The notes beneath the pieces were generated by a model. The model was not told where the DNA came from, did not search any database, and saw only the letters and a program-made list of their open reading frames with translations. The translations under genes were made by a program, and so were the position numbers. This document shows positions 1-64,000 of a stretch of 64,000 nt of DNA, piece after piece. The stretch comes from Fimbriiglobus ruber (GTDB lineage Bacteria; Planctomycetota; Planctomycetia; Gemmatales; Gemmataceae): assembly GCF_002197845.1 (NCBI RefSeq), contig NZ_NIDE01000018.1, positions 62,001-126,000 of the forward strand, given 5' to 3'. How positions within the stretch are numbered: position 1 is the stretch's first letter; each line of letters starts with the position of its first letter.

Positions 1-2
1 TC

Positions 3-3000
3 GCCAACGGCAATACCAACATCGGGAGCGAATCCGACCCGAACGCCGACACGGTCCGCTTGCAGCCCGACGCCAACCTGGTCGGGCAGGCGGTCCAGCT
101 GAACGCCGAGTCGACCCACCTCGCGGCCAACACCCAGGCCAACGCCAGCTCCGACAACGGCGGCGGCGGCGAAGGGGACGCGACCGCCAACACGCCCTCG
201 TTCGACACCACGGTCGTCAAACTGGACACGGGCTCGAACACCCAGGGCGACACCGTCCAGCTCAACTCCGATCTCCTGGACGGTAATGTGACGGCGAACG
301 CCCACGCGTCCGCCACCGGGTTCCTGGTCACCATCGCGAACGCGAACGCGAATGCCGTAGACACCGGGCTCGCCCAGGTCTACGGCCAGAACGAATCGGT
401 CATCCGCACTACTAACCTCCAGGTGTACACCAACGACTACGACACCAGTTCCTCGACCAGCGGGGAAGGCGGCGGGTCGATTATCCCCATCCACAATGGG
501 AACGGCAACCAGAGCAACACCCAGATCGCCGGCCGGCAGACGTTCTGGGAGTCCCGCGTCATCATGACCGGGGCGCCCGACCCGTTCGTCGAGGTGGACA
601 CCACCGGCACCCTGGTCCGGGACGACGGCGCGACGGTCTACCAGGTGCTGAACGGGGTCACCTCCGGGCCGGTCTCGGTGGGGTACGTGTTCGCCCCGGG
701 CTCGACCATCGACGTCGCCCCGATCGGCCTGAGCGGCAACGGCGGGTACGCCCTGTTCCAGGCCAACCCGGTCAACGGCCAGGACAGCTACATCCTCGGC
801 AACGCCGGCGAGTTCGTGTACCAGCAGACCTTCGACAGCGTCGAGATCCTGAACTCGTCCGACCGCGACCTGGTCGTGAACAGCATCGACACGGTGAACC
901 GGAGCGGTAGCCCGCTCATCCAGATCAAGGAAGACAGCATCCCGGACGTCGCCCAGCCTCAGGAGCAGTCCCAGGAATCGTCGTACGTGCAACCGGGCGC
1001 GTCGCCGACCCAGTACCCGTTCGGGTTCGTACCGAATTTCTCCGGCGTCACCTTCCACTTCAACATCATTGACTCGGTCACCCCGACGAACGTCGAGATC
1101 CTCAACCTCCAGCCGGGCGGGATCGCCTCGTCCAGCCTCACCCTCAACGGCACGATCACGAACCCGATCGGTTCGACCACGGTGGAGAACCAGCGGGGCG
1201 ACATCATCGCCGGGGCGGACGGCAACCCGGATACGATCCAGACCAACACCCTCCAGCTCGACGCCGAGACCGGGCCGAACGTCAACAACGGCTCCATCGG
1301 CAGCCCGACCAGCCGGCTGAACGTCCAGCTCGTGCAGACCGACGGTCGGCCGACCAACATCGTGGCCGATGCGGACCAGAACCTGTACCTCGGCCTGACC
1401 GCCATCCGCCGGTCGAACACCGTCACCGGGGCCTTCCCGGTCGACATCCAGTCAATCCACGCCGGCGGGAACGCCGACTTGCTGGTCAACGACAGCGAAC
1501 AAGAAACGTCGGGGGACGGGACCGGGGCCGTCGAAGTGCAGACCTTCACCCCGTACGTCCCGGCGAACACCACCCCGACCACCGACGGCTTCTTTAGCAC
1601 GTTCTTCCGGCCGGACGGCACGGGGTCGGGCTTCGACGGCATGGGCATCTTCGGCGGCACCCCGACGCCCATCGACAGCGACTACACCTTCCCCGACCTC
1701 GCGGCCGGCAACCAGATCAACGTCCAGCACCCGTCGAACGCCACCACGGTGACATTCACGGCCGACACGGACGTCGACGCCACCCTGACCGACCCCGACA
1801 CTGGGCGGACGATCTCGACCCGCGACGGCGTCGGCGAGATCGACATGGGGACGGACGGGTTCATCAAGGACACGGAGACGAGTTTCCAGCTGTACGCCGG
1901 GACCATCCAGTCTCGCGACGCGTCCGTCGAGCTGGACACCCCGGACGTCGCCGGCCCCGGTCAGGACGTGGACGTCCTCCCGAACGGGTCGATCTCGGCG
2001 GCGACCACGGTTCTGATCCAGGCCGGGGACGGCGTCAGCTTCCCGGCCACCGCTTCGATCACGGCCGGTTCGACCGTCACGATCCACGGCGACTTCGACA
2101 ACGTCGGCACGCCGGGGGCGACGATCGATGTCCTCGGGAAGATCACGGCCACGCAGGCGCTCGTCCACGAGGACGGCAACAACGACGTGATGAACCTGGC
2201 CCGCGGCCAGGACACGACGCCGACGATCGCCTACGCCCACCAGCAAAACGACATGATCAACCTCCGCAACAACGGGGGAACGGTCGACATCTACAGCGAC
2301 ATCGGGCCGACCATTGTCAACGTCGGCAGCACTGCCGCCCCGGCGTCGTTCGCCGGCGCGGCGACCTTCGTGGCTGCCACTAACCAGATCACGACCGCGA
2401 CCGGCAACTTCCTGACCGACGGGTTCACCCCGGGCCAGACGATCTCGGTCTACGGGACCCAGAACAACAACGGGACGTACGTGATCCAGAGCGTGACCGC
2501 GACCGCAATCACGCTCACGCCGGCGGCCACCCTAACGAACGAGATCGCCCCGAACGCCAGTATCACGAAGGCGCCCGGAACCCTGAACGGGATCGTCGGG
2601 GCGGTCCGGGTGTTCGGCAGCCCGAACGCGAACGACACGCTCAACACGGACGACAGCGGCGACACGACCAGCGCCACCCCGACCTTCACCGGGGCGGCCA
2701 CGATCAGCGGGTCGACCGCGATCGCGAACCCGCCCGCCCCGCCGGCGAACACGGTGGTGCTGGCATCCGGCAGCTTCCTGGCCGACGGGTTCGCCGTCGG
2801 CCAGCGGGTGATCTTGTCCGGCTCGCACAATAACAACGGGATCTACACGATCACGGCCCTGACCGCGACCCAGATGACCCTGAGCGGCCCGCTCGTCTCC
2901 GAGTCGATCGCGGCGAGCTCGCCCATCACGATCAGCAAGGTGTCCGGTCAGCTCACCCCGACCCAAATCCTCGGCGAGGGGATGGGGGCTTCCGGTGTCC

Positions 3001-4313
3001 AGTACTCGAACGTCAAGAACCTCAACGTCTACCTGGGCACCGGGAACGACTCGTTCTGGGTCAACGACATGAGCGTCCCGACCAAGACGGTCGTGGACGC
3101 CGGACTCGGCGGCAACGACCAGGTGGCCGCGACGTTCGCCCAGGACTTCGCTGGCAACCTGACGATCGTCAACGCCGAGAACGCCACCCTCAACGTCGCC
3201 CGCGATTTCACCGGCACCCTCTGGACGCGGATGGTCGGCGACCTCCAGACGGCCACCATCGGCCGCAACCTGACCTCCACCGGCGTTCTGGACGTCGGCC
3301 GCGACCTCGGGGCGTTCCTGGTCGGGTCACTGGTCGGCAAGACGATCACCCCCGGCAACATCGCCGGCCAGGTCCTGGTCGGGCGGGACCTCGGCATCGG
3401 GTACGCGTACGGTTCACTGTCCGGGTCGATTAACGTCGGTCAAGACATCACGGCTCTGTTGAAGGTGAGCGGCGACATGACCCAGACCGGCAGCCTGAAC
3501 GTGGGCGGGAACGTGGCCGAGGCGGTGTTCAACGGTTCGCAGTCCGGGTCGACGACCATCGGCGGGAACGCGTCACTCCTGGAAGTCGACGGGTTCCTGT
3601 TGCCGAGCGGCCAGGTTCTGGTCGGCGGCAACCTGTCCAGTCTGCTGTTCGGCGAGGGCCTCAACGGCCGCGTGGTGACCGGCGGCAGCCTCGGGTCACT
3701 CCAGGTGTTCGGCGACGTGACCGGGGACATCGGCGTCGGCGGCGACGTCGGGCAGGTGGTGTCGGTCAGCGGGACCACCCTGAGCCGCAGCGGCCAGATC
3801 CTGGTGTCCGGCAACTTCACCGGCCGCCTCGCGGTGATCGGGAACATCTACGCCAACACGCAGATCAAGGGGAACCTGACCGGCCGCATCGCGGACGAGG
3901 GGTACGTCGTCGCCGGATTGTCGGGCCCGACGGAGTCTGGTATCCTCGGGTACATCCTCGTGAACGGGCAGGTGACCTCGAGCGCCGCGGTCGTCTCGGC
4001 CGGCGACATCGGCTTCCCCGGCAGCAGTGCTTACTTCCAGGCCGCCGGTATTCAGGGCCTGATCGCGTCCGACGGCGCGTTCTGGATCGGGGACGCCCCG
4101 GGGTCGACGAACCCGCCGCCCCTGGGCGCGGCCACGATCATCCAGAACGCTACGGGCGCGAACGCGGCCGCGATCAACGCGATCTTCACGAACGGTGGCG
4201 CCCCGCTGTCGATCAGCACGACGACCCTCGGGCTGGCCAACCTGAACCTGATCTTGATCGATCTGAGTTCCCTGATCGCCACCGGTGGTCAGCTCAGTGG
4301 GCCGGTCTCCTAG
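3..4313 (+). CDS. Very large Gly/Asn/Thr-rich surface or secreted protein, 5' end outside the window
   Basis: The frame is open from the first bases of the window to a TAG at 4311-4313, so at least 1,436 residues are present and the start and any signal peptide lie upstream. I see no cysteine; Gly, Asn, Thr, Asp and Val dominate, as in extracellular beta-rich planctomycete proteins. Two related modules of about 90 residues lie near 2340-2590 and 2690-2950, each carrying a DGF..GQ....G..NNNG.Y pattern. From about 3180 to 3950 many short strand-turn repeats of the type V.GNL and GRDLG follow, suggesting a beta-helix or adhesin-like rod. The C-terminus ends in SGPVS with no membrane anchor or sorting tail. 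Function is unknown; a structural or adhesin role is an inference. Confidence 0.8.
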   Translation, partial: ANGNTNIGSESDPNADTVRLQPDANLVGQAVQLNAESTHLAANTQANASSDNGGGGEGDATANTPSFDTTVVKLDTGSNTQGDTVQLNSDLLDGNVTANAHASATGFLVTIANANANAVDTGLAQVYGQNESVIRTTNLQVYTNDYDTSSSTSGEGGGSIIPIHNGNGNQSNTQIAGRQTFWESRVIMTGAPDPFVEVDTTGTLVRDDGATVYQVLNGVTSGPVSVGYVFAPGSTIDVAPIGLSGNGGYALFQANPVNGQDSYILGNAGEFVYQQTFDSVEILNSSDRDLVVNSIDTVNRSGSPLIQIKEDSIPDVAQPQEQSQESSYVQPGASPTQYPFGFVPNFSGVTFHFNIIDSVTPTNVEILNLQPGGIASSSLTLNGTITNPIGSTTVENQRGDIIAGADGNPDTIQTNTLQLDAETGPNVNNGSIGSPTSRLNVQLVQTDGRPTNIVADADQNLYLGLTAIRRSNTVTGAFPVDIQSIHAGGNADLLVNDSEQETSGDGTGAVEVQTFTPYVPANTTPTTDGFFSTFFRPDGTGSGFDGMGIFGGTPTPIDSDYTFPDLAAGNQINVQHPSNATTVTFTADTDVDATLTDPDTGRTISTRDGVGEIDMGTDGFIKDTETSFQLYAGTIQSRDASVELDTPDVAGPGQDVDVLPNGSISAATTVLIQAGDGVSFPATASITAGSTVTIHGDFDNVGTPGATIDVLGKITATQALVHEDGNNDVMNLARGQDTTPTIAYAHQQNDMINLRNNGGTVDIYSDIGPTIVNVGSTAAPASFAGAATFVAATNQITTATGNFLTDGFTPGQTISVYGTQNNNGTYVIQSVTATAITLTPAATLTNEIAPNASITKAPGTLNGIVGAVRVFGSPNANDTLNTDDSGDTTSATPTFTGAATISGSTAIANPPAPPANTVVLASGSFLADGFAVGQRVILSGSHNNNGIYTITALTATQMTLSGPLVSESIAASSPITISKVSGQLTPTQILGEGMGASGVQYSNVKNLNVYLGTGNDSFWVNDMSVPTKTVVDAGLGGNDQVAATFAQDFAGNLTIVNAENATLNVARDFTGTLWTRMVGDLQTATIGRNLTSTGVLDVGRDLGAFLVGSLVGKTITPGNIAGQVLVGRDLGIGYAYGSLSGSINVGQDITALLKVSGDMTQTGSLNVGGNVAEAVFNGSQSGSTTIGGNASLLEVDGFLLPSGQVLVGGNLSSLLFGEGLNGRVVTGGSLGSLQVFGDVTGDIGVGGDVGQVVSVSGTTLSRSGQILVSGNFTGRLAVIGNIYANTQIKGNLTGRIADEGYVVAGLSGPTESGILGYILVNGQVTSSAAVVSAGDIGFPGSSAYFQAAGIQGLIASDGAFWIGDAPGSTNPPPLGAATIIQNATGANAAAINAIFTNGGAPLSISTTTLGLANLNLILIDLSSLIATGGQLSGPVS

Positions 4314-4372
4314 TTCAAACCGGCGGTGTGACGCGGTTCCGTGACCGACCTCGACAGTGAAGGGGATCTGTG

Positions 4373-5107
4373 ATGAGGCTCGCCCTTATGAAACAGTTCG
4401 CGATCGTACTGGCGTGCCTGACCCTGGGGGCACCCGCCGCCCGGGCCGGCATCATCCAGGACGCGGAGCCGAATAACACGTTCGCTACCGCCCAGGACGT
4501 GACCCCGTATTTTTCGATCCACTACAACCCGGACGTGGTCATCAGCGTGCCCGGGGGGTATCAGAACACGTCGCTGACGACGCCGCACGTGACGATCCTG
4601 CGGCCGGGCGGTAGCCAAACCACCGATAACCTCGATTACTTCAAATTTACCACCCTCGGCACGGGACCGATCGTCGCCGACATTACTTCCGCCCCGGTGC
4701 AGACCAATTTCGACACGGTCTTGTTCCTCTTCGACTCGAACGGCAACCTGATCGCGACCAACGACGACAAGGGCAACCTGACGGCCTGGATTCCGGGGGA
4801 CAACAACAGTCTGGTTCCGCCCTTTCTTGAGTCTCGCATCGAGACGGTTCCGCTCTCGCCCGGTACGTACTACGTCGCCGTCGCGTCGTCGCCCGCGTTC
4901 GCCGGCCCGGGCGGGCAAATCTTCGGCACGCCGTACGGCGGCGGGACGATCCCGCCCTTCGGCAGCTACACTCTGAACATCTCCGCCCCCGTCCCCGAAC
5001 CGGCCACGCTGCTGGGGCTGGGGCTGTTGATTCCCGTGGCCGCGGTTTACGCACGGCGGCGGGCGGCGAAGAACGCGAACCCGGCTGAAAACCCGCTAAT
5101 GACGTAA
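4373..5107 (+). CDS. PEP-CTERM sorted protein with pre-peptidase C-terminal (PPC) domain
   Basis: A signal peptide of the type MKQFAIVLACLTLGAPAARA is followed at once by DAEPNNTFATAQ, the classic opening of a bacterial pre-peptidase C-terminal domain, then DYFKFTT, LFLFDSNGNLIATND and PGTYYVAVAS, which complete the domain. The tail is VPEPATLLGLGLL plus a hydrophobic stretch and RRRAA, a PEP-CTERM sorting signal normally processed by an exosortase. The protein is therefore probably exported and surface-attached. A GTG at 4370 directly precedes the ATG at 4373; I chose the ATG because an AAGGGG ribosome site lies about 6 bases upstream. ATG 4388 is a third possibility and is where the signal peptide proper begins. 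It follows the large surface protein by 60 bases and may be co-transcribed with it. Confidence 0.85.
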   Translation: MRLALMKQFAIVLACLTLGAPAARAGIIQDAEPNNTFATAQDVTPYFSIHYNPDVVISVPGGYQNTSLTTPHVTILRPGGSQTTDNLDYFKFTTLGTGPIVADITSAPVQTNFDTVLFLFDSNGNLIATNDDKGNLTAWIPGDNNSLVPPFLESRIETVPLSPGTYYVAVASSPAFAGPGGQIFGTPYGGGTIPPFGSYTLNISAPVPEPATLLGLGLLIPVAAVYARRRAAKNANPAENPLMT

Positions 5108-5141
5108 GGCCCGCGCACGCCGAGAATCCCTTTGGTCATCC

Positions 5142-6857
5142 ATGACGGACACGTCCCTTCAGCCCGGGCGCCTGGTCGCCACTTTTGTTCTTCTCGCGCT
5201 GGGCGTTGCCGGGCTGATAGCCGGGCCACAATCAGGCGCCAGTCCACGAGGGGCAGCCGGCACTCAGCCGACTGCCCCTCCCCGCTCGACCTCCAGCCCG
5301 CCACTTTTCAACGACTGGCCGACCGACAAACCGCCCGAGGCGGTCGTCGTGTTGTCCGGCCAGATGTACGGCTACCTCCAGCCGTGCGGGTGCCGGCGGC
5401 CGCAACTCGGCGGGCTCGAACGCCGGGCCAACTTCATCCGCGGACTGCGCGACCGCGGCTGGCCGGTGACCGCCCTCGACCTCGGGGACGTCCTCCCCGT
5501 AGCCGGGGTTGTGCCGGAACAAGCGATTTTGAAGTACGGTACGACGATGGCCGCCCTTCGAGAGATGGGCTATTCGGTCGTCGGGGTCGGGCGGGCCGAG
5601 CTGAGCAACGGCCTGTACCGCGTCCTCGCCGAGTACGCACTCAAGAAAGAACAGCCGCCGTACACCCTGGCCGGTAACGTCGGTGGAAAATCGGGAGACG
5701 ATCGGATCACCTCCCGAGACAGCGCTTTCCCCGGGCCGGGTTCGCGGCCGCTGGTGGGGTCGGGGGAGGTGGTCAGCGTCGGCAAGATCCGCCTGGGGGT
5801 CGTCGGGGCGGTCGGGGCGTCCGTCCGCAAGGCGGTCGAACCGTTATCAAGAATCGGGTTTACCGGGCAAAAGGAGTCACTCGCCGCGGCGGTCAAGGAA
5901 TTCGCCACCCGGCCGGATAAGCCGGACGTACTGATTTTGCTTTACCAGGGTACGGCGGCCGAGGCCCGAGAGGTCGTGGCCAGTCGGCCCGAGTTTCATG
6001 TGATTCTCTGCCTATCTCCCGACCCCGAAGCGCCGGAAAAGCCCGAAACGGTAACCCGGCCCGACGGCGGGAAAACGCTCGTCGTCCGGGTCGGCCAGAA
6101 GGGCCAGTACGTCGGCGCGATTGGCGTTCACCGGGGGCCGGGCGGGCTCGACCTCCGCTATCAGCTCGTCCCGCTCGGTGAGGAGTACGTGACCCCGGGG
6201 ACCGAAGACGAAGCCCGACGGGTCAACCCGGTACTCCCGTTCCTCGATCAGTACGCCGCCACGGTCCGCGACCGAAGCCTGCTAGCGAAGTTCCCGCAGT
6301 CGGCTCACCCGGCTCAGGTCCGCCAGCCGACCCTCTCGTATGTGGGGTCCGATCGGTGTGCGTCGTGCCACGCCGCCGAATACGACGCGTGGAAGGTTAC
6401 GCAACATGCCCGCGCGATGGACGCACTTGAGAAGGTGGCCAAGCGGCCCGAGGCCCGCAACCACGACGGGGAATGTGTCGTGTGCCACACTGTCGGGCTC
6501 GCTTACAAGACAGGGTACCGAGACGAACTGACGACGCCCAACCTCAAGCACGTCGGGTGCGAGGCGTGCCACGGGCCAGGGAGCGGGCACGCGGCCGACC
6601 CGAAGAATCCGGCCCTGCTAGCCCTCCAGTCGATGTGGCGCCCGAACTCGGGCGACCGGTTGCCCCCGGTCGCCGAGTTCGGGCGACTCGCTGGTCTCGC
6701 CGCAGACGACCGGGAGGCGGCCCTCAGCCCCACGTCCAAGCGGGCCGTCGCATCGGTTGGCCGGTTGTGCGCCGGTTGTCACGACAGGGATAACGACCCG
6801 CTCTTCGATCTCGTCACGTACTGGCCGAAGGTCGCCCACCTGGCCCGAAAGAAGTGA
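5142..6857 (+). CDS. Tetraheme c-type cytochrome with N-terminal metallophosphatase/5'-nucleotidase-like domain
   Basis: The 571-residue protein starts with a hydrophobic export segment (about residues 12-28). Residues 65-375 resemble the calcineurin-like/UshA-like domain found in front of multiheme cytochromes in planctomycetes, opening with LSGQMYGYLQPCGCRRPQ and GGLERRANFIRGL. Residues 400-571 carry four CxxCH heme sites: CASCH (about 406), CVVCH (445), CEACH (473) and CAGCH (543), plus QHARAM and HGPGSGHA typical of cytochrome c554-like modules. It should be periplasmic and take part in electron transfer; the substrate is unknown. The usual metal ligands of an active phosphatase are not obvious, so the front domain may be structural. 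The convergent TadE/G-like gene ends 70 bases beyond the stop. Confidence 0.85.
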   Translation: MTDTSLQPGRLVATFVLLALGVAGLIAGPQSGASPRGAAGTQPTAPPRSTSSPPLFNDWPTDKPPEAVVVLSGQMYGYLQPCGCRRPQLGGLERRANFIRGLRDRGWPVTALDLGDVLPVAGVVPEQAILKYGTTMAALREMGYSVVGVGRAELSNGLYRVLAEYALKKEQPPYTLAGNVGGKSGDDRITSRDSAFPGPGSRPLVGSGEVVSVGKIRLGVVGAVGASVRKAVEPLSRIGFTGQKESLAAAVKEFATRPDKPDVLILLYQGTAAEAREVVASRPEFHVILCLSPDPEAPEKPETVTRPDGGKTLVVRVGQKGQYVGAIGVHRGPGGLDLRYQLVPLGEEYVTPGTEDEARRVNPVLPFLDQYAATVRDRSLLAKFPQSAHPAQVRQPTLSYVGSDRCASCHAAEYDAWKVTQHARAMDALEKVAKRPEARNHDGECVVCHTVGLAYKTGYRDELTTPNLKHVGCEACHGPGSGHAADPKNPALLALQSMWRPNSGDRLPPVAEFGRLAGLAADDREAALSPTSKRAVASVGRLCAGCHDRDNDPLFDLVTYWPKVAHLARKK

Positions 6858-6927
6858 GGGTCGTCAGGCTCATTTTCGCGGATCTGTTGGTTGGACTTTT
6901 TCCGGTCTGGTCGCTCAACTCGGCCCG

Positions 6928-8121
6928 TCACTCCGCCAATTTCACCCGGCAAACCGTTCGGTTGTTCGCCCAGAAAGCCGGCGGATTCGTGCGCCGTTCG
7001 GTGACCACCGATGGGTGGTGAAACACCGTCGGCTGAAGGGTCAGGGCGAGCCCGCCGTTGTGAGCACCGACTGCCACCAACCGGGCGGCGACCCACCCGC
7101 AGACCTGCACCGTTCCGGCCTCGTCCGTGCCCGAGAATAAGGGCCATACCCGGGGCAACCCAGCCAGGCGGATGTCCTCAAGCGCGGTCTCGATCAATCG
7201 CCGAGCGCCCGTTCCGGTCGGGGCGCAACCGGATGAGCCGTGGACTGAGAGTGTGTTTGCGGGTCCGAGGACGAATTCGCCGCCAATTTCCGCACTCAGT
7301 TGACTGCGGCGGACACCCGAACGGCATTGTTCGGCCGTTTCCCGAAAGGCCTCCGCGCCGAGCCTCAGGAACATTCCGGCTACCGTTCTCGACTCCCCCC
7401 CGCCGATCACGACGGTGACTTCGGGAATCCCGTCCGCCCCGGGGATGAACTGCCCGGTATTCGGATCGAACGCCCATTCATCGGTAGGACTGCGGGCGAT
7501 TTTCGCGTCCCAGGAATCGGGAAGAGCCCCAACGTGATCGGTGAACACGCCGACCGGGACGAGCGGAAGCGGGTCGTCGGTGAGGGTACGGAATCCGACG
7601 ACGGCGAAGTCGAGCATGGCGGTCGCCCGAGCGAATGCGTCCCGTCCCATCACCCCCAGTATGGCACCGGTCCCGGATCGCCGCGTCGTCACGTGAACCG
7701 CGTTCAGCCGCGTACCGGACCACGAGGACGGGTCGCTACCGGTCGCCGGGTTGAACGTCCCGAGAGGCGAGTCCATGAAACCTAGGACGATGTCGCCGTC
7801 GGCTGAGTTGTCCGGGTTGGGTTGCAGCTGGAGATACTTTCCCGCAACCAAGTTAGCCGCGGCGAGTGTCCCGGCCGCGTCCCTTGCCTTACCCACCCGG
7901 CCGCCGGTGACCGGGGGATCGGAAAGTAGTAATTCGTCGGTTGCCAGCTCGCGGGCCGCGGCGAGGGCGGCTGCGTCGGCCCCGGTTTGTAGTTCAGTTC
8001 GGGTCGCTCTGAGAAGGCAGACGTGGAAAACCAGAGCCGCCAGCAACATCACGACGGGTAGAGAAAGTAGCGTCACCACATTGGTCGCGGCTGGGCGGCG
8101 GCTTCTTACTATAAGGATCAT
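6928..8121 (-). CDS. TadE/TadG-like (Flp pilus assembly type) membrane-anchored protein
   Basis: The 397-residue product begins with a short basic stretch, one transmembrane helix (VVTLLSLPVVMLLAALVFHV) and then RTELQTGADAAALAAARELA, the signature of putative Flp-pilus-assembly TadE/G-like proteins. The rest is a secreted domain with no motif I can name. An AAGGGG ribosome site lies 5 bases before the ATG at 8121. No other tad genes are in the window, so a pilus role is uncertain; many planctomycete proteins of this type are solitary. The IS630 insertion ends only 25 bases upstream of the start, so the native promoter may have been displaced. Confidence 0.75.
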   Translation of the reverse strand: MILIVRSRRPAATNVVTLLSLPVVMLLAALVFHVCLLRATRTELQTGADAAALAAARELATDELLLSDPPVTGGRVGKARDAAGTLAAANLVAGKYLQLQPNPDNSADGDIVLGFMDSPLGTFNPATGSDPSSWSGTRLNAVHVTTRRSGTGAILGVMGRDAFARATAMLDFAVVGFRTLTDDPLPLVPVGVFTDHVGALPDSWDAKIARSPTDEWAFDPNTGQFIPGADGIPEVTVVIGGGESRTVAGMFLRLGAEAFRETAEQCRSGVRRSQLSAEIGGEFVLGPANTLSVHGSSGCAPTGTGARRLIETALEDIRLAGLPRVWPLFSGTDEAGTVQVCGWVAARLVAVGAHNGGLALTLQPTVFHHPSVVTERRTNPPAFWANNRTVCRVKLAE

Positions 8122-8146
8122 GTCAGCCCCTTAAAGGCGTGTGCTA

Positions 8147-9378
8147 GCGTTCCTGGACAGAAGTAATGCAACAAATTCACGCCGTCGGCTATGGTGGGCA
8201 TAGTCCCTACTCTTTCAGGAGAGGCGTTGCCATGCGTGGCCAAAAACCTCGCCCCCTCACCATTGCCGCCGCGGATGTTCCGATCTTGCAGACCGTGGCT
8301 CGTGGCCGCCACTGGGCGTTCTCTCACGTCCAGCATGCTCGCATCGTACTCGCCGTTGCTGCGGGAGAGTCCATCCCGTCGGTGACCGCGCGTCTGGAGT
8401 GTAACTGAGCCACGGTCTGGCGCGTCTGCCGCCGCTCCCAGAAAGGCGGCGTGAAGGCACTCCTGCTGGACGCACCCCGCGTGGGCCGTCCGCAGGAGAT
8501 TTCCCCCCTCCAGCGAGCCCAGATCCTCGCACGCGCCTGTCGGGAGCCTGTGGCCGAAGGCTTGCACATCACACCCTGGTCGAGTGAGGATCTCGCTCGC
8601 CGAGCGGTGGCCGACGGCCTCGTGGACGCGATCACCGCACGGACCGTCCGACGCATTCTCGATGATGTGGACTTGCAGCCACACCGCACCCGCTACTGGA
8701 GCGCCACCCGGCTCGACGAGCAGTTCAAACAACGCGAGGAGCAAGTCCTGTGGTGCTACGCCAACGCGGAACGACTGGCGCAGCACGGGATCTGGGTCGT
8801 GGCCGTCGACGAGAAACCCAACCTCCAAGTACTCGAGCGCGACCCGATCCGGCGAGCGATCCCCGGTTCGAGCGAGCAACAGGAGTTCGAATACACTCGC
8901 CACGGCACCGTCAACCCGCTGTTCTTCCTGGCCGTCCACAGCGGCCGGATGGAGGCCGCCGTCGAAGCGACGAAGGATGCCAGGCACTACATCGAGCAGT
9001 TGCGGGCGTTCCGCCGTCGGCATCGGAACTTGGAAGGGGGTGTTCTTGATTCAAGACAGCGATCCGAGCCACACCGCGGGCGAGACGGCCGAGTATTGGT
9101 CGCAGGACCACGGTTGGTGGCGGCCCCGCTTCACACAGGTGCATGCCTCCTGGCTGGATCAGGCGGAGTTGTTGATCCGGGCGTTCAGGCATCGCTACCT
9201 GAAACGGGTTTCCTGGATCAATCGCGAGGAGTTGATCGAGCATGTGTTGGCTTGTGTCCCGGAATGTAACCGACGCTGCGCCCACCCGTTTCAGTGGACC
9301 TGGACCAACCAGAAGATGCGGCAGCGGTTCGCCAAGCACGCCCACTGAATTTGTTGCATTACTTCTGTCCAGAAACAC
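8147..9378 (+). mobile_element. IS630-family insertion sequence with perfect 27-bp terminal repeats
   Basis: Perfect 27-bp inverted repeats lie at 8153-8179 and 9346-9372; with a few mismatches they extend outward to the flanking TA dinucleotides at 8145-8146 and 9379-9380. TA duplication is the hallmark of IS630/Tc1-mariner insertion. The right repeat overlaps the transposase stop codon. The element is 1,232 bp and sits in the most distal cassette of the integron, 25 bp from the TadE/G-like gene. The transposase is broken, so this copy is probably immobile on its own. Confidence 0.9.
8232..9348 (+). pseudogene. IS630-family transposase, broken by one stop and one frameshift
   Basis: The coding sequence starts at ATG 8232 behind an AGGAG site. 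An N-terminal helix-turn-helix region runs to an in-frame TGA at 8406-8408, after which the same frame continues (ATVWRVCRR, then RTVRRILDD and AVDEKPNLQ with the first catalytic Asp). At the G5 run 9036-9040 the frame shifts by one base, and the next frame carries IQDSDPSHTA (second catalytic Asp) to the end. Two independent lesions argue for a dead gene, although either could be a sequencing error. Programmed frameshifting occurs in some insertion sequences but would not explain the TGA. Confidence 0.85.
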
Positions 9379-9502
9379 TAGTGATTCGGATGGCGCTCCG
9401 CAGCAGTTCTCCCTGTACAGTGTTCGCTTGGCCCTGCTCTGGAACCCAACGAGCAATGAAACTGGACCATTCTGGGTCTACCCAACTTGGAAGCGCTTCC
9501 AC
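9359..9502 (-). pseudogene. Integron cassette gene, 5' part only, cut by IS630
   Basis: On the minus strand, directly behind the distal half of the attC R box (9519-9524), a GGAGGAGG ribosome site leads into GTG 9502 and a reading frame beginning MEALPSWVDPEW and containing VPEQGQANTVQGELLR. The short distance between recombination point and start is typical of cassette genes. IS630 entered at 9379-9380, so the present frame ends after a few IS-encoded residues at 9359. Without the IS the frame would run into a TAA about 15 bases later, next to the TadE/G-like gene, so the cassette was probably already truncated. I recall similar hypothetical proteins but know no function. An alternative start is GTG 9511. 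Confidence 0.6.
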
Positions 9503-9589
9503 TTTCTGCACCTCCTCCGCCGAAAGAATCCATGCAAGCCTTGGGGGTATCGAAAAGGGTATCGCCCCTTCGCACACGGGAGGCTTGAG

Positions 9590-10651
9590 ATGGCTACGGA
9601 TACCATTATCGCGATCGACCTCGGGCGGTTCAACTCGGTCGCGTGCGTTTACACCCGGTCGACCCGGGCCCACACGTTCCGGACGCTCGACACGACCCCG
9701 GCCGATGTCGGCCGAGTCCTGGCCGCGCACCCCAGGGCGGTGGTCGTCATCGAGGCGTGCGCGAACGCCGGGTGGGTACACGACCAGGCGATCGCCGCCG
9801 GGTACCCGGTGAAGGTCGCGAACACGGCGGCCGAGGCGTGGAAGTTCCAGCACCTGAAGCGGAAGACGGACAAGGACGACGCCGTCCGGCTGGCCGAGTT
9901 GGAGGCCATCGGCCAACTCCCGACGGTCGCCCTCCCCGATCCGGCGACCCGCGAGCGGCGGGCCCTGATCGCATTCCGCCAGGAACTCGTGGGCCGCCGG
10001 GTCGCGTGCCAGAACCGGATCCGGGCTCTGTTCGCTGGGCACGGGCTGGCGACCCCGCGGGGGCACCGGGCGTGGACGGCGACAGGCCTGGACGGGATCG
10101 CGGCCCAGGCCAAACCACTCGCCGACTGCGGGCCGGCCGAGTTGTGGAAGGGGATGCTCGACCTAGCGGTGACCGAGTACCGGGCCCTGGTCGACCGGAT
10201 CGCGGACGCCGAGCGGGCCCTGGACGTGCTGGCCGCAGCCGACGTCCGGACGACGCTCCTGGAGACTATCCCGGGGGTCGGGCGGCGGACGGCCGAGGCG
10301 GTCGCCGCCCACCTCGGGGATCCGACCCGGTTCGCGTCGGCCAAGCAGGTCGGGGCGTACGCCGGGCTGGTCCCGAAGCAGTACCAGAGCGGGGTGACCG
10401 ACCGCAAGGGGCGGATCACCCGCCGGGGCCCGGGGGTGCTGCGGAAGTTGCTGGTCGAGTGCGCGTGGTGCATGCTCCGGTACAACCCGTGGGCCCGGGC
10501 CCAGTACGCCCGGCTGACCGGGGGCGGGGCGAGTCGCAAGAAGCCGGCGATCGTGGCCCTGGCGCGGAAGTTGTTGGTCCGGTGCTGGGCCATCCTGCGG
10601 TCCGGTCAGGGGTGGCGGGCGGATCCCGTCCCGGCCGTTGTGAGCGGGTAA
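9590..10651 (+). CDS. IS110-family transposase (DEDD recombinase), first copy
   Basis: A GGGAGG site precedes ATG 9590. The 353-residue product has the RuvC-like DEDD domain at its front: IAIDLGRFNSVACV with the first Asp, VVIEACANAGWV with Glu, and KRKTDKDDAVRLAEL with the Asp pair. The C-terminal Tnp_IS116/IS110/IS902 domain is LLETIPGVGRRTAEAVAAHL, then VGAYAGLVPKQYQSG, followed by a basic tail. Length is normal for the family. The upstream open frame from 9242 is an artefact that runs through the IS630 end and attC. The gene is intact and the element could be active. It is only distantly similar to the second IS110 transposase at 11306. Confidence 0.92.
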   Translation: MATDTIIAIDLGRFNSVACVYTRSTRAHTFRTLDTTPADVGRVLAAHPRAVVVIEACANAGWVHDQAIAAGYPVKVANTAAEAWKFQHLKRKTDKDDAVRLAELEAIGQLPTVALPDPATRERRALIAFRQELVGRRVACQNRIRALFAGHGLATPRGHRAWTATGLDGIAAQAKPLADCGPAELWKGMLDLAVTEYRALVDRIADAERALDVLAAADVRTTLLETIPGVGRRTAEAVAAHLGDPTRFASAKQVGAYAGLVPKQYQSGVTDRKGRITRRGPGVLRKLLVECAWCMLRYNPWARAQYARLTGGGASRKKPAIVALARKLLVRCWAILRSGQGWRADPVPAVVSG

Positions 10652-10694
10652 GGGCCGCCGGCGACCGGGGCGAACGAATACGAACCCACGGACG

Positions 10695-10815
10695 GCGAGT
10701 CGGACACACGAGGGCCTGTCCGCGTCAGCTCGGAGCTTGGGATGGGGAGGGTGGCACGGCGTGCCGTTCACCTCGGCCGAACGAATGGGCGGCGCGGCGG
10801 ATCGGATGGGTGGGG
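10695..10815 (+). ncRNA. Candidate bridge RNA segment in the right end of the first IS110 element
   Basis: Two stretches of this non-coding right end match the attC target into which the element inserted. GAGCTTGGG at 10733-10741 equals the bottom strand of the right target half, and GCCGAACG at 10776-10783 equals the top strand across the junction. They flank a hairpin built from the palindromic GGCAC..GTGCC at 10753-10765, so they could form the two sides of an internal loop. This is the layout of a target-binding loop in IS110-family bridge RNAs, and IS1111-type elements are known to carry their RNA in the right end. RNA ends and the donor loop are not resolved; only a weak ATAGT match to the right terminus is seen near 10855. 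Confidence 0.55.
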
Positions 10816-10929
10816 CCGGGCACACAACCCGTCACGGGGTGCCCGCGACCTCGGATAGTCGAGTGCGGTCATCGCGTGTGCGGGTCGACGGGCGTGGGGC
10901 GTGCGAGAGCCCGGCCGGGGGTCGGGTGG

Positions 10930-10993
10930 GGGTTGTTTCGTCCCCCGACCGACCCCAGCCAGGGTGAGGGTCGGTCGGGGGACGAAACAACCC
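10930..10993. repeat. Perfect 26-bp inverted repeat with 12-base loop
   Basis: The arms 10930-10955 and 10968-10993 are perfectly complementary and would form a very stable hairpin in RNA or a cruciform in DNA. The repeat lies in the non-coding right end of the first IS110 element, downstream of the candidate guide RNA. There is no T-tract, so it is not a standard intrinsic terminator. It may stop or protect the element's transcripts, or it may be a separate small palindromic insertion. I saw no second copy in the window. Confidence 0.8.
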
Positions 10994-11149
10994 GGGAAAC
11001 CGAGGACAAGAAGGGGTTGACCAGTCCAAGGCTTCATAGTCGCCCAAGCTCAGCAGCCCCGCCGCTGAAGCAACTCCACCACTATAGAGCCGTCATGCGG
11101 CGGGGTCTGCTGCAGCGCCTCACATGTTACTGTGAAGTAGTCGTGAGGA

Positions 11150-11300
11150 CGAGCCCGGCGGTCGGACAACCGCATGCAGCGGATGAGGCTCCGACCTCGT
11201 GAACAAGGTCGCGGACCGACCGCCGGCGCTCCTCGACTTCGGACGCTACCCTGCGGGCCACCCCGTGTGGACCCCGTATTCGTGAAGCTGTAAGGGAGGG
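11150..11300 (+). ncRNA. Candidate bridge RNA of the second IS110 element, with guides matching attC
   Basis: A stem pairs CGGTCGG (11159-11165) with CCGACCG (11216-11222) and CCGC (11170-11173) with GCGG (11211-11214). It opens into an internal loop closed by a hairpin, ATGAGG..CCTCGT. The 5' side of the loop holds TGCAGCG (11175-11181), equal to the top strand of the left target half. The 3' side holds GAACAAGG (11201-11208), equal to the bottom strand of the right target half including the CT core. Further on, ACGCTACC (11243-11250) equals the element's own right terminus, as expected of a donor-binding loop; the other donor guide is weak (GTGTGG near 11265). All this matches bridge RNA logic known from IS621. 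The exact RNA ends are unknown. Confidence 0.7.
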
Positions 11301-11305
11301 ACGCC

Positions 11306-12331
11306 ATGGGCACCGTCACCACGACCGCGTTCGTCGGCATCGACGTCAGCAAGAAGACCCTCGACGCGTGCCTCCTGACCCCGGACGGGAAGGCCCGCGA
11401 CCACGCCTTCGCGAACGACCCGGACGGGCACGCGGCCCTGGTCGCGTGGGTCGACGGGCACGCGAGCGGGGCCGACGTCCACTACGGGATGGAGTCGACC
11501 GGCGGGTACGAGGATGCTCTCGCCACCCACCTGCACGCAGCCGCCCGGCGGGTCAGTGTGATCAACCCGGTCCGGGTCAAGTACGCCGGGGTCGTCCGCG
11601 GGCGGGGGAACAAGACGGACAAGGCCGACGCCCGCCTGATCGCCGGGTACGTCCGCGATCACCGCCCCCCGGCCTGGGTCCCGCCGACCCCCGCGGTCCG
11701 CGAACTCCAGGCCCTGGTCCGCCGCCGGGACGACGTCCGGGCCCTAGCCGCGCAAGAGAAAACGCGGCTCGATAGCCCGCTCCTGACCCCGGCCGCCCGC
11801 AAGTCCGTGGCCCGCGTCATCAAGCTCCTGGGCAAGGAGGCCGACGCCATGCAGGCCGCCGCCGACGCTCTCATCGCGGCCACCCCGGAGATGGCCGCCG
11901 ACCGGGTTCTGCTGGCGTCCATCCCCGGAGTCGGGGACCAGACCGCGTCGACCGTCCTGGCCGAACTCCCGCCCGTCGCCCACATCCCGTCGGCCCAGGC
12001 GGCGGCCGCGTACGCCGGGTTGGCCCCCCGGGAGCACCGGAGCGGGACCAGTGTCCGCACCCGCCTGTCCAAGACCGGGAACGCCCGGCTCCGGAAGGCC
12101 CTGTACCTGCCGACCCTAACGGCGATCCGGTTCAACCCCCTGTTGAAACGGTTCTATGATCGCCTGGTGGCCGCCGGGAAGGCCAAGATGCAAGCCGTCG
12201 GGGCGTGCATGCGGAAGTTGGTCATGATCTGCTACGGGGTCCTCAAGAACCGGGCTCCGTTCGACCCGGCGTGGAGCATGGTTCGGCCGCCGGTCGGGGG
12301 TGCGCCCGACCATCCCCCGACCGGCGGATGA
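11306..12331 (+). CDS. IS110-family transposase (DEDD recombinase), second type
   Basis: An AAGGGAGGG ribosome site precedes ATG 11306. The 341-residue product shows FVGIDVSKKTLDACLL (first Asp), YGMESTGGYED (Glu) and GNKTDKADARLIAGY (Asp pair) of the DEDD RuvC-like domain. The C-terminal domain contains LASIPGVGDQTASTVLAEL and AAAAYAGLAPREHRSG, then SKTGNARLRKALYLPTL and CMRKLVMICYGVLKN. It appears intact. It belongs to a different IS110 subgroup from the transposase at 9590: the non-coding RNA candidate lies upstream of this gene rather than downstream. Confidence 0.93.
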   Translation: MGTVTTTAFVGIDVSKKTLDACLLTPDGKARDHAFANDPDGHAALVAWVDGHASGADVHYGMESTGGYEDALATHLHAAARRVSVINPVRVKYAGVVRGRGNKTDKADARLIAGYVRDHRPPAWVPPTPAVRELQALVRRRDDVRALAAQEKTRLDSPLLTPAARKSVARVIKLLGKEADAMQAAADALIAATPEMAADRVLLASIPGVGDQTASTVLAELPPVAHIPSAQAAAAYAGLAPREHRSGTSVRTRLSKTGNARLRKALYLPTLTAIRFNPLLKRFYDRLVAAGKAKMQAVGACMRKLVMICYGVLKNRAPFDPAWSMVRPPVGGAPDHPPTGG

Positions 12332-12384
12332 ATCATGCGTTTTTGCCCCTTGACAACACGCTACCTTGTTCGGCGTCTGGACGC

Positions 12385-12774
12385 TCACATGATGACCGCG
12401 AACCGAAACCGGACGCCGACCTGCTCTGCCGCCCGCAGCTCGTCCGCCACCTCAGCCAAGTCTTCCAGCACCCCGGCCTGTTGACTGATCGTGTTGGGGT
12501 TGGCCGTCAGGTGTGCCCGTAGCGCCTCGACAGCGGCTAACCCGACAGCCGGTGGGAACCACTGGGCCGGCGGGTGGCCGCCTGGCGGCGCATCCACGAA
12601 CTCCTCTACCTCGTCTGGGGCGTAGCTCTCGAACGCCGAAAGTGGTGTCAGCCCGCCCGCCACGGCCAACCGGTCGAGTCTCTGCTGGGCGCGGTTGAGA
12701 TCCGGGTGATCACTGCCGAGCGTACCGTAGGGCGGGACCTTCGACTCGAACACGGGCGTGAACGTCGTACTCAC
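12385..12774 (-). CDS. Integron gene-cassette protein of unknown function (129 aa)
   Basis: The gene lies between the two attC sites and reads away from the integrase, as a cassette gene should. GTG 12774 is 6 bases behind AGGAGG (plus-strand 12781-12786), and that ribosome site follows the attC 2 recombination point by only a few bases. The product is acidic and soluble-looking, with FESYAPDEVEEF in the middle and VLEDLAEVADELRAAEQVGVRFRF near the end, probably helical. No membrane segment, zinc motif or known domain is apparent. The stop falls 11 bases before the first base of the split attC 1. I do not recognise a family. Confidence 0.75.
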   Translation of the reverse strand: MSTTFTPVFESKVPPYGTLGSDHPDLNRAQQRLDRLAVAGGLTPLSAFESYAPDEVEEFVDAPPGGHPPAQWFPPAVGLAAVEALRAHLTANPNTISQQAGVLEDLAEVADELRAAEQVGVRFRFAVIM

Positions 12775-12789
12775 CGTAAGCCTCCTGTG

Positions 12790-12881
12790 GCCGAACGCCC
12801 AAGCTCAGCAGCCCCGCCACCGCCGACCGCACCCGCAATCAGAACACCTGAGGCGGGGTCTGCTGCAGCGCTTTGTTCGGC
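12790..12881 (-). other. attC: attC site 2 (intact integron cassette recombination site)
   Basis: The 92-bp imperfect palindrome reads on the minus strand GCCGAACAA, GCGCTGCAGCAGACCCCGCC, a 33-base loop, GGCGGGGCTGCTGAGC, then GTTCGGC. This is the R''-L''-loop-L'-R' plan of attC, including the single extrahelical base in one arm (T at 12859 on the plus strand). The outer boxes are 12790-12796 and 12875-12881, the inner arms 12806-12818 and 12852-12865. It ends the integrase-proximal cassette. The same core sequence recurs in attC 1, so the two cassettes share an attC family, as is usual in chromosomal integrons. Confidence 0.88.
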
Positions 12882-13011
12882 GTCTCCGCTCCACCCCGCC
12901 GACTGCGGAACTGTCACTCCGGGCGAGCGGCCAGGCCCACCTCGCGACACACGTCAACCCGCGACCCGACCCCGGGCGAACACACTCGGCCAGGGCCAAC
13001 GCCACACCCAT
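12805..13011 (-). CDS. Possible short cassette ORF running into attC 2 (weak)
   Basis: This is the only plausible frame in the first cassette: ATG 13011, 68 residues, ending inside attC 2, where it reads RRRRTKRCSRPR, the kind of tail cassette genes acquire from attC. No convincing ribosome site precedes it and the product is Arg- and Cys-rich, so it may be chance. The cassette between the candidate attI (13103) and attC 2 is only about 310 bp and may carry no protein gene at all. Confidence 0.2.
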   Translation of the reverse strand: MGVALALAECVRPGSGRGLTCVARWAWPLARSDSSAVGGVERRRRTKRCSRPRLRCSDCGCGRRWRGC

Positions 13012-13096
13012 CGGCGGTCTGACGCTGGGCGATCACACTCGGCCTGACGGCGACCCCGTTCCCCGACTCCGCGTGTCCCGCGTCGCCCCTGCCCGA

Positions 13097-13103
13097 GCCG
13101 AAC
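13097..13103 (-). other. attI: Candidate attI core site
   Basis: On the minus strand GTTCGGC occurs here, the same seven bases as the R' box of both attC sites. It lies 138 bp beyond the stop of intI and before the first attC. In integrons whose integrase points toward the array, attI is expected at this place. No attC-like palindrome surrounds it, as expected for attI. The remainder of 12882-13241 shows no convincing gene, only a loosely repeated GGCCGAGTGTG motif. Confidence 0.45.
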
Positions 13104-13555
13104 TTGTAATTGGAGTGAACGTGTACAACCTATCACGTCCGGTATCCAATCCAAATTAAATCTACTAACCCCATAGCCTTTCGACCATTTGCACCAGACG
13201 TTTCCGTGCACCCCATCCCACTAACGCACATTGCACGGGCGTCACTCGTCCAGGGGGCTCTTTACCCCGCGGCCTCCCCGGTTCATTACGTGTGTGTAAA
13301 TCATCGTCGTGCTCACGTCCTCGTGCCCCAGCAACTCCTGAACCGTGCGGATGTCGTACCCGGCTTCCAGCAGGTGGGTCGCGAAGCTGTGCCGGAACGA
13401 GTGGCTGGTCGCCCGCTTGCCGATGCCCGACGACCGCACGGCGGCCGACACGGCCCGGCTCATCGAACTCTCGTGCAGGTGGTGCCGGCGGACGGCTCCC
13501 GACCGCGGGTCGACCGACCGCTCGGCCGACGGGAACACGTACTGCCACTTCCACT

Positions 13556-15188
13556 GTAGCTGTCTATTCTGTACAGCTGAGGGGCCTTTCCGGATGTGCC
13601 CGTGGCCGCTAATTTTCCGTCATGGGGATGAGCAGCTCAAACAGGACGTTCGGCAGGCAAGGTGTCACCCGAACACCTGGTCGACCTGATCGTGTCCCTC
13701 CAAGCCGAACTCCTGGCCGCTCGCCAACGCATCCGCGAACTTGAGCAACACCTCCCCACCCCGCCGACCGCCAAACTCGATCAACCGTTCTCCATGCGGG
13801 CCGAAGAGCAACGACAACACGCCCGTTCGAACAAGCCCCAGAAAAGGAAGAAGCCGAAGCGACACGGGCGGGTCACGACCGCGGACAAGATCGCTCGCGC
13901 GGAACGCACCGAGAAGGTGTTCCCGGCCGGCATCCCGCCCGCCGACTGCCGCCGGTCTCACGTCCGCCCGGTGTGGCGGTTCGAGAGCGGGCGTGCGGTC
14001 CTGGTCGCGTACGAGATCTATCGCGGACCCAAGAACCAGTACGGTCAGATCCCCGGGGTGTTCGGCCGCAGTGAATTCGCGGTCGAGATCGTCGTCGCGA
14101 TCGCATTCCTGGTCCATGGCGTCGGCCTGTCGTTCGACAAAGTGTGCCAGGTGCTGACGTTCTTCCAACAACTCCGGCTGCCGAAGTCCCAAGCCGACGC
14201 CTTGCTCCGCCAGTTGTCGCGGCACTGGGAGAAGGAGTTCGACACCCTGTGTACCCTGTTGGCCCACGCGGCCGTCGTCCACGCGGACGAGACCCGGTGG
14301 AGTCTGAACAGCGTGTGGGCATTCCTGTCCGAACAGGCCCGGGTGTTGCTGTTCGGGGTTCACAAGGATGCCGGGACGCTCAAGACCATTCTCGATCCGG
14401 AGACGTTCGAGGGTGTTCTGGTGAGCGACGACGCGGCCGTGTACGCGACTTTCACGATCGCGCAAAAGTGCTGGGCGCACCTCCTCCGCAAGGCGATTAA
14501 GCTGACCCTGCAGGAACCCGACCACGAGGGCTACCGGACGTTCACCGACCGGTTGCTGGAGATCTACCGGGCGGCGTGCCGGGCACGGGACGACGGCCGG
14601 TTGAGCGATGCCGGCCGGACCGCCCGGGTCGAGGGTCTGGAACAGCGGGTGTACGACCTGTGTTCGGCCCAGTGGCTGGCCGACGAACCGCCGGGCGACG
14701 GATGCCGGAATGACTACCGCCTGCTGGTCAATGAACTGATGCGGTTGATGCTGGCCAAGGAATTGTTCCCGTTCGTAACGGCCCCGGCGGTGACGCAACC
14801 GAACGGTGCAACGGCCCCGGTCGCGGGGACGAACAACGAAGCCGAGCGGACCCTCCGGGGTTCGGCGGACGCGCGGAAGACGGGTCGGACGAGTAAGACC
14901 CCGGCCGGCGCGCGGCGGCGGACGATCCTGATGAGCGTACTGGAATCGCTGCGGTTGTACTTGACGGAGTGGACGTTGGCGAGCGTGATCGCGGAAGTGA
15001 CGCGGTGGATGGAGGCAGGGCGAAGTTGCTTCGAAGATCTCCTGATCAAACTGAAGATTCCACGCCCGGAAGACTCGATCCTGGATCGCATCTTTCCCAA
15101 GGTCGAAATGGCTACCTCGTAGAAGCGGGCACGCGTCTGAACTGGGAAATTCTCAGGCCGTTCCCGTACGTACAGAATAGACAGCTAC
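13556..15188 (+). mobile_element. IS66-family element (tnpC-only type) inserted in intI
   Basis: Terminal inverted repeats GTAGCTGTCTATTCTGTAC lie at 13556-13574 and, reversed, 15170-15188. An 8-bp target duplication CTTCCACT flanks the element (13548-13555 and 15189-15196), the size typical of IS66. The element is 1,633 bp with a single gene, like the ISBst12 subgroup, which lacks tnpA and tnpB. The perfect duplication suggests a recent, simple insertion. Confidence 0.95.
13662..15122 (+). CDS. tnpC: IS66-family transposase TnpC
   Basis: The 486-residue product begins at GTG 13662 with a leucine-zipper-like helix (LQAELLAARQRIRELEQHL), then a basic region KPQKRKKPKRHGR. The DDE domain shows VVHADETRWSLN (first Asp), VLVSDDAAVYATF (second Asp), KCWAHLLRKA, and NNEAERTLRGSADARKTGR with the catalytic Glu, ending in SVLESLRLYL. 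The zinc-finger segment of classical IS66 TnpC is not evident. The gene appears intact, so the element may still be mobile and could in principle restore intI on precise excision. Confidence 0.92.
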   Translation: MSPEHLVDLIVSLQAELLAARQRIRELEQHLPTPPTAKLDQPFSMRAEEQRQHARSNKPQKRKKPKRHGRVTTADKIARAERTEKVFPAGIPPADCRRSHVRPVWRFESGRAVLVAYEIYRGPKNQYGQIPGVFGRSEFAVEIVVAIAFLVHGVGLSFDKVCQVLTFFQQLRLPKSQADALLRQLSRHWEKEFDTLCTLLAHAAVVHADETRWSLNSVWAFLSEQARVLLFGVHKDAGTLKTILDPETFEGVLVSDDAAVYATFTIAQKCWAHLLRKAIKLTLQEPDHEGYRTFTDRLLEIYRAACRARDDGRLSDAGRTARVEGLEQRVYDLCSAQWLADEPPGDGCRNDYRLLVNELMRLMLAKELFPFVTAPAVTQPNGATAPVAGTNNEAERTLRGSADARKTGRTSKTPAGARRRTILMSVLESLRLYLTEWTLASVIAEVTRWMEAGRSCFEDLLIKLKIPRPEDSILDRIFPKVEMATS

Positions 15189-16015
15189 CTTCCACTCGAC
15201 CGCCGCCCCCGCCAGCTTCCGGTCCAGTGCGGCCGGCAGGTACACCGCCCCGCCCCCGGCCGCCAGATCCTTCTCGTGGACCCGCCGGACGCCGTCCAGG
15301 TGGCGGAGGAGTTCCGGTTCCAGGGACGCGGGCAGCATCGTCACCCGGTCCTTGTTCCCCTTGCCTTCGCGGACCATCAACTCTCGGCGGGCGAAGTCGA
15401 GATCCTTGACCCGGAGCCGCAGCGCCTCCAAGAGCCTCAGGCCCGACCCGTACAGCAGGTGGGCGACCAGCCGGTACGGGTCGTCGAGCTGCCGGAGGAC
15501 GAGCCGGACTTCCGGCCGGGTCAACACGACCGGTAGCCGCTTCGGCCGGTGGGCCCGGACGACGCCGGCGATCACCCCCGGGTCCGCGCGGAGGACGTGC
15601 CGGTAGAGGAACAGGATCCCGCTGTACGCCTGGTTCTGGGTCGACGCGCCTACTCCACCGTCGACGGCCAGGTGGGTAAGGAAGGCGGTGATCTCGGCCG
15701 CGGCCATGTCAGCCGGGTGCCGCTTGCCGTGGAACAGAATGAACCGCCGGACCCAGTCGTGATACGCGTCTTCCGTCCGCAAACTGTAGTGCCGGACCCG
15801 ACACGCCGCCCGCAGGCGGTCGAGCAACTTGGGCTCGCCCGGCGGGTGTTCAGGTCTGGACAGGCGATCACTCATAACCCGATTGAACCAGACCCGCCGA
15901 CCGAATGCAATCCATCTCTTTTCACGCGGGCGAATTTTTGCAGCCGGCAAGACCGCGCCGGTGCTAGACGGGTCACGCGTAAGTGGAAACCTGCAGCCGC
16001 ACACCACCCGCCTCG

Positions 16016-16360
16016 TCAGCCCGTCGGCCTTTCTTTGCTGCGCTCGAATGTCCGCTCGGGTGCTTGCGTGATGGCCGTTTCTCGGCCGCTCAGTGCGTAA
16101 CGGAGCCGGACAACTGAAGCCGCAATCAAACCTGCTCGGGAGAGCCGATGAACCCGACCGGTCGCATCTCGATCGCGGTCCATGACGTCGGCGAATGCGT
16201 CCGTCATCCAACCCGCGGTCGGCGATCCTTTCTCCAGACCCACCCGGCGGAAGTCGTGCACCGCCCGTTCTTCGAACGACTGCTCGATAGCGTCGAACCC
16301 GTCAAGCAAGCCATAGGCCGCGACCGCGAGATCCCATAGGCGAAACAACTCGTCGATCAC
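16016..16360 (-). CDS. Hypothetical small helical protein, translationally coupled to the upstream membrane protein
   Basis: GTG 16360 overlaps the TGA of the upstream gene in a GTGA motif, a strong sign of translational coupling. The 114-residue product starts [22 protein letters not shown] and continues through [15 protein letters not shown] and [20 protein letters not shown]; it is predominantly helical and soluble. A much longer frame in the same phase (to 16828) is a chance extension over the membrane gene. I recognise no family. Confidence 0.6.
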
Positions 16361-16779
16361 GGCGTTCGCGCGCTCGCGTCGGGCGGGTGGACGTAGTCGG
16401 CGGCCGCGGGGGAGAAGAAGACGAGCCCGATCACCACCCCGGTGACCACGTCCGACGCCCCGCCGACGGCCCCCGGCAACCCCCACTCGTACGCGAACCC
16501 GACTGCCCCGGTCGCCAGCGCGAACACCTTGGTCGCGACGGTCGTGCCCAGGTACGCCCACGGGGCCCACCACCGCCGGCGGAACAACCCGACCCAACTC
16601 GCGACGACGGCCGGCATCAGGATCACGGCCGCGCAACACGACAGGCCGGCGACGACCGCCTCCCCGTCCGTCGGTTCGAGTGTGACCCCCCGACTCGCCA
16701 GCCGTTCCTCGGCCAGCGCCGTGCCCCCGAGGATCAAGGGAACCGCCGACAGGAACAACAGGATCTCGACGACTAACAA
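16357..16779 (-). CDS. Hypothetical membrane protein, about four transmembrane helices
   Basis: The product of about 140 residues has hydrophobic segments VVEILLFLSAVPLILGG, AVVAGLSCCAAVILMPAVVASWVGLF, WAYLGTTVATKVFALATGAVGFAY and VVTGVVIGLVFFSPAAADYV, consistent with four helices. The start is uncertain: I used TTG 16779, but the frame continues upstream with SSHAHPDHARFALRG, which looks like a genuine cytoplasmic N-terminus without an ATG, GTG or TTG in a good position. The next gene overlaps its stop by 4 bases. The 279 bp upstream, to the next gene, show no convincing gene. Confidence 0.6.
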   Translation of the reverse strand: MLVVEILLFLSAVPLILGGTALAEERLASRGVTLEPTDGEAVVAGLSCCAAVILMPAVVASWVGLFRRRWWAPWAYLGTTVATKVFALATGAVGFAYEWGLPGAVGGASDVVTGVVIGLVFFSPAAADYVHPPDASARTP

Positions 16780-17108
16780 CCCGCGGAGGGCGAACCGGGC
16801 GTGATCGGGGTGGGCATGAGAAGACCAACGGCGGGGAATGGGGTTTGAATCGCGTCGAACACGGGTCGGGAGGCCTCGATGGGAGGCCGCGGCCGGACGC
16901 AGGACGTTACCCGGTCTTCCGTCGCCGTCTCAACACCGCGGCCGACCTCTTCCCGCCGTGGCCGAACGGCACGGTCACGAACTGGACGACGGAGGCGATC
17001 ACATCACCGACCAGGCAAATGGCCGTGAACCAACCCCGGCAACCGGTGGGGAGGAGATCGGCGCCCGCGTCGGCGGGTCCGGAACGCGGACCCGCGGCCC
17101 GAGTCCCG

Positions 17109-17426
17109 TCAGCGGGCGGGCTTCTGGCCCGACCCGTTGCAGTACCGGCAGACGTGTTCCACCTTGCCCGCCCCCCCACACGTCACGCAGCGGGTGCCGC
17201 CGGAGTAGCCGTGGCCGTGGCAGGTCGGGCACGCGTCTCGGACTTTGCCGTCGCCGCCGCACGCGTCGCAGTAGTGGGCGAAGTGGCGGCCGACGACCGG
17301 GAGCATCTTCCCGCACGACGGGGGCAGGAACCCGCACCCGATCAGTCCGAGGACCACGGCGATGAGGATCGCCACCCCCGCGTGGGCGTCTTTGGGGTTT
17401 GCGGGCGGGGTCGGCTCGTTCGCCAT
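17109..17426 (-). CDS. Membrane-anchored DnaJ-type zinc-ribbon protein
   Basis: ATG 17426 gives a 105-residue protein: a short Pro-rich start, one transmembrane helix (VAILIAVVLGLIGCGFL), then four CxxC pairs in DnaJ central-domain style: CDACGGDGK, CPTCHGHGYSGG, CVTCGGAGK and CRYCNGSG. This arrangement binds two zinc ions in DnaJ and many small planctomycete proteins. No J domain is present. Upstream in-frame extension to 17720 crosses the promoter region shared with the divergent XRE gene and is rejected. Role unknown; zinc-dependent protein binding is plausible. Confidence 0.8.
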   Translation of the reverse strand: MANEPTPPANPKDAHAGVAILIAVVLGLIGCGFLPPSCGKMLPVVGRHFAHYCDACGGDGKVRDACPTCHGHGYSGGTRCVTCGGAGKVEHVCRYCNGSGQKPAR

Positions 17427-17538
17427 CGGACACCTTCGCGGAAGAGTGGAGGGCGGCCGCGGGACCGGGCCGCCGGTCGGACCGAGACGATCGTCTCGGG
17501 TCACCGGGCCGGGGGTACTATACCCGCCGCGCGTCTTT

Positions 17539-17552
17539 GAGACAACTGTCTC
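17539..17552. promoter_or_regulatory. Palindromic operator candidate between divergent genes
   Basis: GAGACAACTGTCTC is a perfect 6-2-6 palindrome located in the 190-bp region between the zinc-ribbon gene and the XRE regulator. Half-sites AGACA and TGTCT recur just downstream (about 17554-17580), giving several spaced repeats. XRE-type regulators bind such dyads and are often autoregulated, so this is a reasonable binding site for the adjacent regulator. Confidence 0.5.
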
Positions 17553-17615
17553 CAGACAACAATCTGTAGACCGATGTCTCGGGGTGGTGTCGAGTACCGA
17601 TTTCGGTGCCGCCCC

Positions 17616-17900
17616 ATGCCCGCCGACCCGCTCCTGCTCCAGTTCGCCCAGATCGTCCGCCGCCGGCGGGCCGCCGCCGGCTTGTCCCAGGAGGCCCTGG
17701 CCGCCGCCGCCGGCCTCCATCGGACGTACGTCGGGCTGCTCGAACGGGGCCTCCGGATGCCGTCCATTCTGGTCGCCCAGAAGGTCGCCCGGGCGCTCGG
17801 GATGACCACCGGCGAACTGTTGTCGGAAGTCGAGCGGGAAGTCCTACCCCGGCCGGGCCGGAACCGGGCGGGCCGGAAAGCCGGGGACGAGAAGAAATGA
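17616..17900 (+). CDS. XRE-family helix-turn-helix transcriptional regulator
   Basis: From ATG 17616 the 94-residue protein is almost entirely one XRE domain: FAQIVRRRRAAAGLSQEAL (helices 1-2), AAAAGLHRTYVGLLERGLRMPSI (recognition helix region) and LGMTTGELLSEVE, then a basic tail. I prefer this start to ATG 17574 because the extra 14 residues overlap the operator-like repeats and show no domain. The divergent zinc-ribbon gene and the dyad at 17539 suggest autoregulation or control of its neighbour. Confidence 0.85.
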   Translation: MPADPLLLQFAQIVRRRRAAAGLSQEALAAAAGLHRTYVGLLERGLRMPSILVAQKVARALGMTTGELLSEVEREVLPRPGRNRAGRKAGDEKK

Positions 17901-17901
17901 G

Positions 17902-17915
17902 CCCCCCTTCGGGGG
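17902..17915 (+). terminator. Short GC hairpin after the XRE gene (weak terminator candidate)
   Basis: CCCCCCTTCGGGGG forms a stem with a stable TTC-type loop directly behind the stop at 17900, in the 131-bp gap between two converging genes. No T-tract follows, so intrinsic termination is doubtful; it may instead protect the 3' end of the mRNA. Confidence 0.3.
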
Positions 17916-18031
17916 TGGCGTGAAGAAAGCGGGCAGATGGGGAAGCAGCGACCGGCCCAAAGCCCCGCGACCAAATCCGCCGCGGCATTCGTGATGACGA
18001 GGAGTCGACGCACCGGACGGGACGAACCCGC

Positions 18032-18933
18032 CTACTTGTTCTGTCCGGCCGCGGGAACGAACTTCCCCTCCGCCAGCCACGCCAGTGACTCCGCCTGCCA
18101 GGCGTCCCACATCGGCCCCTGGTACCCGTTCAGGCCGTGCCCGCCGGAAGGCAACTCCAGGTATTTGGCCGGCACCTTCCGGGCCCGCAGGGCGTCGTAG
18201 AACGCCCGGCTGTTCGCCGGCACGACGAGCGTGTCGTCCTTCGCGTGGGCCAGGAACGCGGGCGGCGTCTTCGCCGTTACCTGTGTTTCGTTCGAGAACA
18301 GCGTCACCAGCTTGTCGTCGGGCGTGTTCCCGAGGAGGTTGGTTCGGGAGCCCCCGTGCGTTCCCCGGCCCATCGTGATAACCGGGTATACCAGGTTCAT
18401 GAAGTCGGGCCGACAGCTCATCTTTTCGATCGCGTCATCCGACTTGGGTCGCCGTCGTCGAAGTGGGTCCCGGCGGTCGAGGCCAGGTGCCCGCCGGCCG
18501 AGAACCCGATGATGCCGACCTTCGCGGGGTCGATGCCCCACGCCTTCGCGTTCGCCCGGACCGTGCGGATCGCCCGCTGGGCGTCGAGGAGCGGCACGAA
18601 CGACCGACCCTTCGGCAGGCGGTATTCCAGCACCACTCCGGTGATGCCATGGGCGTTCAACCAGGTCGCGATTCCGTGGCCCTCGGCCCCGGTCACCAAC
18701 CCGCCGTAGCCGCCGCCCGGACAGATCACGACAGCGGTGCCGTTCGGTTTCTCCGGCCGGTGGACGGTGACCCACGTTTCGGCCTTCTCGAACGTGCCGT
18801 CGCCGTTGGGCGCGCGCAGGTTCCAGAGTTTCAGGCGCTCGGGTTCGGTCTTTTGGGGCGGGTCGGCGGCAGGAACCGTCGGCACCCCGACGAACAAGGC
18901 ACAAGTAACCAGTAGTAATCGCGCAGAAGGCAT
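18032..18933 (-). pseudogene. Secreted alpha/beta-hydrolase (BD-FAE-like esterase), single frameshift
   Basis: ATG 18933 follows a GGTGGAG site and opens a signal peptide (MPSARLLLVTCALFVGVPTVPA). The hydrolase fold shows the oxyanion region VVICPGGGYGGL, the nucleophile elbow IIGFSAGGHLAS, the Asp region AHAKDDTLVVPANS and the His in LPSGGHGLNGY, so all triad residues are present. Near 18444-18449 the frame shifts by one missing base: ...AGTHFDDGDP runs out of frame while DDAIEKMSCRPDF continues in the next. The family acts on esters such as acetylated xylan. If the frameshift is a sequencing error the gene is complete at about 300 residues. Confidence 0.8.
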
Positions 18934-20062
18934 GAATTCACTCCACCAGAGGGGAAATTGAGGGGCGGCAGCCGTCCCCGGTGACGCCTCGCGGGCGTCG
19001 AGTTCACCAGCGTGCCCGGGGCCGGGGCGCGATTCCCTTCGCCTACCGTCCGGAAGGACGTCCACGCCCCGGGCCCTCTTCAAATCCTACGAGGCCAGCG
19101 ACCACCTCCGCGGCGTGCCACCGATGGCCGCCGAACGCGTCCCGGACGTGCCGTCCGGCAGGTCAACCTCCGCCATCCGACTTCGGGTGTTCGACGAGCG
19201 GTTCCTCGCTTCTCGCCGTCGTTCCGGGAGCGCTTCCCGGCGGCCGCCGCTTGACCCATTCGACGAGGATTCCGGATCCGGGCGGGTGCCCGGTGCGACG
19301 GGTCTGTCGCCGCACGGAAGTCGCCCAAGAACCGACCCAAGACGTTTTGGATCACGCGGACCCGTCGTCCGCGTCCCGCTCCGGGGTCCGTCACTACGGG
19401 CGGGTCACGACGGCACCTCGCCCGCGTTGTTGTATCCAACCGAGTCGACCTGCCGGAATAACGGGACGAGTGCCGCGCGTGCTGGCCGGCCGGGCAGCGC
19501 AATAGAAGGTTCACGGGTGGGGGTTCCAGATGATGCGGTACCCCACCACTGTTCTGGACCGGATAACGTGGACAATCGCACGGGCGCAGGGAGAAAGATC
19601 ATTGGTCTGCCGGGCTGGCAAGAAGACGAGAAGCCGTTCGGAAATGATTGACTGATCGACTCCGAAGGAAAAACTCAGAGCAAGGTGAAGGTCGCGGAGT
19701 TGGTGACAGACGCCAGTCGCGGCCGGCGGCTGGCGGGGGGTATGGCCCGGCCGGCGACTCCCTCAATGGGTTACCAACACGATCCGCATGCGAAAGGACA
19801 TCCGTTCGTGAGCGGTCTTGCCGGCAGATGGATGGGAGACTCAGCCAGCGTTCGGCCTGATCTTTGCGCGGTCGCGTACACAACGGCGACACCGAGAGAA
19901 CTTGAGAGCTCTCAAATCCCAATCGGCATCCTTGTTGCAATCGCTCATCTCGGGGCAGACGTTCCTGGAGTTGGCATCATGCGCGTGGCGATTTTGACTC
20001 ACCCCTCTCTCCTCCTCCTTCGTCGCAGCTTAAATGCCGACGACAGGAAGCCTGAACCACAA
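18934..20062. other. About 1.1 kb without a recognisable intact gene
   Basis: Several overlapping frames are open here but none has coherent protein character. A short plus-strand stretch near 19075-19150 reads ALFKSYEASDHLRGVPPMAAERVPD, which looks like a gene remnant, and the surrounding frames shift repeatedly. I see no tRNA, IS ends or repeat array. It looks like decayed sequence between two broken esterases. Confidence 0.5.
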
Positions 20063-20611
20063 ATGCCAGCGGTTCTCGACCACCTCAAGGCCCTGGGCTC
20101 GCAGCCGATCGAGAAACCCACGCCGGACGAAGGCCATAATCAGCCCGACGTTACCGATGCGGTGAGGGCGCTGCACAAGAAGCATGGCAAGGACGCCGTC
20201 CCAAAGCCCGTCGGCGCGGCCAACAATGTCACCGTGACCGGTCCTGGTGTGAAGCGCCCTGCGCAGGTGCACACACCGAAGAGCGGCGGGCTGTTCCCGG
20301 TGCTGGTGGACTTCCACGGGGACGGGTGGGTGATCGCGGGCACCGACGCCCCCGACGCGTCGTGTCGGGCGTTGGGCAATGCGATCGGATGTGCGCTCGT
20401 TTCGTATGACTACCGCCGCGCCCGGGAAAAGGCGGGCGTGCCGGTGGAAAACGAGAACGCAGTGGTTGTGACGCACGCGTTGTTCGGCACGGAGGCCGTC
20501 GTGGACAAATCCAAGAACGCGATCCCGTTCGCCGTCACTAGACCTGAGACTGGATTTGGCAATTTGTTAACACCGCTAGCATCGATCCGCCAGGCACGCC
20601 CGGCCCGGTGA
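20063..20611 (+). pseudogene. Alpha/beta-hydrolase (lipase/esterase, fold-3 type) N-terminal fragment
   Basis: From ATG 20063 the frame has the look of a HSL-like esterase front half: FPVLVDFHGDGWVIAGTDAPDASCRALGNAIGCALVSYDYRRA, in which the usual HGGGW oxyanion motif reads HGDGW. The nucleophile elbow GxSxG and the His are missing; after VPVENENAVVVTHALFG the frame loses similarity and stops at 20611. It is therefore a truncated gene. The open frame continues upstream to 19685 without homology. The intact alcohol dehydrogenase starts 51 bp downstream. Confidence 0.6.
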
Positions 20612-20662
20612 TGCACCCCGTAACCGAACCCATTCATCGATTGCCGCACCGAGGAGCGATTT

Positions 20663-21841
20663 ATGAAAGCACTGTGCTGGCACGGCAAGAGTGACGTTCG
20701 CGTTGACATCGTCCCCGATCCCAAGATCCAGGACCCGCGCGACGCAATTATCAAGGTCACCGCCACCGCGATCTGCGGGTCCGACCTGCACCTGTATGAC
20801 GGCTACATGCCGACCATGCAGGCGGGTGACATCCTCGGCCACGAGTTCATGGGCGAGGTCGTCGAACTCGGGTCCGCGGTCACCAACTTGAAAAAGGGCG
20901 ATCGGGTCGTGGTCCCGTTCACCATGGCGTGCGGGTCGTGCTTTTTCTGCCAGAAGACCCTGTTCTCCTGCTGCGACAACTCGAACCCCAATCACAAGAT
21001 CGCCGAGGAAGCGATGGGGCACTCCCCGAGCGGACTGTTCGGGTACTCACACATGTTGGGCGGCTTCCCCGGCGGGCAGGCGGAGTACGTCCGCGTGCCG
21101 TTCGCCGACGTCGGCCCGTACCAGGTGCCGGCGGGCCTGCCGGACGAGAAGGTCCTGTTCCTGACCGACATCTTCCCGACCGGGTACATGGCCGCCGAGC
21201 AGGCGGACATCGAACCGGGCGACACGGTCGCGGTGTGGGGGTGCGGGCCGGTCGGTCAGTTCGCCATCAAGAGCGCTTGGATGTTCGGTGCCGGGCGGGT
21301 GATCGCGATCGACACCGTGCCCGAGCGACTCACACTGGCCCGGACGCACGGCAACGCCGAAACGATCGACTTCCTGCACGTCGAGAGCAGCGTCTACGAG
21401 CGCCTCCAGGAGATGACCAAGGGGCGTGGGCCGGACCGATGCATCGACGCCGTCGGGGCCGAGGCGCACGGGACGGGCAGCATCCCGGCCGTGCTCGACA
21501 AAGTCAAGGCGACGGTCGGCCTCGGGACCGACCGCCCGAATTCCCTCCGACAAGCCATCATGTGCTGCCGGAAGGGCGGCACGGTGTCGGTCCCCGGCGT
21601 TTACGTCGGGTTCCTCGACAAGGTGCCCATGGGGGCGTTCGTGAACAAAGCCCTAACGATGAAGACCGGCCAGACGCACGTCCACCGGTACCTCAAGCCG
21701 CTGATGGAGAAGATCGAGAAGGGCGAGATCGACCCGTCATTCCTGATCACCCACCGGCTGCCGCTGGCCGACGCCCCGGCAGCGTACAAGACGTTCCGCG
21801 ACAAGGAAGACGGGTGCGTCAAAGTCGTCCTCAAACCGTGA
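20663..21841 (+). CDS. Zinc-dependent alcohol dehydrogenase (MDR, formaldehyde-dehydrogenase-like)
   Basis: An AGGAGCG site precedes ATG 20663. The 392-residue protein has the medium-chain dehydrogenase plan: catalytic zinc ligands in [11 protein letters not shown] and [10 protein letters not shown], a structural-zinc loop [16 protein letters not shown], and the nucleotide-binding motif [20 protein letters not shown] followed by [10 protein letters not shown]. The long insertion with [20 protein letters not shown] is typical of glutathione-independent formaldehyde dehydrogenase-like members. It should oxidise an alcohol or aldehyde with NAD(P). An SDR gene follows after 25 bp, so the two probably form an operon. 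Confidence 0.92.
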
Positions 21842-21866
21842 TTTCCCCGCCCCAAAGGATTACTCG

Positions 21867-22778
21867 ATGTCCGCGAAACTGAAGAAGATCCAGGACCAGG
21901 TGGTCGTCGTTACCGGGGCGTCCTCGGGCATCGGCCTGGCGACCGCCGAACTGCTGGCCGCGAAGGGCGCGTCGGTCGTCCTGGCTGCCCGGAGTGGCGA
22001 GACGCTCGACGAGGTCGTGGCCCGCATCACGGCCAGGGGCGGCAAAGCGATCGCGGTAACGTGCGACGTAACCGACCGGGTCCAGGTGGACCGACTGGCC
22101 GCGGCCGCGGTCGAGACGTTCGGGCGGATCGACACGTGGGTGAACAACGCCGGGCTGGGGTTTTGGGGGCGGCTCGATGAGACGCCCGAGGCCGACGCCC
22201 GGAAGCTGTTCGACGTCAACTTCTGGGGGCTGGTGAACGGCTGCCTGGCGGCGCTGCCGCACCTCAAGAAGCAGGGCGGGGCGCTCATCAACGTGGGCAG
22301 CGAGGTGTCCGAGGCGTACGCCCCGCTCCAGGGCATGTACGTGGCCACCAAGCACGCGGTCAAGGGGTACACCGACTGCCTGCGGGTCGAGATCGAGAAG
22401 GTGGACCAGGCCCCGGTCGCGGTCACCCTGATCCAGCCCGGGGCGACCGACACCCCGTTCCCCCAGCACGCCCGCAACGTGACCGACCAGGAGCCCAAGC
22501 TGCCCGACCCGCAGGACGACCCGCAGCACGTGGCCGAGGCGATCCTGGCGGCGGCCGAGATGCCGACCCGGGAGAAGAAGGTGAGTACGTCCGCGTCCCT
22601 GCACGTGATGCTGTCCAAATTCGCCGGTGGGATGCTCGACCGCCTGTCCGGGAAGTCGGTGTCGAAGATGCATTACGACGAGCCGCCGCGGAACCCGAAG
22701 GGAGCGTTGAACCAGCCGAGCGAGGCCTCGGGGGTCGCGGGGCAGGCCCGCGGTACCGGCGGCAAAGAACCGAAATAG
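21867..22778 (+). CDS. Short-chain dehydrogenase/reductase
   Basis: The 303-residue product has TGASSGIGLATAELLA (cofactor glycine motif), NNAGLGFWG, and the catalytic Ser-Tyr-Lys in NVGSEVSEAYAPLQGMYVATKHAVKGY. The extended C-terminus (residues 230-303) is longer than in minimal SDRs and Pro/Gly-rich at the end. ATG 21867 is 25 bp behind the dehydrogenase stop with AAAGGA nearby. Substrate unknown; SDRs of this subtype commonly sit beside MDR enzymes and stress proteins. Confidence 0.92.
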   Translation: MSAKLKKIQDQVVVVTGASSGIGLATAELLAAKGASVVLAARSGETLDEVVARITARGGKAIAVTCDVTDRVQVDRLAAAAVETFGRIDTWVNNAGLGFWGRLDETPEADARKLFDVNFWGLVNGCLAALPHLKKQGGALINVGSEVSEAYAPLQGMYVATKHAVKGYTDCLRVEIEKVDQAPVAVTLIQPGATDTPFPQHARNVTDQEPKLPDPQDDPQHVAEAILAAAEMPTREKKVSTSASLHVMLSKFAGGMLDRLSGKSVSKMHYDEPPRNPKGALNQPSEASGVAGQARGTGGKEPK

Positions 22779-23097
22779 GGGATCGACATGGGACTGTTTT
22801 CGTCCGCAACCAAGGCCGTCGCGGCGGTCAGCTTGTCCGCCGCGACGGCGGTCATCGAGGCCGCGAAGAAGAAGGCGGAAGCGCTCGGCGTGCCGATGAA
22901 CGTCGCCGTCGTTGACGAGGGTGCGAATTTGATCGCATTCGTCCGGATGGATGGGGCGTGGCTCGGAAGCATCGAGATCGCGATGAACAAGGCGTACACC
23001 GCCCGCGCCTTTGACATGACGACGAAGGAGTTGGCGAAGATTAGTCCTTAACCAAGCGCCGCCATTGACAAATTGACGTTGGAGAAAAACAAAAAAG

Positions 23098-23174
23098 CTT
23101 GAAATCCCCCGTGTTTTCCGGTGTTTGTAGGGTTGCAGAGTCCACAACCACCGGAAAACACGAAGGATTTCAAG
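23098..23174 (+). promoter_or_regulatory. Leader hairpin covering the ribosome site and start of the IS1380 transposase
   Basis: CTTGAAATCC (23098-23107) pairs with GGATTTCAAG (23165-23174), and inside it GTGTTTTCCGGTG (23111-23123) pairs with CACCGGAAAACAC (23149-23161). The 3' arm contains the ribosome site and the G of the GTG start, so read-through transcripts would have a closed translation start. The outer arms are conserved in copy B (near 28800-28880), the inner arms much less. Protection of transposons from external transcription by such hairpins is known for other insertion sequences; here it is an inference. Confidence 0.55.
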
Positions 23175-24703
23175 TGAAACCTATCTTCCGCCGCTGGTTC
23201 CAAAAAGGCAAGGCCCGCATCGCTCGCCGACTCGATCAAACGCGCAATCCGCTCAGCCCCGAGCCCGTGCTCAAAGCCCGCAACATCCACTATGAGGTCT
23301 CCGACAAGGCCCAGGCCATCCACTGCGGTGGCATCGGCCTCATCCACGCGCTGGGTCAACGATTCGGGCTCGCCAAGACCATCGACCAAAAACTTCATCT
23401 GCTCAAATTCCACGTCCCGTATCACGAATCCGATCACGTCCTCACCCTCGCCTACAACCCGCTCTGCGGCGGCACCTGCCTTCAAGACCTCGAACTCCTC
23501 CGCAACGACGAGACCTTCCTCAACGCCCTGGACGCGCGACGCATCCCCGACCCCACCACCGCCGGCGACTTCTGCCGCCGCTTCTTGGCGTCCGACGTCG
23601 AAGCGCTGATCGACGCGATTAACGAGGTTCGCCGGCGCGTCTGGGCCGAGCAACCCGAGTCGTTCTTCGACTGCGCGACGATCGACATGGACGGTACCCT
23701 CGTCGGGACCACCGGTCCGTGCAAGGACGGGATGGACATCGCCTACGACGGCACCTGGGGTTATCACCCGCTGGTCGTTTCGCTGGCCGAGACCGGGGAG
23801 GTCCTCAGCATCGTGAATCGTCCGGGGAATCGACCGTCGCACGAGGGCGCGGCCCGGGAAGTCAACCGCTCGCTGGTGTTGTGCCTCGAGGCCGGTTTTC
23901 GCACGGTCCTCTTGCGGGGCGACACCGATTTCTCGCAGACCCAGTATCTGGATGGCTGGAATGCCATCCGCAAGACGCGGTTCATTTTCGGCTACGATGC
24001 CGTGCCCACTCTGGTGCAGAAAGCCGAGGAACTCCCGGACCACGCGTGGCGGCGGCTGACCCGCCCCGCCCGTTATCACGTGAACACGCAACCGCGGCGG
24101 ACGCCGGAAAACGTCAAGGCCAGGATCGTGACGGAGCGGGAGTACGAGACGCTCCGTTTGGACTCGGAAGACATCGCCGAGTTCGAGTATCAGCCCACCG
24201 CCTGCCGCCAGAAGTACCGGATGGTGGTGATCCGCAAGAACATCACCCGCGCGAAAGGCGAGGCGGCGCTGTTCGATGAGGTGCGTTACTTCTTTTACAT
24301 CACGAACGAGCGGGAGTGGTCAGCGGACGCGATTGTGTTCTCGGCCAACGACCGGTGCCACCAGGAGAACCTGCACGCCCAGTTGAAGAGCGGCGTGCGG
24401 GCGTTGCGGGCGCCGGTGGACACGCTGGAAAGCAACTGGGCGTACATGGTGATGACGGCACTGGGCTGGAACGTGAAGGCGTGGTGGGCGTTGTCGTTGC
24501 CGGAACCGCCGGGCCGCTGGCGAGACAAGTATCGTCAGGAGAAGCGGTGGGTGTTGGGTTTGGAGTTCCGGAGTTTCGTCCACGCATTCGTCGGGCTGCC
24601 GTGCCAGGTTCTCCGGACGGGCCGCAAGCTAGTTTATCGTCTGTTGAGTTGGAACCCTCATTTACGGGTCTTCTTCCGACTGGTCGAGACGTTGAACTGT
24701 TGA
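23174..24703 (+). CDS. IS1380-family transposase, copy A (intact)
   Basis: GTG 23174 follows GAAGGA by 6 bases; copy B has the same context. The 509-residue product begins VKPIFRRWFQKGKARIARRL and carries DFFCRRF-like PTTAGDFCRRFLASD, the first catalytic Asp in FFDCATIDMDGTLVGTTG, GYHPLVVSLAETGEVL, the second in TVLLRGDTDFSQTQYLDGW, and the Glu-bearing FSANDRCHQENLHAQLKSG. Length and motifs fit the DDE transposases of IS1380. It looks complete and could act in trans on copy B. Confidence 0.9.
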   Translation: MKPIFRRWFQKGKARIARRLDQTRNPLSPEPVLKARNIHYEVSDKAQAIHCGGIGLIHALGQRFGLAKTIDQKLHLLKFHVPYHESDHVLTLAYNPLCGGTCLQDLELLRNDETFLNALDARRIPDPTTAGDFCRRFLASDVEALIDAINEVRRRVWAEQPESFFDCATIDMDGTLVGTTGPCKDGMDIAYDGTWGYHPLVVSLAETGEVLSIVNRPGNRPSHEGAAREVNRSLVLCLEAGFRTVLLRGDTDFSQTQYLDGWNAIRKTRFIFGYDAVPTLVQKAEELPDHAWRRLTRPARYHVNTQPRRTPENVKARIVTEREYETLRLDSEDIAEFEYQPTACRQKYRMVVIRKNITRAKGEAALFDEVRYFFYITNEREWSADAIVFSANDRCHQENLHAQLKSGVRALRAPVDTLESNWAYMVMTALGWNVKAWWALSLPEPPGRWRDKYRQEKRWVLGLEFRSFVHAFVGLPCQVLRTGRKLVYRLLSWNPHLRVFFRLVETLNC

Positions 24704-24809
24704 GGCCTGGCAACCCGAAGTCGGGATCTGGATGTCCCGATCCGCAACGGCGCCGAAAGCGATCGCGCGAAACGGAGGCTGAATACTCGGGTTGTTGAAG
24801 GAGATATAA

Positions 24810-26530
24810 CGGGTGAAGTCTCTCTGATGCTGTGAAATGCCGGGGTTTTTGGCGTTCGGGCCGGGAAACACGCTGCGAGTCCCTTTTCGCCCTCCATGCC
24901 ATTCGCCGTTTGTGCTTGAAAAAGTGCGGCGTTCCGACTCTCTTTGGGTTTACTACGACTCATCGAGCGAAGGAACGCCGCATGACCCTTTCTATCCCCC
25001 TGACCCTCGTCATGGCCACGTGTACGGCCCCCTGCGAATCGGACACGCCCAGCCCTCGGGACCGCTCCCTCGACGATCTGTGTACCGCGTCCCGGGACCA
25101 ACTCCAGGCGCTCGTCGACGCCTTCCGGTCGGAGCCCATCACCCCGGCACGGACCCAGCAATTCGAGCACGACGTTCAGAACGCTCTCCGCGGGCTCGGC
25201 CGGCACGTCGTCCAGTACACCTACAACCACGTCGAACCGGCGGCCATCGCCGAGCAACCCCGGCACGCCCAGTTCGCGTGCGAGAGGTACACGCGGGTCG
25301 GCGCAAAGACCCCGCAGAACGTGTGGACGGTGTTCGGCCAACTGGTCGTCCGGCGGATCGGCTACCGGCCATCCCAGGCGGGCGAACCGATGCTCTTCCC
25401 GCTGGCCCACCGGCTGGGATTGATCCACGGGGCGAGTCCGGCTCTGGCCGCCCGGGCGTGCCAGTTCCTGGCCGAGGCCGGATCCAACCAGCAGCGGGTT
25501 CTGGCCCGCCTGCGGACGGACCACGGGGTCGGTTGGGGGGTCAAGAAGTTGCGCCAGGTGAGTCGGGCCGTGTCGGACGAGATGGCCGAATACCGGCACG
25601 ACGCCCAGGTCGACCAACTCGTGGCCTGGCTGGTCGCGGCCGGGGCATCGACCGGCCGACACAAGCCGGTCGTGTGTGTCGGTCGGGACGGGATCACGCT
25701 CCGTCTGCGGATGACACGCGGGAGTCTGTACGAGGTGGCCAGCACGGGCACGGTCAGCGTGTACGACCGCCGGGGGACGCGGTTGGGGACCGTGTACCTG
25801 GCGTACGCGCCCGCATCCGGCCAGCCCGCGATGCGTGGGGCGTTGACGGCCATCATCCGCGACGTGTTGACCCGGTGGGAGGGTCCGTTACCCCGGTGGT
25901 GCTACGTGACGGACGCCGGGGACAACGAGACCGGGTACTACGACGACGTGCTCAAGGGGATGACGCACCCGCGGACCCAGCAGGTCTTAGAGTGGGTCCG
26001 GGTGGTCGATTACTACCACGCGAGCGAGCGGGTGTGGACGTTGGCGAACGTGTTGTTCGGTGGCGACCGGGGGGCCGTGGGGTGGGCGAAGAAGATGCTG
26101 AAGTGGATGCTCCAACCGGGCGGGGTGAACCGGGTGCTGCACTCGGCCGCGGCGTTCCGGGTGGCCCGGACGCTGACCCGGACCCAGAAGAAGGAGTACG
26201 ACCGGGCGTACGCGTACCTGCGAAACCGGATGGGTCACATGGACTACGCGAGATACCGACGGGTGGGTGTTCCGTTGGGCAGTGGAGTAACCGAGGCGGC
26301 GTGCAAGACGGTGTTCACTCAGCGGTTGAAGCTCAGCGGCATGCGGTGGACGAAAGAGGGGGCGCAAGTGATCTTGAACCTGCGGGTGATCCTCCTGAGC
26401 GGGGTCTGGGACGTCGTGTATGGGCGGGTCTTGGCCGCACGGCCGCAGCCCATCATGAGGGGTCACGTCGCTTCGGAGCCAAACGAGCTGGGAATCGCCG
26501 CATAATCAGCGAGTTAGAGAGACTTCAACC
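24810..26530 (+). mobile_element. ISKra4-like element nested in IS1380 copy A
   Basis: Inverted repeats GG(G/T)TGAAGTCTCTCT mark the ends, and an 8-bp duplication GATATAAC flanks the element (24802-24809 and 26531-26538). It is 1,721 bp and contains one transposase gene in the same direction as its host. It lies 106 bp behind the IS1380 transposase stop, so it did not damage that gene. Confidence 0.88.
24982..26505 (+). CDS. ISKra4-family transposase
   Basis: ATG 24982 lies behind AAGGAA; the open frame extends upstream to 24832 without character. The 507-residue product has VFGQLVVRRIGYRPSQ, a catalytic-type core VVCVGRDGITLRLR, YVTDAGDNETGYYDDVL, VDYYHASERVWTLANVLFG and the C-terminal block GVPLGSGVTEAACKTVFTQRLKLSGMRW, TKEGAQVILNLRVILLSG. 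These are the hallmarks of ISKra4-type transposases. It appears intact. Confidence 0.85.
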   Translation: MTLSIPLTLVMATCTAPCESDTPSPRDRSLDDLCTASRDQLQALVDAFRSEPITPARTQQFEHDVQNALRGLGRHVVQYTYNHVEPAAIAEQPRHAQFACERYTRVGAKTPQNVWTVFGQLVVRRIGYRPSQAGEPMLFPLAHRLGLIHGASPALAARACQFLAEAGSNQQRVLARLRTDHGVGWGVKKLRQVSRAVSDEMAEYRHDAQVDQLVAWLVAAGASTGRHKPVVCVGRDGITLRLRMTRGSLYEVASTGTVSVYDRRGTRLGTVYLAYAPASGQPAMRGALTAIIRDVLTRWEGPLPRWCYVTDAGDNETGYYDDVLKGMTHPRTQQVLEWVRVVDYYHASERVWTLANVLFGGDRGAVGWAKKMLKWMLQPGGVNRVLHSAAAFRVARTLTRTQKKEYDRAYAYLRNRMGHMDYARYRRVGVPLGSGVTEAACKTVFTQRLKLSGMRWTKEGAQVILNLRVILLSGVWDVVYGRVLAARPQPIMRGHVASEPNELGIAA

Positions 26531-26837
26531 GATATAACAATGAAGAAGCCCACTCTCATGAGTGGGGCCAGAGATGATATGCAATTTACCAGAGCGACAC
26601 TGCCTACATCGCGATCGCAACCGCCCTCGCTTGTTTAAGGATTAGTCAGCCCGGCGACCCGGCCTACGGGATCGCATCCAGTACCGAGCACAAGATTGCC
26701 ATCTTCCCTGGCGGTGTACCGCTCTTGGCCGACGGGAAGGTGGTCGGGGCGGTTGGAGTCATTGGCAGCAAGCCGGACCAGGACCACGCCGTCGCCGAAG
26801 CTGGGGCCGGGGCCGGGGCCGGGGAATTCACCTCAAC

Positions 26838-26948
26838 ATGACATATTTCGCGTACGCCACACCGAATGATCCGAAGGTGGGTGACACACGAATTCTGCGG
26901 CCCGGGACAGTGGTGGACAAGGATGAGTTGATAGCCCAATACGGGTAG
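26838..26948 (+). CDS. Possible 36-residue ORF coupled to the GlcG/HbpS-like gene
   Basis: ATG 26838 overlaps the TGA of the split gene (ATGA). The frame encodes MTYFAYATPNDPKVGDTRIL, then RPGTVVDKDELIAQYG and a TAG. Composition is protein-like and the overlap suggests translational coupling, but it is short and I know no homologue. It could also be the shifted tail of a longer ancestral C-terminus. Confidence 0.35.
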   Translation: MTYFAYATPNDPKVGDTRILRPGTVVDKDELIAQYG

Positions 26949-27057
26949 CCAGCATGGGTGGAAAGACCTTGGCATCCGTGCGGCACCACGTTTGCAATAT
27001 GCCACTCGCGGATTGCCCGGGCTGTTAAAATGGGTGCCCCTACCGAGGAGATTGTCA

Positions 27058-27079
27058 TGCCACAAGGCGACAAAGCTAA
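27058..27079 (+). pseudogene. Start of a small gene cut off by IS1380 copy B
   Basis: A GAGGAG site 8 bases before ATG 27058 opens MPQGDKA, after which copy B begins. The opening resembles small basic, CsbD-neighbourhood proteins starting MPxGDKS, but beyond copy B the joined frame (SGKPAW then stop) does not continue such a protein. Either the downstream part was lost with the insertion or the resemblance is chance. Confidence 0.3.
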
Positions 27080-28928
27080 ACCTTAAACAAGCGGGTTTTC
27101 TTACACATTTTTGCATATTGATTCCGTCGACGAACTCTCCGGAGCCCGCCGTGGGTCGGGCCTGTTGCATGATACGATGATTGATCCTGCCTCCTCCCTT
27201 TCACCCCGTGGCTCGTTCGGCGTGTGCGCGGATCGGGACATCCAGATCCCGACATCGATTCGTCCGGTCCTACCGCCGCAACCGATCGACCAGTCGGAAG
27301 AAGATGGCCAGGTGCGGGTTCCCGCCCAGCAGTCGGAGTACCAACCGCCGGCCGGACTTCACCACTTGGCACGGCAACGACACGAACGCGCTGACGAACG
27401 TCTTGAATTCCCATCCCAGAACCTGCCGTTTCTCATCCCGGTGCCGGTCCCGCCAGCGGCCCGCCGTGTCCGGAAGCATCAACGCCCACCATGCCTTCAG
27501 GGACCACGCCAGGGATGTCATGACCATGTACGCCCAGTTGCTCGCCAGCGTGTCCGTCGGGGACGACAGGGCCCGGACGCCGCCCTTCAACGGGGCGATC
27601 AAGTTCTCCTGGTGGCACCGGTCGTTGGCCGAGAACACGATCTCGGCCGGCGTCCACTCCCGCTCGTTGGTGATGTCAAACAACTACCGCGTCTCGTCGA
27701 ACAACACCCGCTGTCCCTTCGTCCGCGCGATGGTCTTGCGGACGACGATCATCCGGTACTCGCGGGCGCACGCGGTCGGGCGGTACGCGAACTCGGCCAC
27801 GTCCTCCGACGGCAACCGCAGGGTCTCGTACTCCCGGTCCCGGACGATCCCGTCGCGGATGTCGGCCGGCGTCCGGCGGGTCGCGGTGGCGACCGCGGAC
27901 CGGGCCGGACGGGTCACCCGGTGCCACGCCGTCGGCGGCCGTTCCTCGACCCGGGCGACCAGGTTCGGTTTGGCGTCGTACCCGAACACGAACCGCAGGT
28001 CGGCGATCGCGTTCCACCCGTCGAGGCACGCGGTCTGGGAGAAGTCGGTGTCCCCGCGGAACAGAACCTTCCGGAACCCGGCCTCCCGGCACAGGGTGGC
28101 CGCCCGCGTCAGTTCGCCGGCCGCGCCCTCGTGCGACGGACGGTTGCCGGGCCGGTTGACGAGGCTCAGCACCTTCCCGGTGTTGGCCCGGGAAACGATC
28201 AGCGGGTGGTATCCCCACCGCCCATCGTACGTGATGTCCTGGCCCTGTTTCGACCGCCCGCCGGTCTCCACGATCGTCCCGTCGGCATCGATGACGGCCA
28301 GGTCGAAGAACGGGTCGGGTTGTTCGGCCCAGACGCGGCGGGGGGTGCGGTCAAAGGCGTCGAGCAGAGCACGGACATCCTTCTCCCGGAAGCGGCGGCA
28401 GAAGTCGCCGGCCGTCGTCGGATCCGGGATGCGGGCGGCCCCGAGGGCGTCGAGGACGGCCGCGTCGTTGCGGAGGCGGTCGATATCCTGCAGGCCGGTT
28501 CCGCCGCACAGGGCGTTGTACGCGAGGGTCAGGACATGGTCGGATTCGTGGTACGGGAGGTGCGTCTTCAGCACCCGGACGGACGGATCGATGTCTCCCA
28601 CGAGGCCGGTGCGGCCGACGAGTTGATGGATGAGTCCGATGCCCCCGCAGGTGATGGCGCGGGTCGGATCGGCGACCTCGTAGTGAAGGGTGTGGTCCGA
28701 GAGAACGGGTCGGGCCGGTGACCCACCGGTCCGTTTATTGAGACGGCGTTCGATACGTGTCTTGTTTTTGCGGAACCACTTCTGGAAGATGGTCTTCACT
28801 TGAAATCCTTCTGTGGGGCGGCCGTTCGGGTCGTGTGGCCATGACCAAAACAACCGAAACGCAGGGGGATTTCAAGCTTTTCCCACTTCCCTTAAAAAAT
28901 CATGCCCCGTAGTTCGCTTGGTTAAGGA
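27080..28928 (-). mobile_element. IS1380-family element, copy B, inverted relative to copy A
   Basis: The same terminal sequences as copy A occur: CCTTAAACAAGCG at 27081 and CGCTTGGTTAAGG ending at 28927. The flanking 4-mers are CTAA (27076-27079) and CTAG (28929-28932), so the target duplication is imperfect; a mutation or recombination with copy A could explain this. Size is 1,849 bp. Confidence 0.88.
27270..28799 (-). pseudogene. IS1380-family transposase, copy B, with an internal amber stop
   Basis: GTG 28799 lies behind GAAGGA as in copy A. The frame reads through DCATIDMDG-equivalent FFDLAVIDADGTIVETGG and LFRGDTDFSQTACLDGW, then meets a TAG at 27684-27686 where copy A has Tyr (DEVRYFFYIT against DETR-stop-LFDIT). 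The same frame continues beyond with FSANDRCHQENLIAPLKGG to 27270. Only one base change separates it from an open gene. Copy A and copy B differ at many positions, so they are not recent duplicates of one another. Confidence 0.88.
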
Positions 28929-29019
28929 CTAGCGGAAAGCCGGCTTGGTGACGGCGAGCTCCAGTCGGTGGCGTGAACGACTCGCTCGCCGAACCCGCAT
29001 CACCCACGGAAACATCACC

Positions 29020-29361
29020 ATGCAACATCGGCACCTGCAGTTCGGCCACGGGTTCCGCGTCGTCCTCGGCGACGACCGCTCGCAGGCCGCCCAGCTGACA
29101 CTCGCCCCGGCTGAGACCGAGGGCGGGCCCGACAACCGCCACCACGGCGCGGACCAGTGGCTCTACGTGGTGAGCGGGACGGGGGCGGCGATCGTCGAAG
29201 GCGAGCGGGTAGAACTGCGGGACGGGACCCTCGTACTGATCCCACGTGGCGACCAGCACGAGATCCGGAACACGGGTGACACGCCCCTCAAGACGCTCAA
29301 CCTCTACGTCCCGCCCGCCTACACCGACGCGGGCGAAGAGTTGCCCGCCGGCGGAAAATGA
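29020..29361 (+). CDS. Small cupin-domain protein
   Basis: From ATG 29020 the 113-residue product is a single cupin-2 barrel: motif 1 HHGADQWLYVVSGTGAAIVEGE with metal-binding His pair, motif 2 DGTLVLIPRGDQHEIRNTGDTPLKTL. The upstream in-frame extension to 28945 crosses the region next to IS1380 copy B and is unlikely. Cupins of this type bind a metal and may be dioxygenases, isomerases or sensors; the substrate is unknown. The gene precedes a methyltransferase by 45 bp. Confidence 0.85.
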   Translation: MQHRHLQFGHGFRVVLGDDRSQAAQLTLAPAETEGGPDNRHHGADQWLYVVSGTGAAIVEGERVELRDGTLVLIPRGDQHEIRNTGDTPLKTLNLYVPPAYTDAGEELPAGGK

Positions 29362-29406
29362 TTCGGATACCCGGCATCGCGTTCATACCACTTGAGATTC
29401 TGATTT

Positions 29407-30213
29407 ATGGCCGATCAAGCCTCGGACTACGATGCTTATCAGGAGTCTTTTCACAAAGCGTTCCGAGCCGAGTTACAGGGAATCCTGGACGCACTCCCGA
29501 TTCCCGGTGACGGCGATGTACTCGATGTGCCCTGCGGGAACGGGTTTTACACCCGACGACTGACCGAGCGAATGGGACCGGGTGGACGGTTGACCGCCGT
29601 CGATGCGAGTGGCGAATACCTCCGACGCGCCCGCGAAGCCGTGGCCGGGTCGAAGGCCGAGGTCAAAGTTCGCAAGGCGAACGCCTACAAGCTGCCGTTC
29701 CCCGACGGCACCTTCGATTTGGTGTGGTGTGCCCAGAGTCTGATCAGCCTCGACCCCGACCGCGCCGTCCGCGAGATGTTCCGGGTGGTCAAACGCTCCG
29801 GCGTGGTGGCGATCCTCGAAGTGGACGAGTTCCACCACGTCCTGCTGCCGTTGCCGGTGGAACTGGAAGCCGCCATGCCCTTGGCCGTCCAGGCGGCAAG
29901 TCTTGAGCGGTACGGCGACGGGAAGAAGTTGGCGCCGGCCCGCGGTCTCCGCCGGGTACTCAAGAACGCGAAGTTCCGCTGTGTCCGCCGGGTGACTTAC
30001 CCCTTCGACCGCGCTGCACCGTTCGATCTGCACACCACCGCATTTCTGAAGCGTCACGTCGATTATCTGCGATCGTTCGCGTACCCGCACCTTCCGGCCC
30101 CGATGCAGGCGGTGTTCGACCGCGTGACCGATCCGGGCAAAGCCAAGTCACTCTTCCGCCTGACGGATGCCGAAGTCGTGTGCATTAACGCGGTCTACCT
30201 GGCCAGTGTCTAA
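29407..30213 (+). CDS. Class I SAM-dependent methyltransferase
   Basis: The 268-residue protein shows motif I VLDVPCGNGFYTRRLTERMG, motif II TAVDASGEYLRRARE, and the post-motifs KANAYKLPFPDGTFDLVWCAQSLISL and REMFRVVKRSGVVAILEVDE, as in Methyltransf_11/25 members. The C-terminal half (residues 150-268) is a lid domain without known motif. ATG 29407 was taken as the first Met of the frame. Substrate unknown. Confidence 0.9.
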   Translation: MADQASDYDAYQESFHKAFRAELQGILDALPIPGDGDVLDVPCGNGFYTRRLTERMGPGGRLTAVDASGEYLRRAREAVAGSKAEVKVRKANAYKLPFPDGTFDLVWCAQSLISLDPDRAVREMFRVVKRSGVVAILEVDEFHHVLLPLPVELEAAMPLAVQAASLERYGDGKKLAPARGLRRVLKNAKFRCVRRVTYPFDRAAPFDLHTTAFLKRHVDYLRSFAYPHLPAPMQAVFDRVTDPGKAKSLFRLTDAEVVCINAVYLASV

Positions 30214-30504
30214 CCAAGCAGTTTGTCGATGTCCTCCTTCGTGGGTGGTACGGCGGCCTGCCGATCTCCAACCAAGGCTGCCCGGCGTAAAGGTTCTCGC
30301 AGCCGATGCGGTCGTGTACGGGCATGGTCGTTCTCCTCACGACTACCGCTCCTCCTGGCAACACAACTCAGCCTCCTGTGATTCGTATTGACCGACCGTT
30401 CGGGGCGGATAAAGTTGCTGGATCGTGCGGGGGTGGATCCGCCTGCGAGCCGGGGACCAGACTCTGCTCCCGACTTTCTGATCCGTTAAGTTGCCCGTGC
30501 CCAC

Positions 30505-31958
30505 CCACCCCTTTCAACATATTATGTTCGTATGTCTTTGAGGATTCGCGCGGTCGCGACATGCTTCTTGGCCGCGAACCGGGTTCGCCGCGGCTTGGGT
30601 TTCTTGGGCCCCCGTTTCGCGGCCCGATACCGGGCCACCTTGGCACGCCGGGCGACCGCGATCAACCACGCCGCCATCTGGGCCGCCGACCACTCCCGGA
30701 TGACGTCCCACGTGTCCGCCGGGACCGCGATGTCCAGGCCCGGAAGGATGGTCGCGATCTCTAACCCGATGTGGTAATCGGACAGCGGGGCGGCCGTCGG
30801 GTGGGCCACCCGGGCGGCCGCGGCCACCACCGCGTACACGTTCCCGCACGCCACCGCCACACCGAACCCGAACAAGGCGGCCGCCGGATACCCGAGCGTG
30901 TTGACCTCGCATTGGAGGACCGTGGTCAACCGCTGGAACAGGGGCTCGACCGTCCACCGCTCGAGGTACAGGTCGGCGATCGCCCCGGCGTCGGCCACCG
31001 CCACCGGCACGTTAGTCACGATCTCGATCACCGTGTCCCCGTCTTCGGTCGGGCGGTCGAGGGTCAACCGTACCCGCCGGACGACTAACGTCGCGCCCCC
31101 CGGCCCGATCAGGGTGAGCGTCTGCTCGGTCAGCGTCCCGGTGGCCGTCCGCCCGGCCGCCTGCCAGTCCGATTCGTGGTCCCACGACAGGGTCGACGCG
31201 TGCCGCCGGAGGACGAAGTACCCGCCCCGGTCGGACACCCCGAACACGAACCCGGTGGTGCAGAAGTTGCGATCCCCGAGCCACACGTCCCGAGGGCTAC
31301 GGACGCCACGATGGGCCCGAGCAGAGCCCGCTCCTGGGCGTGCCCGTCGTCCGAACACACGATGTCCAGGGCCAACCCGAGGGCCGGGTCGAGGACCACC
31401 AGGGTTTGCCCCGGGAGCGGCCCGGCGGCCACGTCCCGCAACGGTTGGAGTCGCCGCGGGGTCTTCGCCACGTGGTTCCCGTCGAGGATCTTAAGTCGAT
31501 ACCCCGGGAGCCGATCCGGGGCCGCCCCGCCCATCGCCCGGAGGACCGGTTCCAACCGGGCGGCCGTGTGCCGGACGAGGGCCGCCCCGGCGGCCGACGG
31601 CATCCGGTTCCGGCGGGCGTACACGTCCGACACGGTCACCGGGAGATCGGGCGTGGCCCGGGCGGCGGCGTGGATCGACGGGTGAATCCGGCACACCACG
31701 GTCGACATCAAGTCGACGCACGTGGAGAACAGGAGGGTTCGCCCGGCCCGCGGCCCGACGGTCTGGTCGAACAGAGCGTCGACGGCGTCCGTCGCGAGCG
31801 CGTATTCGAGGGCTCCGCGGGCGGCGACGGCCAACGGGGTGGCGGTCAGGAATCGCGACAGGACGGCATTCAGGAGCATGGGAGATCCTTCCCGGAGTTT
31901 TCCGCAAACCACGCCATGATATACTATTCCGAAGATCGCTCCGTGTTGAAAGGGGTGG
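30505..31958 (-). mobile_element. IS4-family element
   Basis: CCACCCCTTTCAACA at 30505-30519 recurs inverted at 31944-31958, enclosing one transposase gene on the minus strand. I could not identify a clean target duplication. The element is about 1.45 kb and sits between the methyltransferase and the first hybrid histidine kinase, 71 bp before the kinase start, so it may affect that gene's promoter. The 290 bp between 30214 and the element contain nothing I can name. Confidence 0.75.
30522..31879 (-). pseudogene. IS4-family transposase with one frameshift
   Basis: ATG 31879 follows AAGGATCTCCC. The first frame carries an N-terminal helical domain and the catalytic Asp in LKILDGNHVAKTPRRL. 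At the GGG run 31294-31296 one base is missing; the next frame continues with VWLGDRNFCTTGFVFG (second Asp) and LYLERWTVEPLFQRLTTVLQ, the YREK-like block with the catalytic Glu, to 30522. Corrected length is about 453 residues, normal for IS4. The lesion may be a homopolymer sequencing error. Confidence 0.85.
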
Positions 31959-32028
31959 CCGTGCCCACCCCACGAAGCGGGACTCCCCCGAGGCGGTCCC
32001 ACGCTGTTTGCCACGAGAGTCGGCACCC

Positions 32029-35000
32029 ATGTCCCAACCGCAGCGACAACGCCCGAAGCAGTCCGACAGCGAGCTTTTTCGGCTGCTGGTCGATAACGTC
32101 CAGGACTACGCCATTTTCGTCATCGACCCGGAGGGCAGGGTCGAAAATTGGAACCCGGGGCCGAGCGGCTACTCGGCTACCGGGAGGAGGAAGTCGTCGG
32201 ACGCTCGGTCGCCGTCTTTTTCACCCCGGAGGACATCGAGAACGGGTTCCCGCAGCGGGAGATGCGACAGGCGCTGGAGTCGGGTCGGGGGAACAACGAC
32301 CGCTGGCACGTCCGCAAGGACGGCACCCGCTTGTGGTGCGGCGGAACGCTGACGCCCTTGTGGGACGAGGGCCGGAAGCTCCGGGGGTTCGCCAAGATCC
32401 TGCGGGACCGGACGGAGTGGAAGCGGGCCGAGGAGGAGCGTACGATTCGCACGAAGGACATCGAACGCCGGCAGCGGTTGTACGACGCCGTCCTCTCGAA
32501 CACACCCGATTTTGTTTACGTCTTCGACCTCAACCACCGCTTCACCTTCGCCAACGAAGTCCTGCTACGGATGTGGGGGAAGACCTCGGACGAGGCCATC
32601 GGCAAGACCTGTCTCGAACTCGGGTACGAACCGTGGCACGCCGCCATGCACGACCGGGAGATCGAACAGGTCGTCGCCACCCGGCAGCCGGTCAAGGGCG
32701 AGGTTCTGTTCACCGGCACGTTCGGTCGGCGCATCTACGAATACATCTTCGTCCCGGTCCTGGGTGAAAGGGGAGACGTCGAGGCGGTCGCCGGGACGAC
32801 ACGGGACGTGACCGACCGCAGGCAGGCCGAGGAACAGGTCCGGCACAGCGAGCGGCTCCACCGGGCCATCGCCGAACTGTCCACGGACTATGCGTTCGAC
32901 GGGACCATCGGCCTGGACGGGACGGTACGCATCGAGCGGGTGACGGAGGGCTTCGCCAAGTTCTACGGCCTGACCCTGGACGAGATGAATGCCCAGGGCG
33001 GCTGGGGAAGCGTCATCCATGCCGACGATCACCCGGTCGTCGGCCGGACCATCGAGCGGCTGCTGGCGGGCCAGATCGACCGGGGTGAGGTCCGGGGGCT
33101 TCGCCGTGACGGCTCGGTCAAGTGGCAGGCGTACCTGACCGTTCCCGTCCGGGACGGTGCCAGCGGGCGCACCGTGAGCCTGTACGGGGCCGCCACGGAC
33201 GTGACGGCGCAGCGGCAGTTGACCGAGCAGCTTCGTGGTCAGGCCGAGAGCCTGGCGGCGATTCTGGCGGCGACCGTGGACAACATCTACCTGCTCGACA
33301 AGGAGGGCCGCTACCGCTACGTGAGCCTGGGCGGGGCGAGGGTACTGGGTTTGGAGCCGGGGCAGATGACCGGCAGACGGTGGCAGGAGTTGGGCCTATC
33401 TGCCGACATCATGGAGCGATTCGACGCCCAGCGGAAGTGGGCGATTGAGACCGGCGAGCCGCAGCGACACGAAGTCGCCTTCACGGACCGGGCGGGCGGG
33501 AAACACCATTTCGAGTACACCATCGCCCCAGTGCGGGGCGAGGACGGCGGCTTCGAGGCGGTTGTTGTCGTCTCACGGGACGACACGGAGCGGAAGCGGG
33601 CCGAAGAGGCGTTACGGGAGGCCAGCACCACGCTCCGCAGCTTCTACGACACCGCCCCGGTCATGATGGGGGGGTGGAGGTCAGCGGCGAGGACGTGCTG
33701 CACGTGACCGACAACGCCGCCACGGGCCGGTTCTTCGGGGTCGCCCCCGACTTGATTGCCGGGCGAGCGGCCAGCGAGATGGGCGTCCCCCCGGACCACC
33801 TGTGGGAGTGGGTCCGGCACAACCGGGAGAGCGAGCGGACCGGGCAACCGGCCCGGTTCGAGTACCCGCACGAGACGCCCACCGGACGCCGCTGGGTGTC
33901 GGCCATCGTCTACTGCATCGAGCGGCTGTCCGGAGGCCGCTGCCGCTGCTCGTACGTGGCCGAGGACGTGACCGAGCGGAGGCGGGTGGAGGGAGCACTG
34001 CGGGAGGCCGAGCGGCGGTGGCGGGACTTGGCCGAGGCGCTGCCCAACCTCGTCTGGACCGACTTGCCGGACGGCCAGTGCGACTACCTCAGCAGCCAGT
34101 GGGGGGGCGTACACTGGTATCCCGGAGCAAGAACTGCTCGGACTGGTGTGGCTGGAGCGGGTCGTTCACCCGGACGACCGGGAGCGGACGCTCGCCTGCT
34201 GGATGACGGCGGTGGCGGACAAGGGCGTGTACGACCTGGAATATCGCATCCGACGCCACGACGGGCAGTACCGCTGGTTCAAGACACGAGGCGTGCCGAT
34301 CCGGGACGGCGAGGGGCGCATCGAGGAGTGGTTCGGCACCTGTACCGACATTGAGGACGAGAAGCGGGCCGTCGAGGCACTGCGGGCCGCCGACCGGCGC
34401 AAGGACGAGTTCCTGGCGAGGTTGGCCCACGAACTCCGCAACCCGCTGGCCCCGATTCGTAACGCCCTGCAAATCCTCAAGATGCCGAGAGTGGATGCGG
34501 CGACCGCCGAGCGGTCACGGGACATGATGGAGCGGCAGGTGCATCATCTGGTGCGTCTGGTGGACGACCTCCTGGACGTGTCACGGGTGATGCGGGGCAA
34601 GATCGTTCTCCGCCGGGAGCGGACCGAACTCGCCACGGTCGTTGCCCGTGCGGTCGAGACGGTGCAGCCGCTCGTGGACGCCCAGCGCCACGAGTTGAGC
34701 GTGCGCCTGCCGCCCGAATCCTTGCTCCTCAACGCCGACTCGGTGCGGCTCGTCCAGGTCGTCGGCAACCTGTTGACGAATGCGGCCAAATACACGGAGC
34801 CGGGCGGGCACATCCGGCTGACCGCCGACCGTGACGGAGACGTGGCCGTACTCCGGGTCCGGGATGACGGCATCGGGATCGCCCCGGACATGCTGCCGCA
34901 CGTCTTCGAGTTATTCGTGCAAGCCGACCACGCCACCACGAAGACCCAGGGCGGGTTGGGGATCGGGCTGACCCTGGTGAAAAACCTCGTGAACTTGCAC

Positions 35001-35518
35001 GGCGGAACGGTCGAGGCGCAGAGCGACGGGCCGGGCCGGGGGGGGGGGAGTTCGTCGTCCGGCTCCCGCTCGTGGTGCAGGGGATGGACCGGGAGCAAAG
35101 CGGTGACACGGTGACGAAGGCCCAAGAGTCGCCCTCTCCCTCCGGCCACCGCCTGCTCGTCGTGGACGACAATCAGGACGCCGCCGACAGCCTCGCCATG
35201 CTGCTCCGGCTGCACGGCCACGAGGTCCGGGTCGCCCACAGCGGCCAAGCGGCGCTGGAGGCAACAAAAGCCTTCAACCCGGGGCTGATCTTCCTCGACA
35301 TCGGGATGCCGGGGATGGACGGTTTCGAGGTCGCCCGTCGAGTGCGGAAGACGCCCGGCCTGGAGGACGTGGTACTGGCTGCGCTAACGGGCTGGGGCCA
35401 ACAAGTGGATCGCCGCCGCACGGCAGAAGCCGGGTTCGACCACCATCTCGTCAAGCCACCAGACCCGAAGGTGGTCGAGGGCTTGCGGGCCGGATTGAAG
35501 CGCCGAGAGGGGCAATGA
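32029..35518 (+). pseudogene. Multi-PAS hybrid histidine kinase with receiver, broken by four frameshifts
   Basis: ATG 32029 opens MSQPQRQRPKQSDSELFRLL. Across frames the order is five to six PAS/PAC domains (for example DNVQDYAIFVIDPEGRVENW, NTPDFVYVFDLNHRFTF, DNIYLLDKEGRYRYVSL), HisKA with [20 protein letters not shown], HATPase with [14 protein letters not shown] and [19 protein letters not shown], and a receiver LLVVDDNQDAADSL with FLDIGMPGMDGFEVARR. Frame changes fall at G4 32157-32160, G7 33668-33674, G7 34101-34107 and G11 35038-35048. Each is repaired by a change of run length, giving about 1,160 residues. The open segments are 32148-33707, 33674-34120, 34120-35060 and 35072-35518. 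It would be a soluble multi-signal sensor kinase with its own output receiver. Confidence 0.88.
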
Positions 35519-35813
35519 ACTTCTGGCAGAGAGCCGCCGCATAGGCGCCGTAGCCGAATATGCGAACAAGGAACCCCGCTGCTGCCCCTCGACCACACGA
35601 CCCACACTTCATGTTCCGCTTCGCCGACGACCGGCGCATCCTCAGGATCCACCTGGAAGGTGTCGAGGCCGGACGGCGGATTTCCGTTTCAAAATCAACC
35701 CCATGACGGGAAAGCGATCGGGTCTGCTGGCATCGGCGGTGGCGGGTGAGTGGACCTGTTCGAGTCTATCCTGGTGCGGACGGGGTAGTAACTGTCGGCT
35801 TGGCTACGCACGG

Positions 35814-36112
35814 TCACCAAATCTTCCCACACAGCTCGAAGCCGATGTTCCTCAACAATTGATTCGGTCGTCTGATCTTGCCTTCGTCCTCGCCGCCTAC
35901 CGGGGAGACCCCTCCACGATACCGAGGACGCCTCGTCTCTGTTCGGTTTCCAGGATGACCTCGGTGGGATTTGCGGTCGCACAGATGGTCCGGCGCACTT
36001 CAGGAACCATCTTCATCGGGTTCGGCACGTTCAGCGGGTCGAAACCGCCGCCCAGAAAGATGATCAAGGCGTGCCCGGCCCGGACTGAGCGGCGTAACAA
36101 GTGATCGAGCAC
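35814..36112 (-). pseudogene. Adenosine-specific-kinase-like protein (PF04008 type), C-terminal fragment with frameshift
   Basis: The minus strand encodes RAGHALIIFLGGGFDPLNVPN, VPEVRRTICATANPTEVILE and TEQRRGVLGIVEG, which match the conserved core of the small adenosine-specific kinase family as I remember it. At the C4 run 35909-35912 one base is missing and the next frame gives GVSPVGGEDEGKIRRPNQLLRNIGFEL, the expected family C-terminus. The first 60 or so residues of the family are absent upstream. The gene is thus a decayed fragment lying antisense between two kinase genes. Confidence 0.6.
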
Positions 36113-36330
36113 GGTTCGGGATTCCGACCCTCGGCCCGCTTTTTGCTCAAATTAAGAATTCGCCTCTTCCAAATGTACCTCGCCATTGCCCGTCAGCGAA
36201 AACGGTTGCGGAACGCCCTGCCTCTCGGCACCCTCATCCGTTGGTAGAATAGCGTCTTGCGTCTACGCCCGGTGAGCGCACACCTGCGCCAATGCTGGAT
36301 CGGCGATGATTTTACCCAAGAAGGCAGAAC

Positions 36331-39300
36331 ATGGCTGACGTGTCGGAACTCCTGGTCCTCTCTCGGCAGGAGCCGTCCGGGCCGAGGGCCAGCCTTCTCC
36401 TGGTGGATGACACCCCGGCCAACCTCCTTTCGCTCCGAGCCATTCTCGAAGAACTCGGCCAGAACCTCGTGGAAGCCCGCTCCGGCGAGGAAGCGCTGGA
36501 GCGGGTCGAGGCCCAAGAGTTCGCCGCCGTACTGCTCGATGTCCTGATGCCGGGGATCGGCGGGTTCGAGACGGCACGAGCGATTCGGGGCCACGAGCGG
36601 TCCCGCCACACACCCATCATCTTCCTCACCACCGGCGACATCGACCGATCACAAACGGAAGAGGCGTACCGCCTCGGCGCAGTGGACTTCCTGGTGCAGC
36701 CCCTGATGCCGGTCGCCTTCCGGGCCAAGGTGCGTGGCCTCGTCGAACTGTTCCTGGACAAGCAGCGGGCGAGGCACGAGGCCGACCAACTCCGCCTGCT
36801 CGTTCAGGGGACGACGGACTACGCCATCTTCATGCTGGACCCGCAGGGCAACGTGGCCTCGTGGAACGCCGGGGCCGAGCGCATCAAGGGGTACAAGGCC
36901 GAGGAGATCGTCGGCCGGCACTTCTCCCGCTTCTACCCGCCCGACGCCATCGAGCGGGGCTGGCCCGCCCACGAACTCGAAGTCGCCAGGACCGAAGGGC
37001 GGTTCGAGGACGAGGGGTGGCGGGTCCGCAAGGACGGCGCCCGGTTCTGGGCCAACGTCGTCATCACGGCGCTTTCCGACGAGGCGGGGGAGTTCCGTGG
37101 CTTCTTGAAGATCACCAGGGACATGACGGAGCGCAAGCGGTCGGAGGAGAACGCCCGACTCCTTGCCGAAGAAGCAGCGGCCCGCCGGGCGGCGGAAGAA
37201 AACGCCCGACTCCTCCACGACCAGCGGGAGCGGCTGCACGTCACGCTGACGAGCATCGGGGATGCCGTCATCAGCACCGACGCCGAGGGCCGGGTCGAAT
37301 TCCTCAACCCGGTCGCCGAGAACCTGGTCGGCTGGACGACGGACGAAGCCGCCCGCCGCAGCCTGACGGATGTGTTCCGCATCGTCAACGAGGACACCCG
37401 CCGGCCGGTCGATAACCCGGCGCTGCGGGCGCTGCGGGAGGGCCGCATCGTCGGGCTGGCGAACCACACCATCCTCATCTCGAAGGACGGCACGGAGCGC
37501 CCGATTGACGACAGTGCGGCCCCGATCCGGGATCAGAAGGGCAACATCTCCGGTAGCGTGCTGGTCTTCCGGGACATCAGCGAGCGGAAGCGGTCGGAGG
37601 CGGCGCTGGGCGAGCGGCTACGGCTGCTCGCCCTGAATGCGGCGGTCGGGGAGTCGCTCGTCCGGGGCGACAGCTTGGCGGTCATGCTCCAACGGTGTGC
37701 CGGGGCACTGGTGGACCACCTGCACGGGGCATTCGCCCGCATCTGGACTTTTAACCCGCACGACGACGTTCTCGAACTCCGGGCGAGCGCCGGCCTGTAC
37801 ACGCACCTGGACGGCCCGCACAGCCGGGTTCCGGTCGGCCACTACAAGATCGGGCTGATCGCCCGGGAGCGGAAGCCGCATCTGACGAACGCCGTGGTCG
37901 GCGACCCCCGTGTCGGCGACCAGGAGTGGGCGCAGCGGGAGGGCATGGTCGCCTTCGCCGGATACCCGCTTCTGGTGGACGACCGGCTGGTGGGCGTGAT
38001 GGCGATGTTCGCCCGCCAACCCCTGTCCGAGACGACACTGGGGGCGATGGCGTCGGTGGCCGACGAGATCGCCGTCGGGATCGAGGGGACATCGGCCCAG
38101 GAGCGGCTCCACGAACAGGAAGAATGGCTGCGGGTGACGCTCGCCAGCATCGGCGATGCGGTGATCGCCACCGACACCGAGGGGCGGGTCACGTTCCTCA
38201 ACGGCGTGGCACAGGAGTTGACCGGCTGGCAAATGACGGACGCCCGGGGGCAACGGCTGAACGCCGTATTCACGATCCTCAACGAACAGACCCGTCGGCC
38301 GGTGGAAAACCCGGTCGAGAAGGTGCTGCGGGAAGGCGTCGTCGTCGGGCTGGCGAACCATACCGTCCTGATCGCCAAAGACGGTGCCGAGCGGCCCATT
38401 GACGACAGCGCCGCCCCGATTCGTGACGAGACGGGGAAAATGATCGGCGTGGTGCTGGTCTTCCGGGATGTGGCCGAGCAGCGGCGTGCGGAACACGAAC
38501 TGCGCACGAGTGAGGCCCGCAAAAGCGCCATCTTGGAGACGGCGCTCGATTGCATCATCACCATGGATCACGACGGCCGGGTGGTGGAGTTCAACCCGGC
38601 CGCCGAACGGACGTTCGGTTACGCCCGGTCTGAGATCGTCGGGCGAAAACTGGCCGACTTCATCGTCCCGCCGTCGTTGCGGGAGCGGCACGACCGGGGG
38701 ATGACGCACTACCTCGCCACGGGAGAAGGCCCGGTCCTCGGCCGTCGGCTCGAACTCCCCGCCCTGCGAGCGGACGGCACCGAGATTCCCGTCGAAGTGT
38801 CGATCACCCGCATCCCGACGGACGGCCCGCCGGTGTTCACGGCCTACCTGCGGGACATCAGCGAGCGCAAGCGAAGTGAGGCGGTTCTGGCCGGGCAGAA
38901 GCGAGTCCTGGAATTGCTCGTCCAGGGGGCACCGCTCCCCGACGTGCTGGACGCCCTGTGCGAGATCGTCGAAGGACAGAGCCGAGACAAACTGATCGCC
39001 ACGGTCCTTCTCGTGGACGAGGACGGCCAGCGTCTCCGCTCGGTCGCCGGTCGCCGGGCACCCGCCGATTACACCCGGGCGGTGGACGGGGTGCGGATCG
39101 GGCCGTGCGTCGGCTCGTGCGGCACGGCGGCGCACCGGGGCGAGCCGGTCGTCGTGTCGGACATCGCCGCCGACCCGTTGTGGGCGGACTTCCGGGACCT
39201 GGCGTTGGGCCACGGGCTGCGGGCGTGTTGGTCCACGCCGATCTTCTCGTCACAGGGGAAGGTCTTGGGGACGTTCGCCGTGTACTACCCGTCGCCCCAC

Positions 39301-40503
39301 CGTCCGTCTCCCGAAGAACTGCGGCTGGTGGACATCTTGACCCGCTCGGCGGGGGTCGCCGTCGAGCGCCGGCGGGACGAGGAGGCGCTCAAGGAGGCCG
39401 ACCGCCGCAAGGACGAGTTCCTGGCGACGTTGGCCCACGAACTCCGCAACCCCCTGGCCCCGATGCGCAACGCCCTCCAGGTCATGCAACTGGCGGGCGG
39501 CGACGGGGCGGCCGTCGGGCGGGCGCGGGAGATGATGGAGCGGCAGATGCGGCACATGGTTCGACTGGTGGACGACCTGCTCGACGTGTCCCGCATCACC
39601 AAAGACAAACTCGACCTCCGCAAGCAGCGGGTCGATCTGGCGGCGGTCGTGCGTACCGCCGTCGAGACGAGCCGCCCGCTGATCGAGGCGGCGGGCCATG
39701 AACTGACCATCACCCTGCCGCCGCAGCCGGTGTTTGTGGACGGCGACCCGGTGCGGCTGGCCCAGGTCTTCTCCAACCTGCTCAACAACGCCGCCAAGTA
39801 CACCGACCGGGGCGGGAAAATCTGGCTGGCCGCCGAGCGACTGGGGAGTGATGCGGTCGTCTCGGTGCGGGACACCGGGCTGGGCATCCCCAGGGACATG
39901 CTCGGCAAGGTGTTCGAGTTGTTTACGCAGGTGGACCGCACGCTGGAGAAGGCCCAGGGCGGGTTGGGCATCGGCCTGACGCTGGTGCGGCGGCTGACCG
40001 AAATGCACGGCGGCGGCGTCGAGGCCCACAGCGAGGGAGTGGGAAAAGGGAGCGAGTTCATCGTGCGCCTCCCGGCCATATTTGTTCCCCCGTCCCGTGA
40101 CGAGCGGGCGACCGAGGAACGCACCCCCTCGTCCCGCCGGCGCCTCCTGGTCGTGGACGACAACCGGGACTCGGCCGTCAGCCTGGGCATGATGCTCGAA
40201 CTCATGGGCAACGAGGTCCGCACGGCGCACGACGGGTTGGAGGCGGTGCAGGCGGCGGAGGTCTTCCGTCCCGACGTGATCCTTCTGGACATCGGGCTGC
40301 CCCGGCTGAACGGCTACGAGGCGGCCCGGCGGATCAAGGGCCAGCCGTGGGGTGAGGACATCGTGCTGATCGCCCTGACCGGCTGGGGCCAAGAGGAGGA
40401 CAAGCGGCGGTCCAAGGAGGCGGGCTTCAATTTCCACATGGTCAAGCCGGTCGAACCCGCCGCCCTGGAGAAGGTGCTGGCCGGTCTGCTCTCATACCAC
40501 TGA
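36331..40503 (+). CDS. Giant hybrid histidine kinase: REC-PAS-PAS-GAF-PAS-PAS-GAF-HisKA-HATPase-REC
   Basis: The 1,390-residue soluble protein has a receiver at the front (LLLVDDTPANLL, phosphoacceptor Asp about 70 in VLLDVLMPG), PAS about 150-260 and 300-415 (the second and fourth PAS are near duplicates, each with NTxxRRPVDNP-like and ISKDGTERPIDDSAAPIRD blocks), GAF about 430-580, PAS about 590-715 and 725-850, GAF about 860-1005, HisKA with [20 protein letters not shown], HATPase with NLLNNAAKYTDRGG and [13 protein letters not shown], and a terminal receiver RLLVVDDNRDSAVSL with ILLDIGLPRLNGYEAARR. ATG 36331 has AAGAAGG upstream. It should integrate several small-molecule or redox cues; partners are unknown. 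Confidence 0.9.
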   Translation: MADVSELLVLSRQEPSGPRASLLLVDDTPANLLSLRAILEELGQNLVEARSGEEALERVEAQEFAAVLLDVLMPGIGGFETARAIRGHERSRHTPIIFLTTGDIDRSQTEEAYRLGAVDFLVQPLMPVAFRAKVRGLVELFLDKQRARHEADQLRLLVQGTTDYAIFMLDPQGNVASWNAGAERIKGYKAEEIVGRHFSRFYPPDAIERGWPAHELEVARTEGRFEDEGWRVRKDGARFWANVVITALSDEAGEFRGFLKITRDMTERKRSEENARLLAEEAAARRAAEENARLLHDQRERLHVTLTSIGDAVISTDAEGRVEFLNPVAENLVGWTTDEAARRSLTDVFRIVNEDTRRPVDNPALRALREGRIVGLANHTILISKDGTERPIDDSAAPIRDQKGNISGSVLVFRDISERKRSEAALGERLRLLALNAAVGESLVRGDSLAVMLQRCAGALVDHLHGAFARIWTFNPHDDVLELRASAGLYTHLDGPHSRVPVGHYKIGLIARERKPHLTNAVVGDPRVGDQEWAQREGMVAFAGYPLLVDDRLVGVMAMFARQPLSETTLGAMASVADEIAVGIEGTSAQERLHEQEEWLRVTLASIGDAVIATDTEGRVTFLNGVAQELTGWQMTDARGQRLNAVFTILNEQTRRPVENPVEKVLREGVVVGLANHTVLIAKDGAERPIDDSAAPIRDETGKMIGVVLVFRDVAEQRRAEHELRTSEARKSAILETALDCIITMDHDGRVVEFNPAAERTFGYARSEIVGRKLADFIVPPSLRERHDRGMTHYLATGEGPVLGRRLELPALRADGTEIPVEVSITRIPTDGPPVFTAYLRDISERKRSEAVLAGQKRVLELLVQGAPLPDVLDALCEIVEGQSRDKLIATVLLVDEDGQRLRSVAGRRAPADYTRAVDGVRIGPCVGSCGTAAHRGEPVVVSDIAADPLWADFRDLALGHGLRACWSTPIFSSQGKVLGTFAVYYPSPHRPSPEELRLVDILTRSAGVAVERRRDEEALKEADRRKDEFLATLAHELRNPLAPMRNALQVMQLAGGDGAAVGRAREMMERQMRHMVRLVDDLLDVSRITKDKLDLRKQRVDLAAVVRTAVETSRPLIEAAGHELTITLPPQPVFVDGDPVRLAQVFSNLLNNAAKYTDRGGKIWLAAERLGSDAVVSVRDTGLGIPRDMLGKVFELFTQVDRTLEKAQGGLGIGLTLVRRLTEMHGGGVEAHSEGVGKGSEFIVRLPAIFVPPSRDERATEERTPSSRRRLLVVDDNRDSAVSLGMMLELMGNEVRTAHDGLEAVQAAEVFRPDVILLDIGLPRLNGYEAARRIKGQPWGEDIVLIALTGWGQEEDKRRSKEAGFNFHMVKPVEPAALEKVLAGLLSYH

Positions 40504-40948
40504 AACGGCCCCGCTTCGGGTCCGGTTCCTCCAGCCCCAATTCGAACCGCATCCTGAAGTCCACCCACCGCTTCTTATCCGCCCGGATGGAGTTCACTAC
40601 CGCCGCCACCTTGTCTTCCTCCGGGCCGTAAGACCGAAGAACGGCGGCGACTTCGGCGGCTTCCTCTTCCGACATCACTTCCGTTTCTTTCTCCTCCCGT
40701 GCCCGCTCGGAGGCGAAGTGTTCGGCGTCCGTTCGTGCGTCCAGATACCCGCCCGGCCCCATCGAAATGGCCCCGGCTGCGACCTCGGCCAACCCAGCCG
40801 TGATGATGATCTCGGTCGCTTCCACGGCCCCGGACAGACCCGCTGCCAGGGCGAACGGGACCGTCATGCCGTCCGACATGCCGATCACGATGTCCCGGAC
40901 GGTTTCCGAGGCGATGAAATGCTTCTCGACGTGCGGCGTCTGCGGCAT
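40442..40948 (-). CDS. VIT1/CCC1-family transporter, C-terminally truncated
   Basis: ATG 40948 follows GAGGAAC. The product starts HVEKHFIASETVRDIVIGMSDGMTVPFALAAGLSG, the first transmembrane block of VIT1/CCC1 iron/manganese transporters, then GAISMGPGGYLDARTDAEHF and the cytoplasmic metal-binding domain EREEKE-like EEKETEVMSEEEAAEVAAVL, VVNSIRADKKRWVDFRMRFELGLEEPDP. The family then needs three more membrane helices, but the frame ends 40 residues later in low-complexity sequence antisense to the 3' end of the histidine kinase. It is probably a non-functional remnant of a gene of about 235 residues. Confidence 0.75.
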   Translation of the reverse strand: MPQTPHVEKHFIASETVRDIVIGMSDGMTVPFALAAGLSGAVEATEIIITAGLAEVAAGAISMGPGGYLDARTDAEHFASERAREEKETEVMSEEEAAEVAAVLRSYGPEEDKVAAVVNSIRADKKRWVDFRMRFELGLEEPDPKRGRFSGMRADRPAPSPGRRVRPA

Positions 40949-41114
40949 GAGTTCCTCGCTCCGAGGGGCGCTCGGTGACACGCCTCGGGCGATCGGGGTC
41001 ACGGCGCAAGTCATTCCTGAAGCCGGTATTCTACCCACAGTACACGAACGCCCGGTGGGACATCGCCCCCGCCACTCGAACACCGAGCCGTCGCCACTCA
41101 CGAGACACGCCGCC

Positions 41115-41654
41115 ATGCCAGCCAACACACCAAGCATTGATCCCGGCGTGCGCATCGGCCACGTCCACCTGAAGGTGGCCGATCTGGAGCGGGCGCTGCG
41201 GTTCTATTGCGGCGTCCTCGGCTTCCAGATCACCCAGCGGTACGGGGCGCAGGCGGCGTTCGTGTCGGCGGGCGGCTACCACCACCACATCGGGCTGAAC
41301 ACCTGGGAGAGTCGGGGTGGATCGCCGCCGCCACCCGGATCGACCGGCCTGTACCACACCGCCATCCTCTACCCCACGAAGAAGGCACTGGCCGTCGCCC
41401 TGCGGCGTGTCCTGGAAGCGGGCGTCCCGCTGGACGGGGCGAGCGACCACGGGGTCAGCGAGGCGCTGTACCTGCGTGACCCCGACGACAACGGCGTGGA
41501 GTTGTATTGGGACCGCCCGCAGGTGCAGTGGCCCCGGACGGCGGGCGGCGAGTTGGCGATGTTCACTCGGCAGCTCGACTTGAACGCCTTGCTTCAAGAG
41601 ATCGAGACACCGCCAACCACACCAGCAGTCGGCGAAGGCCCGAAGGACTTGTGA
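41115..41654 (+). CDS. VOC-family (glyoxalase/extradiol dioxygenase-like) protein
   Basis: From ATG 41115 the 179-residue product has IGHVHLKVADLERALRFYCGVLGFQITQRYG (first beta-alpha-beta module with metal His), GGYHHHIGLNTW, GLYHTAILYPTKKALAVALRRVLEAG, and ALYLRDPDDNGVELYWDRP with the metal Glu. This resembles catechol-2,3-dioxygenase-like CatE family half-size members. An upstream extension to 40767 runs antisense through the VIT1-like gene and is rejected. Substrate unknown. Confidence 0.87.
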   Translation: MPANTPSIDPGVRIGHVHLKVADLERALRFYCGVLGFQITQRYGAQAAFVSAGGYHHHIGLNTWESRGGSPPPPGSTGLYHTAILYPTKKALAVALRRVLEAGVPLDGASDHGVSEALYLRDPDDNGVELYWDRPQVQWPRTAGGELAMFTRQLDLNALLQEIETPPTTPAVGEGPKDL

Positions 41655-41691
41655 GTGGGGATGAAATGGCGGTCGTACCGGCCCGACACGA

Positions 41692-42147
41692 TCACGCCGG
41701 TTTCGCCCGGAGGCCGATGAGGATCGTCGTCTCCAGCTTCGACGGCTCGGCGCAATGATGGCCGTACACTTCCAGCGACGGCGAGCCGATGACCTCGCTA
41801 CGACCCGCAAGTTCGGCCTTTAACTCCGCCCACTTTTGGGGCAAGGCTTGATATGGCCCGACGTGGACATGTTTCATGTACCGCTCCAACTCGAACTCCA
41901 GCGGCTCAATCGGATCGGGAGTGGGAAGCGATTGGGGGCTTCGGAGTTCGACCCCAACGAACATTCTTCCACCGAGTAGATACACCCAATGGTTGATGCC
42001 CGTCGTCGGAATCCCGGCCCCTTTAACGACCTGCCACATTTCGTTCATGAGGCGAAAGCCGACCTCGCCGTACCGCTCGTTCTCGACCACGCCCTCGATG
42101 CCGTGCAGCTGGAATCGAATCGGCTCCTCGACGATCTCGATGTTCAT
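41692..42147 (-). CDS. GyrI-like / AraC effector-binding-domain protein
   Basis: ATG 42147 with GAGGA about 9 bases upstream gives 151 residues: MNIEIVEEPIRFQLHGIEGV, then GFRLMNEMWQVVKGAGIPTTGINHWVYL, FVGVELRSPQSL and YMKHVHVGPYQALPQKWAELKAEL, ending GHHCAEPSKLETTILIGL. This is the single-domain SHS2-type fold of GyrI-like small-molecule binding proteins, which sequester drugs or act as sensors. No DNA-binding domain is attached. The 38 bp to the convergent VOC gene are empty. Confidence 0.8.
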   Translation of the reverse strand: MNIEIVEEPIRFQLHGIEGVVENERYGEVGFRLMNEMWQVVKGAGIPTTGINHWVYLLGGRMFVGVELRSPQSLPTPDPIEPLEFELERYMKHVHVGPYQALPQKWAELKAELAGRSEVIGSPSLEVYGHHCAEPSKLETTILIGLRAKPA

Positions 42148-42442
42148 TTCGATGTCCTCGTCTTGCGTGTGGCCTGAGAATTCATCTTGCGTTTCGCTTC
42201 GGCCTTCTCCGTGTCCGGCCTCACCCGCACTTCCGCCCCCGGCTTTCCTCACCCTACTGCGAGGGAGCAAACGGACTGCCCGGTAGGATTACGGCGGGAG
42301 ATGGAATGGGTAGGTTTCGGGGTGTCTCAATTCTCCCAATTACCCACCAGTGGGGGGTTCCTTCGGCACGGTGGTTGATCGAGAACGCCGATGCCATTCG
42401 GGCGCTCTACGACCGTCTCAGCGAGTGAGTTAGCCTGCGCAC

Positions 42443-45400
42443 TCACACCCTCGCCGCCGACAAATTCGCCAGGAGTTTCATCAGGGTTGCGGGGTCCACC
42501 GGTTTGATTAGGTGGTGGTCGAACCCGGCCTCATGCGTCCGTTGGCGGTCCTCGGCTTGGCCCCAGCCGGTTTGGGCGATCAGAACCACCTTCCTGCCGT
42601 TCGCCTGCGCCCGGATGCGGCGGCACGCCTCATACCCGTTCAGTTTCGGCAGCCCGATGTCCAGCAGGATCACGTCGGGCCGGAACTCGACCGCCGCCGT
42701 TACTGCCTCCTCGCCGTCGTAGGCCGTGCGGGTGTCGCCGCCCATCAACCCCAGCATGTCGGCCAGGCTGTCCGCACCGTCCCGGTTGTCGTCCACCACC
42801 AGGATGCGGAGCGAGGTCTTCGGGGCGTTCCTGTCGTCGCCCGCTTCCGGTTGCGGTCGGGACGCCTCAACCACGACCGGCAGGTTCACCACAAACTCCG
42901 ACCCGTTCCCCAATCCGCCGCTCCGGGCTTCGATTCGCCCGCCATGCATTTCCACGAGCCGCTTCACCAGGGCCAGCCCGATGCCCAGCCCGCCCTGCGA
43001 CCGCTCCAGGGCGGTCTTCACCTGGGAGAACATCTCGAAGATGCGGGGCAACTGTTCGGCGGCGATGCCGATGCCCGTGTCCTTCACCGCCACCACCACG
43101 TCGCCCCCGTGCCTCTCGGCGGTGAGCGTGATGCGCCCGCCCCGCTCCGTGTACTTGGCGGCGTTGGTCAGCAGGTTCGAGAACACCTGGGCCAACCGAG
43201 TCAGATCGGCTTCGACCACGACCGGCTGGGTCGGGAGGACGACTTCCAGGTGGTGCCCCATCTGCTCGACGAGGGGGCGGCTGGTTTCGACGGCGCTGGA
43301 CAGCACCGCCGCCAGGTCGATTCGCTCCTGGCGCAGTTCGATCTTGCCCTGGTTGATGCGGCTCACGTCCATCAGGTCATCGACCAGCCGCACCATCTGG
43401 CCCAACTGCCGCTCCATCATGGTCCGGGCCTTATCCCCGGTGACGACATCGCCGCCCGACAGCCGCAGGAGTTGGAGGCCGGTGCGGATCGGGGCCAGCG
43501 GGTTGCGCAGTTCGTGGGCCAGGGTCGCCAGAAACTCGTCCTTGCGCCGGTCGGCGTCGAGCAGGTCTTGCACGAGGCGGGCGTTCTCGATGGCGACGGA
43601 GGCCATCTGCGCCAGTTGCACGAGGATGTTTTCGTCCTCGGCGGTGAACTCCCCCTCGTGCCGGTCGGAAAGCTGGATCAGGCCCAGGTTCCGCCCGTCC
43701 CGACCGACCAGCGGGGCGGCGAGCCAGCCCCGCATTGGCGGGTGCCTTCGGGCGTGCGGGCCGAACCCCATGTACGCCGGGTGGCCCTCCAACTCGGCCT
43801 GCGTCATGCGCACCGGCCTGTTCGTGCGGCAGACCAGCGAGTAGACGCCCGACCCGTCCGGCCTCTCGTCGTATCCCCGCCAGGCGGCGTACTTCTCGGA
43901 CAGGGACACCGTGTTGATCGCCTGGCCCCAATTCTGGTCGGTGGTGAAGCCCGTGACCGCCTGGTGCGCCCCAATCAGGGACCGGGCCTCCTCGGTGACG
44001 AGGCCGGTGATCGAGGCGACATCGGGGGCGGCGGTCAACCGGGTGGCGATCTCGGCCAGGCGGCGCAGTTGTTCCGACTGCCTCCGGGTCGCTTCCTCGG
44101 CCCGCTTCCGTTCCGTGATGTCGGTGAACAGGATGCCGACCTTTCGGCTCTCAGCCCCGCCGACCCGGTAGGCGTACACGTCGAACCACCGGCCCATCGC
44201 CTTGGCCTCGTTGACGAACCGGATCGGCTCGCCGGTCGCCGCCACCCGCCCGTATATCTCGAACCAGTGGGCGTCGTGGTCCGGGACCAGTTCCCGGATC
44301 GTCCGGCCCAGGGCGTTCGTGAACCCGGTGTGCCGCTCGAAGGTCGGGTTCGCCTCCAGGAAGCGGTAGTCGGCGGGCCGGTCGGCGGCGTCGTACAGCA
44401 TCTCCACCACGCAGAACGCCTCGTCCATCGACTCGAACAGGGTGCGGAACCGCTCCTCGCTGGCCCGGATCGACTCGCCCGCCTCCCGCCGCATCCGGGC
44501 CATTTGCAGGTGGGCCGACACACGGGCCAGCAGTTCCCTGGCCCCGAACGGCTTGACCAGATAGTCGTCGGCACCGGACTGAATCCCCTCGACCCGGCTC
44601 TCTTCCCCCGCACGGGCCGACAGCATGACGACCGGCACACTACGGGTGCGGGGGTCGGCCCGGAGTTCCCGGAGTAGCCCGAATCCGTCCAGCCGGGGCA
44701 TCATCACGTCGGTCAGGACCAGATCGGGCGTCCGCTCCCGTGCCGCCGCCAGTGCCGCTTCGCCGTCCGCTACGGCCTCGACCCGGTACGCCCCGGCCAA
44801 CAGCCGCACGACGTACTGCCGCATGTCGGCGTTGTCGTCGGCCACCAGCACACGGGGCCGGTCGTCGTCCGGTGCGATTGTCGCCTGAGAATTCGGAGGC
44901 GGTATTTCCGGGTCCGACGTGAGATCGGCACTTGCTTCGTGTGGGCCGTCCGGGAGCCACCGGAACGCCTCCTCAATGAAGGGCGTGGCCTGGGACGACA
45001 CCGGCGTTGTGGTCCGGCCCCCCACGATCTGGTCGGCGGGCAGGTGAGCCGATCCCAGCGGCACGGACACGGTGAATGTCGTTCCCGCCCCGACGACGCT
45101 ATCGGCGGTAACGGACCCCCCGTGCAACTTGACCAACTCCTGCACGAGTGCCAGCCCGATTCCGCTCCCCTCGTGGGTGCGGCCTCGTGCGTTCTCGACC
45201 CGGTGGAACCGCTCGAACAGCCGGGGCATCTCCTCGGCGGGGACGCCCGTGCCGGTGTCCCGGACCCGCAGTTCGGCGGCGTCCCCGACCCGCCGCACCG
45301 AGACGCCGATTCCACCTTCGAATGTGAACTTGAGGGCGTTGGACAGCAGGTTGAGGACCACTTTCTCCCACATCTCCGGGTCCACGAACACCGGCTCGCC

Positions 45401-46780
45401 CAGCGGCGGGCAATCGACCTCCAGCCCCAGCCCGGCCCGCTCGCACGCCGAACGGAACACACTGGCGAGGTCGATGGTGAGGGCGGTGAGGTCGGTCGGC
45501 TGGTACACGGCCCGGACCCGCCCCGCCTCGATCCGGGAGAAGTCCAGCAGGCTGTTCACCAGGCGCAGGAGCCGCAGACCGTTGCGGCTGACGACTTCCA
45601 ACTCGCCCCGCACGGCGGGCGGAAGGTTGGCCTCGCTGCGGGCCAGCAATCCCTCGATCGGGCCGAGCAGAAGCGTCAGCGGGGTGCGGAACTCGTGGCT
45701 CACGTTCGAGAAGAAGGCGGTCTTGGCCCGATCCAGCTCGGCCAGCGCCTCGGCCCGCCGCTTCTCCTCGTCGTAGGCCCGGGCGTTGGCAATCACCGTG
45801 GCGATGTGACCGACCAATAGGTCGAGGAACCCCTTGTAGGCGTCGTCGAAAACGAGCAGGGGGCTGACTCCCGTCACGACGAACCCGGCGAGCCCGGTTT
45901 GCCCCGGCTTCGCCACCGGGAGGACGACGGCCTTTCGGGTCGGCTGCGGCCAAATGCCACCGGGGAGAGGGCCGAACCGCTCTTCGAGGTCATCGACCAC
46001 GACGGCGACCCCCGAAAGAGCGACCTGACGGAACGGCCACGTCGAGTGGTCCAGATCGACCTCGACGGGACAGGCGGGCGTTTCCGGGTCCAGGCCGTGC
46101 CGACCGACCAGCTGGGCCCGCCGCCCGTCGTCGCTCGACAGGTACAGGAGGACGAAGGGGAGGTCGTGCGGGCGACCGGCGAGGGTTCGGGCTGCGGACT
46201 GGCACGCTTCCTCGACGGACTGCGCCACGTCGGTCGTCTGCGCCGCCAGTTCCCGGAGCGTTCGCAACCGTCGCTCGGCGATGGACCGCTCGGTGTCCTC
46301 CGTGACCACGCACAACATCCCGCCGACGCTGCCGTCGTCGTCCGGGACCGGGCTGTACGAGAACGTGTGGTACGTCTCTTCGGGAAAGCCCTGCCGCTCC
46401 AGGATCAGGAGCAGCCCCTCGTCCCACGTCGCCTGCCCGGTGCGGACCACCGACTCGGCACGGGGGCCGATGTCGCACCAGATTTCGGACCAGACCTCAC
46501 GGGCCGATCGGCCCAGCGCCCACGGGTGCTTGGGACCGAGGGTCATCCGGGCGTAGGCGTCGTTGTAGAAGAAGGTGAACTCCGGCCCCCAGCCGAGCCA
46601 CATAGCGTACCGAGAGTTGAGCAGGGTCCGCACGAGCGTCTTGAGGCTCTGCGGCCACGTCCGGACCGGGCCGAGAGAGGTCTTCGACCAATCGAAGGAG
46701 CGAGTGCGTTCCCCCATCTCGCCGCCCCCGGCGATGACGGTGAGAAACTTATCGCTCTGTTGATCTGGTCGCTGACTCAT
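42443..46780 (-). CDS. Giant hybrid histidine kinase with two complete kinase cores and two receivers
   Basis: About 1,445 residues. Order: PAS (FFYNDAYARMTLGPKHPWAL), GAF about 190-340, HisKA with KTAFFSNVSHEFRTPLTLLL, HATPase with NLLSNALKFTFEGG and GSGIGLALVQELVKLHGG, receiver RVLVADDNADMRQYV with VLTDVMMPRLDGF, PAS about 790-900, GAF about 910-1060, HisKA with [20 protein letters not shown], HATPase with [14 protein letters not shown] and GGLGIGLALVKRL, and receiver RILVVDDNRDGADSL with ILLDIGLPKLNGYEACRR. ATG 46780 is preceded by a GTG codon in frame. Two kinase cores in one chain suggest an internal phosphorelay or a fusion of two kinases. The distal half resembles the C-terminus of the kinase at 36331. 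Confidence 0.9.
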   Translation of the reverse strand: MSQRPDQQSDKFLTVIAGGGEMGERTRSFDWSKTSLGPVRTWPQSLKTLVRTLLNSRYAMWLGWGPEFTFFYNDAYARMTLGPKHPWALGRSAREVWSEIWCDIGPRAESVVRTGQATWDEGLLLILERQGFPEETYHTFSYSPVPDDDGSVGGMLCVVTEDTERSIAERRLRTLRELAAQTTDVAQSVEEACQSAARTLAGRPHDLPFVLLYLSSDDGRRAQLVGRHGLDPETPACPVEVDLDHSTWPFRQVALSGVAVVVDDLEERFGPLPGGIWPQPTRKAVVLPVAKPGQTGLAGFVVTGVSPLLVFDDAYKGFLDLLVGHIATVIANARAYDEEKRRAEALAELDRAKTAFFSNVSHEFRTPLTLLLGPIEGLLARSEANLPPAVRGELEVVSRNGLRLLRLVNSLLDFSRIEAGRVRAVYQPTDLTALTIDLASVFRSACERAGLGLEVDCPPLGEPVFVDPEMWEKVVLNLLSNALKFTFEGGIGVSVRRVGDAAELRVRDTGTGVPAEEMPRLFERFHRVENARGRTHEGSGIGLALVQELVKLHGGSVTADSVVGAGTTFTVSVPLGSAHLPADQIVGGRTTTPVSSQATPFIEEAFRWLPDGPHEASADLTSDPEIPPPNSQATIAPDDDRPRVLVADDNADMRQYVVRLLAGAYRVEAVADGEAALAAARERTPDLVLTDVMMPRLDGFGLLRELRADPRTRSVPVVMLSARAGEESRVEGIQSGADDYLVKPFGARELLARVSAHLQMARMRREAGESIRASEERFRTLFESMDEAFCVVEMLYDAADRPADYRFLEANPTFERHTGFTNALGRTIRELVPDHDAHWFEIYGRVAATGEPIRFVNEAKAMGRWFDVYAYRVGGAESRKVGILFTDITERKRAEEATRRQSEQLRRLAEIATRLTAAPDVASITGLVTEEARSLIGAHQAVTGFTTDQNWGQAINTVSLSEKYAAWRGYDERPDGSGVYSLVCRTNRPVRMTQAELEGHPAYMGFGPHARRHPPMRGWLAAPLVGRDGRNLGLIQLSDRHEGEFTAEDENILVQLAQMASVAIENARLVQDLLDADRRKDEFLATLAHELRNPLAPIRTGLQLLRLSGGDVVTGDKARTMMERQLGQMVRLVDDLMDVSRINQGKIELRQERIDLAAVLSSAVETSRPLVEQMGHHLEVVLPTQPVVVEADLTRLAQVFSNLLTNAAKYTERGGRITLTAERHGGDVVVAVKDTGIGIAAEQLPRIFEMFSQVKTALERSQGGLGIGLALVKRLVEMHGGRIEARSGGLGNGSEFVVNLPVVVEASRPQPEAGDDRNAPKTSLRILVVDDNRDGADSLADMLGLMGGDTRTAYDGEEAVTAAVEFRPDVILLDIGLPKLNGYEACRRIRAQANGRKVVLIAQTGWGQAEDRQRTHEAGFDHHLIKPVDPATLMKLLANLSAARV

Positions 46781-47049
46781 CACGGTGTCCCATCACCCGC
46801 CCCGTCGTCACGGCTACACGCCCACGGCGAAAGCGGTTCCGGTCGTCCGCCGAGGCACAGAGGTCGATCGGTACGGCTGCCGCCTGTAAACTCGTTCACG
46901 GGATGATATTAACGGCAGACGAGGGGACAGGCAACGACCTCCGAACGGGAAGCCAAACAGCCGAATCGGAAAGGGTCGAGAAGGAACCGACCGCCCCAGA
47001 TTGAACGAGTCACGTGAGGTACGAAGCCGAATGAAGTGCCCCCGCCCGG

Positions 47050-47982
47050 TCACTCGGTCGTGTCGGCGATGGCCTTCCGAAGGGCCTCCGTCACCCCCAT
47101 CGGGCGCACCGGGAACACGCCAAGGGCCGTCTTGTCCCGGACCACCGTGGGGTTCTTCAACCCCTCGATCAAGTGCCGACCGACCTCAAACTTGGCGGGC
47201 GTCACGAGCGCCAACCACAGGCCCGACAGGTACGGCGTCAACACCGGGACGAAGATCAGCCACCGCCGCAACCCCTTCTGCCGGGCATATTCCCGGATCA
47301 AGTCGGCGTAGGTCAACACGTCGGGGCCACCGATCTCGAACGTGCGGCTTCCACTCGCCGGCAACTCCCTCGCCGCCAGCAGATAGGCCAGCACGTCGTC
47401 CACGGCCACGGGCTGGGTCGCCGTGGTCAGCCAGCGGGGGCAGATCATCACCGGCAGGCGGTCGGTCAGCGACTTCATCAACTGGTATGAGAGACTTCCC
47501 GCCCCGATGACCATCCCGGCCCGAAACTCGATCGTTTCGACCCCCGACGCCCGCAAAATGTCGCCGACCTCGTGGCGGCTGCGCAGGTGCGGCGACAGGT
47601 TCGGATCGGCGTCGTCCCCCAAGCCACCCAGGTACACAATCCGGCGAACCCCGGCCTCACGTGCGGCCCCGGCGAAGTTGGTCGCCGCCTGCCGGTCCTC
47701 CTTCTCGAAGTCCTTCGAGTCGGACATCAGGTGGACGAGGTAGTAAGCGGTGTGGACGCCCCGCATCGCCCCGGCCAGCGAGGGCGGGTCGAGAACGTCG
47801 CCCCGGGCGACCTGGGTGCATTCCCGAACGATGGGCCGCAACTTGTCGGGCGACCGGGCTAGACACCGCAGGGCGACGGGCTGGCGTTCGAGCAGCCGGA
47901 CGAGCCGTCCGCCGACGTACCCGGAAGCGCCGGTCAACAGCACGAGGGGAACGTCCGGGGTCGCCGGTTCTGGTTTTGGCAT
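47050..47982 (-). CDS. NAD(P)H-binding atypical SDR (NmrA/YbjT-like)
   Basis: The 310-residue product begins PLVLLTGASGYVGGRLVRLLE, the glycine-rich cofactor motif of extended/atypical SDRs, followed by LRCLARSPDKL, GDVLDPPSLAGAMRGVHTAYYLVH, RIVYLGGLGDDADPNLSPHL and FEIGGPDVLTYADLIREYA. Related proteins often carry a C-terminal DUF2867 domain, which is absent here; the final 70 residues may interact with the membrane (RRWLIFVPVLTPYLSGLWLALV). It is divergent from DUF1990-tspO, sharing a 119-bp promoter region with them. Confidence 0.87.
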   Translation of the reverse strand: MPKPEPATPDVPLVLLTGASGYVGGRLVRLLERQPVALRCLARSPDKLRPIVRECTQVARGDVLDPPSLAGAMRGVHTAYYLVHLMSDSKDFEKEDRQAATNFAGAAREAGVRRIVYLGGLGDDADPNLSPHLRSRHEVGDILRASGVETIEFRAGMVIGAGSLSYQLMKSLTDRLPVMICPRWLTTATQPVAVDDVLAYLLAARELPASGSRTFEIGGPDVLTYADLIREYARQKGLRRWLIFVPVLTPYLSGLWLALVTPAKFEVGRHLIEGLKNPTVVRDKTALGVFPVRPMGVTEALRKAIADTTE

Positions 47983-48101
47983 CCTGTTTACAATGCCCCG
48001 GTTGGGAAGAGTGACGGTTTACGGATAGTATGTAGCGGGAACATTTTATCGTTCGGCGGACCAGGACGCAGGCTCGGCGGCGGGCGGGATCGAAGGCGGA
48101 T

Positions 48102-48686
48102 ATGTTGTCCCTGCGAAAACCGACCCCCGATACCCTGCGCCGGTTCCTGGCGACTCAGACGCCGTTACCGTTCACCTATCAGGCGGTGGGCGCAACCGCC
48201 GAGACGCCGCCCGTTGGTTACGTCGTGGACCGGACCCGCATCAAGCTCGGTGAGGGCGAACCGGTCTTTCGGTCGGCCATCGCCGCCTTACGGCGGTGGG
48301 AGCAGTTCAACCTCGGTTGGGTCGAAGCGTGGCCCTCGGACGTTCCCATCCAGACGGGCGAAGTCGTGGCGGTCATGGGGCGGGCCGCCGGCGTCTGGTG
48401 GCTCAACGCCTGCCGGGTCGTGTACGTCGTGGACGTGGCGGGACCGCTCTCGAAATTCGGTTTCGCCTACGGCACGCTGCCGGGTCACGTCGCGAGTGGC
48501 GAAGAGCGGTTCCTGATCGAGTGGGACCGGGGCGACAACGCCGTGTGGTACGACATCCTGGCTTTCTCCCGCCCACGCCACGTCCTGACCCGTCTCGGCT
48601 ACCCGGTCGTGCGCCGGTTGCAGAAACGATTCGGTCGGAACTCGGCGGCGTCCATGCTGCGGGCCGTAAGTCACGAAGGTCGATGA
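48102..48686 (+). CDS. DUF1990-family protein
   Basis: The 194-residue product contains FTYQAVGATAETPPVGYVVDRTRIKLGEGE, FRSAIAALRRWEQFNLGWVEAWP, VVYVVDVAGPLSKFGFAYGTLPGHVASGEERFLIEWD and WYDILAFSRPRHVLTRLGYP, the conserved run of DUF1990. The biochemical role of the family is unknown; its genes recur beside NAD(P)H-binding SDRs and TspO-like proteins, as here. The tspO-like gene follows after 54 bp. Confidence 0.88.
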   Translation: MLSLRKPTPDTLRRFLATQTPLPFTYQAVGATAETPPVGYVVDRTRIKLGEGEPVFRSAIAALRRWEQFNLGWVEAWPSDVPIQTGEVVAVMGRAAGVWWLNACRVVYVVDVAGPLSKFGFAYGTLPGHVASGEERFLIEWDRGDNAVWYDILAFSRPRHVLTRLGYPVVRRLQKRFGRNSAASMLRAVSHEGR

Positions 48687-48740
48687 CGGGGCGTGAACTC
48701 GTAACCGTTCGGTAGCCGCAGTGGGGAACTGACCGATGCC

Positions 48741-49130
48741 GTGGATCGAATGGTACGAGCGCTCCTGAAACCCTCGTGGACCCCCGTCCCTTCGACGATC
48801 AGCCTGATCTGGACGCTTCTCTACCCGATCATCCTCGTCAGCTTCGGGTTCGTGTTCGTGCAGGCGGTTCAGCGGAAATTGTCCCGGCTGGTCGCCCTCC
48901 CGTTCGCCGTGAACCTGATCGCCAACCTGCTCTTCATGCCGATCTTCGCCGGATTGCGGAACGTGCCGCTGGCGGCATCGGACATCGTGGTCGTGTGGCT
49001 GACAATCCTGTGGTGCGTAGCGGCGGTCTGGCCGCATTACCGCTGGGTCGCCGTGCCCCAGGTGCCGTACCTCGTGTGGGTGTCGCTCGCCACGACGATT
49101 CCGTTGTCGATCGCGGCGACGAAGCGGTAG
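48741..49130 (+). CDS. tspO: TspO/MBR-family membrane protein
   Basis: About 129 residues with five hydrophobic segments. Motifs of TspO are present: LLKPSWTPVPSTISLIWTLLYPIILVSF near the start, LPFAVNLIANLLFMPIFAGLRN (the N-x-x-WN region, with Leu in place of Trp) and PYLVWVSLATTIPLSI at the end. TspO proteins bind porphyrins and respond to light or oxidative stress. The start may be GTG 48741 or ATG 48750. It probably forms an operon with the DUF1990 gene. Confidence 0.8.
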   Translation: MDRMVRALLKPSWTPVPSTISLIWTLLYPIILVSFGFVFVQAVQRKLSRLVALPFAVNLIANLLFMPIFAGLRNVPLAASDIVVVWLTILWCVAAVWPHYRWVAVPQVPYLVWVSLATTIPLSIAATKR

Positions 49131-50289
49131 CGTCGAGTGAAGTGCGGTGACGCCGTTGCACTCGCCCCTCACGCCGGGAAGTACTTCCCGAAAGCGATCA
49201 AGAGCCTCGGCGAGCCCTTTCGCCGCGCGGGCGATCCGTCGCTCGGCGCGTTCCGCTGTCTGATGTTGTTTATTGCCCCGCACCCAGTGATCGAACGGGG
49301 CGCGAACACCGCCTTCCAGGAGTTTCAAATCCTGGCTCCATTTGTCGTGTGCGAAGGCCGTTTCGAAGCCCCGGCGGAAAAGTCGGGTATGGGACGGGCG
49401 ATGTCGGTCACAGCGAGAACCACAGAGGAGCAGATCGTCGTCCCGCGGTTGTTGAGGTAGCCGGCCATGGCGTCGGCGGCCGCCCCCCGGGTCGCCGGCC
49501 CGGGCCAGCGATGCAATGGCCATCCCGACCCACACGCGGGCCCGCGGCCGGCAGAAGGCGTGGTCGGCCAACAGATCGTATACCTTGCGGACGAACCGGC
49601 CGTGACAGTGCGGACAGAACCGGGCGGCACACGGCCAATCGGGCCGGCCCACGGCGTCGAACGGTGGACACCGGGTCGTGACCGCGAACGACGCAGGGGA
49701 CCCGGACAGCATGAAGGTCCCCGCGTCGCGAAGCCGGTGCCACCGGCCCAACCGGACCTGGTATAGGGGTCGGACCACCCCTGAGAGAACGATCCCCGGC
49801 CGCGTCGGGGCCGCGGAGGGCGTTGACGGCTGTAACCAGTCGGGATCGAAGACGTGCGGCCGTCACGTCGGGGCCGAAGAGGGGACGGCCATGACCGATC
49901 TGTCGGAGTGAAGAAGCCGACTCGTTGGGGCCGGCGTGGCCGGTTGGTGTTTGCGCTCCACCCGGCTCGGCTCTGTGGGCCGGTCGGGTGGCTTTGGTCT
50001 TGGATTTCTTCTTCATCGGCGCGCAACGTTCCTTTCTCTATTCTCTGGCTTCAAGAGAATAGAACCAGGCACCGACCGCCGAGTTCCTGCCTGTAACCAG
50101 GCACCGACCTCCGCGTTTATTCGGACCCGACAAAACACGGGGTCTCCGTTTCTGGTCCCGTCGTGGCGGTTTTGGGTTTCTACGGCGTTTACGTTGTCGC
50201 GCTATTTCCGGCCCCCGACGTGAACCAAACCGGTGGTCTCGAACCGGCCGATTTGGTCGACCCATCACGTCGACCACGCACCCATCCGC
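49131..50289. other. About 1.2 kb of decayed sequence without an intact gene
   Basis: Minus-strand frames give discontinuous pieces: KWSQDLKLLEGGVRAPFDHW near 49300, ARVWVGMAIASLARAGDPG near 49510 and AGYLNNRGTTICSSVVLAV near 49440, which sit in different phases. They look like one former gene with several frameshifts. Part of it recurs near 56142. Near 50065-50117 a short motif ACCAGGCACCGACC is directly repeated. No RNA gene or IS end is evident. Confidence 0.5.
49291..49335. repeat. Dispersed repeat, copy 1
   Basis: This stretch and 56142-56186 share about 45 bases with few mismatches (AACACCGC.TTCCAGGAGT..CAAATCCTGG), with weaker similarity extending 20 bases further left. On the minus strand both encode a WxQDLxLLExGVxAxF-like peptide, so they are probably remnants of one gene family or of one mobile element. 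Confidence 0.6.
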
Positions 50290-50848
50290 TACCCGCCGAC
50301 GGCCAGGTTGGCGATCCGCCCCAGCGTACTCTCGTACTCGACCAACTCGGCCAGCGAGGCCCTCGCGTCGGCCAAGAACCGGACCGCCTCCTCCGTGCGC
50401 TTGCGGGCGGTCACGCCCCGGAACTCGTTCCCGAACCCGCTCAACGCACCGTGCCGGAGGGGGACCATGACCCCGACGGCGGAGAACTGGCTGGCGTCCC
50501 TCTTCAGGTGCCATCGCTTGTCCTCGGCGCACGCCCGTCACGGGCCGCCGTTTCCTTCTCGCGCTCGGGCACGCCCGCCGCCCGGTCCTCGGCGTGAAAA
50601 CGAGGTGGGTCGGGTGCCCGACGACGTCGGCTGGCGCGAACCCGGTGATCGCTTCGACGCCGCCCAGCCGGTCCGGGACGCGGCCACCCGGGTCGGTGAT
50701 GACGCCGGCGTAGCCAGCCGCGTTCCCCAGAAGCAACTCCGGCCGCTGGTCATTATCGCGGACCAGAAATCCCGCTCGCGGTCGGTCTGGTCGATCCCCC
50801 GCACGGCGAATCCGGTCACGTCCCCGGCCTCGTTCCGCAGTGCTGGTA
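50290..50848 (-). pseudogene. PAS-domain sensor kinase remnant, minus strand
   Basis: Joined across at least two frame changes the minus strand reads RNEAGDVTGFAVRGIDQTDRERDF, GYAGVITDPGGRVPDRLGGVEAITGF, HPTHLVFTP, EDKRWHLKRDASQFSAVGVM, PLRHGALSGFGNEFRGVTARKRTEEAVRF and LADARASLAELVEYESTLGRIANLAVGG before a stop at 50290. This is a complete PAS-PAC pair as seen at the front of the hybrid kinases, now degenerate. No kinase core follows. Confidence 0.65.
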
Positions 50849-50893
50849 CACCCCGATCGCCCCGCCCGACCGGCTTGAGAAGCGGGGCATCTG

Positions 50894-51130
50894 GAGCGCA
50901 TCCGGCGCGGGGAGCGACTGGACGACTTCGAGACGGTCCGGGCAACCAAAGGCGGCGGCCGGGTCGACATCTCGCTCGCGGTCTTGCCCATTCGCGACGC
51001 CCACGGCCACCTCCTCGGCGCGTCGAAGGTCGCCCGCGACGTCACCGCCGTCAAGCGGGGCAAACGCGCCCTGGCCGAGGCCCGCCGACGGAGCGAAAAC
51101 GCGCTCCAGGCGGGCGAGGTTGGGACGTAA
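50894..51130 (+). pseudogene. PAS/PAC fragment, plus strand
   Basis: The frame gives ERIRRGERLDDFETVRATKG, GGRVDISLAVLPIRDAHGHL, LGASKVARDVTAVKRGKRALAEARRR and stops at 51128-51130. This is the PAC end of a PAS domain plus the start of the linker helix, with no beginning and no kinase domain. It lies 22 bp before the Ser/Thr kinase start and head-to-head with the minus-strand PAS remnant. Confidence 0.65.
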
Positions 51131-51151
51131 TATACTAATTCGGACGTCGCC

Positions 51152-53041
51152 ATGCACTCGGAGCCGACCGTGCCCGACCCCACCCTTCCGGCCGAGTCGG
51201 CTGAACAGACCGCCACGAAATCCGTCGCCGACCCGGCCGTAACCGCCAGCGGCCCCTCCGATCTTTCGGCCGCCGCCACCCACGTTGACGACCCCGCCAC
51301 TCGCGCCCCCGTTCCGCCGACTGCCCCGTCCGGCCGCTACGAACTCGGTGACGAGATCGCCCACGGCGGGATGGGCGCCGTCTACCGAGCCACCGACACC
51401 GCCTTCGGCCGCGAGGTCGCCGTCAAGCTGCTCCTCGACCGGTACGGGCCGCAGTCCGGGACCGCCCGCCGGTTCGCCGACGAGGCCCGCATCACCGGGC
51501 AGCTGCAGCACCCGAACATCCCGGCCGTGTTCGACCTCGGCACGCTGCCCGACGGGCGGCCGTTCCTGGCCATGAAGCTCGTCAAGGGCGACACCCTCGA
51601 CGCCCTGCTCAAGGCCCGCCCCCACCAGTCGGCCGAGCGGGGGCGGTTCGTGGCCGCGTTCGAGCTGGTGTGCCAGGCGGTGGCCTACGCCCACGCCCAC
51701 GACGTCATCCACCGCGACCTGAAGCCGGCCAACGTGATGGTGGGGGCGTTCGGCGAGGTGCAGGTCATGGACTGGGGTCTCGCCAAGGTCCTCCGCATCG
51801 GCGGGGGCGACGGGGCGGCCGACCCGGAGGCCACGTCCGTCGCCTCCGCGGTGGTCAGCCTGCGGGACGCCGACGACCTGCTCACCCAGGCCGGGAGCGT
51901 CCTCGGCACTCCGGCGTTCATGCCCCCCGAGCAGGCGGTCGGGGCCGTCCACAAGATCGACGCCCGGAGCGACGTGTTCGGCCTCGGCGGCATCCTGGCC
52001 GTGATCCTGACCGGAGCCCCGCCGTTCGTGGCGAGTTCGGCCGAGACGAGTCGGGTGAAGGCGGCCACCGGAGACGTGGCCGACTGCTTCGCCCGGTTGG
52101 ACGCGTGCGGGGCCGACCCGGAACTGGTCGCCCTGTGCAAGCGGTGTTTGTCCCCGAAAGCGGTCGACCGCCCGGCCGACGCCGGGGAGGTGGCGAGGGC
52201 GGTGGCCGCGCTGCGGGCGGCGGCCGACGACCGGGCCCGGCAGGCGGAACTGGACAAGGTGCGGGTGGAAGGCGACCTGCGCGCCGCCGACGCCCGGACG
52301 GCCGAACAGCGTAAGCGGCGGAAGGTGCAGGCCGCCCTGGGACTCACGGTCGCCGCCTTGGTGGTGCTCGGGGGCGCGGTCGCCTGGCGGGCCCGGGAGC
52401 ACGAGCGGGGACGCCGCGAGCAGTCCGAGCGGGATGTGAATCAGGCCGTCGGGGCGGCGGTCGCCCGGTACGCCCAGGCCCGCGGGGCGGACCGCGACCC
52501 GGCCCTGTGGGCCGAGGCGCGGGCGGCCGCGCTCCAGGCCCGGGACCTGGTCGACCGCGCCGCGGCCCCGGCCGACGTCCGGGACCGCGTCCGCGACCTG
52601 CTCGCCGAGATCGAGCAGGTCGAGAAGAACCGCCGGCTGAGCGGCACCCTGCTGGAAATCCAGGCCGGCATGGGCGACGGGCTCGCCTTCAACAACAACC
52701 AGGACTTCGACGGGGCCGACGCCCGGTACGAGCAGGCGTTCCGCAATTACGGGACCGACCTGTTCGCCCTCTCCCCGGAGGTGGGCGCCGACCTGCTCCG
52801 GTCCCTCGGCGGCGAACGGACGGTTGAGCTGGCGGCCGCCCTCGACGACTGGGCGTACGTCCAGCGGTTCGCGATCGACGCCAAGCCGGGCCGGGACGCC
52901 CACCTGTTCCGGGTGACCCGCGCGCTCGACCCGGACCCGGTCCGCAACCGGATCCGCGACGCCGTCACGGCCGCCGACCCGGCCGCCTGCTCGCCATCGC
53001 CGACGAGATCGACCCCGCCCGGCAACCGGTCCAAACGGTGA
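51152..53041 (+). CDS. Ser/Thr protein kinase (Hanks type), N-terminal half of a frameshifted kinase-TPR gene
   Basis: From ATG 51152: a Pro/Ala-rich leader of about 60 residues, then kinase motifs EIAHGGMGAVYRATDTAFGREVAVKLLL (P-loop, Lys), DVIHRDLKPANVMVG (catalytic loop), QVMDWGLAKVL (DWG in place of DFG, usual in Gemmata-type kinases), GTPAFMPPEQA and DARSDVFGLGGIL. A transmembrane helix at about 395-415 (LTVAALVVLGGAVAW) is followed by an extracytoplasmic-type helical region. At 52986-52987 one C appears missing; the proper continuation LLAIADEIDPARQPVQT runs into the next open frame. Read together with 53038-55125 it is one protein of about 1,324 residues. Confidence 0.88.
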   Translation: MHSEPTVPDPTLPAESAEQTATKSVADPAVTASGPSDLSAAATHVDDPATRAPVPPTAPSGRYELGDEIAHGGMGAVYRATDTAFGREVAVKLLLDRYGPQSGTARRFADEARITGQLQHPNIPAVFDLGTLPDGRPFLAMKLVKGDTLDALLKARPHQSAERGRFVAAFELVCQAVAYAHAHDVIHRDLKPANVMVGAFGEVQVMDWGLAKVLRIGGGDGAADPEATSVASAVVSLRDADDLLTQAGSVLGTPAFMPPEQAVGAVHKIDARSDVFGLGGILAVILTGAPPFVASSAETSRVKAATGDVADCFARLDACGADPELVALCKRCLSPKAVDRPADAGEVARAVAALRAAADDRARQAELDKVRVEGDLRAADARTAEQRKRRKVQAALGLTVAALVVLGGAVAWRAREHERGRREQSERDVNQAVGAAVARYAQARGADRDPALWAEARAAALQARDLVDRAAAPADVRDRVRDLLAEIEQVEKNRRLSGTLLEIQAGMGDGLAFNNNQDFDGADARYEQAFRNYGTDLFALSPEVGADLLRSLGGERTVELAAALDDWAYVQRFAIDAKPGRDAHLFRVTRALDPDPVRNRIRDAVTAADPAACSPSPTRSTPPGNRSKR

Positions 53042-55125
53042 ACCTGGTTCCCGTCTACCTGTACATCTTAACCGGCGCCCCCGACCACGCCGCGTCGATC
53101 CGGTTCCTGACGCGGGCCCAACCGCACCACCCCGGGGATTTCCAGATCAACCACAACCTCGCCTGGTTCTTGATCGGCGACGGGAAGTACGCGGAAGCCC
53201 TCCCGTACTGCATGGCGGCGATCGCCGTGCGGCCGAACGGCGCGGCGGCCTGGCTCGATTACGCCCGGGCCCTGGACGGGCTCGGCAGCACCGCCGACCG
53301 GACCCCCATCCTGCGGCGGATTTGCGCCCTCGCCCCGAAGTCCGCGGCCGCCCGCCGCGAACTGGCGAACGCCCTCTTTCGTGCCGGCGACCGGCCCGGC
53401 GGCGTCGCGGCCCTGCGGGACGCCGCCGCCGTCGCCGGGGCGGCCCTCCGGCACCGGCCGGCCCACGGCCCGCTCGTCCAGTTAACGCGGGGCGTGACGG
53501 CCGACCTGGCGGGGGCCCTCCGCACCGACGGCGACCTCGTCGGGGCGATCGCCGCCTATCGAGAAGTGGCCCGGCTCGACCCCGAGGATGTCGGCTCGCT
53601 CACCGAACTGGCGAACCTGCTCCGCGCTCGGGGGGACGAGGGCGGAGCCGCCGAGGTCGCCCGCCGGGCCGAAAAGCTGCTGGACGCGCGTGCGATGGAC
53701 GCGCTGTGCGACGAAGCCGTTGCCCTGCTGGAGGCCGAGAAGCACGACGCGGCCCTCGCCCTGCTCCCCCGAATCACCGACGTGCGGAAGCGCCAACCGA
53801 AGGAGACAATCGCCCTCTCGAACGCCCTGGCCCGCGTCGGCGAAGGGTTGGTGGACAACGACCGGCCGGCGGAGGCCGAGCCCTTCCTGCGCGACTGCCT
53901 GGCGATCCGCCTTGCGCTCGCGCCGGGCTCGTGGATGACGGCGTACACTCGGACCTACCTGGGGGAGGCGTTGGCGGCCCGCATGCGGTTCACGGAGGCC
54001 GAGGCGGTCACGCGCCAAGGCTTCGAGTCGCTCGTCGGGGCGAGTTACCCGGACGACTGGCGGTCCTACGTCCGCTACCGCCTGTGGCAGGCGGCCGGCA
54101 CGCTGGCCGCCCTCGCCGACGCGGCCGGGAAGGCGGACGAGGCCCGGAAGTGGCGGGCCGAAGCCGATAAGTACGAACCCCCGCAATCCCGGGGGTATAC
54201 GCTGGATGAGAAGGGGGACCTGGAAGGGGCCATCGCGGCCTTCCGGGCGGCCGTCCGGCTCGAGCCGACAGACGCCTCCGCTCAGATGGATTTGGGACAG
54301 GCTTTGGAGAAGAGGGGGAACTGGGACGAGGCACTGGCGGCGTTCCGGGCGGCGGCCCACCTCGACCCGACGGACGCGATCGCGCCCCTGCGGATCGCCA
54401 TGATCTGCATCACTCGCGAGCACAATTGTGCCGCCGCGCTGCCCCTCGCCGAGAAAGCGGTCGAACTTGCCCCGGGAGACGCCCAGGCGTTCGAGACCCT
54501 GGGACGAGCCCGGATGGGGGTCGGTAACCTGACCGGTGCCGTCGCCGCCTTCGAGAAAGCCCGCCGCCTCGACCCGAAGCATGCCGGCGCCCAAAAGGGG
54601 CTCGTCCAGGTCAGGTTACTCGGTCGTCTCCCGGCCGTTGTTGCGGGGACGGCCCGACCCGCCACGCCGGCCGAGGCCCTCCGCTTCGCCGAGCTGTGCG
54701 GTCTGCCGTGCCAGAAGCGCTACCTGGCCGCCGCCCGGCTCTCCGAGAAGGCGTTCGCCGCGGCCCCGAAACTGGCCGTCGATCTGGTCACCGCCGCCCG
54801 CTACACCGCCGCTTGCTCGGCCGCCCGGGCGGCCAGCGGGGACGGGGTGGGCGCCCCGGCCGACCCGGCCGTCCGGGCGGCGTGGCGGGCCAAGGCCCTG
54901 GGCTGGCTACGGGCCGATCTCATCCTGTGGCAGAAGTCGGCCGCGTCCTCCCGCATCCCCGACCGGCAGGCCGCCGCCGCCGCGCTCACCCACTGGCTGG
55001 GCGACGCGGACCTGTCGGCCGTGCGGCCGGGGCTGGCCCGGATGGCCATGACACCGGTCGAGCGGTCCGACTGGGACGCCCTGTGGGCCGACGTGCGGGC
55101 GACCATCGTCGCCGCGCGATGGTAA
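53038..55125 (+). CDS. TPR-repeat half of the kinase-TPR gene
   Basis: This 695-residue frame is the C-terminal half of the preceding kinase. It consists of tetratricopeptide repeats such as FQINHNLAWFLIGDGKYAEALPYC, GDLVGAIAAYREVARLDPEDVG, GDLEGAIAAFRAAVRLEPTDAS, GNWDEALAAFRAAAHLDPTDA and GNLTGAVAAFEKARRLDPKHAG, and ends LGWLRADLILWQ..., typical of large Gemmataceae kinase-TPR proteins. The nominal start ATG... at 53038 is a GTG inside the true reading frame, not an independent start. The repeats probably recruit partners at or outside the membrane. Confidence 0.85.
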   Translation: MNLVPVYLYILTGAPDHAASIRFLTRAQPHHPGDFQINHNLAWFLIGDGKYAEALPYCMAAIAVRPNGAAAWLDYARALDGLGSTADRTPILRRICALAPKSAAARRELANALFRAGDRPGGVAALRDAAAVAGAALRHRPAHGPLVQLTRGVTADLAGALRTDGDLVGAIAAYREVARLDPEDVGSLTELANLLRARGDEGGAAEVARRAEKLLDARAMDALCDEAVALLEAEKHDAALALLPRITDVRKRQPKETIALSNALARVGEGLVDNDRPAEAEPFLRDCLAIRLALAPGSWMTAYTRTYLGEALAARMRFTEAEAVTRQGFESLVGASYPDDWRSYVRYRLWQAAGTLAALADAAGKADEARKWRAEADKYEPPQSRGYTLDEKGDLEGAIAAFRAAVRLEPTDASAQMDLGQALEKRGNWDEALAAFRAAAHLDPTDAIAPLRIAMICITREHNCAAALPLAEKAVELAPGDAQAFETLGRARMGVGNLTGAVAAFEKARRLDPKHAGAQKGLVQVRLLGRLPAVVAGTARPATPAEALRFAELCGLPCQKRYLAAARLSEKAFAAAPKLAVDLVTAARYTAACSAARAASGDGVGAPADPAVRAAWRAKALGWLRADLILWQKSAASSRIPDRQAAAAALTHWLGDADLSAVRPGLARMAMTPVERSDWDALWADVRATIVAARW

Positions 55126-55201
55126 AATCATGATTGCCGCGGGGTCGCCCGCACCCGACGAAGACCCCGCCCGACGTCCTTCCCGCGGTTCGAGCCCCCT
55201 G

Positions 55202-55512
55202 ATGCGGTCGTGCCTCCCGTTCGCCTCCCTCTTCGCCCCTCCGTCCCCGGCCGCCGACCCGCCGATCGAAGCCCGCGCGTTCGTCGACGTCCGATCAACT
55301 AAACCGGATCCCACGCCGGTCCCGCTCCGGGCGGCGGACTCGACTTCGCGACCGGCCCACGCGACCCGCTCGACGTCGCCGTGTGCGTCCGCGTTCTCAA
55401 CCGGGTCCGGGCGCGGAATGCCTCCAGCGGGAAGCCGCTGCTGGCCGGGGCGGACGCCGTCGCGCTTCGGGTGGACGTCGCGACGGGGTCACTGCCCGGG
55501 AGCGGTGGATAG
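55202..55512 (+). pseudogene. Short secreted-protein remnant, unknown function
   Basis: ATG 55202 opens a signal-like MRSCLPFASLFAPPSPAADPP, then EARAFVDVRSTKPDPTPVPLR. The frame then breaks, and the next frame continues coherently: GGLDFATGPRDPLDVAVCVRVLNRVRARNASSG, LLAGADAVALRVDVATGSLPGSGG and a TAG at 55510. I do not recognise the protein. An alternative view is that ATG 55130, right behind the TPR gene, is the start. Confidence 0.35.
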
Positions 55513-56228
55513 CCGGTCGGCTGGTGCACGACCGTTCGCCGGCCTGCCCGCCAGTCCGGTCGCGGCAGACTCTGCGTGGAGCCGGCCGACGCTGGTTGGC
55601 CGGGCGGCACGAACGACCCGGACGAGGACCGGCCCGCTGCGTGCGCGATCTGGAGGTCCGCGGCTGACCGTCGCGGTCCCCGCTCCGGACCTTGCTCTCC
55701 GCGGTCGCGACGCGGTCCGGCGGCGCTGGCCCGACACCCGGACGTCCGGCATCGAGGATCCTCCCGTCTTCGATCCCGACCGGTGCGCGACGAACTGGGT
55801 CGACGGCCGAATGAACTCGGGTTCCGTGGAACCTCGGACTTGGCCCGGGGTTCACGCCCGGCGTACCTCACGGGAACGGTGTCCGGCCGCCCAAGAGACG
55901 TTTAGCCCTGCCCAATTCTTGGAGGCCAAGGAGGCCAATCCGTATCGAGGCGACCCGGTCGGGGCTGTTGCGATCGACGACACGACCCTGTCGGGATCGA
56001 GGACGAACCCCGTCCGGTGACGGCGTCGACGCCGGCGCTCATCGAAGTGGACACGACCGACATTTCGGATGACGAGTTCCTGGGCACCCCGCGGGCGCCC
56101 CGTACCGCTGTCTGGTGTGGGTTGTTGCCCCGCCACCGTGACCGAACTGGGCGAGAACACCGCTTTCCAGGAGTGACAAATCCTGGCCAACCGACCACCA
56201 GTTTATCGGGTGCGGAGGCGGGTTCAAA
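55513..56228. other. About 0.7 kb of decayed sequence, with the second copy of a dispersed repeat
   Basis: Frames are open but incoherent. On the minus strand near 56170-56240 a short piece reads MVWDNDFEPASAPDKLVVGWPGF, cut at its front by the IS1202-like insertion; the sequence beyond the IS (57809 onward) supplies its upstream DNA. The repeat at 56142-56186 matches 49291-49335. The 277 bp at 57809-58085 beyond the IS are likewise without a gene. Confidence 0.5.
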
Positions 56229-56245
56229 GTCGTTGTCCCACACCA

Positions 56246-57791
56246 TGTCACGCCCCATTAGAAATGTCCGGGGTTTGGCCCCAATAGAAATGTCCTCCCC
56301 CCGGGACATATTTCCACTCATCATAGACGTTTTCGCCAAGGATGATTTGGAGCTGGACGGTACGATCGCTTCGGGTTATCTACCTCCTCGCCGCCGGAAG
56401 GATAGGGCTCCGCAGGAGTGCGACCCGAGCGTCCGGCAGTCGGCTGCATGCCCGCGGGACGGGAGTCCTTGACCGGCTCCCGTCCCGTCGTCTCCGCACT
56501 GGCATCGGCCGCTGATGCGCTAAACTCCGGGGGTTTGGGGGCAGAGCCCCCAAGGCTGCCCCCCACGGTGATCTCCTGGTACGGCAAATGACGCTTCCCG
56601 AACCGAATGTGCAGCGTCCCATCCAGTCTCTGCTCAATCACCACCCGGCCGCCACGCTCTCCCGGGTACGCTGGCGGCAACAATTGGTAGAACGTATTCG
56701 CGAAACGCACCACGTAGTCGTTGCTCACCACCCGCTCGCTCTGAATCGACAGGATCGACGCCAGCTTGTGATCTCGACCCAACGGTCGATGGGCATCGTT
56801 TGGCTGACGCGCCGGCTTGGCGAACCGCTTGTTGTGGTCGGGAAGGAGTTTCGCCAACAACGCGTTGGCGTCCTCGCAGGTCGTGACCTTGGCCAACCGC
56901 AGTTCCTTGACCCACCGATCCTGAGCCGTGCCAAACGAACGCTCGACACGTCCCTTCGCCTGGGGACTGTGCGCCCGAATCAACTCTATGGCCAGTTCGC
57001 CGAGCGCTCGGCCAAACTGCGTTTGCGCGTCGGGATCGGCGAGCGGACGTCCCTTCTCGTGCGGCTCGAAGATGCTGTGTCGATCCGTGTAAACCGCCAG
57101 CGGTCGGCCGTATTTCCGCAGCCAGACCCCCAACAAATCCAGGTGCGATTCCACGCTCCCATGCCGGTAAAACTTCGCTTCGACGCGGCTGGTGGCGTCA
57201 TCGATCATGGTGATCAGAACGATCGTCTCGCCGCGACCCTCCAGCCACTCATGCACCGAGGCGTCCATCTGCACCAACTCGCCCAAACAAGCCCGTCGCG
57301 GCCGACGACTGCGATGCGGGTCACGGCGACGTTGGCGTTCCCACAAGCCCTCGGCCAGCAACCAGCGACGCAGCGTTTCGACGCCCACCTTCAACCCTTC
57401 TTCCGCCAACTTCTCGCACGCGAAGGTGGGGCCGAAGTCGCGGTAACGCTGGCGGTACGCCGCCAGCACCTGCGTTCGCAGCTTGGCTTCCAGGCAGCGA
57501 TTCGACGGCTGACCTCGAAGGCCATGCACCAGGGCGCTGTCACCCTGGGTCTTCAGTTTGCCCTTCAGTCGCCGGACCTGACGCGCGCTCAACTTCAACA
57601 AACCAGCGGCTTCCGTAACCGTCCGATCTCCCGATACCACCGCCTTCAGAATCGCCAAAACGTCACGCTCGCGCTGACTCATGGCTAGAATGCCCCAATC
57701 TTGTAGCTCGGTAGACATACGTCCTCCTTGGCATGAACAAGGAGGACATTTCTAACGAGTTAAGGCCGGACATTTCTAATGTGTTTCAACA
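56246..57791 (-). mobile_element. IS1202/ISNCY-like element with a 17-bp target duplication
   Basis: GTCGTTGTCCCACACCA occurs directly at both ends (56229-56245 and 57792-57808). Between them the ends begin TGT and share ATTAGAAATGTCCGG; a second TAGAAATGTCCTCC block lies a little further in on both sides (near 56280 and 57745), so each end carries two transposase-binding-like repeats. Long duplications of this size are characteristic of part of the IS1202 family. The element is 1,546 bp. Confidence 0.85.
56321..57718 (-). CDS. ISNCY/IS1202-type transposase
   Basis: AAGGAGG lies 4 bases before ATG 57718. The 465-residue product has an N-terminal helix-turn-helix (VTEAAGLLKLSARQVRRLKGKLKTQGDSALVHGLRGQPSN), a second DNA-binding region (VGVETLRRWLLAEGLW) and an integrase-type DDE core: ELVQMDASVHEWLEGRGET (first Asp), PLAVYTDRHSIFEPH (second Asp) and RAHSPQAKGRVERSFGTAQDR (Glu). 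The tail has ERVVSNDYVVRFANTFYQLLP. It appears intact. Confidence 0.9.
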   Translation of the reverse strand: MSTELQDWGILAMSQRERDVLAILKAVVSGDRTVTEAAGLLKLSARQVRRLKGKLKTQGDSALVHGLRGQPSNRCLEAKLRTQVLAAYRQRYRDFGPTFACEKLAEEGLKVGVETLRRWLLAEGLWERQRRRDPHRSRRPRRACLGELVQMDASVHEWLEGRGETIVLITMIDDATSRVEAKFYRHGSVESHLDLLGVWLRKYGRPLAVYTDRHSIFEPHEKGRPLADPDAQTQFGRALGELAIELIRAHSPQAKGRVERSFGTAQDRWVKELRLAKVTTCEDANALLAKLLPDHNKRFAKPARQPNDAHRPLGRDHKLASILSIQSERVVSNDYVVRFANTFYQLLPPAYPGERGGRVVIEQRLDGTLHIRFGKRHLPYQEITVGGSLGGSAPKPPEFSASAADASAETTGREPVKDSRPAGMQPTAGRSGRTPAEPYPSGGEEVDNPKRSYRPAPNHPWRKRL

Positions 57792-58085
57792 GTCGTTGTC
57801 CCACACCATCGAGACATCGAGACACCTGCGGCCCCGCCCGCAAGCGGAGAACGGCGTAACGTGTTGCCAGCGGGTATCGAACTGGCGGGACGGGGCCGAG
57901 CCGCGACACCGCACTGTTCCGGACATCGAATAAGCGGCGACGTGACCACGTCGGGTCGAAATGCCCAAGGGCGCCGTTTCCGCGGCCGGTTCGGGCCCGA
58001 GCAGGGCACGACTCCGACGCCCCGGTCGCGGGCGCCGCGAACGGAATCGCGAGTCCCGGTCGAATGTTCCCCGCGGGGCCTCGAA

Positions 58086-61000
58086 CTACGCACGGACCGG
58101 CGGCTTCTCGTCCACCCGGCGGCCGGTGTTTCGGTACAAGGCCGCGAGGTTATGTTTGGCCTGGGCGTTGTCCGGGTCGAGGGCGAGGACGGCCCGGACC
58201 GCGGCTTCGGCCTCGGTCGGGTCGGCCCCGCCCTGGAGGAGGGCGACCGACAGGGCCGCCCGCACCGGGACCGAGTCCGGGAACCGAGCCGAGGCGGCGG
58301 TGAGGATTTCCCGGGCGGTCGCGAATTCCCCGCGGGCGATGAGGGCCTGTCCGTCGAGGACGACGGCGGACGCGGCTCCGGCCGGGCCGAGCGCCTGGAG
58401 GTCGACGACGGCCCGGGCGACCCCGGCCCAGTCCCGGTTCCGGGCGGCGAGTTCACCGAGCCCCAGGTGAGCTGGGGCGAACCCCGGGGCGTCGGCCAGA
58501 GCCGCCCGCCACTCGGCGGCCGCGGCCGCCGGCCGCCCGGTCTCCAGATACAGGCAGGCCAAGTTGTGCCGGGCCTTGTGGCCGCGGAGCCCGGTGTCCA
58601 CGCTGCCGAAGTGGTCCGGCTCGCGCCCGCCGAGCAACCGGAGCAACAATTCCTCCGTCCCCTTGACGTCCCCGCCCGCCTTCCGCAGCCCGCTCTCGAC
58701 GAACAGCAGTTCGGCGTCGTCCGGGTAGTGGATCCGGCCAGCCGCGCACGCGGCCAGGGCCTTGGCCGGGTCCCCGGCCCGGCGGTGGGACTGGGCGAGG
58801 AGGGCGTACAGCTTGCGGACGATCGAGTCGCCCGGGCAGGACCCGGCTAAACTCGCCTCCAGGGCGGCGACGGAAGCCGGGGTGTCGCCGAGTTCGTGAT
58901 ACACGGCCCCGAGGTTGAACAGCGTGAAGGGGTCGGCCGGGGACTCGTCCCGCTCGCGTTCGAGGAGCCGCAGGTCGCGGGCCAATTTCCGCCGCCGGAG
59001 GGCCGGGTCGACGTACCCGACGTGGCGAACCACTACGTCTGCCCACCGGACGGCCGCCCCAGTCGCCCGGAGGGCCGGGAGGATCTGCTCGTGAACTCGG
59101 TATCGCCACCGGTGTCTGGGGTCAGTCCGGAACAGGCGGACGTGGTCGACAGCCGTGGCCGTCCCTCCCGGACCGTCCGGGACACACAGGCAGGTCATCA
59201 CGTACCCGACGTTCTCGGCCCGCAGTCCGGCGAAGAGGGCAGCCAGCTTGCGGCCGTTCTCGGGGTCAACCCGGTCGTCGGCGTCGAGCCAGAACGCGAA
59301 CTCGCCGGTCGCCCGGGCGAGGGCCTCGTTCCGGGCGGCGGCGAAGTGGTCGACCCACGGGAACGAGAACACCCGGGCCCCGAACTCGGCGGCCACGGCG
59401 CGTGTCCGGTCGGTCGACCCGGTGTCGACCACCACGACCTCGTCGACCAGGTCCCGGACTGGGCCGAGGCAGGCCGGCAGGTTGTGTTCCTCGTCCTTCA
59501 CGATCATTGTCAACGACACGCGGGGCCGCACGGTCGCGGTTGCCGGGAGAGACGGCCCGCTGGCGTGATTGGGGGTCGCCGCTGGCAGCGCTGGCGTAGA
59601 CGGCGGTGATGACGCGGCACCGGGCATCGGGGGTCCGGTCTCCGCCGGTCGGCGGAAGCGAACCGGGGCCCGGCCCCGCAGCGCTCGCACCCGATCCTCG
59701 ACCGCGGCTGCGGTCCGGGCCCACGTCCACCCAAGGGCCGCCCGCCGCCCGGCCGCCCCGCGGCGCTGCCGCTCGGCCGCGTCCCCGGCCACGGCCCGGA
59801 GGACCGCGACCAGGGCGTCGACGTCCGGCTCCAGCCACCACGGCGTCCCGACCGTCGGCTCGGACCCGATCGCGTCCGTGGGCAGGTATGCGACCCGAGC
59901 CGGGACGTGCCACCCGGCGGCCGGGGGAACGAACTCGTCGGTCGGCCCGCCGGCCGTCACCACGACTGGGAGCCCGGCCGCCATCGCCTCCAGCACCGGG
60001 AGCCCGAACCCTTCCCTACGGTACGGCAGGACCAGGGCGTCGCACGCCGCGTACAGCCGGGGGACGTCGGCTTCGGCCAGGTCGCCGGCCAGGTACTCGA
60101 CCGCCGGGGCCGCCGGGTCGGCCCGGTGGGCGGCGACCGCCGCCTCGGCCGTCTGGCCCCGGTAGAACGCCCCGGCCCCAAATTCCTTGATCACCAGACA
60201 CACGTCGTCGGCGGCCGCGAACGCCCGTCGGTACGCGGCCAGCAAGGTATCGAATCCCTTCCGCCGCAGCGTCCCCCCGACGAACAAGAGCTTGACTCCC
60301 TTGGTCGTGGTCAGCGGGAGCGGGTCCACCCCCGGCCTGAAACGGTCGGGGTCGACCCCATACGGGACGACCGCCACTCGGTCGGCCGGAACCCCGGACG
60401 CGACGAACGCCCTTTCGACCACCCGGGACGGAACCCACACCTCGTCGACCCGGTCGATAATGTCGCGGACCCACGATCGGGGCAGCCGGCCGTACTCCCA
60501 CGGCTGGAACATAACGAACGCCCCGTCGGTCGGGGGAGTGAAGTCGGGCGGCCACCGGTGCCGGACCGTGACCCGGGCCGCGACGTCAAGCCCGACGCGC
60601 TCCGCCAGGTCGGCCGGCAGGGTGACCCGGGAGCCGACCGGCCCGGACGGCGGGGTCGGGCGGACGGCGACCGCGTGGCCCCGGGCGATCAGTTCACCGC
60701 ACACCGCCCGGTTGGCGACGGCCAGCGAGTGGACGGGTTCGAACTCGCCCTCCCACGCGACCGCGACGCGGGCCCGGTCGGCCCGGGTCGCGGCCCCGAT
60801 GCCCTCCCCCTTGAACAGGAACGCGACCTCGGTCCCGGCCGGGTGGTAGACCGGCTCCGGGAACCCGAGGGATGCGACCGCCTCGCGAACCTTGACCCAC
60901 GCGGTCCGGCTCCCCCAGTCGTGCCAGATCAGGCACCCGCCCGGGCGGAGGGCGTTGTACGCCTCGAGCGAGTCCGACCGGGCGGTCGGGAAGTCGTGCC

Positions 61001-63077
61001 CGCCGTCGACGAACACCAGGTCGAGCGGGGCCAGACGGTCGAACTCGAAGGTCCGGGAGTCGGCCACGATCAGCCGGGCCTTGTGCCCGGTCCGGAAGTG
61101 GTCGGCGTGGCGGGCGAACGCGGCCCGCGGGGGGATTTCGGGGGCCTGCCCGTCCTTCGCTCCGCCGGGGGGCGGCCCGTCAGAGACGACCCCGAGTGAG
61201 AAGATGACCGCGTCGGGGGGCGTCCAGGCGGTCAGGTTGGCGGTCATGTGGCCGGCCGCGGTCCCGATCTCGAGTACGCGGAGGGGGCGGACGTGGGCGA
61301 CCAGGGTGAGAACGGCGCGGGTGTCGGCCGGCGGGGTGAACCCGGACAGGGCGGCGGCCGTGTCCGGGGTCCCGAACCGCTTGGCGAATTCGTCCGGGGA
61401 AAGGTTGACCACGCGGGGTGTGGGTGTGGCGGTCGTCGGGGGCGATGGTGCCGGCGGTGGGGCGGCGGGCGGCGCCGTGACGCGGGACACAAGGTCGCCG
61501 ATGGCCGACACCCGGGCGGCCACCGCGGGGTCGTCGGCCGCGGTTAAGGCCGCGACGAGCGCGGCCCGGGCCGGGCGGTCGAACGGGTTGCCGTCGACCG
61601 CGGCGGTCAGGTGGTCGACGGCGGCGGCGGGTTGGCCGGCGCGGGCCAGCGCACACCCGAACGCGGCCCGGACGGTCGGCAGGTCGGGTCCTGCCGTGGT
61701 CGCCCGCTGGTATCCTTCGAGATCCCCGGTCAGCTCCGCGAGCAAAGATTCGGCCCGGCACCGTAGGAGAGCGTGCTTTGCTCGTCCCTCGACGTCCGGG
61801 GCGTCCGGGTGGTCCCACCCGGCCCGGTCCCACCCGACCCGGAGGTAATCGAACCCCGGCGGGTACGGGCACGCGTCCCGCTCTGCCGCGGTCAGCACCG
61901 GGTCGGCGTCCAGGGCGCTGAGAACCCCACGGAGGGCGACGATCGCGTCGTCCCGGCGGCCGGCCGCGACCAGAGCCGTTCCGAGCCCGATCCCGCTCAC
62001 CCGGTTCCCGGTCCCTGTCGACCGGGTGAGGGCCTCGACGGCGGCGGACGGGTCCACGACGGCGAGCGCGTGATCGTCGCTCGCGGCCCGGACATCGGCC
62101 CTGAGATCCGGATCGGCGTCCGGCCCCACGGCGCGGCTTGCACGCTGCCACACGCGGGCCGCGAGCGACTGACGAGCCGGGGCGGTCGCCCGGCGGCCCG
62201 CCCGTGCGGCCACATCGGACCAGTCGACCGCGGCCAGCCCGGACCGGACCAGGGCCAGCCAGCCGTGTCCGCGAACCCGCGCGCGGGCCCGGGTCGCGAC
62301 CGCTCGCCGGTCCGCGTCCCACCCCAGCCAGTCGATCAGGACCGCTTCCAGGTCGGCCGCCGTGTACCGGACGTACTCGAGATCGGGACTCAGGTAGACC
62401 GGGACTTCGCGGTTGTCTGCTTCTTGAAACAGGACGGCCCCGCCGGCCGCGGCCTCCAGCACCCGCTGGTTGCACTCCCCCCGGATGCTGCGGTTGAACA
62501 CCACTTTTGCTCGCCGGACCAGGGCCCGGTACTCGTCGCCGAACACTCCGGTCCGGATCACTACCCGGAACCGATCGCCTAGCCGGGCGACCCGCCCGAG
62601 CCACCCCAGTCGGTCGCCGTGGACGGCCGGGTTCAGGTTCCCCACAAACAGCACGTCGATGTCCCGCGGGCCGTCCGGGGCGTCGACCTCGGCGAGGCCG
62701 GCGTGGTCGAGCCCGTACAGGTTGGCCGGGTACGCGGTCCCCAGTCCGGCCCGGCGGAACCGCTCGGCGGCCTGGGCGTCGGTCAGAACTAAATCGTAGG
62801 CCGGGAGGGAGTGGCGGTAGTAGTGCCAGAGCAGGTTCGGGTCGTGGGCGAGGGCGACGACCGGGACCGGCGCGGCGGTCACCCATGCGGGGACGGACGC
62901 GTACCCGGGGCGGACGAGCAGGGCGTCGGGGGACCACCCGGCGGGGAACGTCGCCGCGACCGCGGCCCAGTTCGGGGCGGTCGGGGGAAACCACCGGCAG
63001 GAGTCGTCGGCCGCGGGCAAGAACTGGGCGGCCCAGTCCGGGGAAACGGGACCGATCAGCAGGCGGGACGGGGCCAT
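58086..63077 (-). CDS. Giant fusion protein: CgeB-like glycosyltransferase, methyltransferase, GT4, GT2 and TPR modules
   Basis: About 1,663 residues from ATG 63077 (an ATG at 63113 is also possible). Order: a CgeB/DUF3880-type glycosyltransferase module about 1-280 (IDVLFVGNLNPAVHGDRLGWL, VVFNRSIRGECNQRVLEAAAGG); a helical TPR-like linker about 290-520; a class I methyltransferase about 570-710 (PLRVLEIGTAAGHMTANLTAW, LDLVFVDGGHDFPTARSD); a GT4 glycosyltransferase about 730-1120 (KLLFVGGTLRRKGFDTLLAAY, LVLPYRREGFGLPVLEAMAAG); a GT2 domain about 1190-1330 (VSLTMIVKDEEHNLPACLGP, VVDTGSTDRTR, FWLDADDRVDP); and TPRs to the end. It probably builds and methylates a surface glycan. No membrane segment or signal peptide is seen, so it acts in the cytoplasm. 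Confidence 0.87.
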   Translation of the reverse strand: MAPSRLLIGPVSPDWAAQFLPAADDSCRWFPPTAPNWAAVAATFPAGWSPDALLVRPGYASVPAWVTAAPVPVVALAHDPNLLWHYYRHSLPAYDLVLTDAQAAERFRRAGLGTAYPANLYGLDHAGLAEVDAPDGPRDIDVLFVGNLNPAVHGDRLGWLGRVARLGDRFRVVIRTGVFGDEYRALVRRAKVVFNRSIRGECNQRVLEAAAGGAVLFQEADNREVPVYLSPDLEYVRYTAADLEAVLIDWLGWDADRRAVATRARARVRGHGWLALVRSGLAAVDWSDVAARAGRRATAPARQSLAARVWQRASRAVGPDADPDLRADVRAASDDHALAVVDPSAAVEALTRSTGTGNRVSGIGLGTALVAAGRRDDAIVALRGVLSALDADPVLTAAERDACPYPPGFDYLRVGWDRAGWDHPDAPDVEGRAKHALLRCRAESLLAELTGDLEGYQRATTAGPDLPTVRAAFGCALARAGQPAAAVDHLTAAVDGNPFDRPARAALVAALTAADDPAVAARVSAIGDLVSRVTAPPAAPPPAPSPPTTATPTPRVVNLSPDEFAKRFGTPDTAAALSGFTPPADTRAVLTLVAHVRPLRVLEIGTAAGHMTANLTAWTPPDAVIFSLGVVSDGPPPGGAKDGQAPEIPPRAAFARHADHFRTGHKARLIVADSRTFEFDRLAPLDLVFVDGGHDFPTARSDSLEAYNALRPGGCLIWHDWGSRTAWVKVREAVASLGFPEPVYHPAGTEVAFLFKGEGIGAATRADRARVAVAWEGEFEPVHSLAVANRAVCGELIARGHAVAVRPTPPSGPVGSRVTLPADLAERVGLDVAARVTVRHRWPPDFTPPTDGAFVMFQPWEYGRLPRSWVRDIIDRVDEVWVPSRVVERAFVASGVPADRVAVVPYGVDPDRFRPGVDPLPLTTTKGVKLLFVGGTLRRKGFDTLLAAYRRAFAAADDVCLVIKEFGAGAFYRGQTAEAAVAAHRADPAAPAVEYLAGDLAEADVPRLYAACDALVLPYRREGFGLPVLEAMAAGLPVVVTAGGPTDEFVPPAAGWHVPARVAYLPTDAIGSEPTVGTPWWLEPDVDALVAVLRAVAGDAAERQRRGAAGRRAALGWTWARTAAAVEDRVRALRGRAPVRFRRPAETGPPMPGAASSPPSTPALPAATPNHASGPSLPATATVRPRVSLTMIVKDEEHNLPACLGPVRDLVDEVVVVDTGSTDRTRAVAAEFGARVFSFPWVDHFAAARNEALARATGEFAFWLDADDRVDPENGRKLAALFAGLRAENVGYVMTCLCVPDGPGGTATAVDHVRLFRTDPRHRWRYRVHEQILPALRATGAAVRWADVVVRHVGYVDPALRRRKLARDLRLLERERDESPADPFTLFNLGAVYHELGDTPASVAALEASLAGSCPGDSIVRKLYALLAQSHRRAGDPAKALAACAAGRIHYPDDAELLFVESGLRKAGGDVKGTEELLLRLLGGREPDHFGSVDTGLRGHKARHNLACLYLETGRPAAAAAEWRAALADAPGFAPAHLGLGELAARNRDWAGVARAVVDLQALGPAGAASAVVLDGQALIARGEFATAREILTAASARFPDSVPVRAALSVALLQGGADPTEAEAAVRAVLALDPDNAQAKHNLAALYRNTGRRVDEKPPVRA

Positions 63078-63294
63078 TCGCGACACCTGGCGGGGTGGGA
63101 TTCGCCCCAGCATACCCGCCCGCCAGGGGCGAACAAGATTACGTGTGTGATGCGGTAAAGGATTTTCTAGGAATCCATTTGACAGGTGTTAGCGCGCTGT
63201 GGCGGAATGCCCTACCGACAAATGAACAGCGAGTGGATTCTCCCCTCCACTCCGTCGGCGGACGTCGCATCGAAACCACGTTTCGGGGGAGAGC

Positions 63295-64000
63295 ATGCCC
63301 GCCTCACCGTCTCAGTCCCACGCGCCCCGCGGCCCCCGCCCGGGTCGCCGGTGGTATCGGTTCGACCTGTTCGCGGCCCTCGACCGCCTCCGGACGTTCT
63401 ACCACCGGCTCACGCGGACCGGGATCGACGCGTTGGTCCGGCCGGTGAAGGCGCGGCCCGAACTGACCGCCCTCGAAACCCGGATGATGCCGGCCCGCCC
63501 ACTGCCCGACCCGATTATCGTTACCGGGTCCGGGGTCGGCGCGAGTCCGACGGTCAACGTCTACAACGCGGCGACCGGCGCCCTGAACTACCAAGTCACC
63601 CCGTATGCGGCGACGTTCACCGGCGGGGTGCGGGTGGCCTCGGCCGACTTCAACCTGGACGGGAACCCCGACGTGGTCGTCGCCCCGGGGCCGGGCGGCG
63701 GTCCGGAAATCCGGATCCTGGATGGTCAGACCGGCGAGCAGATCGCGGGTCCGCTCGGAAATTATTGGGCCTTCGATCCGTCGTTCACCGGCGGCGTGAG
63801 CGTGGCCGTCGCGGACGTGACCGGGAAGGGGTATCCGGACGTGATCGTGGCCGCCGGGTCGGGGGGCGGGCCGCGGGTACGGGTGTTCGACGGGCGGACC
63901 GGGGCCGTGATCGACGACTTCTTCGCGTACGACCCGTCGTTCCGGGGCGGGATCTCGGTCGCCGCGGCCGACTTCGCCGGGCTCGGGCGGGCCCAGATCG
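63295..64000 (+). CDS. FG-GAP/VCBS-like repeat surface protein, 3' end outside the window
   Basis: GGGGGAGAGC precedes ATG 63295 and the frame is open to the window edge (235 codons). The front has MPASPSQSHAPRGPRPGRRW and ELTALETRMMPARPL, an LExR-type motif found near the N-terminus of many exported planctomycete giants. Repeats follow: VRVASADFNLDGNPDVVVAPGPGGGPEIRILDG, VSVAVADVTGKGYPDVIVAAGSGGGPRVRVFDG, ISVAAADFAGLG, each with the DFNxDGxPD-like calcium-binding loop of FG-GAP blades. It is probably a secreted beta-propeller-containing protein and could be related to the giant at the left edge. Confidence 0.82.
   Translation, partial: MPASPSQSHAPRGPRPGRRWYRFDLFAALDRLRTFYHRLTRTGIDALVRPVKARPELTALETRMMPARPLPDPIIVTGSGVGASPTVNVYNAATGALNYQVTPYAATFTGGVRVASADFNLDGNPDVVVAPGPGGGPEIRILDGQTGEQIAGPLGNYWAFDPSFTGGVSVAVADVTGKGYPDVIVAAGSGGGPRVRVFDGRTGAVIDDFFAYDPSFRGGISVAAADFAGLGRAQI

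Follow-up and report, generated by a model that had tools for sequence, protein, structure and literature searches.

The element and its insertion site

The window, a stretch of 64,000 nucleotides from Fimbriiglobus ruber, contains a 1516-bp insertion sequence of the IS1111 type (element 1) lodged in an integron attC site, with a second, IS621-like insertion (element 2) close by. The main features are as follows.

9517 to 9524, + strand: left half of the target, with GCCGAA (attC R'') at its end, from flank comparison with relatives
9525 to 11040, + strand: element 1, whole; boundaries from relatives, subterminal inverted repeats (sTIRs) with 7/3 extensions, the predicted circle-junction promoter and native empty attC sites
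9525 to 9531, + strand: left 7-bp extension AGAATCC, equal to the right donor half (RD); conserved or covarying in relatives
9532 to 9544, + strand: left sTIR ATGCAAGCCTTGG, matching the right end in reverse complement, ATGAAGCCTTGG, except for one additional base on the left
9590 to 10651, + strand: tnp, encoding the 353-aa DEDD transposase P0001, with PF01548 and PF02371 (both IS110-family domains) and the motif GLVPKQYQSG
11017 to 11022, + strand: -35-like TTGACC; a circle would give TTGACC-N17-TAGAAT across its junction
11026 to 11037, + strand: right sTIR CCAAGGCTTCAT, from sTIR comparison
11038 to 11040, + strand: right 3-bp extension AGT, from the 7/3 rule
11041 to 11058, + strand: right half of the target, on the L'' side of attC, CGCCCAAGCTCAGCAGCC, from flank reading and native attC sites
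11124 to 12368: element 2, IS621-like, at the opposite end of the attC holding element 1

Only 65 bp of element 1 precede tnp at the left end, and between the tnp stop (10651) and the right terminus (11040) lies the 389-bp region (10652-11040) that the initial annotation had correctly taken to be non-coding (the NCR). The termini read AGAATCC/ATGCAAGCCTTGG ... CCAAGGCTTCAT/AGT, with an sTIR of 13 bp on the left and 12 bp on the right.

Because the F. ruber genome holds a single full copy of element 1, its ends were set from relatives, which were collected by protein search across planctomycete genomes. The closest of these share the left end ...(A)GAATCCATG(C/T)AAGCC, with the variant AGAACTGATGC in G030, and the right end ...GGCTTCATAGT. 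In L069 and L056 the left end begins with C in place of A, so that the crossover there is uncertain by one base; in elements with the right end CATAGA or CATAGG the boundary was placed by the 7/3 rule. L045, L065 and L082-L086, whose transposases are ~43-46% identical and carry long 3' ORF extensions, were left out, their right end being unrecognisable in the stretch read. Joining the ends of element 1 in silico creates the predicted junction promoter TTGACC-N17-TAGAAT, and TAGAAT also stands at N17 in L075, L076, L077, L078, L079 and L080. A scan of viral contigs with P0001 gave no match, while tblastn of plasmids with the same query found one close relative, in Acaryochloris (44%), the rest falling below 35%. 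On contig C9 of the F. ruber genome, two left-end remnants of element-1 relatives (L002, 303538-303673, and L003, 309985-310085) are 93-94% identical and lack a full transposase match.

Element 1 is inserted between GCCGAA (ending at 9524) and CGCCCAAGCTC (CG... from 11041) of one attC. When the flanks are joined, the resulting GCCGAA/CGCCCAAGCTCAGC is like intact attC sites elsewhere in the genome: a pattern with one ambiguity, GCCGAACGNCCAAGCTCAGC, occurs 11 times, and in 8 of these it is exactly the joined-flank sequence. The same attC position and a single orientation are found in the window and in relatives in G205, G030, G312, G187, G103, G229, G149, G014 and G089; for the last four, only the right junction was read.

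Guides and RNA architecture

Within and beside the predicted RNA, the right end of element 1 contains the following features.

10720 to 10732, + strand: 5' strand of the target-loop stem, CCGCGTCAGCTCG, with a bulged A; covariation in alignment A1
10733 to 10741, + strand: guide 1 (right-target guide), GAGCTTGGG, reverse-complementary to the top-strand sequence CCCAAGCTC at 11043-11051, with which it pairs
10747 to 10773, + strand (limits approximate): inner hairpin between the guides, tip GGCAC GGC GTGCC; constrained fold
10776 to 10783, + strand: guide 2 (left-target guide), GCCGAACG, identical to the top strand of attC over the insertion point, where its pairing partner is the bottom strand
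10786 to 10797, + strand: 3' strand of the target-loop stem; covariation
10799 to 10809, + strand: probable donor guide for the left end (GGATC/GGATGG, complementary to AATCC), short and imperfect in the window
10811 to 10853, + strand: donor-loop stem, 10811-10820 with 10842-10853; covariation
10855 to 10860, + strand: donor guide ATAGTC, repeating the right end CATAGT(C) and changing along with it in relatives
10930 to 10992, + strand (limits approximate): perfect 26-bp hairpin, lying past the guide RNA and before the right end

The two guide-like stretches had been pointed out in the initial annotation, and their coordinates, strands and matches proved exact to the base; the GGCAC..GTGCC hairpin that it placed between them is present at 10753-10765. 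Guides 1 and 2 together cover 17 contiguous target bases; read jointly as GCCGAACG+CCCAAGCTC, they give the R''/L'' end of integron attC sites. The two guides lie opposite one another in a single internal loop, the top-strand complement coming first, an order shared by the relatives. This is the published IS1111 order (PMC11187229), as the initial annotation had suspected. It had also allowed that a match of 8-9 bases in 389 bp might be fortuitous. Among 5000 dinucleotide shuffles of the NCR, 14 contained a match at least as long as guide 1, 270 one at least as long as guide 2, and none both at once. Thus the reservation holds for guide 2 taken singly, which is unremarkable in one sequence and becomes remarkable through the relatives, and fails for the pair.

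The internal loop, in which guide 1 occupies the 5' strand and guide 2 the 3' strand, is bounded by a 12-bp stem (10720-10732 with 10786-10797) and capped by the inner hairpin, whose sequence and length vary among relatives. The stems of the RNA are paired in 87.5% of cases in relatives, against 79.6% in shuffled and at most 50.5% in slid controls, and 19 double-change cells were counted against 4.2 in shuffles. Folded singly, the window RNA shows no extra stability relative to shuffles (z 0.18), and the consensus fold lies 0.9 kcal/mol above the MFE structure, which does not contain the consensus stem. The RNA structure therefore rests on comparison: the covariation supports the stems, and the fold of the single sequence, a check proposed at the outset, does not.

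The guides are, as far as sequence can tell, as first described; added here are the target loop in which they lie and a predicted donor loop that follows it. L046 and L087, which have the right end CATAGAAGG, carry ATAGAAGG as donor guide, and the G030 elements combine the left end AGAACTG with an RNA containing CAGTT (against AACTG). Matches of this second loop to the left end are short.

Versions of the 26-bp hairpin with other sequences occur in the Gemmataceae relatives L067, L068, L074 and L097, and none is present in L053, L077 or L078; it possibly serves in RNA processing or 3'-end formation. An Rfam search of the region returned no family. The only Rfam matches were microRNA models scored on this hairpin, and they were dismissed as chance.

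Guides follow their targets in relatives

Across 12 divergent elements, guide 1 scored 7.77 against the element's own right flank and 3.85 against those of others, a result that none of 500,000 permutations reached. For guide 2 and the left flank, compared in the 11 of these 12 elements with a readable left end, the scores were 4.45 and 1.95 (of 7; 3 of 500,000 permutations). The anchors for this fixed-register scoring were picked by eye, a choice avoided both by an anchor-free search of the whole NCR, in which the own-flank score was reached by 0 of 300,000 permutations, and by hold-outs in which a model placed the guide.

Relatives in other sites have both guides changed, each fitting its own flanks. 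Guide 1 reads ATACTCAAAC in L076, where the right flank is GTTTGAATAT; GTTAGAAC in L054, beside GTTCTAAC; and ACGGGTGCCA in L061, beside TGGCACCCGT. In L079/L080 the guide ATTGTGGG accompanies the right flanks CCTACAAT and CCACAAT. Guide 2 is identical to the left flank and end in L087 (CCGCCAAGAA and CCGCCAAGAA), L060 (CAGTTTGAA and CAGTTTGAA) and L061 (AACTGTGAA and AACTGTGAA). Agreement between guide 2 and the left flank is poor in L075, L078, L080 and L081, and in L053, which lay outside the guide 2 permutation set, it was 5/7 by eye. Guide 1 has no clear match in L077 or in the hold-out L118.

A covariance model, R1, was derived from 15 RNAs and picked up copies in 27 of 397 genomes of the class. 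The hold-out comprised eight elements unused in building it, seven found by R1 in these genomes and the Acaryochloris plasmid copy, which came from the protein search. With the guide placed by R1, guide 1 scored 6.5 against its own flank and 4.12 against others (9 of 200,000 permutations). The guide of the cyanobacterial plasmid copy, TCCATATCTC, matches its target at 10/10 positions. The covariation among homologues on which the initial annotation had staked its proposal is thus found: the guides keep a constant position with respect to a covarying stem, and in independent relatives, hold-outs included, they vary together with the target.

The related genomes G345 and G339 carry guide RNA copies, L114 and L115, in which guide 1 differs (TGTGGCGTATT and TGTGTTGTCC) and the right flanks differ too; L114 has two RNA matches.

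An RNA-guided insertion model and its alternatives

Element 1 is very probably an IS1111-family insertion sequence whose 3' NCR encodes a seekRNA/bridge RNA, one loop of which would read the R''/L'' end of attC and the second the element's own ends, giving RNA-guided insertion into attC. The ends, target, guides, covariation and conserved RNA structure in this model are sequence-based, while transcription, RNA binding, circle formation and transposition are taken from the family's published mechanism. If element 1 behaves like ISEc11, ISKpn4 and others (PMC11187229), the DEDD transposase would excise it as a circle, in which the joined ends would form the promoter TTGACC-N17-TAGAAT and drive tnp and the RNA. 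The transposase would bind the NCR RNA and be guided by it to a guide-matching attC, where insertion would take place in a single orientation, with neither target duplication nor added bases.

It might be supposed that the structured RNA is real and that the transposase nevertheless selects the folded attC, the resemblance of the guides reflecting co-inheritance with a class of target. attC sites do fold as single strands, and IS1111 elements that target attC or REP sequences lie at potentially folded sites (PMC11187229). Yet many relatives occupy unrelated, non-attC targets, reprogramming has been shown for ISEc11, another IS1111 element (PMC11187229), and even among attC-inserted elements alone, whose targets are alike, guides fit their own flank better than others (342 of 100,000 permutations). 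This explanation is accordingly very unlikely.

We regard as highly improbable the idea that the attC-like stretches represent a captured attC fragment or a decoy, such as a remnant of imprecise excision, with no guide RNA involved. An element residing in attC arrays could copy an attC, GCCGAAC and AAGCTC boxes included; a captured piece would not, however, place the stretches on opposite strands and in reversed order relative to attC, nor account for the covarying flanking stem. The non-integron relatives L076, L079/L080, L095, L060 and L061, which match non-attC targets at the same positions, refute it. Chance resemblance of an 8-mer and a 9-mer to the attC flank, to which a GC-rich non-coding region and the guide 2 match length seen in 5% of shuffles lend some colour, has a negligible probability and is refuted by the covariation of guides with targets, different targets being tracked from fixed positions in independent elements and both matches together being absent from all shuffles.

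Relationship to known systems

The RNA-guided model places element 1 among known systems. IS1111 elements are characterized by sTIRs with 7/3 extensions, a 3' NCR and an RNA with the top-strand complement first (PMC11187229). Every sequence-level trait examined agrees with membership of this family: sTIRs of ~11-13 bp extended by 7 bp on the left and 3 bp on the right, a long NCR (389 bp) downstream of tnp, guides in the order 10733 then 10776, and a transposase that aligns full-length with that of IS4321 (27% over 350 columns, E 4e-25) and carries the motif GL-P----S(T)G as GLVPKQYQSG. Insertion in one orientation at a fixed attC position is that of the 'IS1111-attC group' (Tetu and Holmes 2008, as cited in PMC11187229). 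An RNA upstream of the recombinase gene, as in the left end of IS621-like elements, is not what is seen, as both the RNA model and the guides of element 1 fall downstream of tnp.

The attC-targeting elements ISKpn4, ISPst6 and ISPa25 use a seekRNA (Siddiquee et al. 2024, PMC11187229). Element 1 is like them in transposase type, downstream NCR, guide order, one-end attC insertion and the logic of a predicted circle-junction promoter; it differs from these elements, as known from their description, in its planctomycete host and an attC type with a GCCGAAC core. It is also set apart by a left sTIR one base longer and by a transposase only ~27% identical to that of its fellow family member IS4321. 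IS621 and ISCro4 are bridge-RNA recombinases of the IS110 group (Durrant et al. 2024, PMC11208160), with which element 1 shares a DEDD and Tnp_20 recombinase and a bispecific RNA that has both a target loop and a donor loop. In the IS621 type, however, the RNA lies in the left end and the guide order is reversed, and P0001 matches the IS621/ISCro4 recombinases only partially (E 5e-23 over two pieces).

Element 1 is therefore well supported, from its sequence features, as an attC-targeting seekRNA/bridge-RNA element of the IS1111 type, a kind described in 2024, and the principle is already known. New here are a divergent planctomycete/cyanobacterial branch in which retargeting has happened naturally many times, and the presence of two RNA-guided families at one attC. 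The natural series of guides and targets for this branch, extending from planctomycetes to a cyanobacterial plasmid, provides material for working out the IS1111 guide code (~9-10 bases on the right and 6-8 on the left, plus the donor loop) and for finding programmable recombinases beyond Proteobacteria.

Two families in one attC

The recombinase of element 2, P0002 (11306-12331), is IS621/ISCro4-like (E 6e-64 to ISCro4). All copies of element 2 in the F. ruber genome whose junctions were read lie at the GTTCGGC end of attC sites, in keeping with the earlier proposal that the two elements read opposite ends. Its 5' NCR, read by eye, contains a top-strand match, TGCAGCG, followed by the complement GAACAAGG, which is the IS110 order and, as had also been proposed, the reverse of that in element 1. 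With element 1 at one end and element 2 at the GTTCGGC end, each end of the attC in the window is broken by a member of a different family. Such double occupation recurs, with different attC arms, in L053 (G187) and L097 (G089).

Integron arrays thus offer a niche where a single site serves two RNA-guided families, one at either end. A broader proposal, which we consider unlikely, is that these distantly related IS1111-type and IS621-type elements, with their opposite RNA architectures, each evolved guides for opposite attC ends, repeatedly share one attC and may jointly flank the cassettes of planctomycete integrons, fix them in place or mobilise them together.

Elsewhere in the F. ruber genome (L015, contig C14, ~393918), an attC retains only CACATGTTA of the element 2 left end, followed almost directly by CCTTGTTCGGC; this is either a deleted copy of element 2 or an excision scar. 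In the window, two parts of what is seemingly one integron-integrase/tyrosine recombinase gene appear in the ORF list on the - strand (13242-13559 and 15153-16211), separated by an IS66-like transposase ORF (13662-15122), so that the integron integrase seems to be interrupted.
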